Shown: positions 1 through 64,000 of the stretch, in pieces
Position numbering within the stretch: the stretch's first letter is position 1
Layout of the letters: each line of letters begins with the position of its first letter
From: Parafrankia discariae
GTDB lineage: Bacteria; Actinomycetota; Actinomycetes; Frankiales; Frankiaceae
Direction: 5' to 3'
NCBI RefSeq assembly: GCF_000373365.1
Contig: NZ_KB891102.1
Coordinates: forward strand, 203,632 to 267,631
Length of the DNA stretch: 64,000 nucleotides
Program-made: the position numbers and the translations under genes
The notes under the pieces: model-generated
Databases searched by the model: none
What the model was told of the DNA's origin: nothing
The model's input: only the letters and a program-made list of their open reading frames with translations

Positions 1-302
1 GGGCGGGCGGAGACCTCCACGCCGTTACCGAAGACCAGCGTGGCGAAGAAGACGCCGTCCTGCAGGTCGGTGATGGTGACCTGGGTCAGTTCCGTCTGAA
101 GCGCCCGCAGCACGTCCCGCATCAGGTCGTGGGTCATGGGCCGGGCCGTGGTGATGCCCTCCTGGGCGAAGGCGATCGCCGTCGCCTCGACCGCGCCGAT
201 CCAGATCGGCAAATATCGCTCCCCGCCCACCTCCTTGAGCAGAACGATCGGCTGCTTCGACGGAAGCTCGACACGCACGCCGACGATGTCCAGCCGATGC
301 AC
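1..302 (-). CDS. Bifunctional nuclease family protein (DUF151), N-terminal part
   Basis: Partial gene: the first 100 codons are present and the rest lies beyond the left edge. It starts at GTG 302, with an AGGAGGT Shine-Dalgarno six bases upstream. The visible sequence has the DUF151 pattern, including LPIWIGAVEATAIA near residues 31-44, followed by TRPMTHDL-like and ITDLQDGVFFA-like stretches. Plant and bacterial members have been reported as dual DNase/RNase enzymes, but the role in actinobacteria is unclear. It follows the MerR regulator on the same strand, as Rv1829 follows Rv1828 in M. tuberculosis, which supports the assignment. The active-site half cannot be judged here. Confidence 0.88.
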   Translation of the reverse strand, partial: MHRLDIVGVRVELPSKQPIVLLKEVGGERYLPIWIGAVEATAIAFAQEGITTARPMTHDLMRDVLRALQTELTQVTITDLQDGVFFATLVFGNGVEVSAR

Positions 303-461
303 CGATCTACCTCCTAGCGCAGGTGGGGTAGGGCGGGACGCTGTGACCGGAGCCAGAAAACCCCACGGGGAGACAGTATCCCCGCTACCGCCCCGCGTCA
401 GCGCGCCCGCCAGTTCTCACTTTCCGTGGAAGATGGCGCCGTTTTGGGTGACCATGCCCCG

Positions 462-1277
462 CTAACCTGGCCGGCTGCCGGCCAATCGGGTCCGCAACAG
501 CGCGGCATGCATGCGCACCAGCAGGGTGGCGAGCTCGTCGGCGGTCTCCACGGCGCGGCCGTCCGACTCCGCCAGGCGACCGGACCGCAGCGGCGCGACC
601 GCCGCCTCGATGAGACCTGCCTCACGATCCGCCGCGGCCCGGGCGGCACGCAGGTGCCGCGCCTGGACGCCGTGCGCCGCGAGCAGGGCCACGGTACGGG
701 CCACCAGCAGGGCGTCGGAGTCGTAGTAGCCGCCGCCCGCGATCGGGCCGACGAGCCCGTTGCCCTCCAGCTCGGCCAGTGAGTCGTCGTCGAGGCCGCT
801 GGCGGCGAGCAGCTCGCGGCGGGACAGACGGACCCGCTCCGCGCCCAGCAGGCCGTCCAGCCCCCGGGCGGTGGGCCGGTCGGGCACGGCACGCGGGCCG
901 GTCCGGGGCAGCGGGGTGTCACCCCGGTCGAGCGCCGCGAGCTCCTCCTTGATCACGCGCAGCGGGAGATAGCGCTCACGTTGCGCGTGCAGCACGTGCC
1001 GTAGCCGCATGACGTCGTCAAGCGAGTACTTCCGGTAGTTCGCGCTGGTGCGCGCCGGCTCGACCAGCCCCTCGGACTCCAGGTAACGGATCTTCGAGAG
1101 GGTGATGTCCGGATATTCGGTGCGCAGCCTGTCCAGCACCTCGCCGATGTTCAGGGTCTTCGCGACATCCTCGGGCCGCTGCCCCGGGCCGCCCCGCCGC
1201 GACGAGCCCAGCCGGGACTCGTCGGCGCGGCCGGACGAACGCATGGGTTCCGCCGCGGCGCTGCTGCCGCCGCTCAC
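462..1277 (-). CDS. ftsR: MerR-family regulator, FtsR-like
   Basis: 271-residue DNA-binding protein. After about 35 disordered residues comes a winged-helix MerR domain (residues ~40-115), with NIGEVLDRL, the recognition-region motif SKIRYLESEGLV and the YRKYSLDDV wing. The C-terminal half is helical. The orthologue beside garA in Corynebacterium (FtsR) activates ftsZ; that function is transferred by synteny, and ftsZ itself lies about 50 kb away in this window. The GTG start lies 16 bases after the garA stop, so the two are probably co-transcribed. An internal ATG at residue 12 is an alternative start. Confidence 0.85.
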   Translation of the reverse strand: MSGGSSAAAEPMRSSGRADESRLGSSRRGGPGQRPEDVAKTLNIGEVLDRLRTEYPDITLSKIRYLESEGLVEPARTSANYRKYSLDDVMRLRHVLHAQRERYLPLRVIKEELAALDRGDTPLPRTGPRAVPDRPTARGLDGLLGAERVRLSRRELLAASGLDDDSLAELEGNGLVGPIAGGGYYDSDALLVARTVALLAAHGVQARHLRAARAAADREAGLIEAAVAPLRSGRLAESDGRAVETADELATLLVRMHAALLRTRLAGSRPG

Positions 1278-1293
1278 CTCGTCGTGGACCTGT

Positions 1294-1956
1294 TCACCGA
1301 ACCCCGACCCCCCCGTAGGTCGCGCCCGTCAGGAAGACCAGGCGGAACTTGCCGATCTGGACCTCGTCGCCGCCGGTGAGCTCCGCGGAGTCGATCCGCT
1401 CCCGGTTCAGGTAGGTGCCGTTCAGGCTGCCGACGTCACGCACGGAGAATCCCTTGGTGTAGGGCGAGCGGTGGAACTCGGCGTGCCGCCGGGAGACGGT
1501 GACATCGTCTAGGAAGATGTCGCTCTCCGGATGGCGCCCGACGGTCGTGAGATCGGCGTCGAGCAGGAACCGGCTGCCCGCGTTGGGGCCGCGCTTGACG
1601 ACCAGCAGGGCCGAGCCGGGCGGAAGCGCGTCGACGGCGGCGACGGCGTCGCGCTCGGTCGACTCGTCGACGTGGTCGCCCTCGATGCCGGAGAGCGCGG
1701 CGGCCAGGTTGAGCGTCGACGTCTGCTCCGCGGGCCGCTCCGGCGCCACGGGCTCGCCCGGACGCACCAGAGGCGACCCGCACCGCGCGCAGTACAGCGC
1801 GTCGGACGGGTTCTGCTGGCCGCACCTCGTGCAGAACACAGTCTCGTCCGCTTCCTGCCGGATGCCCGCAGGCGGGAGCCCGGCCGCTCGGTCCGCCGCC
1901 CTCACGGCGGCAGGAATGTTCCCCAACAGGGGGTTTGACCCGGTGTGACCAGGCAT
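1294..1956 (-). CDS. garA: FHA-domain protein, GarA/OdhI-like, with N-terminal zinc ribbon
   Basis: 220 residues. A zinc ribbon (CTRCGQQN...CARCG, residues ~42-60) precedes a linker and a classical FHA domain (residues ~117-210) with GRHPESDIFLDD, SRRHAEF and the GSLNGTYLN strand. GarA/OdhI bind 2-oxoglutarate dehydrogenase and glutamate dehydrogenase and are switched by Ser/Thr-kinase phosphorylation of a threonine motif just before the FHA domain. Here that position reads EQTSTLNL rather than the usual ETTS. The zinc ribbon is an extra module compared with mycobacterial GarA. Its place between gcvH and the MerR gene supports the name. Confidence 0.88.
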   Translation of the reverse strand: MPGHTGSNPLLGNIPAAVRAADRAAGLPPAGIRQEADETVFCTRCGQQNPSDALYCARCGSPLVRPGEPVAPERPAEQTSTLNLAAALSGIEGDHVDESTERDAVAAVDALPPGSALLVVKRGPNAGSRFLLDADLTTVGRHPESDIFLDDVTVSRRHAEFHRSPYTKGFSVRDVGSLNGTYLNRERIDSAELTGGDEVQIGKFRLVFLTGATYGGVGVR

Positions 1957-2246
1957 TCACCCCGCGCGAACGGCAGAACGCGGCAGTGGCCGCGGCCGAT
2001 GCCGTCACGGCGCACTCCGAGGCTAGTGCATCAGGCGCACCGTCGTGAAAAGGGTGCGTCGGGTGTTTGTTCGGCGTGGCGGCCACCGCACGCGGGCGGT
2101 GGTCGCCCTTCACTTGACAACGGACGAGACAGGGCGCAACCGGCCGATGCCCACAGCACCGACCAATGACCGCGCCCGCCCTCGGAAGTGGCCATCCCGC
2201 GATGACAGTCCGGCCACGGAACCTCCGCGTGGCTGCTGCTCCGCGG
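1957..2246. other. Intergenic region upstream of garA
   Basis: 290 bases between the garA start and the gcvH stop. No convincing coding frame. A TAGCCT hexamer on the minus strand near 2024 could be a -10 element for garA, but I see no good -35 partner. Confidence 0.4.
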
Positions 2247-2627
2247 CTACTGCTCCTTGACGTGCTCGCGGTAGGCGGTGGCGTCGAGCAGGTCGTCGAG
2301 GACGGCCGGGTCCACCACCGTGACCTCGACCAGCCAGCCCTCCCCATAGGGGTCGGAGTTCACCAGCTCCGGAGCGGCGACGAGCGCCTCGTTACGGGCC
2401 GCGATCTCGCCGGAGACGGGCGCGTAGATGTCGGAGACGCTCTTGGTCGACTCGACCTCGCCGCACGGCTCGCCGGCGGAGACGGCCTGCCCGACCTCGG
2501 GCAGCGACACGAAGACGATGTCGCCCAGCGCCTCCTGCGCGTACGCGGTGATACCGACCCGCACCGTGTTCCCGTCGGCCCGGGCCCACTCGTGCTCACG
2601 GGTGTACTTCAGGTCGTCCGGGTACAC
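2247..2627 (-). CDS. gcvH: Glycine cleavage system H protein
   Basis: 126-residue lipoyl carrier that shuttles the methylamine intermediate of glycine between the P, T and L proteins. It shows the family opening YTREHEWAR and the lipoylation site [12 protein letters not shown], with the modified lysine near residue 63. The length is standard. GTG start at 2627 with AGGAGG eight bases upstream. It stands alone without gcvT or gcvP, next to garA, exactly as in M. tuberculosis (Rv1826-Rv1827). Confidence 0.95.
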
Positions 2628-2741
2628 CGGAATCGCCTCCTGCGGTCGTGGTGCCGAGCGCCGGCACGGGCGTCGACGGACACATGGGACCGCCCGGACG
2701 GCCGGCGCCCACCGCGACCACGTCGTCGCGGGACACGCCCC

Positions 2742-3578
2742 TCAACCGGCTGGACGGGCAAAACGGGGGGTCGGGGCGGCCCGCAGCGCCCTGATCTCGA
2801 TCCGATCCGAATTCGTGACCTCAGCATGCGTGCCATCCCGGGTAGCTACCGTATCGAGCACCCCGCCAGGAATCCTCATTGCCTGGGCAAGTGTGTGCGC
2901 GTCCCCCACCACGCGCAGCTCGTAGGGCGGCGCGACACTGCCACCGTCCACGGTCATCCCGCCACCGGGAGCGTCGACGATGTAGGTGGAGGCCACAACA
3001 CGGACACCGGAGAGCTCGATCGCCTCGGCACCGGCGTCCCGCAGCTCCTGCAGCGCGTCGACCAGGATCCACGCCTCGACGGTCCCCCGCGGGTCGTCGA
3101 TCCTGAGGGTCACCCCGGGCCCGATCGCCGGGCCGGTGCCGGCGAGCACCGCCAGGGCCTCCGCCTCGTGGCGGGCCCGGTCGAGGTCGGCGTCGCCGCG
3201 CGCGCCGTCGGCGACCGCGGCGCGGGTCCGTTCGAGGCCGGTGGCCTCCACCTCCAGCCGCCGCCCGGCGACGGCGATGTTCTCCAGCTCGGTGGCGAGC
3301 TCGTCGGGCCGGGCCGCAGCCAGGCGCTCGGACGAGTCTGCGATCCGGATCATCACGGCGGCACCGAACCCCAGCACCGCGAGCAACAAGATGGTCGCGT
3401 ACCGCAGCGGTCGCCCCCGGGAGCCGCGGCCACGCGCCGTCGTCTTCCCGACAGTCGGATGCCCGACCACCGGATCGTCGGCGGCCGGCCCCGTGATGTC
3501 CGGTGGCTCATGCGGTGGCGGCTCGCCGGGTGGCGGCACGGGAGGCCGCGGACCGCGGGGCGGCGGATCGCCGATCAA
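2742..3578 (-). CDS. DUF881 family membrane-anchored protein
   Basis: 278 residues. A proline-rich cytoplasmic tail (~55 residues) precedes one transmembrane helix (YATILLLAVLGFGAAVMI, near residues 60-77), a short coiled segment and the DUF881 domain (GPGVTLRIDD, LVDALQELRDAGAEAIELSGVRV). DUF881 proteins are YlxW/YlxX-like, extracytoplasmic and of unknown function. The start codon is TTG, overlapping the TGA of sbp in a TTGA, so translation is probably coupled. It is one of two DUF881 genes flanking sbp. Confidence 0.88.
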   Translation of the reverse strand: MIGDPPPRGPRPPVPPPGEPPPHEPPDITGPAADDPVVGHPTVGKTTARGRGSRGRPLRYATILLLAVLGFGAAVMIRIADSSERLAAARPDELATELENIAVAGRRLEVEATGLERTRAAVADGARGDADLDRARHEAEALAVLAGTGPAIGPGVTLRIDDPRGTVEAWILVDALQELRDAGAEAIELSGVRVVASTYIVDAPGGGMTVDGGSVAPPYELRVVGDAHTLAQAMRIPGGVLDTVATRDGTHAEVTNSDRIEIRALRAAPTPRFARPAG

Positions 3579-3925
3579 AGCTTCAACAGCGATCGCCGGA
3601 CCGCGCTCGCATTGGTGAAGATCCTGATGCCCAGGACGACGACCACCGCGGTCGACATCGCGCCGCCGACGCCGAGCGCGTCGCCCAGCGCGACCAGGGC
3701 CACCGCCAGCAGCACGTTCGACAGGAAGGACACGACGAAGACACGGTCGGAGAAGACCCGCTCCAGCGCCGCGCGCAGGCCCCCGACCGCCGCGTCCACC
3801 GCGGCGACCACCGCCACCGGCAGGTACGGGTCCAGCCAGGTCGGGGGTTTCGGCGCGAGGAGGAGCCCGACGACGACGCCGACAACGAGCGCGAACAGGC
3901 CGGTGATCGCACCTTCACGGGTCAA
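3575..3925 (-). CDS. sbp: Small basic protein Sbp (DUF1290)
   Basis: 116-residue membrane protein with three hydrophobic segments (residues ~7-24, ~36-50 and ~63-100) and the DUF1290 pattern: LAPKPPTWLDPYLPVAVVAA, then ALERVF...F..FLSN, ending in GIRIFTNASAVRR. Homologues lie between two DUF881 genes in many Gram-positive bacteria, sometimes near division genes; the function is unknown. The start is TTG within a TTGA overlap with the upstream DUF881 gene, and the stop overlaps the downstream one in the same way. Three genes are therefore joined by 4-bp overlaps. Confidence 0.9.
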   Translation of the reverse strand: MTREGAITGLFALVVGVVVGLLLAPKPPTWLDPYLPVAVVAAVDAAVGGLRAALERVFSDRVFVVSFLSNVLLAVALVALGDALGVGGAMSTAVVVVLGIRIFTNASAVRRSLLKL

Positions 3926-4836
3926 GATCCGCTCCCTCGGGCGTATCGGAGGCTCGGGCTGGGTGCCGCCGGCACGGTGACGTCGTCCAGGCGGGCGACG
4001 GTCACGGCGTTCGGTGGCGCGCCCATCCGGGTGCGCAGCCGCACGGTGACCGCCGCGGCGCCCACCCCGGGAACGATCGTGTCAGGGTCCCCGACCACGT
4101 CGACCACGTAGGGTGCCTCGACCGGACTCAGACCGACCAGGATCGTGTCGCCCGCGGCGCGCACCGCGCTCAGCGCGGTGAGCCGGATCCCGTTCACGGC
4201 GACGGCCTCGGCGCCGGTGGCCCACAGCGCGTTCACCATGTCGGCCAGGTCGTGGTCGGCGAGCCGGCCGTCGGGGCCCTGCGCCGCCGGGCGCGGATTG
4301 CCCGCGTCGGCGGGCGGCCCGGCCGACGGGTCGGCGAGGGTCACCCGCGCGCCGGGACCGCGCGCCGGGGCCAGACCGGCCGGCGCCGCGAGCGCGTCGA
4401 TCTCGGCTTTCGCGGCCGCCCAGAGCCCGTCGGCCGTCCGACGCCGGTTCACCAGGTCCTCGGTGGCGGAGCGGAGCACGGCCACCGAGGCGGCGAGGTC
4501 GTCCCGGTGGGTGGAGCGGGTCTCGTACTCGGCGCTCAGCCGCGCCCGCAACCGCTCCCGGGACGGCCCGGCGTCGACCGCCTGGCGCACGCTCAGGGCG
4601 ATGAGCAGGCCCGCGAGCAGCAGGGTCAGGGGCAGCAGCAACCGCCCGGCCCACCCGCCGCCGCGGGCGCCGGCCGCGCGCGCGTAGCCGGGCTCCAGCG
4701 CCTCGGCCGCGATCCGCTCGAACACCGTCGTCGCGGTGCCGCCCGTCGCGGTGCCGCCCGCCGGAGGGCCGCCCGCCGGAGGGCCGCCCCCGCCCGGGCG
4801 CGTGGTCAGCCGTGTCCGTCCGTGCACATCCGGCAT
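3922..4836 (-). CDS. DUF881 family membrane-anchored protein (second copy)
   Basis: 304 residues. The N-terminus is rich in Gly, Pro and Thr with a repeated PPAGG unit (residues ~18-35). One transmembrane helix follows (LLLPLTLLLAGLLIALSV, ~67-84), then a helical region and a DUF881 domain with DLADMVNALWATGAEAVAVNGIRLTA. It heads the three-gene DUF881-sbp-DUF881 unit. ATG start with only a weak upstream ribosome site. The repeat-coding DNA near 4735-4795 is a string of GCCGCCCGCCGG-like units. Function unknown. Confidence 0.87.
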   Translation of the reverse strand: MPDVHGRTRLTTRPGGGGPPAGGPPAGGTATGGTATTVFERIAAEALEPGYARAAGARGGGWAGRLLLPLTLLLAGLLIALSVRQAVDAGPSRERLRARLSAEYETRSTHRDDLAASVAVLRSATEDLVNRRRTADGLWAAAKAEIDALAAPAGLAPARGPGARVTLADPSAGPPADAGNPRPAAQGPDGRLADHDLADMVNALWATGAEAVAVNGIRLTALSAVRAAGDTILVGLSPVEAPYVVDVVGDPDTIVPGVGAAAVTVRLRTRMGAPPNAVTVARLDDVTVPAAPSPSLRYARGSGS

Positions 4837-4903
4837 TCTCGCCGACGGCCGGCCGGCCGCTGTGGCACACCCGTCGCGTTCCGCCGCCAGCAGGCCGTAC
4901 CGG

Positions 4904-7435
4904 TCACGGACGGGTGACGGGAGCCTGCTCCGGCGGCACCGTCTCCACTACGGCGCTCCACCGGCGCACCAGCTGCTGCGCGTCGCCCAGATCCGCCGCC
5001 TCGGCCCACAGATGGGTCACCGCCTCGGACGGATCAGGCAGCACCAGCACCCAGGATCCGTCCGGGCCGACGACGCGCACCCCGTCGGTGGTGTCGACCT
5101 GGTCGCCCGAGTCGACGTCCACCGACTCGACGACGCGGCGCATGACGGTGCCCTTCTCCGCCCACGGCGTGGGCACCGACGCCCGCACCATCGCCACCGG
5201 CGGGATCCTCGCGTCGATCGCGCTCAGCGTCAGCCTGGTCCGGGCGACCAGCGCGACCAGCCGGACGAACGCCGCCAGGCCGTCGATCACCGGGGCGAAC
5301 TCCGGCACGACGAACCCGCCCCGGCCGTCGGCGGCGAAGACGATCGGTTCGGCCTGCACGACCCGGGAGAGCTCGGAGCCGGACATCGACATCCGCCGCA
5401 CGGTCAGGCCGTGGAAGTCCCCCACCTGGTCGGCGACCCGGGTGGTGGTGACGGGCACCGCCGCCTGGGCGCCGCGGTTCTCCGCCGCGACGAGGTCGAG
5501 CATGACCAGCAGCGCCCGCTCGTCGCTGATGAGGTCGCCGCGCTCGTCGACGATGGTGATCCGCTCGCCGATGTGGTCGAAGCGGACCCCGAACGCGGCG
5601 CGTGAGCTGGCCACGAGCGCCCCCAGCCGGTCCAGGGCACGGCGTTCCTGCTCGGCGCCGGGCTCGGGGTAGGTCTCGTCGAGCCGGCCGTTGACGGTCA
5701 GCACGTCGACGCCGAGCCGGCCGAGCAGGGTGGGCAGCAGCAGCGACGCCGCTCCCCCGGACGGGTCGACGACCACCTTGAGATCCGCCTCGGCGAGCCC
5801 GCTGGTGTCCACCCGGTCGAGCAGGTCCTGGGTGTAGACGTCGGCGGTGCGCGCCGGGAAGCGCAGGTCGCCGATCTCGCCGGGGAAGGCCCGGCGGAAC
5901 TCCTGCCGGGTGAACACCCGGTCGAGCTTGCGCTGCGCGGCCGGGGAGAGATCGTCGCCGTCGGCGTCGAGGAAGACGATGTCGATGCGCTCGGCGTCGC
6001 CCGGCTTGGAGCGCAGCATGATCCCGCCGGCCGCGTCCGAGGTGCGCACGTCGAAGCGCGCGACCGGCAGCGGGGCCACCTCCAGGTCACGGACGTTGAT
6101 CGCGCCCGCGGTGAGCGCGCTGATCACGGCCCGTTTGAGGGCCCGGGCCGCCCGCGAGCCGTCCCGCGCGGTGGTGACGGTCGAGCCCTTCTTCAGCGTG
6201 GTCGCGTACGCGCTGGCCAGGCGGACCACCAGCTCCGGGGTGATCTCCACGTTGACCAGCCCGGAGACCCCGCGCGGACCGAACAGCGACCGCTGCCCGC
6301 GCGACTCCCAGATGACGCTGGTGTTGACGACCGCCCCGGCCTCGATGGTCTTGAACGGGTAGACCTTGACGTCGTGGGAGACGAACGCCTCCTCCTGGAT
6401 GACGCACTCGTCCCCGATGACCGCGCCCTCCTCGATGCGCGCGGCCCGCAGCACGTCCGTGCTCTTGCCGATCACGCAGCCGCGCAGGTTCGTCCGCGGG
6501 CCGATGAGCGCGTTGTCCTGGACGATCGCCCGGTGCAGGAAGGCCCCCCGCTTCACCACCACGTTGCTGCCGAGCACGGTGAACTCGCGCAGCTCGGCAC
6601 CGGCCTCGACCTTGCTGTAGTCGCCGACGACCAGCGGGCCCTTGAGGATGGCGTCGGGATGGACGTCGGCGTCCTCGCCGATCCACACCCCCGGGGACAC
6701 CTCGAACCCGCCGATCGAGACGTCGACCTGCCGGTTCAGCACGTCCGCCTGGGCGCGCTGGAAGCTGGCGATGGTGCCGACGTCCTCCCAGTAGCCGGCG
6801 GCGACGTAGCCGAACACCGGGGCGCCGGCGGCGACCAGCCGGGGGAAGACGTCGCCGGACCAGTCGACCGCCTCGCCGGCCGGGACGTGGTCGAGGACCT
6901 CCGGCTCCATCACGTAGATGCCGGTGTTGACGGTGTCGGAGAACACCTGGCCCCAGGTCGGCTTCTCCAGGAACCGGGAGATCCGGCCGTCCTCGCCGGT
7001 GATCACGATGCCGAACTCGAGCGGGTCGGGCACCGACTTGAGCGCCACGGTGACCAGCGCGCCCTGCGCCCGGTGGTAGGCGACGAGGTCGGTCAGGTCG
7101 ATGTCGGTCAGGGCGTCCCCGCTGATGACCAGGAACTGCTCGTGGCGCAGGGCGTCCTCGGCGTTCTTCACGCTGCCCGCGGTGCCCAGCGGCGTGGTCT
7201 CCGTCGCGTAGGAGAGGTGCATGCCCAGCTCGTCGCCGGAACCGAAGTAGTTGCGGATCATCGCCGCGAGGAACTGGACCGTCACCACGGTCTCGTCGAA
7301 ACCGTGCCGCTTGAGCAGCCGCAGGACGTGCTCCATGATCGGGCGGTTGACGACCGGCAGCAGGGGCTTCGGCAGGTTCGCGGTCAGCGGCCGCAGCCGG
7401 GTGCCCTCGCCGCCCGCCATCACGACGGCTCTCAA
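4904..7435 (-). CDS. Sugar-1-phosphate nucleotidyltransferase with degenerate phosphomannomutase-like domain
   Basis: 843 residues. Residues 1-~230 are a nucleotidyltransferase (GGEGTRLRP at 8-16, LEKPTWGQVFSD), followed by left-handed beta-helix hexapeptide repeats (~250-370). Residues ~415-830 resemble an alpha-D-phosphohexomutase. This would normally be called GDP-mannose pyrophosphorylase/phosphomannomutase. However, the mutase motifs are lost: the phosphoserine loop TASHNP is replaced by LRSKPGD (~473-479), and the metal loop DGDGDR reads DHIGER (~617-622). The C-terminal half may therefore be regulatory or structural. TTG start with GGGAGGT five bases upstream, eleven bases after the CDP-alcohol transferase gene. 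Confidence 0.85.
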   Translation of the reverse strand: MRAVVMAGGEGTRLRPLTANLPKPLLPVVNRPIMEHVLRLLKRHGFDETVVTVQFLAAMIRNYFGSGDELGMHLSYATETTPLGTAGSVKNAEDALRHEQFLVISGDALTDIDLTDLVAYHRAQGALVTVALKSVPDPLEFGIVITGEDGRISRFLEKPTWGQVFSDTVNTGIYVMEPEVLDHVPAGEAVDWSGDVFPRLVAAGAPVFGYVAAGYWEDVGTIASFQRAQADVLNRQVDVSIGGFEVSPGVWIGEDADVHPDAILKGPLVVGDYSKVEAGAELREFTVLGSNVVVKRGAFLHRAIVQDNALIGPRTNLRGCVIGKSTDVLRAARIEEGAVIGDECVIQEEAFVSHDVKVYPFKTIEAGAVVNTSVIWESRGQRSLFGPRGVSGLVNVEITPELVVRLASAYATTLKKGSTVTTARDGSRAARALKRAVISALTAGAINVRDLEVAPLPVARFDVRTSDAAGGIMLRSKPGDAERIDIVFLDADGDDLSPAAQRKLDRVFTRQEFRRAFPGEIGDLRFPARTADVYTQDLLDRVDTSGLAEADLKVVVDPSGGAASLLLPTLLGRLGVDVLTVNGRLDETYPEPGAEQERRALDRLGALVASSRAAFGVRFDHIGERITIVDERGDLISDERALLVMLDLVAAENRGAQAAVPVTTTRVADQVGDFHGLTVRRMSMSGSELSRVVQAEPIVFAADGRGGFVVPEFAPVIDGLAAFVRLVALVARTRLTLSAIDARIPPVAMVRASVPTPWAEKGTVMRRVVESVDVDSGDQVDTTDGVRVVGPDGSWVLVLPDPSEAVTHLWAEAADLGDAQQLVRRWSAVVETVPPEQAPVTRP

Positions 7436-7446
7436 GGGTTACCTCC

Positions 7447-8049
7447 CTATTTTCGCGCCCCGGCCAGGCGGGCGCGTTCCCCGGCCAACCGGCGGGCCTG
7501 TTCTGCGTAGAGGAGGCCGGACCACCAGTAGAGGGCGATACCCCAGATGGCGAACGCCCACCCGAGCGGGCGGGCCGCCGTCGCCAGCCAGGAGTCGCCG
7601 GCGGACAGCAACAGGAGCGGGAAGGCGTAGAGCAGGTTGAAAGTGGCCGCCTTGCCGAGATAGTGGACGGGCAGCGCGGTGCCCACCCCGAGCCGGCGCA
7701 GCACCGGCACCAGGCCCAACAGCGCGACGTCGCGACCGACGAGGGCCAGCGCCAACCAGAGCGGGACGATGTCGCGCAGGGTGAGCGCGACGATGGTCGC
7801 GAGGATGTAGAGCCGATCGGCCAGCGGGTCGAGAGCCACCCCGAGGCGGCTGGTCTGGTTCAGCACCCGGGCGAGCTTGCCGTCCAGGTAGTCGCTGACG
7901 CCGGCGAAGGCGAGCACGCCCAGCGCGGCACCGTCCGCCTCCGGGCCCAGCGCGAGCCAGAGGAAGAGCGGGACACCCAGCAGGCGCAGACCGGACAGCA
8001 CGTTGGGAATAGTCCAGATCCGGTCGGAGGCCTGCGTCTGGGCCGTCAC
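7447..8049 (-). CDS. CDP-alcohol phosphatidyltransferase (PgsA-like)
   Basis: 200-residue integral membrane enzyme. It carries the complete CDP-alcohol phosphotransferase signature: SDYLDGKLARVL...G.ALDPLADRL (residues ~50-80), with the four metal-binding aspartates. Five to six hydrophobic helices are visible. The family transfers phosphatidyl groups from CDP-diacylglycerol to glycerol-3-phosphate or inositol compounds. By position it corresponds to pgsA2 (Rv1822), so phosphatidylglycerophosphate synthase is likely, but the substrate is not proven. GTG start with GGAGGAGGG upstream. It is the first gene of the minus-strand run. Confidence 0.85.
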   Translation of the reverse strand: MTAQTQASDRIWTIPNVLSGLRLLGVPLFLWLALGPEADGAALGVLAFAGVSDYLDGKLARVLNQTSRLGVALDPLADRLYILATIVALTLRDIVPLWLALALVGRDVALLGLVPVLRRLGVGTALPVHYLGKAATFNLLYAFPLLLLSAGDSWLATAARPLGWAFAIWGIALYWWSGLLYAEQARRLAGERARLAGARK

Positions 8050-8252
8050 GCCGCGTCCCTCCTCCCCGACCCGGCCGCACGAAGACGGACGCCGACGGCT
8101 CGCGCGCCGACCACCGGACGTGGGTCGTCGGCTCTGACGCTAGCGGATGCGCGCCGACCGGGTCGCCGAGTGGTCGCCGCCGCCCCGGCCCGGCGTGGTG
8201 CGGAGCACCCGCGTCCAGCTGGAGGAGTCGCCGACCCGGGCCACCCCGGGTG

Positions 8253-9296
8253 TCACATGATCCGGCCGACCTTGTAGGTGGAGCTGTAGATCGGGCGGAG
8301 CGACACCACACCGCCGGTCTGCGGCGCGGCCCACATGTAGCCGTTCCCGGCGTAGATGCCCACGTGGTAGATGTTGCCCTCGGTCCCGTAGAAGATCAGG
8401 TCACCCGGGCGCTTACCGGACTGCGGCACATGGGTCGACACGTTGTACTGGCCCTGCGCGGTGCGCGGCAGGGAGCGTCCGAGCTGTTTGAAGACGTACT
8501 GGACCAGGCCGGAGCAGTCGAACGAGTAAGGGCCCTCCGCCCCCCACACGTACGGCTTGCCCTTCTGCAGCGAGGCCAGGTAGACGGCCTTCTCCCCGAT
8601 CGAGCTGCCCGGGATCACCGAGGGGATGGCCTGGCTGACCGTCGCGCGGGGAGCGGCCGGCGCCTTGATCGTGATGGTGGCCGCGCCGGCCAGCGAGGGC
8701 CGCAGCGCGCTCGTGCCATCGAAGACGGCGGTGATCGTCGTGGTGGTCAGCAGCCGCGCGGTGATCTGGGCCTGGCCGTTGGTGTCGGTCGTCAGTGCCG
8801 TCGAGGTCTGCCACTTCGGCCCGTTCACCACGACGATGCGGACCCGCTGGTTGGCCAGCGGAGCGCCGCTGGCCTCATTGGCCCGCACGGTCAGCACCAC
8901 CGGGGCGTTCGGCGCGACCGTGGTGTTGTCCGCCGTCAGCTGCACCTTGGTGAACATCGGCTCGGAGGACGCGATCGCCCCCGCCAGCGGCACAGCGGCG
9001 GCCGCGGCGTCCGGCTCGACCGTCCCGCCCTGGCCCGGCAGCATGGAGGCCGTCTGGGTCGCGCCCGGATCGATGGACGCGGTGCCGTCCGGGGTGGCCG
9101 GCACCGTGGCGGCGAAGGCCGCCGTCGAGGCCGCGAGCGTGCCCGTGGTGAACGCGGCGATCGTCGCCGCGCGGCGCGGCGGCTGGGAGGTGCGCCGCCG
9201 GGCGCCCGTACCCGATCGGGCGTTCGAGGGGCGCTGCCGCCCCTTGACGAACTGCTCCCAGTCCTCGGGCAGCCAGGCAATTCCACGACGGGGCAA
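8253..9296 (-). CDS. Secreted NlpC/P60 cell-wall peptidase with Ig-like domain
   Basis: 347 residues. A 45-residue Arg-rich N-region precedes a hydrophobic export segment (TIAAFTTGTLAASTAAFA). An Ig-like domain (~residues 115-215, LTADNTTVAPNAPVVLTVRA) precedes the C-terminal NlpC/P60 domain, with the catalytic cysteine in FDCSGLVQY (Cys261) and the histidine in YHVGIYAG (His311). Such enzymes cut peptidoglycan stem peptides. Likely TTG start with AAGGA six bases upstream. The long N-region is unusual for a secreted enzyme; a later start would remove part of it. Confidence 0.87.
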   Translation of the reverse strand: MPRRGIAWLPEDWEQFVKGRQRPSNARSGTGARRRTSQPPRRAATIAAFTTGTLAASTAAFAATVPATPDGTASIDPGATQTASMLPGQGGTVEPDAAAAAVPLAGAIASSEPMFTKVQLTADNTTVAPNAPVVLTVRANEASGAPLANQRVRIVVVNGPKWQTSTALTTDTNGQAQITARLLTTTTITAVFDGTSALRPSLAGAATITIKAPAAPRATVSQAIPSVIPGSSIGEKAVYLASLQKGKPYVWGAEGPYSFDCSGLVQYVFKQLGRSLPRTAQGQYNVSTHVPQSGKRPGDLIFYGTEGNIYHVGIYAGNGYMWAAPQTGGVVSLRPIYSSTYKVGRIM

Positions 9297-9360
9297 CGCG
9301 TGTCCTTCTCTCTACTGGCGCCGACGAGGCGCTCTGCCGCGCTCGGCATCGCACACCGAC

Positions 9361-9383
9361 CCGCCGGCCCGGACGGCCGGCGG
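9361..9383 (-). promoter_or_regulatory. Leader hairpin upstream of the NlpC/P60 gene
   Basis: A perfect 9-bp inverted repeat with a 5-base loop, about 65 bases upstream of the NlpC/P60 start, so it would lie in a 5' leader. Function unknown. I do not recognise a riboswitch class here. Confidence 0.3.
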
Positions 9384-10047
9384 GACCGATCGGCCGTCCG
9401 ACGGCCGGACGGATCGCCCGGTCACCGGGACCGCCGAGGTCCCTCGTCCTGCCCCGCCTGTCTCGGGGGGGTCGTCGGGCCGGGGGCAGGACACGGCGCT
9501 TCGGCTCGACGCTTTACATACATCGGACGGTGCTCGGCACTCTCGAATAGCTGTGCACGCAGGTGCCGATGTTGAAGATAGTGGACTTCAGCACATGCCC
9601 GACAATCACCCCCCTCACAACAATCGCCCACCTTCCCGGAACGCGAGGGTTCGATCACGACCCGGAAATACCCGCTTACTTTCCGTCGGATCAACACCCG
9701 GCGGGCGTGGGGCGAACGAGCCGCGCCGGCACCCGGGGAGAGACCCCGGATGCCTTCCTGGTATAGGCATTCGGGCTTCCGGCACCGGCCGGGCGGATGA
9801 TCGGGACGACCTCCCCCGGAACGGCCCCGGACGGGCCGCCGGACCGCCCCGGACGTGGCCTTATGGCTTCCGACGGCTCCGGGCGAGGCCGGGCGCGGGT
9901 CAGCGCAGCCCCACCGGGCAATATGCGTGAAACAGAATGGGCGGGGCCGGCTCGACCTTCGTGGGGGGGCGGGCGTACCCGCGCGGGGCACCCGCAAAGC
10001 ACATTGGGGCTACCACGAAACTTCCGACGAAAGGTCGCCCGGCCGGC
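9384..10047. other. Long non-coding interval with a hairpin
   Basis: About 660 bases between two minus-strand genes. The middle (about 9580-9700) has clearly lower GC than its surroundings and probably carries promoter(s) for the NlpC/P60 gene. A hairpin with 11-bp arms and one mismatch sits at 9728-9754. No open frame here has credible coding character. Confidence 0.45.
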
Positions 10048-10956
10048 TTAGCCGCCCGGGGCCGGCCCGGGGACGGCCGGGGCCGGAGCGGGCAGCGACA
10101 GCGCCGGAGCTGCCGGGGCGGGGACGGCCGGGGCCGGCAGCGCCGGAGCTGCCGGGGCGGGGGCACCGGCGGGCGGCGCCGAGACGCCGGGCGGATGGAG
10201 GCCCGCCGGGCCCGTCGCGGGCGCCGCGGGCGCCGCGGGCGGGCTGTTCGCGTGCGCGTAGACGATCAGGTTGCTCAGATAGTGCTTCGTGTCCTCGTCG
10301 AACGCCCCGCCGCAGGTGATCAGCCGCAGCTCCGGCCGGTTCACCGGTCCGTAGACGCTGTCGGTCGGGAAGGCCTTCTTCGACGCGTCCTCCGTGCGGT
10401 CGACCGTGAACGTCGTGAGCAGCCCGGTCGGCGCGGAGACCTCGATCTGGTCCCCGGCACGCAACGCCCGCAGCCGGTAGAAGACGGCCGGCCCGGAGGT
10501 CGAGTCGTAGTGGCCGACCAGCACCGACGGACCGAGCGCGCCGGGCGCCGGGCCCCGGTCGTACCAGCCGACCTCCTGCCACTTCTTCGGCACGGCCAGC
10601 GAGCCGTCGGCGTTCAGCCCGAGCCGGACGATCGCCGCGTCCACTCCGATCGCCGGGATCCGTACCCGCGTCGGGTCCGTGACCACGACCGGGGGGAGCG
10701 TCGGCACCGGCGTGGCAGCGGCCGAGCCGCCGAGCGCTCCTGGTGTGCCCGGCGCCCCTGACTTGCCCGGCGCGCCGGCCTGACCGATCGCGCCGCCGAG
10801 GCCGCCGAGGTCGACCCGCTCGGTGTTCGAGGGCGGGGCGGGGTCGGACTCGGTCAGCCGGAAACCACTTCCGACGATCAGCACCGCGCCCGCGACGAGC
10901 AGCAGGCGGGAGAACGTCATACGCACTGGCGACCGCTCCGTCGCTCCGAGCTTCAC
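10048..10956 (-). CDS. Class E/F-like sortase
   Basis: 302 residues. One N-terminal membrane helix (LLLVAGAVLIVGSGF) precedes a Gly/Ala linker, the sortase barrel (~residues 90-235), and a long Ala/Pro repeat tail (PAPAAPALPAPA). The catalytic His is in VGHYDST (His149) and the Cys in LITCGG (Cys215). The usual Arg (HYRDN in class F members I recall) appears as HYLSN, so the third residue may be missing or displaced. GTG start chosen because GGAG lies at the right distance. It is divergent from the secreted Asp/Lys-rich gene, a plausible substrate. Confidence 0.82.
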   Translation of the reverse strand: MKLGATERSPVRMTFSRLLLVAGAVLIVGSGFRLTESDPAPPSNTERVDLGGLGGAIGQAGAPGKSGAPGTPGALGGSAAATPVPTLPPVVVTDPTRVRIPAIGVDAAIVRLGLNADGSLAVPKKWQEVGWYDRGPAPGALGPSVLVGHYDSTSGPAVFYRLRALRAGDQIEVSAPTGLLTTFTVDRTEDASKKAFPTDSVYGPVNRPELRLITCGGAFDEDTKHYLSNLIVYAHANSPPAAPAAPATGPAGLHPPGVSAPPAGAPAPAAPALPAPAVPAPAAPALSLPAPAPAVPGPAPGG

Positions 10957-11247
10957 GACTGTCTCCGTCCAGCGACCTTCCACCGACACCGACCCATCAG
11001 TAACTACACAAGGTGATGGTATCGAGCCCAAGAGAGAGCGGAGCGTAGCCGCGCGTCGCGTCGCACAACGCGAACGACCCACGCCGGGACCACATCCAGC
11101 AAGGAGGGGCGAGGCGGTCGCGCGGCGCAGCTCAGCCCATGTCCCGCAATGGATGCCGGTCTCGTGCCGGTCGCGGCCGCGGCCCGTTCGGACCCGTCGC
11201 ACCACGCCGTCTCGCTGCGTCCCATCCCGACCACTCCTCGCTATGGT

Positions 11248-11262
11248 GTCACTCGCAGTGAC
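11248..11262 (+). promoter_or_regulatory. Operator-like inverted repeat
   Basis: GTCACT-CGC-AGTGAC, a perfect 6-bp dyad 34 bases upstream of the start of the secreted Asp/Lys-rich gene and within the divergent region shared with the sortase gene. The position suits a regulator site. No regulator can be assigned. Confidence 0.35.
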
Positions 11263-11295
11263 GAGGCAATAACCATGCGTGAGAGAGGGGACCAG

Positions 11296-11811
11296 ATGAG
11301 GAAGGGAATGGGACGGAGAGCCGCGCTTCTCGCCATGTCGAGCGCGGCAACCGTCATCGTCACCTTCGGACCCGGGCTGACGGCCGCGCACGCCGACATC
11401 TTCGATGACAAGGGTCGGTGCGACGACAAGAAGTCCGAGGAGTGGGACATCTTCGGCGACAAGAACGACAGGGACAAGGACGCCGTCAAGGACGACAAGG
11501 ACCACGAAGGCGACAAGGAAGCCCGTGCCTTCGTCGACGACAGGGACGGGGACAAGGACAGAGACAGGGACAAGGACGACGACTGGTTCGACGACAAGGA
11601 CAAGGACAGGGACAGGGACTGCCCGGTCGGCGTCGTCGCCGGTGTCGGTGTCGGCGTCGGCGTCGGCGCGGCCCCGGTCGGCGGCGCCGCCGCGGGCGGT
11701 GGCGGTACCGCGGACGGCGGCAACTCGCCGCTGCTGCCGATCGCCGGAGCCGGTCTCGGCGCCATCCTGATCGGCGCGGGCATGCGCCGCCGCGGCCACG
11801 GATCGATCTGA
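11296..11811 (+). CDS. Secreted Asp/Lys-rich protein with C-terminal sorting-signal-like tail
   Basis: 171 residues. A signal peptide (residues 1-33, cleavage after AHA) is followed by a ~75-residue low-complexity region built of alternating Asp, Lys and Arg (34-108). Then comes a Gly/Val stretch, and the C-terminus LPIAG (147-151) plus a hydrophobic helix and RRR. That arrangement resembles an LPxTG-type cell-wall sorting signal. ATG 11296 was chosen because GAGGGG lies just upstream; ATG 11275 is an alternative. The charged region could bind cations or the wall; this is inference. It lies divergent from the sortase gene. Confidence 0.75.
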   Translation: MRKGMGRRAALLAMSSAATVIVTFGPGLTAAHADIFDDKGRCDDKKSEEWDIFGDKNDRDKDAVKDDKDHEGDKEARAFVDDRDGDKDRDRDKDDDWFDDKDKDRDRDCPVGVVAGVGVGVGVGAAPVGGAAAGGGGTADGGNSPLLPIAGAGLGAILIGAGMRRRGHGSI

Positions 11812-11934
11812 ACCGACCGCTCCCCAGGCGCCTAGGACGGATCGGCCGGCGTGGTCAGCTCACGCCGGCCGATCCTCCGGGACGACCTGAGTCGATGTGC
11901 GAGATCGACCCCCGTCACAGCGCCGCATCTCCGG

Positions 11935-11940
11935 TAGGGT
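11935..11940 (+). promoter_or_regulatory. Possible -10 element of the tRNA-Pro promoter
   Basis: TAGGGT, 14 bases before the mature tRNA 5' end. No clear -35 was found. Confidence 0.3.
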
Positions 11941-11954
11941 AGCGTTCGTCAGGA

Positions 11955-12028
11955 CGGGACGTGGCGCAGCTTGGTAGCGCACCAGACTGGGGGTCTGGGG
12001 GTCGCAGGTTCAAATCCTGTCGTCCCGA
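11955..12028 (+). tRNA. tRNA-Pro (anticodon GGG)
   Basis: The 74-base cloverleaf is complete. The acceptor stem CGGGACG pairs with CGTCCCG, the D-loop is AGCTTGGTA, and the anticodon arm is CCAGA-CTGGGGG-TCTGG with anticodon GGG. The T arm is GCAGG-TTCAAAT-CCTGT and the discriminator base is A. CCA is not encoded. A strong terminator follows within ten bases. Confidence 0.95.
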
Positions 12029-12034
12029 CACGAG

Positions 12035-12073
12035 AAATGCCCCCTCCACCGATCTTCGGTGGAGGGGGCATTT
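12035..12073 (+). terminator. Terminator after tRNA-Pro
   Basis: Perfect 18-bp stem with a 3-base loop, AAATGCCCCC...GGGGGCATTT. It starts six bases after the tRNA. The A-rich foot on one arm and T-rich foot on the other make it usable in both directions. Confidence 0.85.
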
Positions 12074-12092
12074 CGCATGAGCGGGCCTGTTC

Positions 12093-12143
12093 CGAAGTGA
12101 GTTGACTCAGCGGCCTACGGAGAGGCTGAGCCAACTCACTTCG
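12093..12143. repeat. Palindromic repeat, CGAAGTGAG family (copy 1)
   Basis: Inverted repeat with 19-bp arms and one mismatch: CGAAGTGAGTTGACTCAGC against GCTGAGCCAACTCACTTCG. It shares the CGAAGTGAG tips with the copy at 27922-27980. Confidence 0.7.
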
Positions 12144-12164
12144 AGGGTGTCACCGCCCCCGGAC

Positions 12165-12215
12165 CGAAGCGAGTTGCCCCACCAGCGCGTAGAACAGCTC
12201 AGACAACTCACTTCG
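12165..12215. repeat. Palindromic repeat, CGAAGTGAG family (degenerate copy 2)
   Basis: CGAAGCGAGTTG at the left and CAACTCACTTCG at the right form a 12-bp stem with one G-T pair. The centre has decayed. It sits 21 bases from copy 1, between tRNA-Pro and the 3' end of der. Confidence 0.6.
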
Positions 12216-12262
12216 CGCGGCCACGCCGCCGACGCGGCTCCCGGCCGCGGCCGGCGGAGAGG

Positions 12263-13666
12263 TCAGCGGTGGCGGTCGGGCCGCTCGCGGACCCGGATCG
12301 AGATCTCGATGGGGGTGCCGGCGAAGCCGAAGTCCTCACGCAGTTTGCGCTCCAGGAAACGCCGGTAGGCCGGCTCCAGGAAACCGGTGGTGAACACGAC
12401 GAAGCGCGGTGGGCGCACCCCGGCCTGGGTCGCGAACAGCACCCGCGGCAGCTTCCCGCCCCGGGAGGGCGGCGGCGTGGCCGCCACGACCTCGCCGATC
12501 CAGGCGTTGAGGCGCCCGGTCGGGATGCGCGTTCCCCACGAGTCGAGGGAGGTCCGCAGCGCGGGGGCGAGCCGGTCGGTGGCCCGGCCGGTGCGGGCCG
12601 AGATGTTCACCCGGGGCGCCCAGGCCACCCGGCCCAGCTCGCGGTCGATCTCCTGCTCCAGGTCGAGGCGGCGCTCGGTGTCGAGCATGTCCCACTTGTT
12701 GAAGGCCAGGACGAGGGCCCGACCGGCCTCGGTGACCATGCTGATGATCCGCTGGTCCTGCTCGGTGACCGGCTCGTCCGCGGCGAGCAGGACGATCGCG
12801 ACCTCGGCGGCCTCCAGCGCGGAGGCGGTGCGCAGCGACGAGTAGTACTCGGCGCCGGAGGCCTCCTTCACCCTCCGCCGCAGGCCGGCGGTGTCGATGA
12901 ACATCCAGGTCTCGCCGCCGACGGTGACGAGCTCGTCCACCGGGTCGCGGGTCGTGCCGGCGACGTCGTGCACCAGCGAGCGCTCGCTGCCGGCCAGCTT
13001 GTTGAGCAGGCTGGACTTCCCGACGTTCGGCCGCCCGATCAGCGCCACCCGCCGGGGGCCGTCCTCCTCGGTGAACCGCTCACGGGGCGCCTCGGGCAGT
13101 ACCGCGAGGACGGCGTCCAGCAGATCGCCGCTGCCCCGGCCGTGCAGCGCGGACACCGGGTACGGCTCGCCCAGCCCGAGGCTCCACAGCGCGGCGGCGT
13201 CGGCCTCGGCGCGGGCGTCGTCGACCTTGTTCGCGGCGAGGATCACCGGCCGGCCCGACCGGTGCAGCACCCGAGCGACGGCCTCGTCGGCGTCGGTCGC
13301 GCCGACGGTGGCGTCGATCACGAACAGCACCCCGTCGGCGGTGTCGAGCGCGGCGCGGGCCTGGTCGGAGACCCGAGCGGCGAGGCCGCGGGCGTCGGGC
13401 GTCCAGCCGCCGGTGTCGACGAGGGTGAACCGGCGGCCGTTCCACACCGCGTCGTAGGCGACCCGGTCACGGGTGACGCCGGGGACGTCCTCGACGACGG
13501 CCGCCCGGCGGCCCAGGATGCGGTTGACCAGCGTCGACTTGCCGACGTTCGGTCGGCCGACCACGGCGAGGACGGGCTGCCCGCCCGCCAGCGGGAGGGC
13601 GGCGCCCACAGTCCTGTCGTCGACAGTGCCGTCATCGACGGACGCGGCGAGATCTTCGGTGTTCAT
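12263..13666 (-). CDS. der: Ribosome-assembly GTPase Der (EngA)
   Basis: 467 residues, the normal length. Tandem G domains are visible: the first with [15 protein letters not shown] and NKVD, the second with [14 protein letters not shown] and NKWD. A KH-like C-terminal domain follows. Der matures the 50S subunit. ATG 13666 was chosen, since a longer reading to 13816 would run into the upstream acyltransferase gene; GGAG lies ten bases upstream. It is the last gene of the parA-scpAB-rluB-tyrA-cmk-plsC-der run, as at Rv1708-Rv1713. Confidence 0.95.
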
Positions 13667-13778
13667 GACGGCTGCACTCCGCTTGGGCTGGACATCTCGG
13701 TGAACTGGCTGCGAGCTGTCCTTCCGCGGACGGCGGACCCGTCCGGCGCACTCGGAACAAACAGCGATCCGGTAGAAC

Positions 13779-14747
13779 TTACTCCGCCGCGGACGAATCC
13801 CGACTCTCGCCGGCACGCACCGTCGCCAGATGATCCGCCAGCCGGACCCGGATGTCCTCCGCCACGGCCGCCAGCGCCCGCCGGGAGCGCGGGTTCGCCG
13901 GCACCTCCACCTCGAACGGCTTGCCGAACACCACCCGGACCTTCACCGACCGGCGCGGCCACTTGGCGCCCCGGGGCAGCGCGGCACCGGTGTTGATGCA
14001 GGCCACGGGAAGGACACGGCAGCGCCCGTGCACGGCGAGATACGCGATGCCGTGCTGGACGGCGGCCATCTCGCCGCTGCCCCGGGTGCCCTCGGGGAAG
14101 ACGCCGATGGCGCCGCCGCGGGAGAGCTCGTCCAGCGCGGTGTGCAGGGCGTCGCGGTCCGGGCGGCCGCGGTTGATCGGGATCTGGCCGACGAACAGCA
14201 GCAGCCGGCCCAGGATGCCCTTGTACATCTCGGACTTCACCAGGCACCGCACGGTGCGCGGCGCCTCGATGACGACGAGCGGCCCGTCCATCCAGCTGCT
14301 GTGGTTCCCCGCGAAGATCAGCGGCTCGCCGTGCGGGACGTTCTCCCAGCCCTCGTGGACGACGTTCATCACCAGGTGGTTGAGGACCTGGCGGACCGGC
14401 GGCTTGAGCACGCGGTGGGTGATGTCGTTGAACGGCTTCGACGCGGCGCCGCGGTGCACCGGTGCCCCGGCCGAGGTCGCCGGCCGGACCCGCTCGGCCC
14501 GGCCCCCGCCCGTCGCCGGCTCGACGGCCTTCGGAGCCGGCTCGACTTCGCCCGTGGGCGGAGTCACCGGAACCGACTCGACCGGAACCGACTCGACCAC
14601 GGCCGACTCGACCGGAACCGACTCGACCGCGCCCGGCTCCGCCGCCGGGGGCTCGCTCGCCGCGGGCTCCGCGGGAGCGTCGGTCCCGGCCACCGGATCG
14701 GCCACCGGTCCGTCCGGCGTGTCGAGCCGGCCGTCGGCGGCGGTCAT
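13779..14747 (-). CDS. 1-acyl-glycerol-3-phosphate acyltransferase family protein (PlsC-like)
   Basis: 322 residues. The first ~95 are a Pro/Glu/Val-rich tail containing the repeated unit VESVPVES, encoded by a short tandem DNA repeat near 14570-14640. The acyltransferase domain follows, with NHSSWMDGP (the HX4D catalytic motif), the glycerophosphate-site motif FPEGTRG, and PINRGRPD. The family makes phosphatidic acid from lysophosphatidate. The ATG overlaps the cmk stop in ATGA, so it is co-translated with cmk. The N-terminal repeat tail is not part of the usual enzyme. Confidence 0.88.
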
Positions 14748-15565
14748 GAGGTCGTGGCGAGCACGTGCTCGCCCTGGCGCAGGACCTCGTCCACCACCTC
14801 GGGGACCGACAGCGCGCTGGAGTCGAGGACGATCGCGCCCGCCGGGATGGAGAGCGGGTCGACCGTGCGCGAGCTGTCGAGGGCGTCGCGGCGGTCGAGC
14901 TCGGCCAGAGTGCGGGCCACGTCGTCGACGCCCTTCTCCCCCAGCTGCCGGGACCGGCGCAGCGCGCGTACCTCGGTGGACGCGGTGAGGAAGACCTTGA
15001 CCGGGGCGTCCGGCGCGACGACCGAGCCGATGTCGCGGCCCTCGACCACGATGCCGCCGGCGGCGAGGTTCTCGGCGATGATCTCGCGCTGCTGCGCGAC
15101 CAGCCGAGCCCGCACGGCGGGCACCGCGGCGACCGCGCTCACCGCGTTCGTCACCGCCCGGGTGCGGATCTGCTCGTCGACGTTCACCCCGTCGACGGAG
15201 ATCGACGGGTGGTCGGGGTCCGTGCCGACCGTCAGGACGGTGCGCTCGACGACCTCGGCCACCGCGGCCGGGTCCTCGATGTCGATGCGGCGCTCCAGGG
15301 CGACCTGGGTGACCGCCCGGTACATCGCTCCGGTGTCCAGGTAGCGCAGGCCGAGCCGGCGCGCGATCTCCCGGGAGACAGTGCTCTTCCCGGAGCCGCC
15401 GGGGCCGTCCACCGCGACCACGAGGCCGGCGGGGGCGGCCCCGGCGGTCACCGGGCCCGGTACGGAGGGCGCCACCGTCGTCGCGGGCCCCCCCGTCCTG
15501 AAAGCATCGTCGTGGCTACCGGTGGCCGAAGCCCCCGGCGAAGCGGACCCGTCGTCGGGGCTCAC
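14744..15565 (-). CDS. cmk: Cytidylate kinase
   Basis: 273 residues. The P-loop DGPGGSGKST lies near residues 52-61, after a disordered N-terminal extension. YLDTGAMYRA, the NMP-bind insert and EGRDIGSVV, diagnostic of bacterial CMP kinase, follow. The enzyme phosphorylates CMP and dCMP. GTG 15565 was chosen because GGAGGA stands just upstream; an in-frame reading continues to 15688 without a better site. The stop overlaps the acyltransferase start. Confidence 0.94.
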   Translation of the reverse strand: MSPDDGSASPGASATGSHDDAFRTGGPATTVAPSVPGPVTAGAAPAGLVVAVDGPGGSGKSTVSREIARRLGLRYLDTGAMYRAVTQVALERRIDIEDPAAVAEVVERTVLTVGTDPDHPSISVDGVNVDEQIRTRAVTNAVSAVAAVPAVRARLVAQQREIIAENLAAGGIVVEGRDIGSVVAPDAPVKVFLTASTEVRALRRSRQLGEKGVDDVARTLAELDRRDALDSSRTVDPLSIPAGAIVLDSSALSVPEVVDEVLRQGEHVLATTS

Positions 15566-15778
15566 CCGTCTCCTCCGTCCGGACGCGTGTCTGTGCGACC
15601 CGCATGTTCCTTCGTCCACGCCAGGCCGGTGGTGTCTCGGACCCGGGCCGACGGCCCGGTCGCGGCCGGGGCGGCGCGGCGCGCTCACCCCGACTGTCTC
15701 CGGGCCGGAAGTCCCGGGCTGATGGTCCCTGGAACACCTGCCGGACGGCCAACCCGGCTCAGGCTACTCGCTGGTCCG
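15566..15778. other. Intergenic region upstream of cmk
   Basis: 213 bases separating tyrA from cmk, so cmk may have its own promoter. No clear coding frame or structured element. Confidence 0.4.
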
Positions 15779-16978
15779 TCACGAGCGCCGATATGCCGTC
15801 CATCCGGCCCGCGTCAGCCGTTCGACGAGTCCGTCCGCGCCGTCCGGATCGACCGCGATCTCGACGATGCCGGCGGGGGCGTCCAGGCTGTGCTCGAACG
15901 GCCCGACGTCCTCGATGTTCACGTCCCACTCGCCGATCACGGCGAACAGCGCCGCGAGCTGGCCGGGCCGGTCGTCGAGCACCACACCGACCCAGCCCCA
16001 CGGAAGTGCCCGGGCGCCGGCCTTGCGGGGCAGCAGCGACCGGCCGCGCCGCCCGCCGTGGATCGCCGTCGTGACCGCCTCGACCGCCTCGTCGCGGGTG
16101 CCCTCGGCGAGCACGTCCGCGAGGTGGGTGAACTCCCGCCCGAGCAGGCGCACGCGCTCGGCGATGGGCCCGCGGTTGCCCTCGATGATCGACGCCCACA
16201 GGACGGGGTCGCTGTCGGCGAGGCGGGTCGTGTCCCGGAAGCCCTGGCCGGCGAACGGCAGGTCGTGCGAGTCGAGATCGAGCAGGCTCCCGGCGAGCAC
16301 GCTCGCCACCAGCTGCGGGACGTGCGAGAGGACGGCCATCGCCGCGTCGTGGCGCTCGGGGGTGGTGCGCACCGGCGTCGCGCCGCAGGCGAGGGCGAGG
16401 GCGGCCGTGGCCGCGATGGCGGCCGCGCCGGTGTGGGCCACCGGGCAGACCGCCCACACCCGTTCGGCGAACAGGTCCGCGCGGGCGGACACCGCTCCAT
16501 GTCGCTCCCGCCCGGCGATCGGATGGGCCGGACACCAGGCCCCGAGATCACAGCCGAGCTGGACGGCCTCGACCAGCGGACGGGCCTTCACGCTGCCGGC
16601 GTCACTGACCGTCGTCGCCAGGCCACCGCGCTGCAGGTCCCGCAGCTCGGCGGCGACGGTGGGCAGCGGCGTCGCGATCACCGCGTGGTCGACCCGCTCG
16701 CCCTGCCACGGCCGGCCGGCGCCCATCGCCTCGGCGAGCTTCACCTGGGCGTCGTCGCAGTCGCGCAGGAACACCTGCACGCCGCGCCCGGACAGCGCCA
16801 GCCCGATGCTCGTGCCGATCAGCCCGGACCCGACGACGGCCACCCGGCGCAGCTCGGGCAGGTGCGCGGGATCCCACGCCGGCGGATCGGCCGCGGCCGC
16901 CTCGACCCCCGGGCGGACGTAGGGCGGCGAGAACCGCCCGGCCGCCGCGGGGGGCTCGGAGGGCTCGCCGCGACTCAC
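15779..16978 (-). CDS. tyrA: Prephenate dehydrogenase
   Basis: 399 residues. A Rossmann NAD(P) domain has VVGSGLIGTSIGLAL (~residues 48-62). The prephenate dehydrogenase core has ATPLPTV, SDAGSVK and AHPIAGRERHG. The C-terminal ~80 residues are ACT-like (VVLDDRPGQLAALFAVIGE), suggesting allosteric control by an aromatic amino acid. The family converts prephenate to 4-hydroxyphenylpyruvate for tyrosine synthesis. The start overlaps the rluB stop by four bases. Confidence 0.92.
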   Translation of the reverse strand: MSRGEPSEPPAAAGRFSPPYVRPGVEAAAADPPAWDPAHLPELRRVAVVGSGLIGTSIGLALSGRGVQVFLRDCDDAQVKLAEAMGAGRPWQGERVDHAVIATPLPTVAAELRDLQRGGLATTVSDAGSVKARPLVEAVQLGCDLGAWCPAHPIAGRERHGAVSARADLFAERVWAVCPVAHTGAAAIAATAALALACGATPVRTTPERHDAAMAVLSHVPQLVASVLAGSLLDLDSHDLPFAGQGFRDTTRLADSDPVLWASIIEGNRGPIAERVRLLGREFTHLADVLAEGTRDEAVEAVTTAIHGGRRGRSLLPRKAGARALPWGWVGVVLDDRPGQLAALFAVIGEWDVNIEDVGPFEHSLDAPAGIVEIAVDPDGADGLVERLTRAGWTAYRRS

Positions 16979-17754
16979 AGCCCGGTCGCCTTGTAGAGCG
17001 CCCCCACCTCATGCCGGGTGAGATGGCGGGCCCGGCCGGCCCGCAGCGTGCCGAGCGTCACCGGGCCGAACGAGACCCGGACGAGGCGGTGCACCGGGTG
17101 CCCCACGGCCTCCATCATGCGGCGCACCACGTGCTTGCGGCCCTCGTGCAGGGTCAGTTCCATCATGACCCGGGACGCGGCGATGTCGACGATCCGGGCG
17201 GCGTCGACCGACACGGGGCCGTCCTCCAGGGTGACCCCCGAGCGCAGCCGGCGTGGGACGTCGCGGCGGACCGGGCCGCTGATCTCGACCAGGTAGGTCT
17301 TCGGCACGCCGAAGGACGGGTGGGTGAGCCGGTGGGCGAGATCGCCGTCGTTGGTGACGAGCAGCAGGCCCTCGCTGTCGCCGTCCAGCCGGCCGACGTG
17401 GAACAGGCCGACGGAGCCGAACTCGGTGAGGAAGTCGGCGATGGTCGGCCGGCCGCGGTCGTCGGACATCGCCGACAGCACACCGCGCGGCTTGTTCAGC
17501 GCCAGGTGCACCAGCCCGGTGCGGGTGACGACCCGCTCGCCGTCGACCTCGATCACCGCCGTCTCCGGGTCGACCCGGCGGCCCTGCTCGCGGACCACCT
17601 CGCCGTCGACCCGGACGCGACCGGAGTCGATCAGTTCCTCGTTGTGCCGGCGGGAGCCGATGCCGGCGGAGGCCAGCACCTTCTGCAGGCGGATGCCCTC
17701 GGACGCCGGGTCCCGGTGGCGGGCGCCGGGGGACTCGGATTCGGTGCCGTTCAT
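16975..17754 (-). CDS. rluB: 23S rRNA pseudouridine synthase RluB-type
   Basis: 259 residues. An N-terminal S4 RNA-binding domain (IRLQKVLASAGIGSRR) is followed by the RsuA/RluB catalytic domain with GRLDGDSEGLLL, containing the catalytic aspartate, and KTYLVEI. RluB modifies U2605 of 23S rRNA in E. coli; the site here is inferred. The stop overlaps the tyrA start, and the upstream neighbour scpB overlaps in turn, so scpA-scpB-rluB-tyrA form a coupled operon. Confidence 0.93.
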   Translation of the reverse strand: MNGTESESPGARHRDPASEGIRLQKVLASAGIGSRRHNEELIDSGRVRVDGEVVREQGRRVDPETAVIEVDGERVVTRTGLVHLALNKPRGVLSAMSDDRGRPTIADFLTEFGSVGLFHVGRLDGDSEGLLLVTNDGDLAHRLTHPSFGVPKTYLVEISGPVRRDVPRRLRSGVTLEDGPVSVDAARIVDIAASRVMMELTLHEGRKHVVRRMMEAVGHPVHRLVRVSFGPVTLGTLRAGRARHLTRHEVGALYKATGL

Positions 17755-18458
17755 GACGCCACGATGTCATCGACATCGTCCACACCCGGCAGCAGGGGTG
17801 CCAGCGGGGGCAGTTCGTCCAGGTCGCGCAGGCCCATGCGTTCCAGGAAGTAGTCGGTGGTGCGGTACAGGATGGCTCCCGACTCGTGGTCGTGGCCGCA
17901 TTCCTCGACGAGGTTGCGGGCGGTGAGGGTGCGGATGACGCCGTCGGCCGAGACCCCGCGCACCGCGGAGATCCGGCCACGGCTGACCGGCTGCTGGTAG
18001 GCGACGATCGCCAGCGTCTCCAGCGCGGCCTGGGAGAGACGGGCGGACTGGCCGGCCAGCACGAAGCGCTCGACCCACGGCGCGCACTCGTCGGCCGTGT
18101 ACAGCCGCCAGCCCCGGCCGACGTGGCGCAGCCGGAAGCCGCGCCCGTCCCGCTCGTACTGCGCGGCGAGCTCGGCGAGCAGCGCCTCGACCCGCCGGGC
18201 CGGGATGTCGAGCGCGGTGGCGAACTCGGCCACGCCGACCGGGTGCTCCGCCACGGTCAGGACGGCCTCGACGAGCGCGCTGTCGGACGGCCGGTCGCCC
18301 GCGGGCGGAGCCGACGATACCCGCGGGCCCGGCGACCGGGGCGCGGGAACCGCCCCCGCCGATCCGTTCGGGCCGGCGGACGTGCCCGTGCCGGTGGGCC
18401 CGTCGGTGCCGGCCGAGCCGGCGGCGCCGACCGGCCCGTTGGTGGAATCAGCACTCAC
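17751..18458 (-). CDS. scpB: Segregation and condensation protein B
   Basis: 235 residues. After ~50 Gly/Pro/Ser-rich residues comes the double winged-helix ScpB core with LVEAVLTVAEHPV, LARLSQAALETLAIVAYQQPVSR, and TTDYFLERMGL near the end. ScpB forms the kite subunits of the SMC condensin complex with ScpA. Four-base overlaps with scpA and rluB indicate tight co-expression. SMC itself is not in this window. Confidence 0.94.
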   Translation of the reverse strand: MSADSTNGPVGAAGSAGTDGPTGTGTSAGPNGSAGAVPAPRSPGPRVSSAPPAGDRPSDSALVEAVLTVAEHPVGVAEFATALDIPARRVEALLAELAAQYERDGRGFRLRHVGRGWRLYTADECAPWVERFVLAGQSARLSQAALETLAIVAYQQPVSRGRISAVRGVSADGVIRTLTARNLVEECGHDHESGAILYRTTDYFLERMGLRDLDELPPLAPLLPGVDDVDDIVAS

Positions 18459-19546
18459 GTGGTCGGCCTCCTCGGTCGCCTCGGCCGGCGGCGGCCGTCG
18501 AGCGGATCGTCCTCGACTCCGGTGCCCTCGCCCGCTCCGGCACCCGTTCCCGCACCGGCGCTCCCCGCGGAGGCGGTGCCCGCCGGAGGCGCGAAGGGCT
18601 CGTCCGGCTCGTCCTCGCCGGAGTAGAGCGAGGCACCGACCGGACGGTCGTCGTCCTCCGGGCGGGCGACCCAGCGGACGATGAGCTCACCGAGCGGGCG
18701 CTCCTGCTCGAAGACGATCCGGCCCTCCCGGAACAGCTCCAGCAGGGCCAGGAAGCGCGCGACGACCTCGATCGTCTCGGCCAGGCCCGCGCACAGCGCG
18801 GTGAACGACGCGGCACCCAGCTCCCGCAGCATCCCGATCACCGCGATCATGTGCTCGCGGACGCTGACCCGGGGCAGGTGGACGTGGTCGGTGGCGACCT
18901 GCGGGGGCAGCGGCGGCTCACGCAGCCGGGCGGCGAGCGCGGCGAGCTCGGACGGCCCGATGCTGATCTGCACCTCGGGCAGCGCGGCGGCGTAGCGCGG
19001 CTCCAGCGGCACCGCCCGGGGGACGAACCTCGACTCCAGCGCCATCATCGCGGTGAAGATCGCGGCGGCCTCCTTGTACGCCCGGTACTGGAGCAGCCGG
19101 GCGAACAGCAGGTCACGGGCCTCCAGCAGAGCGAGGTCCTCGGCCTCGTCGGCGGAGATCGCGCCGGGCAGCAGGCGGGCGGCCTTCAGGTCGAGCAGCG
19201 TCGCCGCGATCACCAGGAACTCGGTGGCCTGACCGAGGTCGAAGTGCTTGCCCAGCCGTCTGATGTGCGCGACGAACTCGTCGGTCACCTGGGACAGCGC
19301 CACCTCGGTGACGTCCAGCCGATGCTTGGCGATCAGCGAGAGCAGCAGGTCGAAGGGGCCGGAGAAGTTCTCCAGTTCGACGACGAACGGCTCGGTGCGC
19401 CCACCGCGCGCGGTCGGCACGGCCTTCGCGGAGGGCTCCCCGCGCCCGGTCGACCCGGAAGCCGCCGGTTCAGCCACCGCCGGGTCGGCCACCGCCGGGC
19501 CGAGCACGCCCACGCCGGTGGCCGTGTCTGTCCCGGACGAGCTCAT
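18455..19546 (-). CDS. scpA: Segregation and condensation protein A (kleisin)
   Basis: 363 residues. An N-terminal extension precedes the kleisin N-domain (FSGPFDLLLSLIAKHRLDVTEVALSQVTDEF). A helical middle contains ATLLDLKAARLLPG, and a C-terminal winged helix has TFTALCAG-like and FLALLELFREGRI motifs. It bridges the SMC heads together with ScpB. The C-terminal 50 residues are low complexity (Gly/Ala). ATG start 69 bases after the membrane protein gene's stop. Confidence 0.93.
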   Translation of the reverse strand: MSSSGTDTATGVGVLGPAVADPAVAEPAASGSTGRGEPSAKAVPTARGGRTEPFVVELENFSGPFDLLLSLIAKHRLDVTEVALSQVTDEFVAHIRRLGKHFDLGQATEFLVIAATLLDLKAARLLPGAISADEAEDLALLEARDLLFARLLQYRAYKEAAAIFTAMMALESRFVPRAVPLEPRYAAALPEVQISIGPSELAALAARLREPPLPPQVATDHVHLPRVSVREHMIAVIGMLRELGAASFTALCAGLAETIEVVARFLALLELFREGRIVFEQERPLGELIVRWVARPEDDDRPVGASLYSGEDEPDEPFAPPAGTASAGSAGAGTGAGAGEGTGVEDDPLDGRRRPRRPRRPTT

Positions 19547-19615
19547 ACGGACACGTTACGCCCTGTGACGTATCGTCCCGACGTGCGCACCGGACGCATC
19601 CACCAGGGCGTCCGG

Positions 19616-20305
19616 CTACGGCAGCTCCATCCCGATCAGGGAGCCCAGGCCGCGGGTGAGCGGCCAGATCAACTGGCCGATCACCGACGGGAACCCGGGG
19701 AACAGCACCGGAAGAATGATCACCGCAAGGATGATCACCACCCCGAGGTTGCCCTCGGTGAGCTTGTAGTTCGCCTTGCGCCAGCCCTCGGACTGCGGGC
19801 CGAGCAGGAACAGGATGCGCCCGCCGTCCGTCGGCGGCACCGGGACCAGGCTGAGGATGCACAGCGACCCGAAGGTGATCGCCATCCACAGCAGCAGCTC
19901 CACCGAGAAGGTGCCGCCGACGATCTCGGCCGCCCGGTCACCGGTGTCGATCACCGCGCGCCGGGTGAGCGCGCGGGCGCCGGCGAGCGACGCGAGCGCG
20001 AGCAGCGCGTAGGAGAGCGGACCCGCGAGCAGGGCGGCGGCCACGTGGAAACGGCGCTTGCGCCAGACGTCGTTCATCCGGATCGGCTCCGCCCACCCGA
20101 CCCCGCCGATGAGCACGCCGACCCAGCTGAACGGGCTGATCCGCTGAGTGCCCACCCCGGCGGTCAGCCGCCCGGAGCGCCTCGGGATCGGGTCGCGGGC
20201 CAGCCGGGCCGCGAGGATCTGCGCGCCGTCGTGGACGACGATGCCGATGACGAAGGCGAGCACGATCCCGAGCAGCGCCGCGGGCTCGGCAAGGTGAAAC
20301 AGCAC
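19616..20305 (-). CDS. M50 (site-2 protease)-like membrane protein with degenerate active site
   Basis: 229 residues and about five transmembrane helices. Position and overall fold match the M50 family protein between parA and scpA in other actinobacteria. The zinc motif HExxH is degenerate: residues 25-29 read HDGAQ, so both the catalytic Glu and the second His are replaced. The second-half motif survives as PVPPTDGGRI (~153-162). Proteolysis therefore seems unlikely, and a structural or regulatory role is possible. It has its own start without overlap. Confidence 0.78.
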   Translation of the reverse strand: MLFHLAEPAALLGIVLAFVIGIVVHDGAQILAARLARDPIPRRSGRLTAGVGTQRISPFSWVGVLIGGVGWAEPIRMNDVWRKRRFHVAAALLAGPLSYALLALASLAGARALTRRAVIDTGDRAAEIVGGTFSVELLLWMAITFGSLCILSLVPVPPTDGGRILFLLGPQSEGWRKANYKLTEGNLGVVIILAVIILPVLFPGFPSVIGQLIWPLTRGLGSLIGMELP

Positions 20306-20434
20306 GGCTTGTCGTCCGTCCCCGATCCGTCGTCCTACCCGAGACCCGCCGACCGGGTCCCGCTGCGCCTGCCGGCCCGCCGGCTGGCCGGCCCGCCGGC
20401 TGGCCGAGAGGTCAGCCGGGCGGGCCGGCCCGGG

Positions 20435-21442
20435 TCACCCGACCGCGGGCGGCGTCGCGTAGCGCGCCATGAGCTCCCGGGCCAGCCGACGGTATCCGGC
20501 CGCACCGACGGAGGTCGGCGCGTAGGTCGTGATCGGTTCCCCGGCCACGGTGGTCTCCGGGAACCGTACCGTCCGGTTGATCACCGTGTGGAAGACCTCG
20601 TCGGGAAACCGCTCGACGACCCGGGCGAGCACCTCGCGGGCGTGCAGGGTACGGGCGTCGTACATGGTCGCCAGGATGCCCGCGAGTTCCAGGCGGGAGT
20701 TCAGCCGCTCGCGCACCTTGTCGATGGTCTGCAGGAGCAGCGCCACCCCGCGCAGCGCGAAGTACTCGCACTCCAGCGGGACCATGACGGCGTCGGCGGC
20801 CGTGAGGGCGTTGACCGTGAGCAGGCCCAGCGACGGCTGGCAGTCGATGAGGATGACGTCGTAGACGTCCATCACCGGGGCGAGGGTGCGGGCCAGGCTG
20901 TGCTCGCGGCCGACCTCGGTGACCAGCAGCACCTCGGCGGCCGAGAGGTCGATGTTGCTGGGCAGCAGATCGAGGTTCTCGACCTGGGTCTCGACGATGG
21001 TGTCCTGGATGTCCGCGTCGCCGCCGAGCAGCAGATCGTGCACGGTGACGTCGAACTGCATCGGGTTGATGCCCAGGCCCACCGAGAGCGCGCCCTGGGG
21101 GTCGAAGTCGACGAGCAGCACCCGCCGGCCGTACTCGGCGAGCGCGGCGCCCAGATTGATCGTGCTCGTGGTCTTGCCTACGCCACCCTTCTGGTTGCAC
21201 ATGGCGACGACCCACGCGGGGCCGTGTGTGGTCAGCGGAGCCGGGACGGGGAACACCGGCATCGGGCGGCCGGTCGGACCGGGCTTGCCGACGCCCTCGT
21301 CGGGTTCCTCGCCCCCGACCTCAAGCCGGCCGTCCTCGGACAGGCGGGGCTCGCCGACCGTCACCTCACCGTAGTAGCGGCGGCCCGGCGGACCGGAAAC
21401 CGCGGCGGAGTCGGAACGGACCACGGTGTACCTGCTCCTCAC
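20435..21442 (-). CDS. parA: Chromosome-partitioning ATPase ParA/Soj family
   Basis: 335 residues. An unstructured N-terminus (~85 residues) precedes the deviant Walker A motif NQKGGVGKTTSTINLG, then VLLVDFDPQGALSVGLG and LIDCQPSLGLLTVNAL. This is the ParA-type copy that accompanies scpA/scpB (like Rv1708), not the oriC-linked one. The GTG start at 21442 overlaps an upstream stop in GTGA; GTG 21424 with AGGAG upstream is a good alternative. Confidence 0.92.
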   Translation of the reverse strand: MRSRYTVVRSDSAAVSGPPGRRYYGEVTVGEPRLSEDGRLEVGGEEPDEGVGKPGPTGRPMPVFPVPAPLTTHGPAWVVAMCNQKGGVGKTTSTINLGAALAEYGRRVLLVDFDPQGALSVGLGINPMQFDVTVHDLLLGGDADIQDTIVETQVENLDLLPSNIDLSAAEVLLVTEVGREHSLARTLAPVMDVYDVILIDCQPSLGLLTVNALTAADAVMVPLECEYFALRGVALLLQTIDKVRERLNSRLELAGILATMYDARTLHAREVLARVVERFPDEVFHTVINRTVRFPETTVAGEPITTYAPTSVGAAGYRRLARELMARYATPPAVG

Positions 21443-21687
21443 GACTGCTCGGACAGTCCCTGCGCGAATGTCTCTGGTTCGGGTGCCTCTGCTCCGGGTG
21501 CCTCAGCGTCGGGTGCGTCCGCATCGGCTGATACCGCGTCAGCTGTTACTGCGTCGGCTGTTACTGCTTCCCGGCGGAGGTCTCCTCCTGTGACGAGCAG
21601 AAACGGACCGGTTGGAGCGTACCGACTTGGACCCGGTATCGGTGGCCTCGGGGCCCGCCAGTCGGCGTGTCGCGTTCCTCGCCTCAT
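21439..21687 (-). CDS. Possible small acidic-repeat protein coupled to parA
   Basis: 82-residue open frame whose TGA overlaps the longest parA start (GTGA). The C-terminal half is a degenerate Asp/Ala repeat (TADAVTADAVSADA). No ribosome site is visible before its ATG and I recognise no family. The frame may be fortuitous, with the repeat simply being a tandem DNA repeat upstream of parA. Confidence 0.2.
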   Translation of the reverse strand: MRRGTRHADWRAPRPPIPGPSRYAPTGPFLLVTGGDLRREAVTADAVTADAVSADADAPDAEAPGAEAPEPETFAQGLSEQS

Positions 21688-21996
21688 GTGTGACTCGAAC
21701 TTCGGTGCCCACCCGGCGCGTTTCGCGGTGATATCTGCGGTACTTCATCCTGCGCTCCAGGTACCCGTCATGCACGCCGACGCGCGGCCGAACACAGATT
21801 CGACCCGCGCGCAGCCGCCGGGCCGACGCCGCGGGCACAGCGCCGCTCCCCCGTCACCCGGCGGGACCCGGTTACCGCCGGGACCCGGTTACCCGCCGAC
21901 ATTGCGGTGAGATGACGGTCGGGTGTTGGCTGACGTCCAGATGAGCCGGTGGTGACACGGCGATGTGGTTACCCGGCGACGGTGAAAGGGAGTGCC
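21688..21996. other. Intergenic region before the alcohol dehydrogenase, with a 17-bp tandem repeat
   Basis: About 310 bases between the divergent parA side and the plus-strand dehydrogenase. Two tandem copies of CGGGACCCGGTTACCGC lie at 21862-21895, followed by a related GGTTACCCGGCG at 21967. This region should hold the dehydrogenase promoter, and the repeats are possible binding sites. Confidence 0.35.
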
Positions 21997-23097
21997 ATGA
22001 CGGATGGCCCGCAGGCAGTGACGGTGGAGGCGGTCGTCGCGGTCGAGAAGGGCGCGCCGGTGGCGCTGACGCGGATCGTCGTGCCCCCGCCGGGCCCCGG
22101 GGAGGCCCGGGTCCGGGTGCAGGCGTGCGGGGTGTGCCACACCGACCTGCACTACCGCGAGGGCGCGATCAACGACGACTACCCCTTCCTGCTCGGCCAC
22201 GAGGCGGCCGGGACGGTCGAGGCCGTCGGCGAGGGGGTCACCTCGGTCGCCCCGGGTGACTACGTGGTGCTGGCCTGGCGGGCGCCGTGCGGGACGTGCC
22301 GGTCGTGCCTGCGCGGAGCGCCCTGGTACTGCTTCGACTCCCGCAACGCCGTCAACCCGATGACCCTGCAGGACGGCACCCCGCTCGCCCCCGCGCTGGG
22401 CATCGGCGCCTTCACGCCGCTGACGCTGGTGGCCGCCGGGCAGTGCGTCAAGGTCGACCCGGCCGTCCCGCCGCAGGCCGCGGGCCTGATCGGCTGCGGG
22501 GTCATGGCCGGCTTCGGCGCCGCGGTGAACACCGGACGGGTCACCCGCGGGGAGACGGTCGCGGTCTTCGGCTGCGGCGGGGTCGGCGACGCGGCCATCG
22601 CCGGCGCGTCGGTCGCCGGCGCGCGCCGGATAATCGCCGTGGACGTGGACGACCGCAAACTCGAGTGGGCCCGCGGGTTCGGCGCGACCGACGTGGTGAA
22701 CTCCCGGAGCGTGGACCCGGTGGAGGCCGTGCGGGCGCTGACCGGCGGCAACGGGGCGGACGTCGTGATCGAGGCGGTCGGCCGGCCCGAGACCTACCGG
22801 CAGGCCTTCTTCTCCCGCGACCTGGCCGGGCGGCTGGTGCTCGTCGGCGTGCCCGACCCGTCGATGACCGTCGAGCTGCCGCTCATCGAGGTGTTCAGCC
22901 GTGGCGGTTCGCTGGCGTCGTCCTGGTACGGCGACTGCCTCCCGACCAGGGATTTCCCGATCATCATCGACCTGCACCGCGGCGGCCGGCTCGACCTGGC
23001 CGCGTTCGTCACCGAGACGGTCGGCATCGGCGACGTCGAGCGGGCGTTCGAGCGGATGCGGCGCGGTGACGTGCTGCGCAGCGTCGTCCTGATCTGA
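21997..23097 (+). CDS. Zn-dependent alcohol dehydrogenase, S-(hydroxymethyl)mycothiol dehydrogenase-like
   Basis: 366 residues. A GroES-like catalytic domain has [10 protein letters not shown] and GHEAAG, and a structural zinc cluster lies in the [10 protein letters not shown]...C stretch. A Rossmann domain follows with [14 protein letters not shown]. It closely follows the MscR pattern: NAD/mycothiol-dependent formaldehyde dehydrogenase, which also reduces S-nitrosomycothiol. ATG chosen with AAAGGGAG upstream. The next gene is an MBL-fold hydrolase, the same pair as Rv2259-Rv2260, which supports the mycothiol assignment. Confidence 0.88.
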
Positions 23098-23258
23098 GCG
23101 TGGCCCTGATCCGCGCGTCGTCCTGATCCTGGGCGCCCTCCCGTTCCGGTGAATCCGGACGGGTACGGCGGGCCGACGAGGTGCCTCGGGGGCAGGCCGG
23201 ACGGGTACGGTCGTGCCGGGTCGGCCGGTGCACGAACCGGCGCGGAGAGGAGTTCCCT

Positions 23259-23906
23259 GTGGCGGTCAGCGGCGGTCAACGGATCGATCGGGTGATCACC
23301 CGCGGCGACTTCACCCTCGACGGCCAGTCGTTCACCGTCGACAACAACGTGTGGCTCGTCGGCGACGAGCGGTCGGTGGTCGTCGTCGACGCGGCGCACG
23401 ACCCGTCCGTCATCGAGGCGGCGGTGGACGGCCGGCGGGTGTCGCTGATCATCGCGACGCACGGCCACAACGACCACATCAACGCGGCCGCCGAGCTGGC
23501 CGACCGGGTGCGCGCCCCGATCGCGCTGCACCCGGCCGACGCGGCGCTGTGGCGGCAGGTCTACCCCGAGCGAGGGCCGGACGAGGCGCTGCGTGACGGC
23601 CAGGTGATCCCGATCCCGGGCGGTTCCCTGCGCGTGCTGCACACCCCCGGCCACTCCCCGGGCGGCGTCAGCCTGTTCGGGGAGATCAACGGCGACCCCG
23701 TGCTCTTCAGCGGGGACACCCTGTTCCGCGGCGGCCCGGGGGCGACCGGCCGGTCGTTCTCCGACTTCCCGACCATCCTGGCGTCCATCCGGGCGAAGCT
23801 GCTCACCCTGCCCTCCGGAACGGTCGTGCACACCGGCCACGGCGACGACACGACCGTCGGCGAGGAAGCCGTGGACTACGACGACTGGGTACGCCGCGGC
23901 CACTGA
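23259..23906 (+). CDS. MBL-fold metallo-hydrolase
   Basis: 215 residues. Zinc-binding motif THGHNDHIN (His68, His70, Asp72, His73), then HTPGHSPGGVSL, FSGDTLF and a terminal HTGHGD. This is the glyoxalase II-like fold. Standing 161 bases after the mycothiol dehydrogenase, it may hydrolyse the thioester or formyl-mycothiol product of formaldehyde oxidation; that is inference from the conserved pairing. GTG start with AGGAG upstream. Confidence 0.88.
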   Translation: MAVSGGQRIDRVITRGDFTLDGQSFTVDNNVWLVGDERSVVVVDAAHDPSVIEAAVDGRRVSLIIATHGHNDHINAAAELADRVRAPIALHPADAALWRQVYPERGPDEALRDGQVIPIPGGSLRVLHTPGHSPGGVSLFGEINGDPVLFSGDTLFRGGPGATGRSFSDFPTILASIRAKLLTLPSGTVVHTGHGDDTTVGEEAVDYDDWVRRGH

Positions 23907-24018
23907 CCGCCACTGGTCGGCCGGCAGTCCCGGGCGACCCGTTTCCGGAGCTATTCCGGTGCCGTCGATCACCGTGCGGGGACTGTTCCCGCGCGATTTC
24001 CCGCCGGGACTCGCGACA

Positions 24019-24088
24019 GATCAGAGTCGGGATCAGAGTCTCGATGAGAGTCGGGACGAGAGTCGATCAAAGCCGGGATCAGATCAGC
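24019..24088. repeat. 12-bp tandem repeat array
   Basis: Six imperfect head-to-tail units of GATCAGAGTCGG; one unit is shortened to 10 bases. It lies between two convergent genes and is non-coding. Confidence 0.75.
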
Positions 24089-24233
24089 GTTCAGGTGCCT
24101 TCAGGCGCCGTATCCGCCGGGCTGAGCGCCTTCGTATTCATCCGGGCATCACCGGTGACGAAACGCCGGTCGGCGCGAACCCGAAGCCCACTGAAACCGG
24201 GCAGATCACGATGGCCGGCGAAAGCCGGGCGGC

Positions 24234-24728
24234 TCAGGCGGCGCGGTCCTCCCGACGGAACTGGCGCAGCTGCCGGCGCAGCCTGATCTGCGGGATCACG
24301 CCGATCAGGAGCCCGACCAGCAACCCCGCCGCGGCGGAGGCGGCCAGCGCGGCGGCCACCGACATCACCTGTGTCGACCCGAACAGCCAGATACTCACCC
24401 GCTGGTCGTTCTTCACCACGAACACGATGACCGCGATCGCGATCAGCAGCACCAGCACGGTGATCGCGTAGGTCGAGTAGGCGACGCCCCGGCGGCCGGG
24501 CCGGCCGGGCCCACCGCCGGTGGGCCCGGTACCGGGCCCGGGCGCGCCGGGAACCGTTCCGGGCGCGGCCGGCGCGACTGCGCCGGGCGCCACCGGAACC
24601 ACACCGGCTGGTGGATACGCCCCCGGGGCGGAGCTCGGCGGGCCACCGACCGGAACGCCCGCGGCCGGTCCGGCGGTCACCGGTCGCGGCTGCTCGCCTC
24701 CGCCACCTGGCTGCTGTGGTGCCGTCAT
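24234..24728 (-). CDS. LapA-domain membrane protein (DUF1049)
   Basis: 164 residues. A Pro/Gly/Ala-rich cytoplasmic tail (~80 residues) is followed by two transmembrane helices (YAITVLVLLIAIAVIVFVVK and a second after the WLFGST strand) and a basic C-terminus (RLRRQLRQFRRE). This is the LapA/DUF1049 layout, where E. coli LapA assists lipopolysaccharide assembly. In a monoderm actinobacterium the role is unknown. ATG start; divergent from rnpB. Confidence 0.83.
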   Translation of the reverse strand: MTAPQQPGGGGEQPRPVTAGPAAGVPVGGPPSSAPGAYPPAGVVPVAPGAVAPAAPGTVPGAPGPGTGPTGGGPGRPGRRGVAYSTYAITVLVLLIAIAVIVFVVKNDQRVSIWLFGSTQVMSVAAALAASAAAGLLVGLLIGVIPQIRLRRQLRQFRREDRAA

Positions 24729-24843
24729 CGCCCGCCCCCTGCCCGTCCCCGATATCTGTGGGCCGCGCGGCCCCGGAGTCGCCCCCGGGCCGCCGCGCCC
24801 CGTGCCCGAAGTCTAGGACGGCCGGTGCCATATGCTGAACAGC

Positions 24844-25265
<422 letters not shown>

Positions 25266-25269
25266 CCCA

Positions 25270-25292
25270 CCCCCGCCGACCCGCAGCGGGGG
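25270..25292. terminator. Possible terminator after rnpB
   Basis: CCCCCGC...GCGGGGG, a 7-bp stem with a 9-base loop, between the rnpB end and the convergent integrase stop. There is no T-run. Confidence 0.45.
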
Positions 25293-25293
25293 T

Positions 25294-25600
25294 TCAGCCG
25301 CCCACCCCGGGCCGTTCCTGGCCCATCTCAGCCAGAAGGGCCGTCCCCAGCACCGCGGCCACGGCGGTCCGGGTGGCGTCCGCCGCGTCGGGCCAGAGAT
25401 GACCGTACGTATCCAGCGTCTCCATCGCGCTCTTGTGGCCAAGCCGGGCCTGGCCGACCCTCACGTTCTCGCCCGCGAAGATCAGCAAGCGCGCGTAGTA
25501 GTGCCGGAGCTCGTGGAAGTCGACGCCGGTCGCACGCTCGGTGTACTCGCCGTAACCGGTCAGGCGCTTTTCTGATCTTGGATTAGCTGGTTGCGGGTGT
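25294..25600 (-). pseudogene. Tyrosine recombinase/integrase, C-terminal fragment
   Basis: About 95 residues of the catalytic domain remain: HELRHYYARLL (the H-x-x-R box), LGHKS (the second histidine) and DTYGHLW with the nucleophilic tyrosine. The N-terminal DNA-binding domain and the first catalytic arginine are gone, replaced at about 25600 by the IS66 remnant. It points toward rnpB and ends 28 bases from its 3' end, the usual position for an integrase that targets an RNA gene. Confidence 0.85.
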
Positions 25601-25604
25601 CCAT

Positions 25605-26059
25605 CACGCGCGGGCGTAGCTCGAGCAGGTCGGACACCGGCCGGTGTTCGGTCCGGGTCACCGGCTGGCCCGCCAGCGACGTCCCGCCCCCTGCGCACGG
25701 CCCCGGCTCATACCGCACACGCACGTCAGGATCGGTGACCATCCGCAGCGTCGATCCCGGATGCCCGCCTGCCCACCGGGCCGCCGGCCGGTCTTCTTCC
25801 GCAGCGACTTCGGCGCGGGTTTCGCCAGCCCGTCCGACCTCGGTGGCTTCGCCGAGTTCCGCGACGTCTTCGCGACCCGCGGCTCCAACTCGGCGATCCG
25901 CGCCCGAGCCTGTTCCAACTCGGCCCGCGACCGCGCGATCAGGCCCGCCCGCTCCACCACCAGCGCCGCGAGCTCGTCCTACGACGGCACCGGCGACGCG
26001 GGCGACGCGGGCGGATCATCGGACGCACCCGGACCCTGCGATCCGATCAACCGTGCCAC
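25605..26059 (-). pseudogene. IS66-family transposase (tnpC), N-terminal remnant
   Basis: The IS66 N-terminal pattern is clear: a coiled segment, then KTSRNSAKPPRSDGLAKP, KPAPKSLRKKTGRRPGG, and in a second frame GSTLRMVTDPDVRVRYEPG, CAG.GTSLAG and ELRPRV. It is broken three ways. An in-frame TAG lies at 25979-25981 ahead of DELAAL, a frameshift at about 25765 falls within the GGQ-GHPG region, and the protein is truncated near 25605, where integrase sequence begins. A GTG at 26059 is the likely original start. Confidence 0.85.
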
Positions 26060-26150
26060 ACCAACGCCCCAGGACCATCAAGCCATCAAAGAGTCCCCGC
26101 CAGCCGGGGAACCAAAAACAAACGACCTACGAGAGCTGACCGGTACCACG

Positions 26151-26906
26151 TCACCAGGTACGCGCCTGGATGTTGAGCCGTACAAATTCGAGTTGAGGAT
26201 CGGGTAACCGAGCGACAATTTTTCTCGCGAGTCGCAGCCGATCATCCGATGAGAATTCGCCGACGTAAGGCGCGATCACCCCGTTCAGGACATACGAGAT
26301 GAGATCGCTCGTGTCGTCGAAACGCACGATTTCATTGGTCGACCAGCAGCTGATGCCCTCGTAGCCCGCGGCAACGAGTCGCCGTTCGGATTCTTCTGGG
26401 CTCGCGTAACAGTTATACGGTCGCCAATCCACCCCTAGGTCGAGGAGGACATCACGAACCGCCCGAACACTCCCCCGGCCACCTGACTGGCAGGCGAGAA
26501 TTCCACCACTTTTTAAGATCTGATGTAGGTCTCGAAAAATGGCCTCATGGTCGCGGACCCAATGCAAGGCGCCAGTAGACACTGCAGCATCGAACATACC
26601 GAGGTTCCGCACCGCGTTTCCATCCTCAAGATCGACCTCACGGAGCGTGCACCTTTCGCCATACGCAGACAACCTTTTGTCCGCGGCCGCGAGCATGCTG
26701 TCGGAGCTGTCGACGGCGACTACCTCGGCATCCGGAAATCGTTCGAGAAGAGCCTCGGTTACTCGACCAGAACCGCATCCCGCGTCGAGCACCCGCGTGA
26801 TCGGCGTACCGGAGATCCTGTCGAGAACATCTAGGCCCCACCGATGCTGGGGGCTCGCAACCTTGTCATAATTCTCGCCTTTCCACACGTCAGCGACACT
26901 CCCCAT
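26151..26906 (-). CDS. SAM-dependent methyltransferase (trans-aconitate methyltransferase-like)
   Basis: 251 residues. A class I methyltransferase fold has RVLDAGCGSGRVTEAL (motif I, ~38-53), the acidic VVAVDSSDSML, and FDAAVSTGALHWVRD (motif IV region), followed by LKSGGILACQ. The closest general pattern is the Tam/UbiE type, but the substrate is unknown. The DNA is markedly lower in GC than its neighbours, with many A/T-ending codons, which points to recent acquisition. It is cargo between the IS66 and IS630-like remnants of the rnpB island. Confidence 0.82.
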   Translation of the reverse strand: MGSVADVWKGENYDKVASPQHRWGLDVLDRISGTPITRVLDAGCGSGRVTEALLERFPDAEVVAVDSSDSMLAAADKRLSAYGERCTLREVDLEDGNAVRNLGMFDAAVSTGALHWVRDHEAIFRDLHQILKSGGILACQSGGRGSVRAVRDVLLDLGVDWRPYNCYASPEESERRLVAAGYEGISCWSTNEIVRFDDTSDLISYVLNGVIAPYVGEFSSDDRLRLARKIVARLPDPQLEFVRLNIQARTW

Positions 26907-26908
26907 CC

Positions 26909-27043
26909 CGGATCATCCGCTTCACGCTCGGCGGCACCGACCATCGCAACCACCGCGCCCAGGCCAGCATGATCTGCCGCTACATCGTCCGGCGGAACGA
27001 CCATACTCAAAAGCGGGTCGTCGACCGGGCCGACGCAGCCTGA
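26909..27043 (+). pseudogene. IS630-like transposase, C-terminal scrap
   Basis: A 43-codon frame ending at TGA 27041 reads TDHRNHRAQASMICRYIVRR and then HTQKRVVDRADAA. I recall this as the C-terminus of IS630-type transposases. It begins at about the methyltransferase gene's 5' end, with no start or catalytic DDE region left. Confidence 0.6.
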
Positions 27044-27050
27044 TGCGGCA

Positions 27051-27575
27051 CTAGCCGCGGGCGACCCAAGCAGCGCGGCTGATCATGTAGATGCCCTTGT
27101 CGCCGCCGTGGAGGTGCTCGCTCCGGTCGTAGCGCATTCCGAGCCGCTGCGCGACCTTGATCGAGGCCGTATTCTCCGGGCGGATCACTGAGACAACCTC
27201 GGGTAGCTCCGGCCGCTGGGTAAACACCCAGGCGGCAGCGATGTTCGCGGCCTCGGTGGCGTACCCGCGGCCCCACCAGGATCGACCGACAAACCAGACT
27301 GCCTCGATGCCCGGCCAGCCGGGTTCCACCCACAGTCCGGCGCGGCCGACTAGGTGCCCGGTCTCGTTCTCGATGACGGACCAGGGGCCGACGCCTTCCA
27401 GAGCCCAGCAGCCGAGATTTCCGGCGAGATTGTGCCACATGCTGTGCCCGTCGAGCGGGCCGCCGATGTGCCGGGCGAACTCCTCGTCGACCCAGATCTC
27501 GGTGTAGGTGTCGAGGTCGTCGCGGGCGACTGGCCGGAGCGTCAGCCGGCCGGTGGTGAGAGTCGGGATGTTCAC
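27051..27575 (-). CDS. GNAT-family N-acetyltransferase (RimJ/RimL type)
   Basis: 174 residues. It opens TLTTGRLTLRPVARDDLD, has the acetyl-CoA loop WWGRGYATEAA, and ends with NTASIKVAQRLGMRY, the RimJ/RimL-type arrangement. Such proteins acetylate N-termini, antibiotics or small amines; no substrate can be inferred. GTG 27575 was chosen because GGAGG lies five bases upstream, and the longer reading upstream lacks a site. It is cargo of the rnpB island. Confidence 0.85.
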   Translation of the reverse strand: MNIPTLTTGRLTLRPVARDDLDTYTEIWVDEEFARHIGGPLDGHSMWHNLAGNLGCWALEGVGPWSVIENETGHLVGRAGLWVEPGWPGIEAVWFVGRSWWGRGYATEAANIAAAWVFTQRPELPEVVSVIRPENTASIKVAQRLGMRYDRSEHLHGGDKGIYMISRAAWVARG

Positions 27576-27858
27576 CGCGGCCTCCGCCGGACGGCAGAGC
27601 CGGGAGAGATCGGTATACGTCCGTGAACGCGGCGACTTCGGGGATACACCGATAGTCGTCAGCGAACAGGATGCCAATCCGATGAATCTTGCCTGTGATC
27701 GTGTGCGTGGGTACTGCGACGCCGTCCAGCGCGGACGTCGCGAGGCGCGCCGCTTCTTCGGGTTCCGGCCGCGTTCCCAGCGGGTGCGTCACCGCGAGCG
27801 AAGGTCCAGACCAGAGGCATGATCGGGCCGTTTCCGCAGGTCTCCGGACCCCCTGCCA
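27576..27858. other. Island segment without an assignable gene
   Basis: 283 bases between the acetyltransferase start and attR. One minus-strand frame stays open (it includes ITGKIHRIGILFADDYRC), but it has no start signal and no recognised family. It may be a remnant of older cargo. Confidence 0.4.
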
Positions 27859-27891
27859 CAGAACCCGGCATACAGGCCGACTCGCCCGCCT
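27859..27891 (+). mobile_element. Right attachment site (attR), displaced rnpB 3' end
   Basis: Matches the rnpB terminus at 29 of 33 positions (ACAGAACCCGGCATACAGGCC...). Paired with the rnpB 5' P1 strand it would leave one mismatch, as expected for a displaced original end that is no longer under selection. Confidence 0.72.
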
Positions 27892-27902
27892 CGCCCCACC
27901 CG

Positions 27903-27924
27903 GCGATCGCCTCACGGCGATCGC
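27903..27924 (+). terminator. Hairpin after attR, possibly the original rnpB terminator
   Basis: GCGATCGCC-TCAC-GGCGATCGC, a perfect 9-bp stem 11 bases after the displaced rnpB end. It overlaps by three bases the larger palindrome that follows. Confidence 0.45.
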
Positions 27925-27980
27925 GCCGAAGTGAGCCGCCTCAGCGGTGTCGCGTGGCTGAGGCGGCTCACTTCGGCGCG
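27922..27980. repeat. Palindromic repeat, CGAAGTGAG family (copy 3)
   Basis: Perfect 24-bp arms with an 11-base loop: CGCGCCGAAGTGAGCCGCCTCAGC and its complement (first 20 bases CGCGCCGAAGTGAGCCGCCT shown in context). It lies 27 bases after the stop of the substrate-binding protein gene on the opposite side and could act as its terminator. Confidence 0.75.
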
Positions 27981-28006
27981 GTGGCGGACCACCGCCACGA
28001 CACCGG

Positions 28007-29218
28007 TCAGCCGGCGGTGCCGTCGGCGCAGAGGTGGGCGTTGGTGATCTGGAACGCGGTCCCGGTCGGATTGATCTGGACGAAGGCGTAGCAGGTGAGC
28101 GGCTGTGTGCTGTTGGCGGCCAGGTTGACGGGTTCGATCAGGCCGCCCGCGTCGTAGCTGGTGACCTTCCGCAGCGCGCCGATGAAGCCCTCGCGGGTGG
28201 GGCAGTCGCCGGCCAGGTCGAGCCCGCGCAGGAACATGTCGGTGTAGACGTACGCGTGCAGGGCGAACTGCTGGTCGGGCTTGACGGTCTCCGGCGCGTA
28301 ACGGGTCATCGCCGTGCGGTAGCGGTCGAGGGCGGCGCCACCGGTCTCGAAGGGCCGGAAGTACACGGGGAAGGAGACACCCGCGAGCTCACGTCCGAGC
28401 ACGGGCAGCACCTCGCTGTCGTAGCCGGTGAACGAGACGACGGTGGCGAGTCTGAGGTTCGCCTCGCGGGCCGCCCGCACGACGTCGGCGATGTCCTCGG
28501 GGGTGGTGAAACCGATCAGCGAGTCGGCGCCGGCGGCGGTCAGCTCTCGGACCACCCGGGCCGGGCTGTCACCGCCGCGGGCGTAGGAGATGGCGTCGGT
28601 CGAGGCCAGCCCGATCGACTGGAACGCGCTCCGGTACCACGTGACGGCGCCGACCGTGGACGCCGGAGTTCCCGTGGTCAGGATGCCGACCTTCCGGCCG
28701 CCGTTGGCCTGGACGTAACGCCCGACGGTCTCCGGGGAGGCCTCGTACATGTCGGCGAACAGGTTCGGGTATTCGGCCCAGGACTGCAGCCCGAAGCCGA
28801 CGACGGGAACCTTCTGCGCCGCAAGGCTTTCCAGCGAGTTACCGAGGGCGGTGGTGACCGTCACGAGACCGAAGACGCCCTCCTCCCGGAGGAGTTCCTC
28901 GGTCACGGTGGCGCTCTGGGCGGGGATATTCGTGTCGTCACGCCACTCATAGACGACTTTGCGGCCATGTATCCCACCCTCGGCATTGACCAGGCCGATT
29001 CTGGCGTCCACTCCGGACCGGGCCGAGGCGATCGCGCTGCTTCCCATGCCCGACTCCGAGTAGACCAGACCGAGCTTGACCTGGTCGGACGTCACCCCGG
29101 GGCTGACACAGGCGGCCCGCGGGCTCTCGGCACTCGAACCCGGGGAGCAGCTCGCCAGCCCGGCGGCGACGATCACGGCCGCAAATCCCGACAGCGTCCT
29201 GACGCGACCTAAGCCCAC
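28007..29218 (-). CDS. ABC-transporter substrate-binding lipoprotein (branched-chain amino-acid type)
   Basis: 403 residues. A lipoprotein signal ends in the lipobox LASC, and the periplasmic-binding-protein type 1 (Peripla_BP_6) fold follows: VKLGLVYSESG, GLVNAEGGIHGRKV, VPVVGFG and KVGILTT. GTG 29218 was chosen because GGAGG lies five bases upstream; a longer reading to 29254 has no signal. No permease or ATPase of this class is nearby, so it is an orphan receptor or serves a distant transporter. The ligand is unknown. Confidence 0.88.
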   Translation of the reverse strand: MGLGRVRTLSGFAAVIVAAGLASCSPGSSAESPRAACVSPGVTSDQVKLGLVYSESGMGSSAIASARSGVDARIGLVNAEGGIHGRKVVYEWRDDTNIPAQSATVTEELLREEGVFGLVTVTTALGNSLESLAAQKVPVVGFGLQSWAEYPNLFADMYEASPETVGRYVQANGGRKVGILTTGTPASTVGAVTWYRSAFQSIGLASTDAISYARGGDSPARVVRELTAAGADSLIGFTTPEDIADVVRAAREANLRLATVVSFTGYDSEVLPVLGRELAGVSFPVYFRPFETGGAALDRYRTAMTRYAPETVKPDQQFALHAYVYTDMFLRGLDLAGDCPTREGFIGALRKVTSYDAGGLIEPVNLAANSTQPLTCYAFVQINPTGTAFQITNAHLCADGTAG

Positions 29219-29384
29219 ACTTTCCTCCACGGAAGACAAACCGAGGGATGGCATTCACGGCGCGACCAGCCGCACCGACCATTCCTCAAAAAATTGTACT
29301 CCGTCTAAATTATCGACCCGATTCGGCCGACAAGGAGGCACCGCTGGAACACGCTTAGGAAGGCCCTGGATACGGAACGCAGGC
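29219..29384. other. AT-richer promoter region of the substrate-binding protein
   Basis: A run of A/T-rich sequence (29280-29320, AAAAAATTGTACTCCGTCTAAATTAT) is the most AT-rich stretch nearby. It should contain the lipoprotein gene promoter. Exact elements are not assigned. Confidence 0.4.
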
Positions 29385-30392
29385 TCAGATAGCAAGACGG
29401 GGTGAGCGCCAGGTCCGGAGACGCTCGTCGAGGTCGTCGAGGGAGGAGTGCCAGCCGGTGTAGCCGCGGGCCTCCCCGACGAAACGCTGGGCGCGCCCGG
29501 CGATGACGGTGCTCGGGCGGTGCCGGGAGATGTTCAGCGCCTCGTCGACCAGTGCGACGGCATGGTCGAGGTCGCGCCGCTTGGCCGCCGCGGTGGCCGC
29601 GGCGATCCGGGTCATCGAGCGGAGCCCGGTGGCGCCGACGGCGTCCAGGTGGTGGATCGCCGCGTCGGTGTAGACGCTCGCCGCGCCCGGCATGCCGAGC
29701 TCGACATACGCGGCCGCCGACAGCTCGGACAGCGTCAGCACATGGAGCGTGTCGATCGAGAACCCGGGGCGGCCGAGCTGTTCGGCGCTCAGTGCTCCCG
29801 CGATGCTCCAGGCCCGGCCGACCGCCTCGTGCACCGCCCACCGGTCGCCGAGAGTGCCGTGCGCGCGGGCCTCGATGGCGGCGGCACGGCCGGCGGCCGG
29901 GCTCCCGCGGCCGACCAGGGCGGCACCCGACGCCGCGAGCGCGACCGCGTCCACCGGCCGGCCGGCCTTGCGTGCCAGCGACGACTGCCACAGCCGCACC
30001 CAGCACATCAGCTCCTGGTCGCGGGCCTCGGCGGCGTGCGCGAAGGCCTCCTCGAAGGCGAGGACGGCGCCGGGCAGGTCACCGAGGTCGTGCCGGGTGG
30101 TCGCCCAGAGGGCGACGAGCCGGCCGGCGGCCCGGTGCAGCCGCAGCCGCGTCGCCTGCGGGACGACATCCCGCTGCAGCAGCGAGCGGACCGCAGGGAG
30201 GTGACGGCGCAGGTGGACGGCGGTCGCCCCGATCGGGGCCCGCTCGTAGCCCGCGGTGAGCTGGGCGACCCGGTCGTCGAGGTGGTCGAGCACATCGCTG
30301 GACGGACTCATCCCGCCGCCTCGCGGGATGAGCAGGTCGAGCGGGAACAGGAAGCCGACCGCGATGAGTCGACGCCGCGAGCTGGCGCCCAT
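29385..30392 (-). CDS. TPR-like protein resembling the sensor half of XRE-type regulators
   Basis: 335 residues, all-helical, with repeated Ala/Leu-rich helix pairs (AFEEAFAHAAEARDQELMCWVRLWQSSLARKAG, given in part). It looks like the C-terminal tetratricopeptide part of actinobacterial helix-turn-helix regulators, including their RRRLIAVGFLF-like joint near residue 6. The HTH DNA-binding domain that normally precedes this is absent, and no HTH frame lies upstream. It may have been truncated, or it may work with a separate DNA-binding partner. Confidence 0.65.
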   Translation of the reverse strand: MGASSRRRLIAVGFLFPLDLLIPRGGGMSPSSDVLDHLDDRVAQLTAGYERAPIGATAVHLRRHLPAVRSLLQRDVVPQATRLRLHRAAGRLVALWATTRHDLGDLPGAVLAFEEAFAHAAEARDQELMCWVRLWQSSLARKAGRPVDAVALAASGAALVGRGSPAAGRAAAIEARAHGTLGDRWAVHEAVGRAWSIAGALSAEQLGRPGFSIDTLHVLTLSELSAAAYVELGMPGAASVYTDAAIHHLDAVGATGLRSMTRIAAATAAAKRRDLDHAVALVDEALNISRHRPSTVIAGRAQRFVGEARGYTGWHSSLDDLDERLRTWRSPRLAI

Positions 30393-30767
30393 CGTTTGCG
30401 TCCTCTACTTCGTCCACCAGCTCCGCTGGATCCGACGGGTGGGATGATCCAAGACCCCCGTGCTTGGCACATGTCCCGAATCCTGGGAGATCGCAGGCGT
30501 CCCGTCACCCTCAGGTACCACACAGGGACACAGTTCGGCCCTGCCAGCATGTGTATGCGTGTCCGACCGCCCCGTCCCGGCAGGTCCCGTCCCCAGCGGT
30601 TCAGCCCGAGCGGTCCGGGAACGCAGTCGGGCTCCGGGTGGAACACCCGAGGGTGTTCCACCCGGAGCCCGAGCAGGTGGCGAAGGCGGGTGGCGAACCG
30701 GAACCACCCGTGTGCGACTCGCCGGGAAGGACCCGGCCGTGCCTGTGAAGGAAACCTGCCCGGCGGC
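30393..30767. other. Non-coding region with a perfect palindrome
   Basis: 375 bases upstream of the TPR-like gene and downstream of the RNase H gene. The only structured element is the 44-base palindrome listed separately. No gene seen. Confidence 0.45.
30629..30672. terminator. 44-base palindrome, probable terminator
   Basis: Perfect 21-bp arms separated by two bases (CGGGCTCCGGGTGGAACACC at the left). It lies about 95 bases after the stop of the RNase H/phosphatase gene and would form a very stable hairpin in either direction. Confidence 0.6.
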
Positions 30768-31904
30768 CTACTCTCCGGGGATGACCAGGTGGGCGACGTG
30801 GTGGGTGTCGTTGAAGCCCCGCAGCACCGCGGGCCCGTCCGAGTACCAGTCGACAGTGGTGATCGACACCAGGTCCAGGTGCAGCCGGTAGAGCACGGCC
30901 GGCTCGGCGGCGAGCGCGAGCTGGGTGAGCCCCTTGATCGGGGTGACGTGTGAGACCACGAGGACCCGCCCGCCGGGATACTGGGCCATGATCCGGTCCC
31001 GGGCCGTCGCGACGCGGGCCACCGTGCTCAGCAGGCTCTCCCCGCCCGGCGGCGGCACCGCGGGGTCGGCGAGCCAGGCGTTCAGCTCGTCCGGGAAACG
31101 CTCGCGGACCTCGGCGAACGTCATCCCCTCCCACGCGCCGAAGTCGGTCTCGCGCAGGTCCTCGTCGATCAGGTAGTCGCGGCCCAGGGCGTCCGCGGTC
31201 TGCCGGGCGCGCTTGAGCGGCGAGCTGATCACGGCGTCGAACGGCTCGCCGCGCAGCCGGTCCGCGGCGGCGGCGGCCTGCTCGAGCCCCAGGTCGGTGA
31301 GCGAGGCCTCCACGGTTCCGCTGAACCGCTTCTCCACCGACAGCGGCGTCTGACCGTGGCGGAGCAGCACGGTCGTGATCGGCGGGGCGGGCGGCGCCAT
31401 CCAGCCGGAGAGCCGGTTCGTGGTGGGCGCCTGGTGCGGCAGCGGGTCGGGCGACTGCGGGACGGCGGGCTCCCAGGTCCGGCCGGCGGCGGCGGCGTCC
31501 ATCGCCTCGTTCGCCAGCCGGTCGGCGTCGCCGTTGCGGGCCCTGGGCACCCAGACGAACCGGACCCGGCCGAGCCGCGCGGCGATCTCGGTGGCCTGGG
31601 CCGCCAGGGGGCGCATCGACGGGTGCTTGATCTTCCACCGGCCGCTCATCTGCTCGACGACGAGCTTGGAGTCCATCCGGACCTCGACGTCGGCGCCCGG
31701 GTCGAGCTCCGCGGCGGCCCGCAGGCCGGCGAGCAGGCCCTCGTACTCGGCGACGTTGTTGGTGGCCGTCCCGATCGAGGCGGCCCGCTCGGCCAGCACC
31801 TCGCCGGTGCCGGCGTCCCGGACGAGCGCGCCGTACCCGGCGGGTCCGGGGTTTCCGCGGGATCCTCCGTCGGCCTCGACGACCAGTCTGCGCCCAGCGC
31901 TCAT
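30768..31904 (-). CDS. Bifunctional RNase HI / histidine phosphatase
   Basis: 378 residues with two fused enzymes. Residues 1-~135 are an RNase HI domain (EADGGSRGNPGPAGYG, NNVAEYEGLLAGL, RMDSKLVV) with the DEDD carboxylates. Residues ~180-378 are a phosphoglycerate-mutase-like phosphatase (LLRHGQTP, SSPLKRARQTA, VSHVTPI), related to CobC alpha-ribazole phosphatase. This fusion matches Rv2228c. The two downstream-named neighbours in that cluster, a zinc-ribbon protein and Nif3, follow here in the same order. GGGAG precedes the ATG. Confidence 0.93.
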   Translation of the reverse strand: MSAGRRLVVEADGGSRGNPGPAGYGALVRDAGTGEVLAERAASIGTATNNVAEYEGLLAGLRAAAELDPGADVEVRMDSKLVVEQMSGRWKIKHPSMRPLAAQATEIAARLGRVRFVWVPRARNGDADRLANEAMDAAAAGRTWEPAVPQSPDPLPHQAPTTNRLSGWMAPPAPPITTVLLRHGQTPLSVEKRFSGTVEASLTDLGLEQAAAAADRLRGEPFDAVISSPLKRARQTADALGRDYLIDEDLRETDFGAWEGMTFAEVRERFPDELNAWLADPAVPPPGGESLLSTVARVATARDRIMAQYPGGRVLVVSHVTPIKGLTQLALAAEPAVLYRLHLDLVSITTVDWYSDGPAVLRGFNDTHHVAHLVIPGE

Positions 31905-32130
31905 GCCGCCACTCCCTCTGCTCGTCCGGCCGCCACTCGCCCGGCCGCTGCTCGTCCGGCTCCCGCGAGTCCGCTCGGCCGGCTCCCGCGAGGGGCTCCG
32001 TCCACCCCTCGGGGGGGATAGGAGACTTTACCGGCCGCCCGGCCGGGTGGACAGCGGGCGGCCAGGCGCACGACGCCAGCGGGCGGTGAGCACCCGACGA
32101 GCGGACGGTGAACGCGAGGTCACCGGATGC
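31905..32130. other. Gap between RNase H and zinc-ribbon genes
   Basis: 226 bases with imperfect direct repeats of GCTCGTCCGGC and GGCTCCCGCGAG. No gene or clear promoter. Confidence 0.35.
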
Positions 32131-32874
32131 TCACAACCCCGCCTCGGCCGTTCGGACCAGGATGCGGCGGCACTCCTCGCACCGCACGACCTCGTCGGCC
32201 GGGGCGGCGGCCACGGCCCGCAGGTCCCCGCCGGAGAGCTCCAGGTGGCAGCCCTCGCAGCGGCGGCGGACCAGCGCGGCGGCACCCACCCCACCGGAGG
32301 AGCCGCGGACCCGCTCGTACAGGACGACCAGCGGCTCGGGCAGGGCCGGCGCGAGGGCGTCACGTTCGGCGCGCCGCTTCGCGGCCTCGGCGTCGATCTC
32401 GCCGAACTGCTCGTCGCGCCGCTCCTCGGCGGCCCGGCGCTCGTCGGCGACCCGCTCCTGTTCGGCGACCAGGCCGGCCAGCCGGCTCTCCAGCGCGTCG
32501 ACGGCCTCCATCCGCTCGAGGGCCTCGTCCTCGAGGACGCCCTGCCGGCGGGCCAGCGAGGCGAGTTCGGCCTGCAGGTTCTCCAGCTCGCGCGGATTGG
32601 CGACCTGACCGGACTCGAGCCGGGAACGGTCCCGGTCGGCGCGGCCGCGGACGAGCTCGATCTCGTTCTCGAGCTTCTGTTGGGCGCGGCCGATGTCGGC
32701 GATCTCCGTCCGTACCCGGACGATGTCCGAGTCGAGCCGGTCGAGAGCCTCGGAACGCTCGGCGATGGTCGCGAGCTCGGGCAGGCCGCGACGGCGCACG
32801 GCGAGCCGGTCGAGCGCGGTGTCCAGCGCCTGCAGGTCGAGGAGGCGAAGCTGGGTTGCGGGATCGGCCTTCAT
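32131..32874 (-). CDS. C4-type zinc-ribbon coiled-coil protein
   Basis: 247 residues. A long antiparallel coiled coil (residues ~10-165, heptads rich in Leu/Arg/Glu) is followed by a C4 zinc ribbon, CEGCHLELSG...CEECRRILV. This is the CT398/HP0958-like family (Rv2229c), of unknown or adapter function and possibly RNA-binding. ATG with GAGGAG just upstream. A long reading upstream of it overlaps nif3 and is not real. Confidence 0.9.
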   Translation of the reverse strand: MKADPATQLRLLDLQALDTALDRLAVRRRGLPELATIAERSEALDRLDSDIVRVRTEIADIGRAQQKLENEIELVRGRADRDRSRLESGQVANPRELENLQAELASLARRQGVLEDEALERMEAVDALESRLAGLVAEQERVADERRAAEERRDEQFGEIDAEAAKRRAERDALAPALPEPLVVLYERVRGSSGGVGAAALVRRRCEGCHLELSGGDLRAVAAAPADEVVRCEECRRILVRTAEAGL

Positions 32875-32885
32875 GGACTCCTCGC

Positions 32886-33842
32886 CTAGAGCCTTTCTTC
32901 CCGGCGAGCGCCGGGCGCATGGGATGGGACTGGCAGACCGGTGACGGGCTCGCGCCACGCGGGCGCGGCGCTCACATGCAGCTGCCAGGGATCGGTGACA
33001 AGGGTGGACACCGAAGTGCTCACCGTACGTCCCCGGGCCGCGAGGCCGGCGTGCAGCCGGTCGGCGGCCCCGGCGAGCCAGGGCCACTCGCTGGCCCAGT
33101 GCGCCACGTCGACGACGGCGAGCGGGTGGGCGCCGACCGCGTCGAGCGTGTGATGGTGCCGGCCGTCCGCGGTCACCAGGACGTCCGCCCCGGCCGCCGC
33201 GGCGGCGGCGGCGAGTTCGCCACCCGCGCCCCCGCAGACGGCCACCCGGTGGACCCGCCGGTCCGCCGGACCGGTCGCCCGCACGCCGCCGGCGGTCGCC
33301 GGCAGGGCCCGAGCCACCCGTTCGCAGAAGGCGCCGAGCGGCTCGGGGGCCGGCAGGACGCCGACCCGGCCCAGGCCTCGGCACTCGGTGCCGGCGTCGG
33401 TCCGCCCGCGGGCCCGCGCGTCGGCGCGGGCGCCCGCGCCGGTCGACCCGGCCGCCAGCGGGTGGACCTCGCGCAGGCCGAGCGCGGCGGCCAGCGCGTC
33501 GCTGACCCCCGGGTCGGCCACATCGGCGTTGGTGTGCGCGGTGAACAGCGCGACTCCGGCCCGGACCAGGGTCGCCACCACGCGCCCACCGGCGGTCGAC
33601 TCGGCGACGGTGTGCGCGCCGCGCAGGAACAGGGGGTGGTGGGTGACCAGCAGCTGGGCCCCGCCCGCCGCCTCGGCCGCCACGGCGGGCGTCGGATCGA
33701 CCGCGAACAGGACGTCGGTCACCGGGGCGTCCAGGTCACCGACCGAGAGGCCCACCGCGTCCCACGACTCCGCCCATGCCGGCGGGAAGCATGCTTCGAG
33801 AACGGAGACGCAGTCACGGACCGTCGCACCAACGGAGGTCAT
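32886..33842 (-). CDS. Nif3-like dinuclear metal-centre protein
   Basis: 318 residues. The NIF3/YbgI fold is shown by WDAVGLSVGD, FAVDPTPAVAAEA, LLVTHHPLFL (metal-binding histidines), FTAHTNADVA, and ADVLVTADGRHHHTLDAV near the C-terminal side. The family forms toroidal hexamers with two metal ions per site; the activity is debated (GTP cyclohydrolase-type annotations are not established). It is directly upstream of the zinc-ribbon gene, with an 11-base gap. Confidence 0.9.
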   Translation of the reverse strand: MTSVGATVRDCVSVLEACFPPAWAESWDAVGLSVGDLDAPVTDVLFAVDPTPAVAAEAAGGAQLLVTHHPLFLRGAHTVAESTAGGRVVATLVRAGVALFTAHTNADVADPGVSDALAAALGLREVHPLAAGSTGAGARADARARGRTDAGTECRGLGRVGVLPAPEPLGAFCERVARALPATAGGVRATGPADRRVHRVAVCGGAGGELAAAAAAAGADVLVTADGRHHHTLDAVGAHPLAVVDVAHWASEWPWLAGAADRLHAGLAARGRTVSTSVSTLVTDPWQLHVSAAPAWREPVTGLPVPSHAPGARREERL

Positions 33843-34016
33843 CCCCGCGACCCTACTCGGATGGTCAGCGGACGGTCAGCCGGCCGGGTCGACCGGTAGC
33901 CGTCGCGCCGGTTCCGGACCGGGTGCCGTCACTTCGTCCTGGCATGACCCGTAACGTCACCCCTGGCGTAGGACGTCCGCACGGGGTTACCACGCCGTGG
34001 AGAAGGAGCTCTAGCA

Positions 34017-34238
34017 ATGGCTGACGTGTCGGTACGGTTCCAGATCGCCGGGGATTCGGAGATCGTCCTGAACCTGGCGACCCCGCAGGCCGTACGGCTG
34101 GTGGAGGCGCTGATGGGCAAGGTCGCCGACGCCATGGCGGCGCCGGAGCGGCTCGCCGTCGGCAGCTCCTGGCAGCAGGGCCCGCCGGCGCCCCCGGCGC
34201 CGCCGGCGTTCAACCCCGGGCAGCGGCTGCCCCAGTAA
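34017..34238 (+). CDS. Small hypothetical protein
   Basis: 73 residues. An N-terminal part with alternating hydrophobic strands (ADVSVRFQIAGDSEIVLNLA) and a helix (VRLVEALMGKVADAM) is followed by a Pro-rich tail. A strong AGGAG lies eight bases before the ATG, which makes it a real gene. No family recognised. It precedes the large zincin-propeller gene by about 200 bases on the same strand. Confidence 0.7.
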   Translation: MADVSVRFQIAGDSEIVLNLATPQAVRLVEALMGKVADAMAAPERLAVGSSWQQGPPAPPAPPAFNPGQRLPQ

Positions 34239-34444
34239 CCCCCGGCGTCGGGTCGCCCTCGACGGCGCCCGGACGTCCACGGCGGGACCCACAGCGCGGC
34301 GGGACACACGAAGCGGACAACGGTGCGAGCACGCCTGCTCGCGCCGCGGGCGGTCACTGCCATCACCAGGAATCCGGCAACAACGTCGACGCAACGCGAT
34401 ACAACTCCGCAGAGCATTCTCTACGAAAGGACACCCGATTAGCC

Positions 34445-36715
34445 ATGGCGGGGGACGTACCGGCCGACGAGCGGATCCTCATCACGCTGGATGACCCCGG
34501 CCCCGAGGCGGACGCGCGGCGCGGCCTGGTCGGTCCGGTGGAAGACGCCGCCGGCGACGCCGTGGGTGAGCTCCCGGGAGGTTCCGGCGCCGGAACCGGC
34601 CCGGCCGGGGACGCCGGACAGCGCGACCCGGACGGCCCCGGCACCCAGGACGTGACCGAGGACCCCCGGCACCGGGAGCGCGCGATCCACCACTACGGCC
34701 GCGTCCGGGTCGTCGGCCGGCCGCTGGCGACCGCGGCCGTGGCGACCGCCCGCGGCGTGTCCGCGGGTGTCGCCCCGGTGGACGGGACCGTCGTGTCGAC
34801 GCTGAGCCTGCCCGGCGGGCTGAACCGCACCGAGGCGCTCGGGGTCGAGGCGTTCCGCCTGCGCGCGGGCGACGACTACCGCCGGCGCAAGCGCTCCCGG
34901 CCACGCGACGCCGCCCCCTGGGACATGAACCGGCCGTGCACGGACATCGCGCCGCCGCGCGGCTCGGCGGGCCCGGACACGGCCCCGCTCGCCCCCACCG
35001 TGCGCTCCCTGCTCAACGGGCTCGGAGCGGACGCCTCGGGGCCGGACGCGACCGGGCCCGGCCCGGCGGGGGCGGCCGACGCGGCGGACACCGCCGGGAC
35101 GAGCCCGGCCGGCGCGCCGTCCACCGGCCCGCTGAGCAGCTACCTGGAGGGCTCGGTCGCGGTCGGGCTCATCCTCGTCGAGGGGCCGACCCCGGCCCTG
35201 CAGCTCTCCGCCGCGGAACGCACGAAGATCGTGGCCGAGGTGCAGAACGGCCTGTCCTGGTACGCGACGCAGAACCCGGCCGCCGAGCTGACGTTCAGCT
35301 ACGACATCCAGATCGTCCGGCTGCCCACCCCCGCCAACCCGGGCGTGACCGACCTCGAGGCCCTCTGGCGCGACCCCACGATGAGCCGGCTCGGCTACTC
35401 GGCGAACTTCGACGGCGTCTACGACTACGTCGAGGCGCTGCGGGCCCGGCTGGGCACCCGGTGGGCCTACTGCGCGTTCGTCACGAAGTACCCGCTCGGC
35501 CACTTCGCCTACGCGTCGATCGGCGGCCCGCGCATGGTGCTCGCCGCCGACGCCGACGGCTGGGGCCCGGACAACATCGACCGGGTCTTCGCGCACGAGA
35601 CCGGCCACATCTTCGGGGCGCCGGACGAGTACGGCGGCGCCGGCTGCGACTGCGGCGGAAGCTGGGGCCGGTACGGGGTGCCCAACGGCAACTGCGACTC
35701 CTGCGCGCCCGCGCCGGTCGACTGCCTGATGCGGGCCAACACGTTCGCCCTGTGCCGGTACACGCCCGCGCACCTCGGCTGGGGCCACGGTGTGAGCGGC
35801 AACCCGGTGCTCGTCCAGGTGAAGGGCCTGGGCGGTCGGGGCAACTTCGACGTCGTCGCGCCGTCGGCCTACGCCGGCCTCACCCACGTCTGGCGGGAGA
35901 ACGACGCCGCCGGCTCACCGTGGCGGGACCCGTGGCAGACCGCGCAGGCGCTCGGCCGGGTGGATGCCGTGACGATGGTGCAGAGCACGCTGGCGAACCC
36001 GGGCCCGCTGGAGGTCGTCGTCCGCTCGGGCTCGCGGCTGTTCTTCCTGTGGCGGGACAGCACCGGGGCGTTCCAGTGGCGCGCCCCCGTCCAGCTCGCC
36101 CAGGGCGTCGGCGGGGTCCCGTCCCTGGTGCAGAGCCGACTGGGCGGCAAGGGCAACTTCGAGCTGCTGGCCCCGGCCGCCGATGTCGGCATCATGCACC
36201 TGTGGCGCAACCACGACGTCTACGGCTACCCGTGGAGCGCGCCGAAGCTGTTCGCCGCCAACCTGGGACGGGTCGACGCGATCAGCCTGATCCACGGGAC
36301 GCTCGGCGGCGGGGCCGGACTGTTGGAGGCCGTCGCCCTGGTGGGCACCCGGCTCGTCCACCTGACCCGCGACCAGGCGGCCGTCTGGCGCACCGGGGGC
36401 GTGTTCGCCGAGGGCGTGTCCGGCAACCCGGCACTGATCCAGAGCGTGTTCCCGGGCGCGCGCAACTTCGAGGTCGTGGTGCCGTCCGCGGGGACCGGGC
36501 TGATCCACTTCTTCCGCGACAACAACCGCGCCGAACCGGTGTGGAGCGGGCCCCGCCCGTTCGCGGCGGAACTGGGGCATGTGGACGCCGTCTCGATGAT
36601 CCAGAGCAACTACGACGGAAACCTCGAGGTGCTGGCCCGGGTCGCGAACCGGCTGTATCTGCTGTACCGCTCGGGCGCCGCGGCCGTGTGGTCCGCGCCG
36701 CGGCGCGTCTTCTGA
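34445..36715 (+). CDS. Zincin-type metalloprotease fused to a six-bladed beta-propeller
   Basis: 756 residues. The N-terminal ~240 are disordered or variable. A metalloprotease domain (~245-450) contains HETGHIFGAPDEY (384-396): the HExxHxxGxxD signature, with His384, Glu385, His388 and Asp394 as the likely third zinc ligand. A Cys-rich loop (CDCGG...CDSC...C) follows. Residues 452-756 are six ~50-residue repeats with GNFDVVAPS and LGRVDAVTMVQS-type signatures, probably a sugar-binding-type propeller. No signal peptide is visible, so its exit route is unclear. Start ATG has a distant GAAAGGA. Confidence 0.72.
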   Translation: MAGDVPADERILITLDDPGPEADARRGLVGPVEDAAGDAVGELPGGSGAGTGPAGDAGQRDPDGPGTQDVTEDPRHRERAIHHYGRVRVVGRPLATAAVATARGVSAGVAPVDGTVVSTLSLPGGLNRTEALGVEAFRLRAGDDYRRRKRSRPRDAAPWDMNRPCTDIAPPRGSAGPDTAPLAPTVRSLLNGLGADASGPDATGPGPAGAADAADTAGTSPAGAPSTGPLSSYLEGSVAVGLILVEGPTPALQLSAAERTKIVAEVQNGLSWYATQNPAAELTFSYDIQIVRLPTPANPGVTDLEALWRDPTMSRLGYSANFDGVYDYVEALRARLGTRWAYCAFVTKYPLGHFAYASIGGPRMVLAADADGWGPDNIDRVFAHETGHIFGAPDEYGGAGCDCGGSWGRYGVPNGNCDSCAPAPVDCLMRANTFALCRYTPAHLGWGHGVSGNPVLVQVKGLGGRGNFDVVAPSAYAGLTHVWRENDAAGSPWRDPWQTAQALGRVDAVTMVQSTLANPGPLEVVVRSGSRLFFLWRDSTGAFQWRAPVQLAQGVGGVPSLVQSRLGGKGNFELLAPAADVGIMHLWRNHDVYGYPWSAPKLFAANLGRVDAISLIHGTLGGGAGLLEAVALVGTRLVHLTRDQAAVWRTGGVFAEGVSGNPALIQSVFPGARNFEVVVPSAGTGLIHFFRDNNRAEPVWSGPRPFAAELGHVDAVSMIQSNYDGNLEVLARVANRLYLLYRSGAAAVWSAPRRVF

Positions 36716-36788
36716 CGGGACGTACCGGGTCGCCGCGGGACCGGCTCGGTGTCGGTGGCCGCCGGCGGCCCGGGTCGGCGGGCACCGG

Positions 36789-37157
36789 TCAGCGGGGTGG
36801 CCCGCCGGGAGCCGCCGGATCGTCCCACCGCCGGCCCTCCCCCGGGCGGGCCGGCTTGCGCCGGGCGCGGGCGAGCCAGCCGTCGACGAACAGCCCCTCG
36901 TCGGGGGCGAGCGTCTCGCGCAGCGCCGGCGGGACGTCCGCCGTAAGCACCCCGGCGACCCCGGCGAGCCCGCCGGTCGGGCCGATCCGCTCCGAGGGCA
37001 GCACGACGAGCGCGAGCCGCGGCGGGAGACGCGCGGTCACCCGGCCCCAGTCGGCGATCAGCTCGAGCGCGGCCCGGGCCGCCTCCGGATCGGGGCCCAG
37101 GACGAGGAGCAGCTCGCGCTCGGTCCCCCAGGTGTCGTCGCGCTCCTGATCGGTCAC
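36789..37157 (-). CDS. Hypothetical protein
   Basis: 122 residues, acidic N-terminus and basic C-terminus (WLARARRKPARPGEGRRW). The middle looks alpha/beta (ELLLVLGPDPEAARAALELIADWG). GTG start supported by GGAGG six bases upstream. No family recognised. Divergent from the LON-domain gene and convergent with the zincin-propeller gene. Confidence 0.65.
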   Translation of the reverse strand: MTDQERDDTWGTERELLLVLGPDPEAARAALELIADWGRVTARLPPRLALVVLPSERIGPTGGLAGVAGVLTADVPPALRETLAPDEGLFVDGWLARARRKPARPGEGRRWDDPAAPGGPPR

Positions 37158-37335
37158 CCACGTCCTCCGTCCCGCGGGCTCCCGCCCACCGCACCGCTCC
37201 CCACCGCTGCCGGCCGTGGCCGCTGCCCACCGTGACCGCCGTGGATGGACGCGGCGGCCGGTACAGGACAGGCTGGGAGCATACGGGCCCGTACAACGGG
37301 TCGGTTACGCTCCGGCGAAGGGGGGAGGGAGACGG

Positions 37336-38010
37336 ATGGGTGAACGCCTGCCACTGTTTCCACTCGGCACCGTCCTGCTTCCAGGTCTGCTCATGCCACT
37401 GGAGATCTTCGAGGAACGCTACCGCGCGCTGATCCGCGAGCTGCTCGAGATCCCCGACACCGACACCCGTCAGTTCGGGGTCGTCGCCATCCGCCGAGGT
37501 CGGGAGGTCGGCCCGGCGGTCCCGCTGATCCACGAGGTCGGCTGCGCGGCGCAGCTGCGCCGCGTCGAGGCGCACCCGGACGGGCGCTTCTCCGTCGTGA
37601 CCGTCGGCGGCCCCCGCTTCCGCGTGCGCTCCGTCGACGAGAGCGACCGCCCCTACCTGGTCGGGGACGTCGACTTCATCGCGGACCCGGTCGGTGACGA
37701 GGCCGACGCGGCCACCAACACCGCGGTGGTGGCCCGGCTGCTGCGCGAGTACACCGACCGGCTCACCGCGAGCGGCACGGTCGAGATCAAGCTCCCCGAC
37801 CTGCCGACGGACCCGACCTCGCTGTCCTACCTGGTGGCCGCCGCCGTGGTCACCGACATCACCGAGCGGCAGGGGCTGCTGGCCGCGCCCGACACCGCGA
37901 CCAGGCTGCGGGCCGAGCGGGCGCTGCTGCGCCGTGAGCTCGGCCTGCTCGAACGGATCACCACGGTGGGCTCGAACGAGCTGGGGCGCATCAAGCCGAG
38001 CTCCAACTGA
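37336..38010 (+). CDS. LON substrate-binding-domain protein
   Basis: 224 residues, a stand-alone version of the N-terminal domain of Lon protease (LPLFPLGTVLLPG, PLEIFEERYRALIREL, FGVVAIRRGREVG). No AAA+ or protease domain follows. Such proteins are common in actinobacteria and are presumed to bind unfolded protein or act as adapters; the function is not established. ATG with GGGAGG upstream. Confidence 0.9.
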   Translation: MGERLPLFPLGTVLLPGLLMPLEIFEERYRALIRELLEIPDTDTRQFGVVAIRRGREVGPAVPLIHEVGCAAQLRRVEAHPDGRFSVVTVGGPRFRVRSVDESDRPYLVGDVDFIADPVGDEADAATNTAVVARLLREYTDRLTASGTVEIKLPDLPTDPTSLSYLVAAAVVTDITERQGLLAAPDTATRLRAERALLRRELGLLERITTVGSNELGRIKPSSN

Positions 38011-38029
38011 CCGCGCTGACCGCGCGCGG

Positions 38030-38724
38030 TCAGCGCCGCCGCCGGGGCCAGCCGGGCGCGGTCCCACCCGCCCACAGCGCCACCGACAGCACGAGCAGCG
38101 CGGCACCGGGCAGGATGAGGTACAGCCCGGTGGCCCGCACCTGGAAGTCGACCAGATCGCGCAGCAGTGGGGTCGCGTTCGCCGGTAGCGCGTCCAGCAC
38201 CTGCCCCGAGCGGCGCAGATGCCCGACCCAACCGGCGAGCAGCGAGCCGCCGATCCCGCCCACGGCGAGGCCGATCGGCACCGGCCAGCCCGCGTCCGCG
38301 GCGCGCAGGTAGGCGACCAGGCCGCCCAGGAGCCCCGCGACCGCGCAGATCATGGCGAAGTAGGCGTCGACCGTGCTCTGCACCCCGAACACCGACATGG
38401 CGCCGGAGAGCACCGCCTGGACGTCGAGCCGGGGTGCGCTGACCGACCAGAGCAGGCCCAGCAGTGGGCCGACCAGCACCATCGCCAGCGCGCAGACCAG
38501 CCCGGCGAGCAGCCCCGCCCGGGTGGTGAGCGGCTCCGCCGACCGCTCCGGCGCGGACCCGGCCGCCGCGGGTTCGGCCACCACGGGCTCGGCCGGCGCC
38601 GCCGGTGCCGCGGTGGCCCACGGTTCGGCGGCCGCCCAGGGCTCAGCCACCCCGTCGGTACGGGTGGCCCCGCCGCCCCCGGCAGTGCCGCCGGCTCCGT
38701 GCGTGCCGCCGGCTCCGTTCATGC
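38030..38724 (-). CDS. Four-helix membrane protein, DUF2567-like
   Basis: About 231 residues from ATG 38724, chosen because GAGGGAAG lies just upstream. The same frame is open to 39103, so the N-terminus is uncertain. A Gly/Ala/Pro-rich tail precedes four transmembrane helices, with LLWSVSAPRLDVQ and STVDAYFAMICAVAGLLGGL between them, the pattern I associate with DUF2567. Function unknown. Convergent with the LON-domain gene, 19 bases apart. Confidence 0.65.
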
Positions 38725-39130
38725 TGGCTTCCCTCATGCCGGGTCCGGTCACACCAGATCCGGTCACGCCGGATTCACTCGCACCGGCTTCGCCCACGCC
38801 TGGTCCGGTCCTGCCGGCTTCGGCGATGCCGCCGGTCTCGGGCTCCGCTTCGGGGCGGGAGCACGCCCGCGCGCCCCGGCTGTCGCCCGGCCACTCTGCC
38901 ACGACCCGTCCGTCTCCTCGCCTGCCATACCGGTCCACCGACCCGGATCCCCGGGGCGGGTCGACCGCCGTCGACGCCGAGCCCGGGGGTCGACCGTACC
39001 CGCCTTCTCCATGGCAGCGCCTGCCGCGCCGCCGAAGCCCTGCCGCCACGGCCCCGCCATCCGGTTCCCGGGGGAACCGCCACCCGGCCCCGGGAACCGT
39101 CACCCGGGGCCGTTACCCGCGGACGGCCAC
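38725..39130. other. Region between membrane protein and ABC permease genes
   Basis: About 400 bases. The part at 38740-38840 is an imperfect repeat of ~15-bp CCGGNTCCGGTCAC-like units. It could encode an N-terminal extension of the membrane protein but has no ribosome site. The rest (38880-39130) shows nothing I can support. Confidence 0.35.
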
Positions 39131-40129
39131 TCAGGACCGGCCGGCGTACCGCAGCGAGCGCACGGCGACGACGAGCGCCGCCGCCGCGACCGCCGCGCAG
39201 ACCGCGAGGTCGACCGTCACGTGCGCCCAGTCCACCGCCGGGGCGAACCCCTCGGCGAGGGCGTCCACCGCGTAGCTGCTGGGCAGCAGGTCACGGGCCA
39301 GCCGGCCGATGCCGGGCAGCCGGTCGGCGGGGATCACGCCGAGGAAGAGCACCACGCTCATGCCGAGCTGCCCGGCGACCGTGGCCAGCTCCGGCTTCGG
39401 CGCGAGCAGGCCGATCGCCGCACCGATCCCGGCCAGGCTGGCCCCGGCGAGCACCGTCACCGGGACGAGCAGCCACAGGCCGCCCAGGGGCAGCCCGTAG
39501 AGGAGCGCGCCCACCACCACGGTCACGATCGTGCCCGGTACCGCGAACGTCGCGTACGAGGCGGCCGTGCCGAGCACCACCGCGGCGCCGGGGATGGGCA
39601 GGGTCAGGTAGTAGTCGAGCGCCCCGGCCGCACGCAGGGCCCCGAAGCGCTGCGCGAGCAGGTTGAGCGCGACGAACGCCACGACGAGCACCGTCGATCC
39701 GGCCACGACGGAGGCCGCCGCGGAGTTGTCATCGATGTCGACGATGCCCCGCAGCAGGATCATGATCCCCAGGGACTGGAACGCGGCGACGAAGAGCAGC
39801 GGTACCCGGGCCACCCGGGCACGGGCCAGCTGCCCCCGGTAGACAGCCGACACCGCCGCCGGGAAGGCGGTCGCCGGGGGAAGCGGCACGGGCACATCCG
39901 CCGCGGCGACCCCATCGGCCTCGACCGCGGCCCCGCCAACGTCGGCGGCGGCCCCGCCGGCCTCGACCGCGGCCCCGCCGGCGGCCCGGCCCTTCCTGCC
40001 GCTCCTCTTCCGGTCCGCACGACCGGATGAACGGTTCTCAGGCGGCACGGCGGCCACCCCGACACCCGTCGCGGGCGGCCGGCCGGCCGGACCCGCCGGG
40101 GTGGCGGGGTGAGGTGTCGTCAGGGTCAT
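39131..40129 (-). CDS. ABC-2 type transporter permease
   Basis: 332 residues. A ~90-residue Gly/Ala/Asp-rich N-terminus precedes six transmembrane helices with the ABC-2 pattern (YRGQLARARVARVPLLFVAAFQ, PGTIVTVVVGALLYG, LLPSSYAVDALAEGF, given in parts). It is the membrane partner of the ATPase it overlaps by four bases (ATGA). Probably a drug- or lipid-type exporter; the substrate is unknown. Confidence 0.87.
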   Translation of the reverse strand: MTLTTPHPATPAGPAGRPPATGVGVAAVPPENRSSGRADRKRSGRKGRAAGGAAVEAGGAAADVGGAAVEADGVAAADVPVPLPPATAFPAAVSAVYRGQLARARVARVPLLFVAAFQSLGIMILLRGIVDIDDNSAAASVVAGSTVLVVAFVALNLLAQRFGALRAAGALDYYLTLPIPGAAVVLGTAASYATFAVPGTIVTVVVGALLYGLPLGGLWLLVPVTVLAGASLAGIGAAIGLLAPKPELATVAGQLGMSVVLFLGVIPADRLPGIGRLARDLLPSSYAVDALAEGFAPAVDWAHVTVDLAVCAAVAAAALVVAVRSLRYAGRS

Positions 40130-41103
40130 GTCCGCTCCAGATCACGGCAGGTTCCGCCGAGAGTGAGATACACGTCCTCCAACGACGGAGTCGCGAGACT
40201 GAAGTCGTCCAGGGCGGCGAACGCCGGCCCCGTGGTGAGGCGGCCGAGGGCGTCCCGAGCCTCGGCGTGGGCCAGCCGGGTCGTCCACCGGCGGCCGGTC
40301 ACCCGCGCCGTGGCGGCGAGCCGGGCCACGGTCGGGTCGTCGACCGGCGGGTCGTGCCGCCAGACCAGGTCCAGCCGGACGTCGTCGGAGACCGACGCCT
40401 TGAGCCGGCCCGGCGAGTCACAGGCGATCACCCGGCCCGCGTCGAGTACGGCGACCCGGTCCAGCACGGTCTCGGCCTCCAGGACGTTGTGCGTGATCAG
40501 CACGACCGTGGTGCCGCGCGCGGAGCGGCGGCGTTCGAGCGCCGTCCACACCGAGCGGCGGGCCACCGGGTCGAGGCCGGTCGTCGGCTCGTCCAGCACG
40601 AGCACCGGGCGCTCGCCGACCAGGGTGGCCGCGACGCAGGCGAGCCGGCGCTGCCCGCCCGAGAGGCGTCCGAGCGGCCGGTTCACGACCTCGCCCAGGG
40701 CGAGCTCCTCGATCACCTCGTCGCGCTCCCGGCGGGCGCCCGCCCGGGACAGCCCGCGCAGCCGCGCGGTCGTCTCCACCGCGACACCCACCGGCAGCTC
40801 GGCCAGCGCGAGGTCGTCCTGGCCCAGGTAGGCCGCCATCCGGGCGGCGGTTCCGGGCCGGCTGACGACGTCGTGCCCGAACATCGTGATCGAGCCGGTG
40901 TCGGGGCGGAGCAGGCCCATGAGCTGGCGGACGAGAGTCGTCTTGCCGGCGCCGTTCGGACCGAGCACGCCGAAGACCTCGGCCGGACGGACGTCGAGGT
41001 CGATCTGGTCGTTCGCGAGGACGGCGCACTCCCCGGCGCCGTGCCGCCGGGTGAGGCCACGCACGGCGTAGCTCAGCACGGCTGTCATTCTCGCAGCCGA
41101 CAC
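40126..41103 (-). CDS. ABC transporter ATP-binding protein
   Basis: 325 residues. Walker A GPNGAGKTT, Q-loop YLGQDD, signature LSGGQRR, Walker B VLVLDEPTTGLDP and the switch histidine in LITHN are all present. The C-terminal ~90 residues match the extension seen in DrrA-type drug-export ATPases. It forms a two-gene exporter with the overlapping permease. Confidence 0.93.
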   Translation of the reverse strand: MSAARMTAVLSYAVRGLTRRHGAGECAVLANDQIDLDVRPAEVFGVLGPNGAGKTTLVRQLMGLLRPDTGSITMFGHDVVSRPGTAARMAAYLGQDDLALAELPVGVAVETTARLRGLSRAGARRERDEVIEELALGEVVNRPLGRLSGGQRRLACVAATLVGERPVLVLDEPTTGLDPVARRSVWTALERRRSARGTTVVLITHNVLEAETVLDRVAVLDAGRVIACDSPGRLKASVSDDVRLDLVWRHDPPVDDPTVARLAATARVTGRRWTTRLAHAEARDALGRLTTGPAFAALDDFSLATPSLEDVYLTLGGTCRDLERT

Positions 41104-41233
41104 GCCGAGCGGAGGCCCGGGGCCGATGCCGCCGACGTCACACCGGCGACACCTACCACCGGCGTGACAGCCGGGTCACGTACCCGGAGCACCCCCACCA
41201 CCGCCTCGCACCATGTCATCGGACCGGACGGGA

Positions 41234-41878
41234 TCAGACCGCGCTGCTCATCCAGACGACGATGTCGAGGATGCGCAACGGGGTCACCGCCGGGCCGCCC
41301 GGCGGCACGAGGCCGGTGAGCCGGCGGAACTCGTCGGCGTTCTCCCGCAGGTCGTACTGCATGGCGCGGACGAGCAGCTGCATGTACTCCCGCCACGACC
41401 GCCCGTCGCGCGGCGACGGGGGGACGCACTCCTCGTGCTGGTAGAAGATCCGCACCTTTGAGTCGAACAGCGGCACCAGCGCCGGGCGCTTGCGGTGCAG
41501 CACCTTGGCGATCAGCGATCCCTTGACGTCGCGGTCGGCGACGTCGGGGTCGTCCAGCGGGTCGTAGAGCGCCGCGACCAGGTCGAGGGTCACCTCGTCC
41601 GCCTCGATCAGCTCGATACCCGGAGGCAGCCGGTCCAGCGCCCGCTGCAGCAGCGGGGTCAGCGCGGTCAGCGTGTGCATCCGGTCGAGGTCCACGTTCA
41701 CGCCGAGCAGGCAGGGCGCCAGCAGGTCGCCGGTGCACAGCAGATCCGGGTCGCCGTTGGTGACGAGCCCGTCGTAGTAGGGGTACGCGTACCGCAGTCC
41801 CCGTTTGCGTGGCCCCAGGTACTCCTCGAGCAGGCTTTCCGCGTCGAAGACCTCCCGGGTGCCCCTGGCCAACCTCAC
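41234..41878 (-). CDS. DUF6308-like protein
   Basis: 214 residues. Recognisable stretches include YAYPYYDGLVTNGDP, LCTGDLLAPCLLGVNV, and LIAKVLHRKRPALVPLFDSKV, which I associate with DUF6308, a family of unknown function with a distant DNA-glycosylase/helix-hairpin feel in the KVLHRKRP...PLFD motif. The GTG 41878 start has a GGGGG-rich site upstream; the frame is open further but with no signal. Stands alone. Confidence 0.65.
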   Translation of the reverse strand: MRLARGTREVFDAESLLEEYLGPRKRGLRYAYPYYDGLVTNGDPDLLCTGDLLAPCLLGVNVDLDRMHTLTALTPLLQRALDRLPPGIELIEADEVTLDLVAALYDPLDDPDVADRDVKGSLIAKVLHRKRPALVPLFDSKVRIFYQHEECVPPSPRDGRSWREYMQLLVRAMQYDLRENADEFRRLTGLVPPGGPAVTPLRILDIVVWMSSAV

Positions 41879-42170
41879 CCGAGTGCCCCCTTCGTCGTCA
41901 GGCGGACCGTCCGTAGCACGGCCGCCGGTCAGGTCCCGCCACCCGGCCGTGCCGGTGGACGTCCCCCCTGGACCTGGTGCAATCCTGCCCTGTCCCGGTC
42001 GGACGATGGAAGACGACCCTCCTGACGGCCGTCGCGCTAGGCCGATCGCGGCGCCCGGCGCCCTCCCGCGCGCGGCGCGGGGGGCCTCGCTCCGCCCAGC
42101 CGTGCCCGCCCCCAACGTGCCGGGTGGGCACCTCGGGGGGTGGAACGCCGCCAGGCTCGCGGGCGGTCGC
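41879..42170. other. Intergenic region
   Basis: 292 bases upstream of the DUF6308-like gene, presumably its promoter. No element is clear enough to name. Confidence 0.35.
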
Positions 42171-43508
42171 TCAGCGCTGGCCGGGCTGCAGCGGGACGAA
42201 GTGCACGGCCGCCGGTGAGATGCCGGGCGGGGCCGGGTCGACGACCCGCACCCCCGAGAGACGCCCGAGATCGACCAGCCGGGCCGCCGGCGCCCGCACG
42301 ACCGCGGCGAACAGGCAGCCGCACCGGGCGCGCAGCGCGGTGGCCTCCTGCCGCGCGCGCTCGGCCGCGGCGGGGTCCGTGCTGTCGTGCGCGCGGGTGT
42401 CGGCGGCGGCGGCCTCGCTGTCGAAGGCGGCCGTGAGGTCCGCGACCGGGTCGCGGACGGTGGCGGCCGTCACCATCCCGTCCGGCGGGACGCCGAAGAA
42501 CACCTCGAGCGTCCGGTAGGCGGTGAAGATCCGCAGCATCTCGTCCGGCGTGCGGTAGCCGGCCAGACTGACGACGGCGTAGAGGTCGGCGTCCGGAGCC
42601 GCCCGGGTCAGGCCGTCCAGCTTCGCCGCCGCCTCGGCGGTGTACGCGGCGGGCGACTCACCGGCGGCCGGGCCGACGATGACCGTGGGCTCGACGGGCC
42701 CGGCCGGCGCGTCGCCGGGACCTGGGCCGGGTGGATGGCTGCCGTCGGGATCGGCGCCACGCAGCATCGTGGTGACGGCACCGACGACGATGAGCACGAC
42801 CAGCCCGAGCACCAGCAGCCGGCCGACGGCTTCCAGGACCCGCCCGGTGACGACACCGGCGCGTCCCGGCGGCGGCGGGCCGTCGCCGTCGGAGTACGGG
42901 CCCTCGCCCGCCGCCCGGCCGCGGCGCAGGCGGGCCCGGGGACGGTCGCGCGCGCCGGCGAGGCCGCCCGCGACCGCCGCGAGCGTCCGCCCGGCCGACG
43001 GGAGGGCGGCGTCGTCGACCCGGTCGAGCAGCCGGATCACGAAGCGTCCCGGCCCACCGGCCGCGCGGCCGTCGCCACCGGACGCGTCACCCGTGGGCGA
43101 CGCGGACACGGCGGGCGACGCGGACATGCTGGACGCGGCGGGCGACGCGGGAGCATCTCCCGGACGGCTCCCGGTCAGGGGGGCCGCCCCGGAGGGACCG
43201 CCCGCCGAGGGCGCGTTCCCCGCAGGAGCGTCGACGGTCGGCTGATCGACCGCGGGCGGGTGCCCGGCTGCCGGGTGCCGCCCGGCGGGCGGATGCCCGG
43301 CGGTCAGGTGCTGTTCGGCGGGCGGCTCGTCGGCAGGTTGGTCACCGGACTGTGGATGACCGAAAGACGGGTCGCTGGCAGCGGAAGCGGACGCGGAGTC
43401 GACGGAGGCGGCAGGCGCGGGTTCGGCGGGCACACGGGCCGCCTCGGGATCGCCCCCCGCGGACGGCGCGGAGGGCGGGCCGGGGTCCGCGGGCACCGGT
43501 GTCCTCAC
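42171..43508 (-). CDS. Single-pass membrane protein with long repetitive N-terminus
   Basis: 445 residues. The first ~150 are Pro/Ala/Ser-rich with repeats of GHPPAG. One transmembrane helix ([19 protein letters not shown], ~225-243) is followed by an extracytoplasmic domain (~250-445) with [27 protein letters not shown] and paired cysteines in ARCGCLF. No family recognised. The GTG start overlaps the upstream pseudouridine synthase stop in GTGA, so it is part of the lspA-rluD operon. Confidence 0.75.
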
Positions 43509-44446
43509 GTCTGGTCGCGCAGCCGCTTCACCGCCTCGGCCAGGTCGTCGGGATCGGGGCTGGTGAACTCGACCCAGGTACCGTCCGCCGGGTGCGCGAA
43601 GGCCAGCCGGGCGGCGTGCAGCCACTGCCTGGTCAGCCCGAGCCGCTGGGCCAGCGTCGGATCCGCCCCGTAGGCGAGGTCGCCCACGCAGGGATGGCGC
43701 AGCGCCGACATGTGCACCCGGATCTGGTGGGTGCGGCCCGTCTCCAGCCGCACCGACAGCAGCGAGGCGGCGCGGAACGCCTCCTCGGTGTCGTAGTGGG
43801 TCACGCTGGGCTTGCCGTCCGCGACGACGGCGAACAGGCCGGGCCGGCGGGGATGGCGGTCGATGGGGGCGTCGACCGTGCCGCGCAGCGGGTCGGGGTG
43901 CCCCTGGACGACAGCCCGGTACTCCTTCTCGACCTCGCGCTCCCGGAAGGCCCGCTTGAGGAGGGTGTAGGCGCGTTCGCTCTTCGCGACCGCCATCGCC
44001 CCGGTCGTGCCGACGTCGAGGCGGTGCACCACGCCCTGACGCTCGGCCGGGCCCGAGGTGGAGACCCGGTAGCCGGCGGCGGCGAGTGCGCCGATGACCG
44101 TCGGACCGGTGAACCCGGGGGCCGGGTGGGCCGCGACACCGACCGGCTTGTCGACGACCACGATGTCGTCGTCGTCGTGCAGGATGCGCAGGCCCTCGAC
44201 CGGGGTGGGCTCCATCGTGACGGGGCGGGGTGGGGCGGGCAGGGCGACGTCGAGCCAGGCGCCGCCGCTCACCCGGTCGGAGCGCCCGCGGACCTGGCCG
44301 TCGACGCTCACCTGGCCGTCGTCGACGAGCGTGGCCGCGGCCGTGCGACTCAGGCCGAACATGCGCGCGATGGCGGCGTCCAGGCGGATACCGTCGAGGC
44401 CGTCGGGCACCGGCAGCGAGCGCCGGTCGGTCTCGGCCGTGCTCAC
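43505..44446 (-). CDS. RluA-family 23S rRNA pseudouridine synthase (RluD-like)
   Basis: 313 residues. An S4-like N-terminus ([24 protein letters not shown], in part) precedes the catalytic domain with [15 protein letters not shown], the active-site motif [11 protein letters not shown], and [12 protein letters not shown]. RluD modifies U1911/1915/1917 in E. coli; the exact target here is inferred. GTG start in a GTGA overlap with lspA, the standard lspA-rluD pairing. Confidence 0.93.
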
Positions 44447-45219
44447 GCGCCACCTGCCCCGGCGCCACCGGTGTTACCCGGCCCGGTCGAGTCGGCTGGC
44501 CCGGGTTCGGGTTCGGGTGGCGGGGCGGTGGAGAGGCGCGTGCCGTCCAGGCCGATGCCGCGTAGAGAAAGAATGACCGCGAGCACTCCTCCGCAGACGA
44601 TCGCCGAGTCGGCGACGTTGAAGATGGGCCAGTGGTGGATGTGGACGAAGTCCACGACGTGCCCGCGCAGCGGCCCGGGGGCGCGGAACAGCCGGTCGAT
44701 CAGGTTGCCCAGCGCGCCGCCGACCATGGCACCGAAGACGAACGCCCACCCGACGGAGGCCAGCCGCCGCGCGGTCACCACGACCACCGCGACGACCGCC
44801 AGCGCGATCAGGCTGAGGATGACCGTGGCTCCGCCGGCCAGGCTGAACGCCGCCCCCGAGTTCCGGGTCAGGCGCAGGTCGAGCACGCCGGGGATGATCT
44901 CGATCGGCGCGCGCCCGGAGAGCCGGGCGACGGCGAGCAGCTTCGTGCCGATGTCCAGGGCGATCAGGCACAGCGCGGTCAGCGCCACGACGAGCACCGC
45001 ACGGTGTGAGGCGACCAGGCGGTCCCGCCCGGGTCGGGCCGGGGCGCCACCTGTCGGGGCGCCGTCTCCCGCGCCGGCGACACCCGGGGCGCCCGCGCCG
45101 GCCGCACCGATGTTCGCGGTGCTCCCGTTCACGGCGCTCCCGTTCACGGTGCTCCCGTGTCCGGTGCTCCCGTACGGGACGCCCTTGTCCATCCCCGGCT
45201 CGGCCACCACACACACCAC
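44443..45219 (-). CDS. lspA: Lipoprotein signal peptidase (signal peptidase II)
   Basis: 258 residues. Four transmembrane helices carry [20 protein letters not shown] and FNVADSAI; the Asp residues of the last two are the catalytic pair. A ~65-residue N-terminal tail with [13 protein letters not shown] repeats and a Pro/Gly C-terminal tail are extra. The longest start (GTG 45219) has no ribosome site; ATG 45192 (MDKGVPYG) after a GGGG stretch is an alternative. It cleaves prolipoproteins after lipidation. Confidence 0.92.
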
Positions 45220-45286
45220 TGTACGGGTGCGATCTCACGGGTCGACCGCCGGCGATCCGCGGCCCGGGGCGCCGTTCGCCGTCGGC

Positions 45287-45292
45287 TACGCT
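45287..45292 (+). promoter_or_regulatory. Possible -10 of the ileS promoter
   Basis: TACGCT, about seven bases before the expected start of the T-box leader. No clear -35. Confidence 0.4.
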
Positions 45293-45298
45293 GAAGGA

Positions 45299-45611
45299 GC
45301 GGAAAGGCTTTGACGGGACGAGTAGCGGCGGGCGCAGTCGCAGCGAGCCGGGGGTGGTGCGAGCCCGGTGGCCAGCGCGCCGCGAAGATCACCCTGAGCT
45401 GTCGGGAGAACAGGGCCCCGGGCCCCCAGTAGATCCGGCCGCCGCGGCAGGACAAGAGTGGCCGCTCGGCCGCCGTCCACGAGAGATCGTGGAACGCGCC
45501 GGGCGCGCAAGGAGGGTGGTACCGCGGTACCTCGCGCCACCACCGGCCCGCGCCGGTGTGCGGCGGGGTGTCGTCCCTCCGCCGGAGTGCCCCACCGCCG
45601 ACGGAGACCAG
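45299..45611 (+). promoter_or_regulatory. T-box leader of ileS (isoleucine)
   Basis: The T-box sequence AGGGTGGTACCGCGG is at 45513-45527, and an ATC triplet in the Stem I region (45388-45390, in CGAAGATCACC) is a fitting isoleucine specifier. The compact upstream stem and absence of a terminator with a T-run suit the translational, ultrashort-Stem-I T-box class described in actinobacterial ileS. Uncharged tRNA-Ile would pair with the TGG bulge and free the ribosome site. Confidence 0.9.
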
Positions 45612-45616
45612 CCACG

Positions 45617-48600
45617 ATGAGTACCCCCGACGCCCCGACGCCCGCGTTCCGCCCACTGCCCGCGCGGGTCGACCTGCCCGCCTTCGAGCGCGAGACGCTG
45701 GAGCGCTGGAAGGATTCCAAGGTCTTCCACCGCTCGCTGCAGGCCGGCACCGACCGGCCGCTGTGGGTGTTCTACGAGGGCCCGCCGACCGCGAACGGCA
45801 AGCCGGGCGCCCACCACGTCGAGGCCCGGGTCTTCAAGGACCTCTTCCCGCGCTACCGGACGATGAAGGGCTACCACGTGCCCCGCCGGGCGGGCTGGGA
45901 CTGCCACGGCCTGCCCGTCGAGCTCGCCGTCGAGAAGGAACTCGGCTTCACCAGCAAGAGTGACATCGAGGACTACGGCATCGCCGAGTTCAACGAGAAG
46001 TGCCGCGAGTCGGTGCTGCGCCACGTCGCCGACTTCTCCGCGATGACGGAGCGGATGGGCTACTGGGTCGACCTCGACGACGCCTACCGGACGATGGACA
46101 CCTCGTACATCGAGAGCGTCTGGTGGTCTCTCAAGCAGATCTTCGACAAGGGCCTGCTGGTCGAGGACTTCCGGGTCACCCCGTACTGCCCGCGCGACGA
46201 GACACCGCTGTCCGACCACGAGGTCTCCCAGGGCTACAGCGACACCGACGACCCGTCGGTCTACGTGCGGTTCCCGATCGTCGAGGGCCCGCGCGGTCTG
46301 GCCGAGCGGGGCGCGCACCTGCTGGTGTGGACGACCACCCCGTGGACGCTGGTCTCCAACACGGCGGTCGCCGTCCATCCCGAGGTCGACTACGTGCTGG
46401 CCCGGGCCGCCGGCGGTGAGCTGCTCGTCGTCGCCGAACCGCTGCTGACCGCGGCCCTGGGCGAGGGCGCCGAGGTCGTCGAGCGCTTCACCGGCACCGA
46501 GCTGGCCGGCACCCGCTACGCCCGGCCGTTCGAGCTGGTCGCGCTGGAGCGCTTCGAGGAGGCCGCGGCGAAGACCGCCGTCGGCAGAGGTGCGGGGACG
46601 TCCGCCCGCCCGCACTCGGTGGTGCTCGCGGACTACGTGACGACCACGGACGGCACCGGCCTCGTCCACCAGGCGCCCGCCTTCGGCGCCGAGGACCTCG
46701 CGGTCTGCCGCGCCAACGGCCTCGGCGTCGTCAACCCGGTCGGGACGGACGGGCGTTTCCTGCCCGAGGTCCCGCTGGTCGGCGGGCTGTTCTTCAAGGA
46801 CGCCGACGCGCCGCTGTCCGCGGACCTCACCGCCCGCGGTCTGATGTGGCGGGCGGCGACCTACACGCACAGCTACCCGCACTGCTGGCGCTGCCACACG
46901 CCGCTGATCTACTACCCGCTGCCGTCCTGGTACATCCGCACGACCGCCGTCCGCGAGCGGCTGCTCGCCGAGAACGCGCGGACGGACTGGCACCCCGAGC
47001 GCATCCGCGAGGGCCGCTACGGCGAATGGCTGCGCAACAACGTCGACTGGGCGCTGTCCCGCAACCGGTACTGGGGCACCCCGCTGCCGGTCTGGCGTTG
47101 CGAGGCCGATCCGGCCCACCTGACCTGCGTCGGCTCGCTGGCCGAGCTCTCCGAGCTGACCGGCACGGACCACTCGGCGCTCGACCCGCACCGCCCGTTC
47201 GTCGACGACGTGACCCTGCCGTGCCCGACCTGCGCGGCGACCGCCCGGCGGGTGCCCGAGGTCATCGACGTCTGGTACGACAGCGGCGCGATGCCGTTCG
47301 CCCAGTGGGGTGCCCCGCACCGCAACGCCGACGAGTTCGCGAAGCAGTACCCGGCGCAGTACATCTGCGAGGCGATCGACCAGACCCGGGGCTGGTTCTA
47401 CACGCTCATGGCCGTGGGCACGCTGGTCTTCGACCGGTCGTCCTACGAGACCGTGCTGTGCCTGGGCCTGCTGCTCGACGCCGAGGGCCGCAAGATGAGC
47501 AAGCACGTCGGCAACGTGCTGGACCCGTTCGACCTGTTCGACCGGCACGGGGCGGACGCCGTCCGGTGGCTGATGCTGGCCGGTGGCTCACCGTGGTCGG
47601 ACCGCCGGGTCAGCCACGAGTCGATCGAGGACATCGTCCGCAAGATCCTGCTCACCTACTGGAACACCGCGTCGTTCTTCGCGCTCTACGCGGGCGCGGC
47701 GGACTGGCGCCCGACCGGCGCCGACGGGTCAGGCGCGGGGGCCGCGGCCCCGGCCGACCGCCCGGTGCTGGACCGGTGGGCGCTCTCCGAGCTCGCCGAC
47801 ACCGTGGCCGAGGTGGACGCCGCCCTCGACGGCTTCGACTCGCTGCGCGCCGGGCGCCGCATCGCCCGCTTCGTCGACGACCTGTCGAACTGGTACGTCC
47901 GGCGCTCGCGGCGCCGATTCTGGGCGGGTGACCCGGACGCGCTGGCCACCCTCTACACCTGCCTGGACGGCCTGACCCGGGTGATGTCGCCGTTCACCCC
48001 GTTCCTGACCGACTGGCTGTGGTCCCGGCTGTTCGCGGGCATCCTGCCCGGCGCCCCGGACTCGGTGCACCTCGCCTCGTGGCCGCAGCTGCCGGCGGAC
48101 CTCGTCGAGCCGGGCCTGGCCGAGCGGATGGACCTGGTGCGCAGAGTCGTCGAGCTCGGCCGCGCGGCCCGCGCCGCCAGCGGGGTGCGCACCCGCCAGC
48201 CGCTGCCGCGCGCGGTGGTCGGCTCCTCTGCGTTCGACGACCTCTCGGCGGAGCTGCGCGCGCAGATCGCCGAGGAGCTCAACGTCGTCGCCGTCGAGGC
48301 CGCGACCTCGGATCTCGTCGACATCAGCGTGAAGCCGAACTTCCGGGCGCTGGGACGGCGCTTCGGCAGTCGCACGAAGGCGGTCGCCGCCGCCGTCGCC
48401 ACCGCCGGGGCCCCGGTGGACGGCCGACTGACCGTCACCGTGGACGGCGAGGCCATCGAGCTCGGCGGGGCGGATCTGATCGTCACCGAGACGCCGCGTG
48501 AGGGCTGGTCGGTGACAAGCGAGTCGGGTCTGTCGGTCGCCCTCGACCTGACCGTCACCCCGGAGCTGGCCCGCGCCGGGCTCGCCCGCGACGTGGTGCG

Positions 48601-48889
48601 CGTCCTGCAGGACGCGCGGCGGGCCGCGGGGCTGGAGATCACCGACCGGGTCGAGCTGCGCTGGGCGGCCAGCAAGCAGGACACGGTGGCAGCGCTGCGC
48701 GAACACGCGGCGACCGTCGCCGACGAGATCCTGGCGACGGTCTTCCAGGAGGCACCGGTCGAGGAGCCGGCTGACGCCGCGGGGGCCACCGCCCCGGCGG
48801 AGCCGGCCTGGCACCGGGGATCAGCCGCGGAACTCGGGCTGACCTTCGCCCTGACCAGGACGACAGCCGCGCCGCCGGTGGTTGGCTGA
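45617..48889 (+). CDS. ileS: Isoleucyl-tRNA synthetase
   Basis: 1090 residues, class I. The HIGH-equivalent is in PTANGKPGAHHVEARVFKD (His66-His67), the editing domain lies in the ~190-400 region (WTTTPWTLVSNTAVAV), and KMSKH begins at Lys626. Sequence style (PTANGKPGAHHV, long C-terminal domain) matches the eukaryote-like type 2 IleRS, which is often mupirocin-tolerant; that is inference. ATG 45617 follows the T-box leader; a longer reading upstream is leader sequence. Confidence 0.95.
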   Translation: MSTPDAPTPAFRPLPARVDLPAFERETLERWKDSKVFHRSLQAGTDRPLWVFYEGPPTANGKPGAHHVEARVFKDLFPRYRTMKGYHVPRRAGWDCHGLPVELAVEKELGFTSKSDIEDYGIAEFNEKCRESVLRHVADFSAMTERMGYWVDLDDAYRTMDTSYIESVWWSLKQIFDKGLLVEDFRVTPYCPRDETPLSDHEVSQGYSDTDDPSVYVRFPIVEGPRGLAERGAHLLVWTTTPWTLVSNTAVAVHPEVDYVLARAAGGELLVVAEPLLTAALGEGAEVVERFTGTELAGTRYARPFELVALERFEEAAAKTAVGRGAGTSARPHSVVLADYVTTTDGTGLVHQAPAFGAEDLAVCRANGLGVVNPVGTDGRFLPEVPLVGGLFFKDADAPLSADLTARGLMWRAATYTHSYPHCWRCHTPLIYYPLPSWYIRTTAVRERLLAENARTDWHPERIREGRYGEWLRNNVDWALSRNRYWGTPLPVWRCEADPAHLTCVGSLAELSELTGTDHSALDPHRPFVDDVTLPCPTCAATARRVPEVIDVWYDSGAMPFAQWGAPHRNADEFAKQYPAQYICEAIDQTRGWFYTLMAVGTLVFDRSSYETVLCLGLLLDAEGRKMSKHVGNVLDPFDLFDRHGADAVRWLMLAGGSPWSDRRVSHESIEDIVRKILLTYWNTASFFALYAGAADWRPTGADGSGAGAAAPADRPVLDRWALSELADTVAEVDAALDGFDSLRAGRRIARFVDDLSNWYVRRSRRRFWAGDPDALATLYTCLDGLTRVMSPFTPFLTDWLWSRLFAGILPGAPDSVHLASWPQLPADLVEPGLAERMDLVRRVVELGRAARAASGVRTRQPLPRAVVGSSAFDDLSAELRAQIAEELNVVAVEAATSDLVDISVKPNFRALGRRFGSRTKAVAAAVATAGAPVDGRLTVTVDGEAIELGGADLIVTETPREGWSVTSESGLSVALDLTVTPELARAGLARDVVRVLQDARRAAGLEITDRVELRWAASKQDTVAALREHAATVADEILATVFQEAPVEEPADAAGATAPAEPAWHRGSAAELGLTFALTRTTAAPPVVG

Positions 48890-48992
48890 CCGCTGCCCGC
48901 CCGCCCGCGCCGGTGGAACGCCCGTCGGCGCGGGCCTGGGCGGAGACAGCCGTGGTTTCCCGGCCCCGGCCGCGCGGCCGGGCGGGGTGTCG

Positions 48993-49148
48993 TCAGCCGC
49001 CGGCGCGCCGGACGGCCGCGACAGGCAGCAGGGCCGCGGCGAGGCAGCCGACGATCAGTGAGGTGTACGACCAGGTGGCCGCGCCGAACAGGCCGACCAC
49101 GGCCAGCACCGCGGCGATGACCACCAGGGCACCGCTGACCATCACCAT
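48993..49148 (-). CDS. Tiny two-helix membrane protein after divIVA
   Basis: 51 residues. Two hydrophobic helices (VVIAAVLAVVGLFGAATW and LIVGCLAAALLPVAAV) are separated by a short turn, with a basic end (VRRAGG). ATG 49148 lies six bases after the divIVA stop, and AGGAG inside the divIVA tail could serve it (12-base spacing); ATG 49142 is an alternative. Probably co-transcribed with divIVA. No known family. Confidence 0.55.
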   Translation of the reverse strand: MVMVSGALVVIAAVLAVVGLFGAATWSYTSLIVGCLAAALLPVAAVRRAGG

Positions 49149-49154
49149 GGTGGC

Positions 49155-50210
49155 CTAGAACTCCTGCATGCCCGGGGCCTCGCGACGACCCGGGTCGAGG
49201 TCCGGACGACCGCCGTGACCGTTGCTCTCCCGCGCGAGCGTCGCGGCGCCCATCTGCGGGCCGCCCTGGAACGCCTGCGCCCCCACGTGCTGGGGCTGGG
49301 GTGGCTGGCCGCCACCGGTCTGCGCCATCCCGACGCTCGCGGGGGCCGGGGTGGGCGTCGGCGCGCCGGGGTTGAGCCCGGGGCGCGCCGGCATGCCCGG
49401 CCCGACGGCCGGCTGGGTGGGCATGCCGTCCAGGTCGCGCAGCTGCATCTCCAGGTAGGCACGCAACCGCGTGCGGTACTCGCGCTCGAAGGCGCGCAGC
49501 TGCTCGACCTGGCCCTCGAGGCGACGCTTGTCGTCCTCGAGCCCACCGAGCTGCTCGGCGACGTGCGCCCGGGCCTCACCGAGGATCCGGTCGGCGTCGG
49601 CGCGCGCGTCGCGGCGAGCCCGTTCCGACTCGGCACGGGCTTCCCGCAGCGCCTCGTCGGCGGTCCGCTGGGCGAGCACGAGCGTCCGCGCGACCCGCTG
49701 CTCGATGTCGGCGTCGTTCTGGCCACCGGCTCCCGGACCCGTGCGGGCCGGGACCTGACCGCCCCCGCCCACCAGCGCGGGCATGACCGCCGTCGGACCA
49801 CCGGACACCGGCGGACCACCAGGCACGCCGGGGGCACCGAGACCGGGTCCACCCGGACCGCCCGGACCCGCGCCAGGCGGGCCGGCGGGCATCGGGGGCC
49901 GCTCGCGGGCGGCCTGGGCCGCCTGCGCGGCCTGGGCCTGCGCCTGGGCCAGCTGCCGGCGGGACTCCTCGAGCTGACGGCGCAGCTGCTGGTTCTCGTC
50001 GAGGATCTGTGCCGGGACACCGGGACCGCCACCGCCGGAGCGACGGGCCTCGTCGAGCTGCCTGCGCAGGTCGCTGCTCTCGTCGAGCAGTCGCGTCAGC
50101 TCGGCCTCGACCTCATCAAGGAAGGTGTCGACCTCGTCCTCGTTGTAGCCCGTGCGGAATCTCGTCGGGCTGAAGACCTTGTTCTGAACATCCTGCGGTG
50201 TCAGCGCCAC
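49155..50210 (-). CDS. divIVA: DivIVA/Wag31 polar-growth and septum protein
   Basis: 351 residues. The N-terminal membrane-binding DivIVA signature LTPQDVQNKVFSPTRFRTGY and EVDTFLDEVEAELTRLL is followed by coiled coils split by a Gly/Pro-rich linker (~100-170), then a second coiled coil (~175-265) and a Pro/Gly tail. It marks curved membrane and directs polar growth in actinobacteria. GTG 50210 with AGGAGGCAAC upstream; the longer reading is not supported. It is the distal member of the ftsZ-yggS-sepF-yggT-divIVA set. Confidence 0.95.
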   Translation of the reverse strand: MALTPQDVQNKVFSPTRFRTGYNEDEVDTFLDEVEAELTRLLDESSDLRRQLDEARRSGGGGPGVPAQILDENQQLRRQLEESRRQLAQAQAQAAQAAQAARERPPMPAGPPGAGPGGPGGPGLGAPGVPGGPPVSGGPTAVMPALVGGGGQVPARTGPGAGGQNDADIEQRVARTLVLAQRTADEALREARAESERARRDARADADRILGEARAHVAEQLGGLEDDKRRLEGQVEQLRAFEREYRTRLRAYLEMQLRDLDGMPTQPAVGPGMPARPGLNPGAPTPTPAPASVGMAQTGGGQPPQPQHVGAQAFQGGPQMGAATLARESNGHGGRPDLDPGRREAPGMQEF

Positions 50211-50304
50211 GTTGCCTCCTCGTGCGGCATCGCCGCTCCCCGAAGAGAGGGCGGTCTGCGGGCAGTCTGCCTTGCCCGCACTCGCGGTGTGCACACGACC
50301 TCAG

Positions 50305-50589
50305 TCACAGCCTCTGCGCATAGCTCTGCAAAACGACGATCACTATGAAGAGAAGCAGGAAACCGAGGTCAAGCGCAACGCTACCTACCCTCAACGGCGG
50401 GATGAACCGCCGGATGAATCGCAACGGAGGGTCAGTCGCCGTGTACACGATCTCGAAGAGCAGGACCAGGGGACCGGTCGGCCGGAAGGAACCACTCAGC
50501 GCGAGCACCAGGTCGATGACCCACCGAGCGATCAGGAGCAGCAGGTAGGCCGTCAGCACCCAAAAGAGCAGAGTTCCAAGTGCGCTGAT
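50305..50589 (-). CDS. YggT family membrane protein
   Basis: About 94 residues, with two hydrophobic regions and the family motif LYLLLLIARWVIDLV-like and YTATDPPLRFIRRFIPPL. The first AUG-type start is GTG 50559. Homologues, however, extend ~10 residues further (SALGTLLFWVLTAYLLL is in frame upstream), and an ATC codon at 50589 sits correctly behind GGGAGAG. I annotate from that codon tentatively. It lies between sepF and divIVA, and the role in division is unknown. Confidence 0.8.
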   Translation of the reverse strand: MSALGTLLFWVLTAYLLLLIARWVIDLVLALSGSFRPTGPLVLLFEIVYTATDPPLRFIRRFIPPLRVGSVALDLGFLLLFIVIVVLQSYAQRL

Positions 50590-50665
50590 GGTGCTCTCTC
50601 CCGGGAGGACGAGGGGAAGTGGTGACGACCCTACTGGACGATCTTGCCCTGGCTACGACTGGTTG

Positions 50666-51223
50666 CTACGACTGGTTGTAGAACCCACCCTCGCGGATGC
50701 GTCGCTTGTCTGTCTCGGTGACCTCGACGTTGTGCGGCGAGAGCAGGAAGACCTTGTTGGTCACCTTCTCGATGTCGCCGCGGAGCCCGAAGATCAGCCC
50801 TGCGGCGAAGTCGACCAGCCGCTTGGCGTCGACGTCGTCCATCTCGGTGAGGTTCATGATAACGGGAGTCCCGTCACGGAACTCCTCACCGATCTGACGG
50901 GCCTCATTGTAGCTACGCGGCTGGAGCGTCGTGATCCGGTATGGCCGGGGCTCCTCCACCGGCGCCACCCGGCGCATCGGCGTCGGCACGGGCGGTCGCA
51001 GATGCTCCACCGGTGGGCGTCGCGGCATGGCGACATGCTCCTCACGTGCATCGATCCGGCGGACCGACCGGTCTATCGGTACCGGGTCGAGCGTGGCCCG
51101 CCGATCCTCCCGGACAGCGCCTCGGACGGCGTCGTGATCGCCGTCGTCATAGTCGTCGTCGAGATAGTCCTCGTCCTCCTCGGCGAGCCCGAGGTAGACC
51201 ATCGCCCTGCGACCGAGCCCCAT
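50666..51223 (-). CDS. sepF: Cell division protein SepF
   Basis: 185 residues. An N-terminal amphipathic helix ([20 protein letters not shown], in part) anchors to the membrane. A disordered, acidic-basic linker follows, then the SepF core (~100-185): [25 protein letters not shown] is visible in parts, plus [11 protein letters not shown] and KVFLLSP. It tethers FtsZ to the membrane in actinobacteria, which lack FtsA. ATG 51223 chosen by homology; the ribosome site is weak. Ten bases after yggS. Confidence 0.95.
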
Positions 51224-51233
51224 GGGCGCGACT

Positions 51234-52205
51234 CTAAGGGACACCGTGCCGTTCACCGAACAAAGCGGTGCCGATCCGAAGGTGTGTCGCGCCCTCCGCA
51301 ACCGCGTCCTCGAGATCACCGGACATCCCGGCGCTGACTAGCGTCGCGGCGGGATGTTCGGAACGAAGTCGTTCGGCTACCTCACGGAGTCGCGCAAAGG
51401 CCGGCCTGGCGGGTGCTCCGCGTGGCGCGACAGCCATCACACCCGCCAGAACAAGCCCTTCGGAGCCGGCGACGAGCTCGGCGAGCGCCGGTACCTCCGC
51501 GGGCAGGGCGCCGCCGCGAGCGCCGTCCGCGGCCCCGGCGGGGGACTCGTTCTCCCTGGTAGACAGGGCGTTTCGCGCCCCGGGTGCACCCGGGGCGGCG
51601 GCCGGCCCCGCGAGGTCCAGACTGACCTGTATGCACACGGATATCTGACGACCACGTGCCGTTGCCGCCCGGGAAAGGGCCTCGACCAGTCGCGCTCGGT
51701 CCACCGACTGCACGCAGTGCGCCCAGCCCGCCACGGCCCGGGCCTTGTTGCGCTGGAGCTGGCCGACGAAATGCCAGACCGGCACATCGGGCCCGGTGGC
51801 CGACCCGAGGGTCGGAGCATGATCCACACGTGATGGACGCCATGCCCCCGACGTGTCGGCCAGCGGACTCGACTCCCGGGAACGATCACCATCGGACCAC
51901 ATCGTGTGCTCCTCCGGGCCGCCCGCGGCGGCGCCGGCCAGCGCCAGCCGGACGGCCTCGGCCTTCGGGCCGGCCTCCTGCTCGCGGTTCTCGGCGAAGT
52001 GCCGGACACCCAGCGCGACCAGCGCGAGGACGTCCTCGGCGGGCCGGGTCTTGCTGACGGCGATCAGGGTCAGCTCCGCCGGGTCACGGCCCGTGTCCCG
52101 GGCGGCCACGCCGATCCGGTCACGGACGATTGTCAGCCGCTCGCGCAGCTCCGCGAACCGGCGCGGGTCCGTCTCGCGGCCGGGGCCGGGTACGGGCCCG
52201 GTCAC
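51234..52205 (-). CDS. yggS: PLP homeostasis protein YggS/PROSC, with two insertions
   Basis: 323 residues, against 230-250 usual. The alanine-racemase-like barrel is shown by [16 protein letters not shown] (PLP lysine), [31 protein letters not shown] and [25 protein letters not shown]. Two low-complexity inserts explain the extra length: ~45 residues before WHFVGQ and ~30 after CIQVSLDL. Both carry DNA palindromes (51800-51815 and 51576-51597). GTG start in a GTGA overlap with pgeF. Confidence 0.9.
51576..51597. repeat. 22-bp perfect palindrome inside yggS insertion 2
   Basis: CGCCCCGGGTGCACCCGGGG and two further bases form 11-bp arms with no spacer, within coding sequence for a segment absent from other YggS proteins. 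Confidence 0.6.
51800..51815. repeat. 16-bp palindrome inside yggS insertion 1
   Basis: CCGACCC-GA-GGGTCGG, perfect 7-bp arms, within the first extra segment of yggS. Confidence 0.5.
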
Positions 52206-52876
52206 GGCAGCCAGGCGACGCCGGCGAACCGCCCGGTCCGCCCGTCGCGGCGGTAGGAGTAGAGATCACCGGACTCGGCACTGCAACGATCAGAGACCAC
52301 AACACGGCCCACACCCGCCGCCGCCAGCTGGGCGCGCAGCCCGGCCCGGAGATCCAGCGCCGGGGTGCCCGAGCGGGTCCACGACCCGCTGCCCGGAACC
52401 TGCCGCTGGACGTCGGCGCGCATCTGGGCGGGCACCTCGTAGCACCGCCCACAGATCGCCGGGCCCAGCGTGACGTCGATCGACGCGCGGTCGGCCCCGA
52501 GCTCGTCGAAGATCTCCAACGTGGCCGTCAGCACACCCGCCGCCATGCCCTGGCGGCCGGCGTGCGCGACGCCCACCGCCGCCGGCGACTCGAAGATCAC
52601 CGGCACGCAGTCGGCCACCAGCACCGCGAGCGCGACGCCGGTCGTGTCGGTGACCATGGCGTCGGCCTCGGGCTGCGGCCCGGGTGCCCGCACCAGGCTC
52701 ACCCGGGCCCCGTGCACCTGCCGCATGAACTGGACCGGCCGGCCGACCCGGGACACGAGCAGCCGCCGGTTCGCCTCGACCGCCTCCGGGTCATCACCCA
52801 CGTGGTCACCGAGGTTGAGCCCCGCGTACGGCGGCGCGCTCGTGCCGCCGTCACGCGAGGTCACCAGGAGGGGCAC
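52202..52876 (-). CDS. pgeF: Multicopper polyphenol oxidase/laccase-domain protein PgeF
   Basis: 224 residues. FMRQVHGARV (metal His), VLVADCVPVIF, VGVAHAGRQGMAAGV and the CYEVP motif mark the YfiH/DUF152 family. E. coli PgeF removes misincorporated serine from muramyl peptide, guarding peptidoglycan quality, a fit to this neighbourhood. GTG start six bases after ftsZ; the stop overlaps yggS. Confidence 0.93.
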   Translation of the reverse strand: MPLLVTSRDGGTSAPPYAGLNLGDHVGDDPEAVEANRRLLVSRVGRPVQFMRQVHGARVSLVRAPGPQPEADAMVTDTTGVALAVLVADCVPVIFESPAAVGVAHAGRQGMAAGVLTATLEIFDELGADRASIDVTLGPAICGRCYEVPAQMRADVQRQVPGSGSWTRSGTPALDLRAGLRAQLAAAGVGRVVVSDRCSAESGDLYSYRRDGRTGRFAGVAWLP

Positions 52877-52882
52877 CGCCGC

Positions 52883-54511
52883 CTACTTGAGGAAGTCGGG
52901 GACGTCCAGCTCGTCGTCGTCGGCCACCGGGCGGACGGGGCGGCGCGGCGGGTAGGTCGGACGCGGGCCGGGACGGGCCGGGTCCGGGCCGCGGCCGGCC
53001 TGCGGCGGGGCGCCGCCGACCGGAGCGGCTCCGGGCCCGCCCGGGACCCCGTTGGGAGCGGCCCCGCCGGGCCCGAGCCCGGTGCGGGGCAGGCCCTGCG
53101 CCGAGGCCGCGTGGGCCGGAGCGCCGTGCCCGGGAGCCTGGTGGCTGGGAGCCGGATGGCCGCCGCCCTGGATGCCGGCAGCCGGCGCGGAACGGGCGTA
53201 GCCGCCCTCCCCGGCCTGGTCCGGGTGCTCCCGACGGGGCGGCCCACCCATGGGCCGCTGGTCGCCGGCGGAGCTCACCGCCGGCGCGCCGGCCTGGCTC
53301 GGGGCGCGGTCGTCGGGCAGCGGATCCGGCACGTAGTGGCCGACCTGCTGGCTCGTCGGCGGCAGGTAGGTCGAGTGGGTCGGCGCGGGCCGCGGCGGTG
53401 CCGGCACGTTCGGGATCGGCGGCAGCGCCGTGGTGCTCGGTGCGCCGCCCGGGCCCGGCTGGGCCGCCGGCTGGCCGGGGGCCCCCGGCTGGGGCGGGCC
53501 ACCGGCCGCACCACCCGGCCCCGGTGGCCGGCGCTGGGTGGCGAGCGTGCGGGTCCGCCGGTCCTGCACGGTGTCGAACCCGGCGGCGATCACGGTGACC
53601 CGCACCTCGTCGCCGAGGGCGTCGTCGATGACCGCACCGAAGATGATGTTCGCCTCGGGATGGGCCGCGTCGGCGACCAGCTCGGCCGCGGCGTTGATCT
53701 CGAACAGCCCGAGATCGGACCCGCCGGAGATGTTCAGCAGGACGCCCTGTGCGCCGTCCATGCTGGCCTCCAGCAGGGGGGAGGCGATGGCCTGCTCGGC
53801 GGCGACCGTGGCCCGGTCGTCGCCCCGCGCCCGGCCGATGCCCATCAGGGCACTGCCGGCGTGCGACATGACCGTCTTGACGTCGGCGAAGTCGAGGTTG
53901 ATCAGACCAGGGGTGGTGATCAGGTCGGTGATGCCCTGGACACCGGAGAGCAGCACCTGGTCTGCGCTGCGGAAGGCGTCCAGGACGCTGATGTCGCGAT
54001 CGGTCATCGCGAGAAGGCGGTCGTTCGGGATGACGATGAGGGTGTCGACCTCATTGCGGAGGGTGTCGATGCCCGTGTCGGCCTGGGTCGCGCGGCGGCG
54101 GCCCTCGAAGGTGAACGGACGCGTCACCACGCCGATCGTCAGCGCGCCGAGTGAGCGGGCCACGTTGGCGACGACGGGAGCACCACCGGTGCCGGTGCCA
54201 CCGCCCTCACCCGCGGTCACGAAGACCATGTCGGCCCCCTTGAGGACCTCCTCGATCTCCTCGCGGTGATCCTCGGCGGCCTGGCGGCCGACCTCCGGGT
54301 CGGCACCGGCCCCCAGGCCACGGGTGAGTTCACGGCCGACGTCGAGCTTGACGTCGGCGTCGCTCATCAACAGCGCCTGGGCGTCGGTGTTGATGGCGAT
54401 GAACTCGACACCCTTCAGCCCGACTTCGATCATCCGGTTGACGGCGTTTACGCCGCCTCCGCCTATCCCGACGACCTTGATGACCGCGAGATAGTTCTGG
54501 GGGGCTGCCAT
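52883..54511 (-). CDS. ftsZ: Cell division GTPase FtsZ
   Basis: 542 residues, long for an actinobacterial FtsZ. The GTPase core (1-~330) has the tubulin signature in [12 protein letters not shown] and [13 protein letters not shown] ~200-residue Gly/Pro/Gln-rich linker follows, with repeats of [18 protein letters not shown] (18 residues). The conserved C-terminal peptide [10 protein letters not shown], which binds SepF and FtsW, closes the protein. ATG with GGAGG 11 bases upstream. First gene of ftsZ-pgeF-yggS-sepF-yggT. Confidence 0.97.
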
Positions 54512-54817
54512 GCGGTGTCGGTCCTCCAGCGGCGTCGGTGGGCGAGCAGGGGGGCTCCCCGGCTCCGTTAGCCCGCGGCCTTACGACCGATTGGAGCGGG
54601 GAAGCAGCCGAGCAGCCTCAACCTTCACCGTCAGCTAGACGGTTACAGTTATGTCAACTTCCGACTGTGGATCGGACAGTAGGCACGGCTTCGTCGGTGG
54701 TCAAGGACGCTGGCGGCGCGTCACACGGATGGGATTCGCGTCCCGTTCGTCACACCGGTCCCGGCTCGCCCGGGGCAGCTCCGCAAAGGCCCTGCCCGGT
54801 GGTGTGTACTGCGTGGC
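54512..54817. other. Divergent promoter region between ftsZ and the murC-like gene
   Basis: 306 bases with no gene: ftsQ, expected here, is absent. An AT-richer patch (54630-54670) holds TTGACA (minus strand, 54652-54657), a consensus -35 pointing toward ftsZ. The spacing to a -10 cannot be fixed. Confidence 0.6.
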
Positions 54818-56494
54818 GTGACCGGTCCGCACTCCGACGACGCTCCGGCCGCTCCGGCCGCTCCGACCGCCCGCGCCGCCGCGTCGCCGCCCGTCGTCCC
54901 CGACCCCCGCGACCGCCCCAGGCAGCCCCGGCGGGTCCACTTCCTCGGCATCGGCGGCGCCGGACTGTCACCGCTCGCCCAGATCCACCTGGCCGCCGGC
55001 GGCCAGGTCTCCGGCAGCGACCAGGAGGACTCACCGCGGGTCGCCATGCTGCGTGAGCTGGGGGTCCCCGTCCGGGTCGGCCCCGCGGCCGACGCGGCGG
55101 CGCTGGCCGCGGAGCTGTCCGCGGCGGACGTCGTCGTGGCCTCCAGCGCGCTGCGTGACGACCACCCGGAGATCGTCGCCGCCCGCGAGCTCGGCGTCCC
55201 CGTCCGGCGGCGCTCGGACTGGCTGCCGGAGCTGACCGCGCCCTACCGCCTGGTGGCGGTCGCCGGCTCGCACGGCAAGACCACCACCGCGGCGATGCTG
55301 ACCCTGGTGCTGGCGGCCGGCGGTGCCGACCCGACCGCGGTCATCGGTGCCGATGTGGCCCAGTTGGGCGGCAGCGCCGTGGCCGGCCGGGGCGAGGTGT
55401 TCGTCCTGGAGGCGGACGAGTACGGCGGCGCGTTCGCCGGGCTGGACCCGGAGCTCGCGATCATCACCAACGTCGAGTGGGAGCATCCGGACCTCTTCCC
55501 GGACGAGGCCTCGGTGCGCGCGGTGTTCGCCGACTTCGCCGCCCGGGTCCGTCCGGGCGGGCGACTGGTCGTCTGTGGCGACCATCCCGGCGTCACCGCG
55601 GTGCTCGCCGAGCTCGACCGGCGGCCCGCGCCCGGCGAGCGGGCCGGCGCGGCGCGGGCCCGGGTGGTCGACTACGGCTTCGCTCCCGGCCGGACCTGGC
55701 GGGCGGTCGACTACGTCCCCCTGCCCGGCGGCGGCTCCACCTCGACCGTGCTGCGCGACGGGAAGCGGGTCGGCGAGCTCACCCTGGCGCTGCCCGGCCC
55801 CCACATCGCCCTGGACGCCCTCGCCGCCCTCGCCACCGCCACCGAGCTGGGGGTGCCGCCGGCGGACGCCCTGCGGACGCTGGGGACGTACGCGGGCGCG
55901 TCCCGGCGCTTCGACGTCGTGGGCCGGGCGAGTGCGCCCGGCGGCACCCGGGTGGAGATCGTCGACGACTACGCGCACCACCCGACCGAGATCCGCGCCA
56001 CCCTGCGCGCGGCCCGTGACCGCGCCGCCGGCCGGCAGGTCTGGGCGGTCGCGCAGCCGCACACCTTCAGCCGCCTCGCCGCGTTGCTCGACGACTTCGC
56101 GACGGCCTTCGGCGACGCCGACCGGGTCTACGTGACCGACGTGTACGCCGCGCGTGAGACCGACGACCTGGGCCTGCACGCCTCCGACCTCGCCGGGCGG
56201 ATCAGCCGGCCGGCCGTCGCCGGCTACGTGGCCTGGCCCGACCTGCCGGGCCGGCTCGTCGCCGACCTCACCGAGATCGGCGACCTCGCCGCCGGTGCCA
56301 GTGCCGGCGGCGGCGGCGACCCCGGCGGCCCGGCGGCCGACGGCACGCACGGCGTCATGCTGCTCACCCTGGGCGCCGGGACGATCACCACGCTCGGCCC
56401 ACGCCTGCTGGACCTGCTCACCGCCGGCGGCACCGAAGCACTTTCCGGGAGCAATCGGGCGGGTGACCAGGACGCGACGGGCCTGCCGGCCTGA
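54818..56494 (+). CDS. Second MurC-like Mur ligase, inverted within the dcw cluster
   Basis: 558 residues. A full Mur ligase: VHFLGIGGAGLSPLAQ (UDP site), AGSHGKTTTAAML (P-loop), LEADEYGGAF, TNVEWEHPDLFPDE and DDYAHHPTEI. The sequence is nearer Mpl- or Chloroflexi-type MurC (EWEHPDLFPD) than to the canonical actinobacterial MurC. It ligates amino acid or peptide to UDP-MurNAc in the cytoplasm. GTG start with no clear ribosome site, perhaps leaderless. It lies opposite to the cell-wall operon, where ftsQ would be. Confidence 0.88.
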   Translation: MTGPHSDDAPAAPAAPTARAAASPPVVPDPRDRPRQPRRVHFLGIGGAGLSPLAQIHLAAGGQVSGSDQEDSPRVAMLRELGVPVRVGPAADAAALAAELSAADVVVASSALRDDHPEIVAARELGVPVRRRSDWLPELTAPYRLVAVAGSHGKTTTAAMLTLVLAAGGADPTAVIGADVAQLGGSAVAGRGEVFVLEADEYGGAFAGLDPELAIITNVEWEHPDLFPDEASVRAVFADFAARVRPGGRLVVCGDHPGVTAVLAELDRRPAPGERAGAARARVVDYGFAPGRTWRAVDYVPLPGGGSTSTVLRDGKRVGELTLALPGPHIALDALAALATATELGVPPADALRTLGTYAGASRRFDVVGRASAPGGTRVEIVDDYAHHPTEIRATLRAARDRAAGRQVWAVAQPHTFSRLAALLDDFATAFGDADRVYVTDVYAARETDDLGLHASDLAGRISRPAVAGYVAWPDLPGRLVADLTEIGDLAAGASAGGGGDPGGPAADGTHGVMLLTLGAGTITTLGPRLLDLLTAGGTEALSGSNRAGDQDATGLPA

Positions 56495-56610
56495 CCCTGC
56501 ACGGCGGTGCGCGGAGTCGATGGTTGACTGCGCCGCGTGACATTCTCCGGTGAACGCGCACTCCCCCGTCCCGGCGGGTGCCCCGGCGGAAAGGGTGAGG
56601 AGGGACGACG

Positions 56611-57099
56611 ATGACCGAGACTCGAGCCGCGGACAGCCGCGGGTTCGACTTCCGGGTGGTCAACCAGGCGGTGATCGCCGAGTACCGCGCCAACGGCGGC
56701 AGGCTGGAGAAGACGCTGTCCGGCTCCCGGCTCCTGCTGCTGACGACCGTCGGCGAGCGCACCGGACGCCCGCACACCACGCCGCTGGGCTACGTGACGG
56801 ACGATTCCCCGGCGCACGACACCGCCGACCCCCGGGACGCCCCGGCCCGGCGCCTCGTCGTCTACGCCTCGAACATGGCCGCCGCGGCGCACCCCCAGTG
56901 GTACCGGAACCTGCTGGCGCACCCGAAGGTCACCGTGGAGCTCGACGCCGACCGGTTCGACGCGGAGGCGTCCACCGCCGCGGGGCCCGAGCGCGAGCGG
57001 CTCCACACGGCCCTGGTGGACAGCATGCCCGGCCTGCGCACCCACCAGGACCAGGCGACCCGCGAGATCCCGGTCGTCATCCTCGCCGCGGTGCACTGA
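56611..57099 (+). CDS. Deazaflavin-dependent nitroreductase family protein (DUF385)
   Basis: 162 residues. The F420-binding split-beta-barrel pattern is present: LLLLTTVGERTGRPHTTPLGYV and VVYASNMAAAAHPQWYRNLLAHPKV. Relatives of Ddn use F420. GAGGAGG lies just before the ATG. It is on the same strand as the MurC-like gene, 116 bases on, and no functional link to wall synthesis is known. The pair looks like an insertion into the dcw cluster. Confidence 0.9.
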   Translation: MTETRAADSRGFDFRVVNQAVIAEYRANGGRLEKTLSGSRLLLLTTVGERTGRPHTTPLGYVTDDSPAHDTADPRDAPARRLVVYASNMAAAAHPQWYRNLLAHPKVTVELDADRFDAEASTAAGPERERLHTALVDSMPGLRTHQDQATREIPVVILAAVH

Positions 57100-57130
57100 C
57101 CCACCGCCCCGACACGCTTCGAACCGAAAC

Positions 57131-57171
57131 GGGGCGGCTGAGTGAACCCCTGGGGCTCACTCAGCCGCCCC
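57131..57171. repeat. Palindromic repeat/terminator (copy 4, related)
   Basis: GGGGCGGCTGAGTGA...TCACTCAGCCGCCCC, 15-bp arms. It lies between the convergent DUF385 and murC genes, so it is a likely bidirectional terminator. It shares GGCTGAG/CTCAGCC elements with the CGAAGTGAG family. Confidence 0.6.
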
Positions 57172-57197
57172 ACTTCCGCGTCGGCCCGCGGCCTGGG

Positions 57198-58642
57198 CTA
57201 GCTCGGCAGGGCCGAGCGTTCGGCCAGCAGGCGCAGCAGCTCCGGGCCCACCTGCGTCACGTCCCCGGCACCCAGGGTCATGACCAGGTCGCCGGGCCGG
57301 GCCGGGCCGCCTCGGCCCGCGCCGCGCCGGCCCGGGTGGCCGCGGCCACCCGGGCTCCGCCGGCGCCCGGCTCGGGCTGCTCCCCGGCCCCGTAGACATC
57401 CATCACCACGACCGCGTCGGCCGAGCCGAGCGCGGCGCCGAACCGGTCGGCGAGCAGGGCCGTCCGGCTGTACAGGTGCGGCTGGAACGCGACGACGACC
57501 CGGCCACCGCCGGCCGCCGCCCGCGCCGCCTCGACCGCGGCGGCCACCCGGTCCGGATGGTTGGCGTAGTCGTCGACCACCCGCACCCCACCCGCCGACC
57601 CGAGCGACTCGAAGCGGCGGCGGACCCCGGCGAACTCGGCCAGCCCGGCCAGCAGGGCGCCCAGGGCGATCCCGGCGGCCAGGGCGGCCGCGGCGTCCAG
57701 CAGATGGTGCCGGCCGGGGACCCGCAACGACAGCCGGCCCAGCCGGACGCCGTGAACGACGACCTCCGCGCTGGTGCCCGCGATCGAGATCTGCTCGGCG
57801 ACGAGCCGGACATCGGCGGACGGCCCGAACCCGTACCCCGTCAGCCACGGCCGGCCGCCGTCCGGGCCGACGCCTCCACCTCCGGGGCCGACGCCGCCGG
57901 CGCGGCGCCAACGGTCGGCGTGCTCGGCCGCCGCCGTGGCGAGCGCCCACCCGGCCGCGTCGTCCACGCAGGCGACCAGGAAGCCGTCCGGGTCGACCCG
58001 GCGCAGGAACGTCGCGAACGACGCGGCGAGGGCGGGCATCGTCCGGTAGTGGTCGAGATGCTCGGCGGCCACCCCCGTCAGCACCACGCCGTGCGGCTGG
58101 AGCTGCCAGAACGCGCCGGCGTCCTCGTCGGCCTCGACGACCATCAGCTCGGATCCGCCCGCGTGGGTGTGCGAACCGGCCTCGCCCGGATCGCCGCCGA
58201 CCGCGAACGTGGGGTCCTCACCGCAGGCCTGCAGGGCGGCGGTGAGCATCATCGCCACCGTGGTCTTGCCGTGCGAGCCCGCGACCGCGACGCCCCGGTG
58301 GCCGGCCATCAGCCCGGCGAGCGCGGCGGAGCGGGTCAGCACCCGCAGCTCGCGCCGGCGCGCCTCGACGAGCTCCGGGTCGTCGCCCGGCACCGCGGGC
58401 GCCACGACGACGAGCTCGACCCCGTCGAGCCGGGCGGCGTCGAAGCCGCGCGGGCCGGTGCCCACCGTGACCGGAACACCGAGCGCGCGCAGCGACGCCA
58501 GCCGCCGGGACTCGACCGCGTCGCTGCCGGAGACCGTCGCGCCCCGCGCCACCAGCAGTCGTGCCAGGCCGCTCATCGCGATCCCGCCGATGCCGACGAG
58601 GTGGACCCGCCGCCAGCCCGCGGGAAGATCTCGCGCCGTCAC
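57198..58642 (-). pseudogene. murC: UDP-N-acetylmuramate-L-alanine ligase MurC, frameshifted near its 3' end
   Basis: From the GTG at 58642 the frame runs 454 residues (VHLVGIGGIAMSGLAR, VAGSHGKTTVAMML, VEADEDAGAFW, FQPHLYSRTALL) and stops at 57278. The natural C-terminus (GDLVMTLGAGDVTQVGPELL) is in another frame, reaching 57198. The frames meet in three tandem GGCCC units at about 57295-57310. Motif changes include DDYANHP for DDYAHHP. It follows murG directly. A sequencing error at the repeat could also explain the break, and the truncated protein might retain partial activity. Confidence 0.75.
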
Positions 58643-58655
58643 GTCGCCAGCCCGC

Positions 58656-59786
58656 TCAGTTCGCCGCGTGCCTCGGCCGGGCCCGCCTGCGGGTCGGCTC
58701 GGCCAGCCGGATCATCGCGACGATCGCGCGGGCGGCGTCCGGATGGCCGGTGCCGGCGCAGGCAGCGGACATCTTCCCCAGCCGCTCGGCCGAGGTCAGC
58801 ACCGGGAGCAGGTTGGCCGTCAGCCAGTCGGGGCTCAGCTCGGCGTCATCCACCAGCAGCCCGCCGCCGGCCTCCACCGTCGGCAGCGCGTTACGGCGCT
58901 GCTCGCCGTTGCCGTGCGGCAGCGGGACGTACACCGCCGGCAGGCCGACCGCCGCGAGCTCGGCGCACGTCATCGCGCCGGAGCGGCACAGGCTCATGTC
59001 GGCCGCCGCGTACGCGGAGGGGATATGGTCGAGATAGGGCACCGCCCGGTAGGGCGCGGCCAGCCCGGCGGGCAGCGCGGCGGCGACCTCGTCGTAGTTC
59101 TTCGGCCCGGTGGCGTGCAGCACCTGCACACCCGCGCCGGTCAGCTCCCGCGCCGCGCCGACCAGCGCCGTGTTCAGCGAGCGGGCGCCCTGCGACCCGC
59201 CGAAGACGAGCAGGGTGGGACGGTGGGCGTCCAGGCCGTAGCGGGCCCGCGCCGCACGCGCCGCCGGCGCCGAACGGTCCAGGGTGAGGATCTCCGCGCG
59301 CAGCGGGATCCCGGTCAGCCTGGACCCGCGCAGCGGGGTGCTGGGGTAGGAGGTGGCCACGAACGGCGTGAGCCGCGCACCCAGCCGGTTGGCGAGGCCG
59401 GGCAGCGGGTTGGCCTCGTGCACGACGATCGGCACCCCCAGCCGGCGCGCGGCCACGTAGGCGGGCACGGCGACGTAGCCGCCGAAGCCCACCACGACGT
59501 CCGCCCGCACCTCGCGCAGCGTCGCGCGGGCCGCGCCGACGGCGGCCGCCAGCCGCTTCGGCACCGTGAGCAGCGCCGGCGAGGGACGCCGGGGCATCGG
59601 CACCTTCGGCACGGTCGCCAGCTCGTAACCGCGGGCCGGGACGAGTTTCGCCTCCAGCCCGGTCTCGGTGCCGAGCAGGGTCACCCGGATCCTGGGGTCG
59701 TCCGCGCGCAGCGCGTCGGCGACCGCGAGGGCCGGTTCCACGTGGCCGGCAGTTCCGCCGCCGGCGAGCAGCACACTTCGCAACAT
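58656..59786 (-). CDS. murG: UDP-GlcNAc:undecaprenyl-PP-MurNAc-pentapeptide GlcNAc transferase
   Basis: 376 residues from ATG 59786 ([17 protein letters not shown]), the conserved family start; the frame opens earlier at 59828. Two Rossmann halves carry [40 protein letters not shown] and the donor site GNGEQRRNA. It makes lipid II on the inner membrane face. Between ftsW and murC, as standard. Confidence 0.95.
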
Positions 59787-59864
59787 CGGGCCTGACGATT
59801 CCACATCGGGGCGCCGTCCACGCAACATGGTCGGCCGAACACGCGGGTGCCCTGGCGCGGCCGC

Positions 59865-61346
59865 TCAGACCGCCGCTCCGGGGGTCTCCACCCGGGCGGC
59901 GCGGCGGCGGCGCAGCCACCGCCGCCCGGCCCGCCCCGCCCGGCGTGCCTCGGCCCGTTCCGCCAGGTAGACGACGGCGTCCGGCTCCCGGCGGGCGAAG
60001 GCCAGCAGCATCCCCAGCGCGCCCATCGTCGGCAGCAGCGCCGATCCGCCGAAGGACACCAGCGGCAGGGTCACCCCGGTGATCGGCAGCAGTCCGACGA
60101 CCGCGCCCATGTTCACCACCGCCTGGGCGATGATCCAGGCGGTGACCGCCGTGGCGGCCAGCCGGATGAACAGGTCGTCGCTGCGGTGCGCGATGCGCAG
60201 GCCCGCGTAGCCCAGCACGCCGAACAGCGTGACGGTCACCAGGCTCCCGAGCAGGCCGAGCTCCTCACCGATGATCGCGAGGATGAAGTCGGTGTGCACG
60301 GCGGGCAGCAGGTCCGGCCACTTCTCCCGGGAGGCGCCCAGGCCCTCCCCCCACCAGCCGCCGGACGACAGCGCGTAGATGCCGTGGACGGCCTGGAAGC
60401 CGGTGTTGTTCGGGTCGGCGAAGGGATCCCGGAAGGACATCAGCCGTTCCAGCCGGTACGGCGCGCTGATCGCCAGGACGCTGGCGGCGCCGACCATGCC
60501 GCCGAGCAGCCCGGCGTAGATCCGCAGCGGGGTGCCGATCACCCAGAGCACCGCCAGCGGGACCACGGTGACGCAGATCGAGCCGCCCAGGTCGGGCTCG
60601 AGCATGAGCAGCAGGTCGATGAACAGGAAGCCGGGTACCACCGGGATGATCAGGTGCTTCCAGTTGACCAGCAGGCGACGCTTGCGGACCAGGACGTCCG
60701 AGCACCACAGCACCAGGGTGATCTTGGCGAACTCGCTCGGCTGCAGCGTGTACGGACCGAGCGGGATCCACTGCCGGGAGCCGTTCTCGACATGCCCGAT
60801 CCCCGGGACGAGCACCGCCATCAGCAGCAGGACGGTCACGCCCAGCAACGGGTAGGCGGCGGCCCGGAAGACCCGGATCGGCAGGCGGCTCGCCACCAGC
60901 AGCAGCGGGACGCCGATGCCGGCCCAGGTCGCCTGGCGCAGGAACAGCGTGTAGGCCGAGCCGAAGTCCTGGAAGGACCGCGGGCCGGACGCCGAGAGCA
61001 CCATGACCAGGCCGAGCAGCAGCAGCAGGCCGGCGGAGGAGAGCAGCAGGTAGTACGAGGCCAGCGGGCGGTCGAGGACGGGTGTGCGGGGATCGCCGGC
61101 CCAGCCCCGCCGGGCCCCGGTGGCCTCCGGCCCGCCGGCGCCGGGACTCGGCCCGCCGGCTCCGCCCGGGTCGGTGACCGCCGGGGCGCCCACGGCGCCG
61201 CTCGCGCCCGCGCCGGCTGTACCGGCCGCGCCTTTGCCGGTGCGGCCCGCGCCGGTGCCACCCTTGCCGTTGCCGCCCGCGGGCCTCGACCCGGCGACGG
61301 CCGTCCCCGGCCCGGTGGTTCGCGCACCCGTCATGCGCTCACTCAC
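59865..61346 (-). CDS. ftsW: Lipid II polymerase FtsW (SEDS family)
   Basis: 493 residues. An ~85-residue Gly/Ala-rich cytoplasmic tail precedes ten transmembrane helices with the SEDS motifs RSFQDFGSAY, KRRLLVNWKHL-type loop, and LTGLPLPLVSFGGS-like reading TGVTLPLVSFGGSAL (catalytic-loop Asp in the SSGGWWGEGLGASR-containing loop cannot be assigned with certainty). It works with a class b PBP. GTG 61346 sits behind AGGAGG; ATG 61334 is an alternative. Confidence 0.93.
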   Translation of the reverse strand: MSERMTGARTTGPGTAVAGSRPAGGNGKGGTGAGRTGKGAAGTAGAGASGAVGAPAVTDPGGAGGPSPGAGGPEATGARRGWAGDPRTPVLDRPLASYYLLLSSAGLLLLLGLVMVLSASGPRSFQDFGSAYTLFLRQATWAGIGVPLLLVASRLPIRVFRAAAYPLLGVTVLLLMAVLVPGIGHVENGSRQWIPLGPYTLQPSEFAKITLVLWCSDVLVRKRRLLVNWKHLIIPVVPGFLFIDLLLMLEPDLGGSICVTVVPLAVLWVIGTPLRIYAGLLGGMVGAASVLAISAPYRLERLMSFRDPFADPNNTGFQAVHGIYALSSGGWWGEGLGASREKWPDLLPAVHTDFILAIIGEELGLLGSLVTVTLFGVLGYAGLRIAHRSDDLFIRLAATAVTAWIIAQAVVNMGAVVGLLPITGVTLPLVSFGGSALLPTMGALGMLLAFARREPDAVVYLAERAEARRAGRAGRRWLRRRRAARVETPGAAV

Positions 61347-61390
61347 GCTCCTCCTCTCCGGTGTCGCGCTGGGAGGGAGAGCGCCGGCGG

Positions 61391-62905
61391 TCAGCCTCCC
61401 CGCGCTCGCACGGCCGCGGCGAACAGGTCGCCGCGCTCCGCGTAGTCACGGAACATGTCCATCGACGCCGCCGCGGGCGCGAGCAGCACCGTGTCGCCCG
61501 GTGCCGCGAGCTTCGCGGCGGCCTCCACCGCATCGTCCATGCCCGCGGCCCGTTCCACGGGGACATCGGGGGCGTGTCGGGCGAGAGCCGCGGCCACCTC
61601 GTCGGCGCACTGGCCGATCAGGACCACCGCGCGTAGCCCGCGACGGGCCGAGACCACGAGATCGTCGAACTCGAGCCCCTTGTTCAGGCCGCCCGCGATC
61701 CACACCACCGACGGGTAGGCGCGCAGCGACGCCGCGGCGGCGTGCGGGTTGGTGGCCTTGCTGTCGTCGACGTAGCGGACCCCGCCGCGCCGGCCGACGG
61801 TGACGTTGCGGTGCGCGCCGGGCCGGAACGAGGCGAGCGCCGCGCCGATGGCCGCCGGGTCCACCCCGTCGGCGCGGGCCAGCGCGGCGGCGGCCAGCGC
61901 GTTGGCGATGTTGTGCGGTCCCAGCTCCGCGCCGGTGGCGAAGGCGGGGAAACGGTCGTCCCGGAACTGGCCGCCGCCGAACGGGCCGGGCCCGTCGCCG
62001 GACCCGGCACCGTCGGTGGACGGCGGGCGACGCCCGGGTGAGCGGCCGGCCGCGCCGAGATCGGCCACCGCGATCAGCCGGCCGCCGGAGAAGGCCCGGT
62101 CGACCAGGTAGCCCTGTACGACGGTCAGGTCGGGCCGCGGGGTGGCGTTCGGGTCCAGCCCGAAGGTGACCCGCCGGCCCGGTGCCCGCGACAGCAGCTC
62201 CAGGCTCGCCGGGTCGTCCACGTTGCCGACGGCGACGGTGTGCGGGGCGGCCCAGATCCGCGCCTTCGCCGCCGCGTAGGCGGCGGCTCCGCCGTGCCAG
62301 TCGAGATGGTCCGGCGCGACGTTGAGGATCACCGCCGCCCGTGGGGCGACGGTGGACGTGTAGTGCAGCTGGAAGCTGGACAGTTCGACGGCCAGCGCGT
62401 CGTAGGGCGGCCGGGTCTCGACGGCCGTCACGATGGGCGTGCCGATGTTCCCGGCGGTGGTGGCGCGCCGCCCCCCGGCGACGAGCATCGCGCCGAGCAT
62501 CTCGGTCGTGGTGGTCTTGCCGTTCGTGCCGGTGACCGCGAGCCAGCGGGACAGGCCCCGCCACCGCCAGGCGAGCTCCACCTCGCCCCACACCGGGACC
62601 CCGGCCGCCTCGGCCGCCCGCAGCAGCGGGGTGCCCGGCGGGACACCCGGCGAGGTCACGACGAGCGACGCCGCCCCGACCTCGGCCGGCAGAGCGCCGA
62701 GCCGGACCTCGATCCCCGCCGCCCGCAGCCGCTCGGCGGCGGCCCGCTGGGCCGGGCCGTCGGCGGCGTCCACCACGACCACCCGGGCGCCGCGGGCGGC
62801 CAGCGCCCCGGCCGCCGCCGCGCCGGAGACGCCCACTCCGACGACCGTGACCTGAGCGCCGGCCAGCCCCGTGCCCGCGAGCTCCGGTGTGGCGGGAGTA
62901 CTCAT
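61391..62905 (-). CDS. murD: UDP-N-acetylmuramoyl-L-alanine-D-glutamate ligase
   Basis: 504 residues. VTVVGVGVSGAAAAGAL, SPGVPPGTPLL, the ATP site VTGTNGKTTTTEML, LSSFQLHYT, NVAPDHLDWHG and YVDDSKATNPHAA are all present. It adds D-glutamate to UDP-MurNAc-L-Ala. ATG 62905 was chosen from the family start, two bases after the mraY stop. The Gly/Asp-rich insert near residue ~300 is a lineage addition. Confidence 0.95.
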   Translation of the reverse strand: MSTPATPELAGTGLAGAQVTVVGVGVSGAAAAGALAARGARVVVVDAADGPAQRAAAERLRAAGIEVRLGALPAEVGAASLVVTSPGVPPGTPLLRAAEAAGVPVWGEVELAWRWRGLSRWLAVTGTNGKTTTTEMLGAMLVAGGRRATTAGNIGTPIVTAVETRPPYDALAVELSSFQLHYTSTVAPRAAVILNVAPDHLDWHGGAAAYAAAKARIWAAPHTVAVGNVDDPASLELLSRAPGRRVTFGLDPNATPRPDLTVVQGYLVDRAFSGGRLIAVADLGAAGRSPGRRPPSTDGAGSGDGPGPFGGGQFRDDRFPAFATGAELGPHNIANALAAAALARADGVDPAAIGAALASFRPGAHRNVTVGRRGGVRYVDDSKATNPHAAAASLRAYPSVVWIAGGLNKGLEFDDLVVSARRGLRAVVLIGQCADEVAAALARHAPDVPVERAAGMDDAVEAAAKLAAPGDTVLLAPAAASMDMFRDYAERGDLFAAAVRARGG

Positions 62906-62907
62906 GG

Positions 62908-63975
62908 TCAACCGCCCCCGTGGGAAAGGTACTCGGCGTAGAACAGGCCCAGACCGAACGCCACGGCCAGACCGGAGACGATCCAGAACCGGATGATCAC
63001 CGTCGTCTCCGGCCACTCAGCGAGCTCGAAGTGATGGTGGATGGGCGCCATGTTGAACACCCGTTTCTTCGTCGCCTTGAAGAACGCTACCTGGATCATG
63101 ACCGACAGCGTCTCGATGACGAACAGGCCCCCCAGCACGAACAGCAGCAGCTCGGTGCGGCTGACGATCGCGATGCTGGCGAACGCCCCGCCGAGCGCGA
63201 GCGAACCGGTGTCCCCCATGAAGATCTTCGCCGGGCTGGCGTTCCACCACAGGAAGCCGAAACAGGCCCCCATCGCGGCGGCCGAGACCAGGGCGACGTC
63301 GAGCGGGTCACGCACGTAGTAGCAGCCCTCGGTCAGCGCCCCGGACTCGCAGACGTTGCCGAACTGCCAGAAGGAAATCACCACGTAGGCGCCGAAGACC
63401 ATCGCGGACGTGCCGGCGGCCAGACCGTCCAGGCCGTCGGTGAGGTTCACCGCGTTCGAGGTGGCGGCGATGATGATCCAGGCGAGCAGCGGGAACCCGA
63501 TCAGGCCGATCGAGAACCCGGTGTCGCGCACCACCGAGATGAACGTCGAGCCCGGCAGCAGCCCGCCGTCGTTCTTGAACCGGACGGCCAGCAGCCCGAA
63601 CGCCAGCGCGACCGCGGCCTGGCCGGCGAACTTCGTCCGGGCCGTCAGCCCCAGGCTGCGCTGCTTGCGGATCTTGATGTAGTCGTCCAGGAAGCCCACC
63701 AGGCCCAGGCCCGTCATCACCATCAGGACCAGCAGGCCCGAGGCGGTGAAGCCGATGCCGGTGACCAGGTGCGAGACGAAGTACCCGGCGAGGGTGGCGA
63801 GGATGATGACGGTGCCGCCCATGGTGGGCGTGCCGCGCTTGGTCAGGTGGCTCGACGGCCCGTCCTCACGGATCTCCTGCCCGTAGCCCTGCCGCCGGAA
63901 GAAGCGGATCACCGACGGGGTGCCGAGCAGGGAGATGACCAGCGCGACCAGTGCCGCGAAGAGAACTCCTCTCAC
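62908..63975 (-). CDS. mraY: Phospho-N-acetylmuramoyl-pentapeptide transferase
   Basis: 355 residues, ten transmembrane helices. Diagnostic motifs: [42 protein letters not shown] and APIHHHFE, covering the active-site aspartates. It forms lipid I from UDP-MurNAc-pentapeptide and undecaprenyl phosphate. GTG start in a GTGA overlap with the upstream murF stop. Confidence 0.96.
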
Positions 63976-64000
63976 GCGAGCGTCACCCGCGCACGCCTGG
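63972..64000 (-). CDS. murF: murF, last codons (partial)
   Basis: The last eight codons and TGA of a minus-strand gene (reading ...RRARVTLA) overlap the mraY GTG. The dcw order makes murF by far the most likely identity, but too little sequence is present to confirm it. Confidence 0.45.

Follow-up and report, generated by a model that had tools for sequence, protein, structure and literature searches.

A gene pair in Parafrankia discariae (genome 7.9 Mb, in 194 contigs) raises the question of what class F sortases, which alone among the sortase classes have been described in papers up to 2026 as being without known function (PMC6998099, PMC13251363), recognize in their substrates. In a 64,000-nucleotide stretch of this genome, referred to here as the window, a sortase gene on the reverse strand (10048-10956) stands head-to-head with a forward-strand gene (11296-11811) for a small protein with a hydrophobic C-terminus. 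A sequence-only reading of the window had described a divergent sortase and small surface-type protein, and both open reading frames were confirmed at these positions; a tRNA-Pro gene and then der follow the pair. We favor, at a probability of about three in four, the interpretation that the locus pairs a class F sortase with a substrate dedicated to it, and that this substrate carries a sorting signal of the GVxTG type in which, as elsewhere in Frankiaceae, Ala takes the place of Thr.

The sortase belongs to class F and has Asn at the catalytic Arg position

The sortase gene encodes 302 amino acids from a GTG codon or 290 amino acids from an ATG at 10920 (MTFSRLLL), the likelier start given its conservation in relatives. 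A hydrophobic N-terminal membrane anchor precedes the sortase domain (residues ∼94-238), which is followed by an Ala/Pro-rich C-terminal tail of ∼60 residues that the sequence-only reading had also pointed out and that is missing in the Protofrankia copies. The enzyme had been called class E/F-like, and this assignment can be sharpened to class F: the NF033748 (class F sortase) model matches over its full length with 193.1 bits (E 2.1e-57, cut-off 166), versus only 20 bits for the class E model NF033747, below its cut-off of 160. The PF04203 match scores 86 bits (cut-off 26.6). In the nearest named relative, Parafrankia soli, the sortase domain is 94% identical.

An AlphaFold (AF2) model of the domain (pLDDT 82.7) shows the predicted sortase β-barrel fold with the active-site His and Cys, and resembles sortases of classes A, C and E, with VIA Z values of 17.3 to SrtA (the best) and 16.9 to SrtE. 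A phmmer search of the window sortase against PDB sequences gave no match at 0.001, and a profile search gave 4d70 (E 0.014) as its sole match. The catalytic residues His149 (LVGHYDS, 10510-10512 on the reverse strand) and Cys215 (LITCGG, 10312-10314, same strand) are invariant in 70 class F sequences, the invariance of Cys215 being partly a product of selection because the locus search pattern included that residue. Equally invariant in the 70 sequences is Asn229 (10270-10272, reverse strand), which stands where other sortases have their catalytic Arg and aligns with the Arg of the class E motif SRLIVFA. The Arg-to-Asn change has previously been reported for actinobacterial class F enzymes (PMC6998099). 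The window sortase is a predicted transpeptidase.

The genome contains three sortases, two of class F and one of class E (G000 contig C118). The second class F sortase (L064 6818-8343, G000 contig C127) and its own partner form a tandem; this partner ends PVGGIDTGAGGTA...RRR and reads GGIDTGAGGT at the motif. Elsewhere the genome encodes a protein of 454 residues whose tail has a canonical LPFTG (L083 4863-6227, G000 contig C140); a sortase is absent from the 11 kb read around it.

The partner is a predicted secreted protein with a charged core and a C-terminal helix

The partner gene encodes 171 amino acids ending SPLLPIAGAGLGAILIGAGMRRRGHGSI. Residues 1-33 (MRKGMGRRAALLAMSSAATVIVTFGPGLTAAHA, 11296-11394) read as a signal peptide, and the N-terminus is conserved in homologs. 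The core (residues 34-108, 11395-11619) is ∼42% Asp/Glu and ∼25% Lys/Arg and has two Cys near its ends; a Cys and Gly/Val linker (residues 109-128, 11620-11679) connects it to the proposed sorting motif, GGAAAGGGGTA (residues 129-139, 11680-11712). The literal LPIAG lies further on, at residues 147-151 (11734-11748), where we take it to begin the membrane helix; the remainder of the helix plus RRR occupies residues 152-166 (11749-11793). The earlier description of a signal-peptide protein rich in Asp, Lys and Arg and ending LPIAG-hydrophobic-RRR is thus accurate as to content. The core is D/K-rich in genera g1, g5 and g6 and rich in Gln/Gly/Ser or Thr/Ala/Ser instead in Protofrankia, so a hydrophilic low-complexity stalk, and not charge itself, seems to be what matters. 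Where the core is charged, our guess is that it most likely forms a surface layer that is hydrated or binds cations.

Ahead of the partner gene, a block (GCTATGGTGTCACTCGCAGTGA, 11240-11262, forward strand) that lies ∼50 bases before the start codon and holds GTCACTCGCAGTGAC at 11248-11262 is strongly conserved across Frankiaceae genera. A dyad operator was considered here and rejected, as the symmetry (GTCACTCGCAGTGAY) is kept in two genera only, g1 and g5 (Parafrankia and Frankia); the dyad is mostly absent in Pseudofrankia and Protofrankia, which makes a promoter or leader (5′ UTR) element the likelier interpretation of the block. Downstream of the tRNA-Pro gene, two adjacent 50-base palindromes (CGAAGTGAGTTG...CAACTCACTTCG) occupy 12080-12215. 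Stretches of these palindromes reappear at roughly a dozen sites in the genome with 77-84% identity, and they therefore look like dispersed hairpin repeats.

The divergent pair is conserved across Frankiaceae

Conservation was surveyed in 58 genomes, 35 from Frankiaceae and 23 from other families of the class. The search found the small partner protein in 31 genomes, all of them Frankiaceae (genera g1, g2, g5 and g6), and found no homolog in the 23 genomes of other families, whereas class F sortases are far more widespread in the same set. When the loci were read, the divergent pair was adjacent in 27 of the 35 Frankiaceae genomes, over five genus-level groups. These include a diverged pair in genus g4 (G008) and a pair in G012 that the search had missed, probably owing to low complexity, and whose downstream frame also resembles der. 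Among the exceptions, five genomes are limited by contig ends (G027, G030, G033, G034 and G020), G007 (63% complete) shows no pair, and G011 has neither a class F sortase nor a partner. In G028 the partner contig matches that of its relative G010 for 1,125 bases and then stops, and the sortase begins another contig, an ambiguous arrangement that may reflect a broken assembly or a real split.

Every case of a partner without a sortase is explained by a contig end, G028 aside as ambiguous. The sequence-only reading had regarded a dedicated pair as likely, and had taken conservation of the partner in genomes lacking the sortase as the observation that would speak against it; no such conservation was found among the 35 Frankiaceae. 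Since the genes are head-to-head in most genomes and the exceptions are mostly contig ends, gene order and co-occurrence make a dedicated sortase-partner pair well supported.

A Gly-rich motif upstream of the helix is the probable sorting signal

Two motifs are conserved in the partner tails within Frankiaceae, GGVxAGGGG[MT]A and [LIAT]P[LIV]AG. At the first, the partners align as GGVxAGGGG; the window copy, GGAAAGGGG, is without the Val (GGAAAG), and the partner of G016 has lost the AG at this place. PxAG is conserved as well as GVxAG (Ala in 29 of 30), and because the two are equally conserved within Frankiaceae the choice between them rests on a wider comparison and on one further protein. 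That protein is a multicopper oxidase of Protofrankia, unlinked to a sortase, whose tail reads GGVPAGEGG[TV]A-helix-RRR without PxAG. The wider comparison covers the neighbors of class F sortases across Actinomycetes. Their helix is preceded, at a distance of 10-20 residues, by G-[VPMIA]-x-[TA]-G-x-G-[GS], a pattern first seen on scanning flanks and then in 80 named loci. It is also present in most flanks of the best class F matches drawn class-wide and chosen irrespective of Frankia. The form common to class F partners elsewhere, GGVx[T/A]GxGG[T/M], sits ∼15 residues upstream of PxAG, and the window motif is the equivalent of GGVDTGxGGTA, with a predicted cut between A133 and G134.

The NCBIfam model NF058571 (GVDTG sorting domain, GVDTG_CTERM) describes such a signal. 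The window partner matches it with 17.4 bits (E 0.004) as a single protein, short of the cut-off of 29, and ranks first genome-wide at 19.8 bits (E 0.009), again below the curated cut-off; the Frankiaceae partners in general fall below it. The match covers profile positions 2-37 of 44 and so takes in the motif-containing end of the profile, continuing into the helix and basic residues. The genome has 19 weak matches to the model, three of which reach the motif end, and two of these three adjoin the genome's only two class F sortases. Over the 58 genomes, counting matches at E up to 0.02, 34 of 42 motif-bearing matches lie <3 kb from a class F sortase, as compared to 0 of 19 matches confined to the helix (Fisher 7e-10). 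One apparent exception to the linkage is G140, where a match spans the motif coordinates in the absence of a class F sortase; a pattern scan there did not find the motif.

Further comparisons point in the same direction. Outside Frankiaceae, 46 of 75 secreted, tail-anchored open reading frames in class F flanks carry the motif, as compared to 0 of 29 in 461 kb of control DNA, a count biased by the choice of flanks for similarity to the Frankiaceae sortase and by a pattern drawn up after some such flanks had been seen. Across 197 genomes sampled class-wide, a class F sortase is found in 114, and it is found in every one of the 51 that have a match above the NF058571 cut-off. Ten class F neighbors from elsewhere, matched to this model, gave E < 0.001 in eight cases and exceeded the curated cut-off in six. 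An hhalign comparison of the Frankiaceae tails with those of other class F partners gave a probability of 97.2% and an E-value of 2.8e-11, which should be read cautiously because the tails are Gly/Ala-rich and the scores inflated. Judged from these alignments and linkages, the partner tag is probably a Gly-rich GVxTG-type signal with Ala for Thr and not LPIAG, and the GVx[T/A]G of the partners suggests what class F sortases may recognize.

Proteins with related tails occur in other settings. A class F sortase may be what displays the Protofrankia oxidase (loci L114, L116, L118 and L122) on the wall. In G050 (L079 5806-7209) and Planotetraspora (L162 1550-2800), a class F sortase adjoins a protein whose C-terminal helix and basic residues look similar (..FNALWVALGLFTLVSAAVAVKRIIPKR); it is perhaps a partner of a further type.

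The Thr/Ala state follows the descent of the enzyme

Ala precedes Gly in all aligned Frankiaceae partners, at the position where NF058571 has Thr. The same replacement recurs in the partners of Saccharopolyspora, Actinomadura and a few others. The sequence-only reading had called Ala in place of Thr unusual, which holds for the GVxTG motif rather than for LPIAG, with these recurrences. On the sortase tree the Thr/Ala state requires 6 changes, as compared to a mean of 18.4 for shuffled labels, and 5 versus 9.7 when Frankiaceae are left out, so the state tracks enzyme descent. The Frankiaceae pair enzymes, taken as grouped rows, fall on one side of a branch near Actinomadura and Planotetraspora, with modest support because the domain is short. 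A strict pairing of GHYDS with Ala was rejected: all 16 Tyr enzymes have an Ala partner, yet so do 10 Val enzymes, and Tyr is therefore not required.

Proposed mechanism and alternative explanations

We propose that the partner would be exported via its signal peptide and held in the membrane by the C-terminal helix and RRR. Cys215 of the sortase would then cut the Gly-rich GGAAA/GGGGTA between Ala133 and Gly134, by analogy with the T/G cut in LPxTG and GVDTG, and join the new Ala end to a peptidoglycan precursor. The product would be an acidic polyampholyte of ∼100 residues displayed on the hyphal wall.

The main competitor, which we consider improbable, builds on the motif picked out in the sequence-only reading: LPIAG would be an LPxTG variant in which Ala stands for Thr, and the neighboring sortase would cut it between Ala150 and Gly151. 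LPxAG substrates exist for SrtA of Staphylococcus aureus, so Ala is not unheard of at this position, and among the Frankiaceae partners the Pro is invariant, the Ala is present in 29 of 30 and the Gly in 30 of 30. Against this, the first position can be L, I, A or T, the partner of G020 reads APLVG, and the motif is absent both from class F partners outside Frankiaceae and from the Protofrankia oxidase, which has the GVxAG signal. Its placement is also atypical. A canonical signal is L-P-x-T-G followed by a helix of ∼15-20 residues; here Ala replaces Thr, PxAG lies at the start of the helix and only 12 hydrophobic residues separate G151 from RRR. The identification of LPIAG as the sorting motif is thus probably wrong.

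Less probable still is that the partner simply sits in the membrane by its tail, next to a sortase that is inactive or has another target. Asn in place of the catalytic Arg would fit an inactive enzyme, but this change is general in actinobacterial class F sortases (PMC6998099) and His and Cys are kept; moreover, a plain tail anchor would not readily account for the conserved one-to-one linkage or for a motif kept ahead of the helix. We give very little weight to anchoring by one of the other sortases, either the housekeeping class E enzyme or the second class F enzyme. Three sortases do coexist in this genome, and the LPFTG-tailed protein indicates that LPxTG-type substrates are present too; the second class F sortase, however, has its own tandem partner with GGIDTGAGGT, and a class F sortase is present in every genome with a match above the GVDTG cut-off. 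A dedicated class F enzyme and substrate with a GVxTG-type signal remains the reading that best accommodates these observations.

Discussion

Class F sortases, their Arg-to-Asn change and the NF058571 GVDTG model were already known; among the papers searched, none relevant to the GVDTG motif was found. The new elements are a systematic association between class F sortases and partners bearing GVx[T/A]G, and the Ala version of this motif in Frankiaceae. The linkage data provide a candidate class F motif and candidate substrates in many genomes, making class F recognition testable with peptides, and the Frankiaceae pair, with its naturally occurring change from Thr to Ala where the cut is predicted, should be useful for work on specificity. 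It also adds a charged candidate wall protein from Frankiaceae, among whose members are nitrogen-fixing symbionts of plants. On balance, we lean toward regarding actinobacterial class F as a distinct system. Each enzyme, with Asn for Arg, would act on a substrate of its own; the signal of that substrate, G-[VPMIA]-x-[TA]-G-x-G-[GS], would lie back from the membrane and mostly lack a Pro-x-Thr core. In Frankiaceae the cut site would have changed to Ala in step with the enzyme.

Deletion of all four class F sortases of Actinoplanes missouriensis caused no phenotypic change (PMC13251363), and the biological role may therefore be subtle. In that species AMIS_11010 and AMIS_36440 adjoin srtF1 and srtF4 and were suggested by the authors as possible substrates; this 2026 study set the class F neighbors aside because no pentapeptide motif was found (PMC13251363). 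By their published description, both proteins share with the Frankiaceae partner a signal peptide, a C-terminal helix, a basic end and a class F neighbor, and differ from it in the reported lack of a pentapeptide motif. Other Micromonosporaceae have GAPxTGGGGT or KGPATGGGGT at the motif place, which the published pattern list would miss. A loose parallel comes from Actinoplanes, whose disordered wall protein SspA strengthens sporangia and is anchored by a class E sortase (PMC13293333, PMC13251363).

As compared to other NF033748 class F sortases, the window enzyme shares the above-cut-off match, the His and Cys, and Asn for Arg; it belongs to a Frankiaceae branch with GHYDS, whereas the others have GHVDS, and its gene is head-to-head with that of the partner, an arrangement that is tandem elsewhere. 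The partner resembles proteins carrying the NF058571 domain in its class F linkage and in having the motif placed 10-20 residues ahead of a helix with a basic end, and departs from them in having Ala for both Thr and Val. Characterized sortase signals have been described with a PXT core, and that of class E as LAXTG (PMC5148588); the same paper predicts five class F sortases in Streptomyces coelicolor. Like the LPxTG substrates of class A and the LAxTG substrates of class E, such as the Streptomyces chaplins, class F partners combine a signal peptide, a helix, a basic end and a pentapeptide ending in Gly; unlike them, they have G-[VPMIA]-x-[TA]-G as the pentapeptide and a Gly-rich stretch between it and the helix.

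What the first reader, a model, noticed from the sequence alone, without database searches (positions are those of the whole stretch)
34017..36715. Possible two-gene zincin-propeller system
A small well-translated protein precedes a 756-residue protein with an HExxHxxGxxD zinc-protease site and six ~50-residue propeller repeats, but without a signal peptide. The architecture (disordered head, Asp-zincin, Cys-rich loop, lectin-like propeller) is not one I recognise. It could be a non-classically exported glycan-directed protease or an effector, with the small protein as partner or chaperone.
Basis: partly seen in the sequence, partly recalled or inferred. Interest (0 to 1): 0.65.

Follow-up and report, generated by a model that had tools for sequence, protein, structure and literature searches.

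The report
Protease paired with its own prodomain's twin
A Frankia-type soil bacterium carries an undescribed zinc-protease gene whose true partner is not the small gene upstream but a neighbouring gene that is a stand-alone copy of the protease's own front domain, a pairing found in many bacterial phyla and best read as a protease kept in check by a separate copy of its own pro-domain.

Summary
In detail: 34445-36715 (+) encodes a 756-aa protein with HETGHIFGAPDEY, an invariant Cys-rich loop, a CLM Met-turn and a PLL-like beta-propeller, without a signal peptide. The 73-aa gene upstream is real and always adjacent in Frankiaceae, but belongs to a 3-6 copy Frankia family whose other copies sit by unrelated genes. 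It is probably not the partner.

The real second gene lies outside the given coordinates: 36789-37157 (-), 122 aa. Its homologues adjoin the same protease in 20 of 29 non-Frankia loci (Actinobacteria, Proteobacteria, Acidobacteria, Nitrospira, cyanobacteria), in varying order and strand. In 397 Actinobacteria genomes, protease and partner each occur in the same two. The partner is homologous to the protease's N-terminal domain (hhalign E 9e-13), a stand-alone twin of that domain.

The protease core is a metzincin below every family cut-off. Across the family the same N-domain and core carry swapped C-terminal modules: PLL propeller, FG-GAP, ricin-B, hemopexin, BTRD1, or none.

Best reading: a leaderless pro-metzincin whose N-domain keeps it latent, with the stand-alone copy as trans-acting inhibitor, like protealysin-emfourin or Plasmodium SUB1-ProM but built from its own prodomain. 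The pair is shown; inhibition is inferred (about 0.5).

The parts
34445..36715 (+). Pro-metzincin/propeller protein, 756 aa
   Evidence: ORF; 28/35 Frankiaceae genomes; relatives in many phyla
34445..34969 (+). N-terminal domain (res 1-175): MAGDVPADER start, IHHYGRVRVV hairpin, TEALGVEAFRLR..Y..K..RP....WD helix region; homologous to the stand-alone partner
   Evidence: A6 alignment; hhalign A5 vs A6 prob 97.8, E 9.3e-13
34937..34939 (+). Cys165, six residues after the W of the WD motif: candidate zinc-blocking switch (inference)
   Evidence: Cys within 16 residues of the W in 16/22 N-domains and 0/28 partners
35135..35788 (+). Metzincin-type catalytic domain (res 231-448)
   Evidence: AF2 elements; conservation; weak M7/Reprolysin/M6 matches
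35594..35632 (+). HETGHIFGAPDEY zinc site (res 384-396)
   Evidence: H384, E385, H388, D394, E395, Y396 invariant in 32 sequences
35645..35755 (+). Cys loop C401/C403/C417/C420/C427/C437 with Met-turn C427-L-M429
   Evidence: layout compared with IgAse and archaemetzincin
35789..36712 (+). PLL-like beta-propeller (res 449-756), about six blades
   Evidence: AF2; Foldseek PLL/PHL lectins E about 1e-13
36789..37157 (-). Partner: 122-aa stand-alone homologue of the protease N-domain (GTG start, GGAGG Shine-Dalgarno), convergent, 73 bp from the protease stop
   Evidence: HMM from 8 non-Frankia partners: E 2.9e-15, the only strong hit of 641 window ORFs
34017..34238 (+). Upstream 73-aa beta-beta-alpha protein with disordered tail; member of a 3-6 copy Frankia family; probably not part of the system

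Best explanation
A protease-plus-antidote module. The 756-aa protein is a leaderless pro-metzincin: an N-terminal domain ending in ...RPxxGxxWD...(C) keeps the zinc protease latent in the cytoplasm, and an exchangeable C-terminal recognition module (here a PLL-type lectin propeller) aims it once it is released. The neighbouring 122-aa protein (36789-37157, -) is a stand-alone twin of that N-terminal domain and most likely binds the protease in trans, covering the active-site cleft as a dedicated inhibitor (immunity-like protein), so that any enzyme that has lost its own N-domain does not digest the producer. Shown: both genes, the homology of partner and N-domain, adjacency across phyla, co-occurrence, the conserved catalytic set and the C-terminal module swapping. 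Inferred: that the N-domain is a latency prodomain, that the partner inhibits, that Cys165 is a switch, that the enzyme acts after release, and that the propeller binds glycan.
For: Partner adjacent in 20/29 non-Frankia loci, upstream or downstream, same or opposite strand, often 4-100 bp away as if in one operon (in G354 the partner lies just upstream of the protease 5' end). No other neighbour family recurred to a comparable extent. Co-occurrence: all 28 protease-positive Frankiaceae genomes have the partner and none of 23 other-family genomes has either; of 397 Actinobacteria genomes the same two have each. Partner and N-domain are homologous (E 9.3e-13; HMMER hits from the partner profile to N-domains) and fall on two sides of one tree branch with mirrored sub-pairs (weak support). 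Partner and catalytic-core distances correlate (Mantel r 0.38-0.53, p<=0.003). Precedents: protealysin-emfourin, an intracellular metalloprotease and its inhibitor in one operon (PMC9505478); SUB1-ProM, a stand-alone propeptide-like inhibitor beside its protease genes (PMC6993865). PLL lectins have no recognised signal peptide, yet PLL2 and PLL3 were found extracellularly (PMC12203525).
Against: No activity or binding is known. Six Actinokineospora loci and L099, L105, L106 have no partner in their flanks; six of these nine genomes were searched whole and have none, so the partner is not always needed. Cys165 is missing in 6/22 N-domains, so a Cys switch cannot be general. No Pfam inhibitor or propeptide family matches above threshold. 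In Frankiaceae the partner is convergent, and in Pseudofrankia it lies about 3.4 kb away, so it is not co-transcribed there. The zincin fold rests on a partly low-confidence model.
Confidence: 0.5

Rival explanations
1. The shared domain is a docking, folding or targeting module, not an inhibitor: the N-domain and the stand-alone partner hetero-oligomerise so that the protease folds, is stored or is released by a leaderless route, the partner acting as chaperone or scaffold.
For: The MAGD[ILV] start is conserved in leaderless members of Gram-positive and Gram-negative lineages, which suggests a role for the extreme N-terminus itself; the partner lacks that start and the Cys. Many bacterial prodomains are intramolecular chaperones (own knowledge).
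Against: No common secretion or capsid genes recur next to the homologues; a phage-sheath gene is absent from the window genome and found in 4 of 21 Frankiaceae searched. Partner-less lineages keep the protease.
Confidence: 0.28
2. One reading: the upstream 73-aa protein is the dedicated partner or chaperone of the protease.
For: Always upstream and codirectional in 27/27 testable Frankiaceae loci.
Against: Two further paralogues in nearly every Frankiaceae genome are kept just as syntenically beside non-protease genes; absent at all non-Frankia protease loci; gap of 125-618 bp. The weak structural match is to the Lsr2 dimerisation domain, which points to chromatin, not proteases.
Confidence: 0.05
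3. The protease is a cytoplasmic housekeeping or lysis-released enzyme (for example stress-linked degradation of glycosylated envelope proteins), the partner being an ordinary regulatory subunit; nothing is aimed at other organisms.
For: Near-universal in Frankiaceae including Pseudofrankia and symbiotic Candidatus strains, not on plasmids or phages searched, so not an obviously mobile or symbiosis-specific effector.
Against: Elsewhere very patchy (1 of 396 other genomes in the Actinobacteria sample), spread over distant phyla, with swapped lectin-like and hemopexin modules, which suggests external targets.
Confidence: 0.17

Closest known systems
Protealysin-emfourin (Serratia proteamaculans; PMC9505478)
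   Same: Intracellular metalloprotease with a dedicated inhibitor gene beside it in the same operon
   Different: Protealysin is thermolysin-like (M4) and emfourin is a separate inhibitor family (own knowledge); here the protease is a metzincin and the partner is homologous to the protease's own N-domain
SUB1-ProM and other stand-alone subtilisin propeptide mimics (PMC6993865)
   Same: Free-standing copy of a protease prodomain encoded next to the protease genes; shown there to be a potent inhibitor
   Different: Serine subtilases of eukaryotes; here a bacterial metzincin family, and inhibition is untested
Igalysins / IgAse (M64; PMC12237041)
   Same: Asp third ligand followed by E and Y (D-E-Y), Met-turn beginning with Cys (C-I-M vs C-L-M), second Cys ten residues on, as in the IgAse structural zinc site
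   Different: Igalysin motif has one extra residue before the Gly; here HExxHxxGxxD, four more loop Cys, the shared N-domain and the partner gene
Snapalysin (M7) and M6/M12 reprolysin-like families
   Same: Best but sub-threshold profile matches at HETGH..GxPD.Y; snapalysin also has Asp as third ligand
   Different: All below curated cut-offs; no Cys loop or N-domain in common; snapalysins are secreted with signal peptides (own knowledge)
Matrix metalloproteinases (M10)
   Same: Prodomain + metzincin + C-terminal propeller layout; one homologue (L099) really carries four hemopexin repeats
   Different: No PRCGxPD switch; Asp not His third ligand; the C-terminal module is exchangeable between lineages
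Photorhabdus PLL/PHL lectins
   Same: Propeller fold (Foldseek E 1e-13); no recognised signal peptide in either
   Different: About 20% identity; seven blades in PLL, six modelled here; fused to a protease; sugar binding untested

Membership tests
Metzincin clan MA(M) | HExxHxx(G/N)xx(H/D) zinc motif | tested here: met
   H384, E385, H388, D394 invariant in 32 sequences; G391 is G 27, N 4, L 1
Metzincin clan MA(M) | Met-turn below the zinc site | tested here: met
   C427-L/I-M429 invariant M, sequence level only
Metzincin clan MA(M) | Metzincin fold | tested here: inconclusive
   AF2 gives backing helix, sheet and active-site helix, but 391-448 has pLDDT below 50; the Foldseek rows shown are propeller matches
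Snapalysin M7 (PF02031 / NF033628) | Curated score cut-off | tested here: not met
   17.5 vs 25 bits; NCBIfam 20.6 vs 300; homologues up to 22.2 bits
Igalysin M64 | Extra residue before the Gly (HExxHxxxGxxD) | tested here: not met
   HETGHIFGAPD has no extra residue versus IgAse motif; no Pfam M64 match at E<=1
Matrix metalloproteinase M10 | His third ligand and PRCGxPD cysteine switch | tested here: not met
   D394 invariant; Cys after WD in 16/22 N-domains without that motif
PLL lectin family | Seven-bladed propeller with W-motif blades | tested here: inconclusive
   Top Foldseek hits are PLL/PHL, TM about 0.6 by target; six blades modelled
PLL lectin family | Sugar binding | not testable with these tools
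   No ligand test possible
Protealysin-emfourin pair | M4 protease and emfourin-family inhibitor | tested here: not met
   No M4 or emfourin Pfam match for protease or partner at E<=1
Stand-alone prodomain inhibitor (SUB1-ProM-like arrangement) | Free-standing homologue of the protease N-domain next to the protease gene | tested here: met
   hhalign E 9.3e-13; adjacency
Stand-alone prodomain inhibitor (SUB1-ProM-like arrangement) | Inhibits the protease | not testable with these tools
   Needs purified proteins
Cargo of a contractile injection system | Contractile sheath genes in the genome | tested here: not met
   No PF04984 match in the window genome; 4 of 21 Frankiaceae positive

The most novel reading that the evidence does not exclude
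A previously undescribed, horizontally spread bacterial protease-immunity family: leaderless metzincins with swappable lectin, hemopexin or other targeting modules used against competitors, predators or hosts, in which the immunity protein arose by one ancient duplication of the protease's own prodomain.
Probability: 0.22. Interest if true: 0.82.

Novelty: new variant of a known kind. Interest (0 to 1): 0.62.

Why it matters
It defines a metzincin family that Pfam and NCBIfam do not recognise, present in at least six phyla, and gives it a specific partner gene. If the partner inhibits, it is a metalloprotease case of a bacterial stand-alone prodomain inhibitor, a compact genetically encoded metzincin inhibitor, and it gives Frankia researchers a concrete non-classical protease candidate that signal-peptide-based secretome surveys would miss. 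The pairing also gives two-gene expression constructs that could make the enzymes workable.

Tried and rejected
Upstream 73-aa gene as partner: rejected (paralogues elsewhere, absent outside Frankiaceae). Phage, plasmid and viral origin: no matches. Contractile-injection cargo: no sheath gene in the own genome. General Cys switch: Cys165 absent in 6/22 N-domains. Inhibitor_I9-like prodomain: suspected from the sequence pattern, but only one weak Fervidolysin_NPro-like hit (E 0.03) and no PDB profile hit, so not claimed. Sequence and structure names for the small protein: none by Pfam. Literature search for a Frankia extracellular proteomics hit gave nothing that could be mapped to this gene. 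A third structure job (partner) was not available under the cap.

Full report
What is there. The window lies in a Parafrankia-like genome: its protease is 93% identical to that of G003, which matches the Parafrankia soli contig L076 in contig length. The ORF 34445-36715 (+) encodes 756 aa and is intact in 28 of 35 Frankiaceae genomes but in none of 23 genomes of other families of the class. Its parts are: residues 1-175, an N-terminal domain with the invariant-type start MAGD[VI]; about 175-230, a disordered linker; 231-448, a zinc protease core; 449-756, a propeller. AlphaFold2 (27-row alignment) models the core up to the active-site helix and the propeller well, but not the linker or the Cys loop. 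Foldseek places the propeller with Photorhabdus PLL/PHL lectins (E 1e-13). Pfam and NCBIfam give only sub-threshold matches to reprolysin-like, M7 snapalysin and M6 models.

The protease family is much wider than Frankia. A search of one genome per species with a catalytic-domain alignment led by a Nitriliruptoraceae homologue returned 47 loci, 29 of them outside Frankiaceae: Actinokineospora, Streptomyces, Arthrobacter, Micromonospora, Caballeronia, Sphingomonas, Rhodoplanes, Methylobacterium, Nitrospira, Leptolyngbya, Acidobacteria, a deltaproteobacterium, Magnetococcales, a Phycisphaerales MAG and others. All that have a readable start are leaderless, most with MAGD[ILV], and share the N-domain signature H.YG.RV ... 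E.LGL.AF.LR.S..Y..AK..RP..G..WD. In 32 sequences H384, E385, H388, D394, E395, Y396, C401, C417, C427, M429 and C437 are invariant. C403 and C420 are lost together in one lineage (L071), which fits a pair, though L106 has lost C420 alone. The D-E-Y and C-L-M signature resembles IgAse of the igalysin family, where that Glu and the Met-turn Cys bind a structural zinc (PMC12237041); archaemetzincins use a Cys4 zinc site at a similar place (PMC3427221). The igalysin-defining extra residue is absent, so it is not filed there.

The C-terminal module is exchangeable: BTRD1 repeats (Luteitalea, Caballeronia, and by sequence Leptolyngbya, Sphingomonas and Actinokineospora), FG-GAP (Arthrobacter, Micromonospora), ricin-B lectin (Streptomyces), four hemopexin repeats (L099), PLL-like propeller (Frankia, Nitrospira) or nothing (Methylobacterium, Magnetococcales). 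So the constant unit is N-domain plus metzincin, and the propeller is one of several aiming devices (the aiming role is inference).

The small upstream gene. 34017-34238 (+), 73 aa, is present upstream in all 27 testable Frankiaceae loci. But a profile finds 3-6 copies per Frankiaceae genome. Two other copies are just as syntenic, one after a PMT-type mannosyltransferase gene and one between an F420-reductase-like gene and xerD, with no protease near, and no copy lies at any non-Frankia protease locus. Its conserved adjacency therefore says nothing special about the protease. Its model (beta-beta-alpha) best matches the Lsr2 dimerisation domain (prob 0.93 but E 0.64): a lead only.

The real partner. 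Genes around the non-Frankia homologues were compared all against all. One family stood out, recurring at eight loci at first pass: a 100-125 aa protein next to the protease. A profile from those eight non-Frankia proteins, tested on all 641 stop-to-stop ORFs of the window, hit 36792-37304 (-) at E 2.9e-15, i.e. the gene 36789-37157 (-), convergent and 73 bp beyond the protease stop. The next hit (E 0.0075) was the protease's own N-domain. Across loci the partner is adjacent in 20 of 29 non-Frankia cases, downstream on the opposite strand (Luteitalea, Leptolyngbya, Caballeronia, Bryobacterales), downstream on the same strand (Sphingomonas, Methylobacterium, Magnetococcales, two Streptomyces) or upstream on the same strand (Arthrobacter, Nitrospira, Rhodoplanes, Micromonospora, Nitriliruptoraceae) (for the last). 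In Frankiaceae all 28 protease-positive genomes carry it, and three fragmented assemblies show the partner or a piece of it without a detected protease. In Pseudofrankia it sits about 3.4 kb upstream. Of 397 Actinobacteria genomes exactly two have the protease and exactly the same two have the partner. In ten more genomes searched whole, the profile found only the adjacent partner and the protease N-domain. Rearranged but kept adjacency over phyla is strong evidence of a functional pair.

Partner equals N-domain. hhalign of the partner alignment against the N-domain alignment gives 97.8% probability, E 9.3e-13, over nearly the whole length. In a joint tree partners and N-domains lie on two sides of one branch (weak support), with matching inner pairs such as Caballeronia-Bryobacterales and Nitrospira-Rhodoplanes that cross taxonomy. 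Core and partner distances correlate (Mantel r 0.38-0.53, p<=0.003). This is what one ancient duplication followed by joint inheritance and transfer would give. Sixteen of 22 N-domains have a Cys within 16 residues after the WD motif; none of 28 partners has.

How it most likely works. Shown: gene pair, homology, co-occurrence, catalytic set, module swapping, no leader. Inferred: the N-domain keeps the protease latent, and the partner, being the same domain, binds the same face and inhibits in trans. [quoted passage not shown] The enzyme then acts after release by lysis or another leaderless route; PLL lectins, which also lack recognised signal peptides, are predicted to be extracellular and PLL2 and PLL3 were found there (PMC12203525). 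A contractile injection system is not supported as the route here.

Limits. Partner-less lineages exist (Actinokineospora, L099, L105, L106). The window protease N-domain is divergent and matches the partner profile only weakly on its own; the homology rests on the family alignments. The tree branch separating partners from N-domains is weakly supported. The organism's use of the pair, its substrate and its location are unknown.

Noticed in passing
34017-34238; G000 C107:65044, C122:18069, C91:15638 (L048-L050): Frankia-specific multicopy family of 50-130 aa beta-beta-alpha proteins (MADVSVRFxxxxDSEIVLNL...), three syntenic copies in nearly every genome; weak structural match to the Lsr2 dimerisation domain. 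Possibly truncated Lsr2-like modulators of nucleoid silencing.
   Followed up: partly
L029 1417-2463 (G028): Stand-alone PLL-like propeller protein in Pseudofrankia starting MAGEI, apparently the same protease architecture with the catalytic domain removed.
   Followed up: no
L032, L033, L034: The same propeller type is fused to other peptidase-like domains in Actinobacteria: a BSP-like domain, a C-terminal HEFGHMIGHPDEY zincin, and a papain-like domain.
   Followed up: no
L099 4572-6299: Deltaproteobacterial homologue with four hemopexin repeats (PF00045 E 1.9e-44): a bacterial prodomain-metzincin-hemopexin protein of MMP-like layout.
   Followed up: partly
L038 7136-11326 (G014): 1396-aa protein with a divergent zincin (HELAHLFDAPDEY ... 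CLM) followed by IPT-like repeats; a sister family of the catalytic domain.
   Followed up: no
L050 8257-15956 (G000:C91): Operon-like set of 471, 1284 and 788 aa proteins of unknown function beside another copy of the small-protein family.
   Followed up: no
G001, G003, G004, G010 (L115, L116): Phage-sheath-type genes (PF04984) in some Frankiaceae but not in the window genome; possible contractile injection systems.
   Followed up: no
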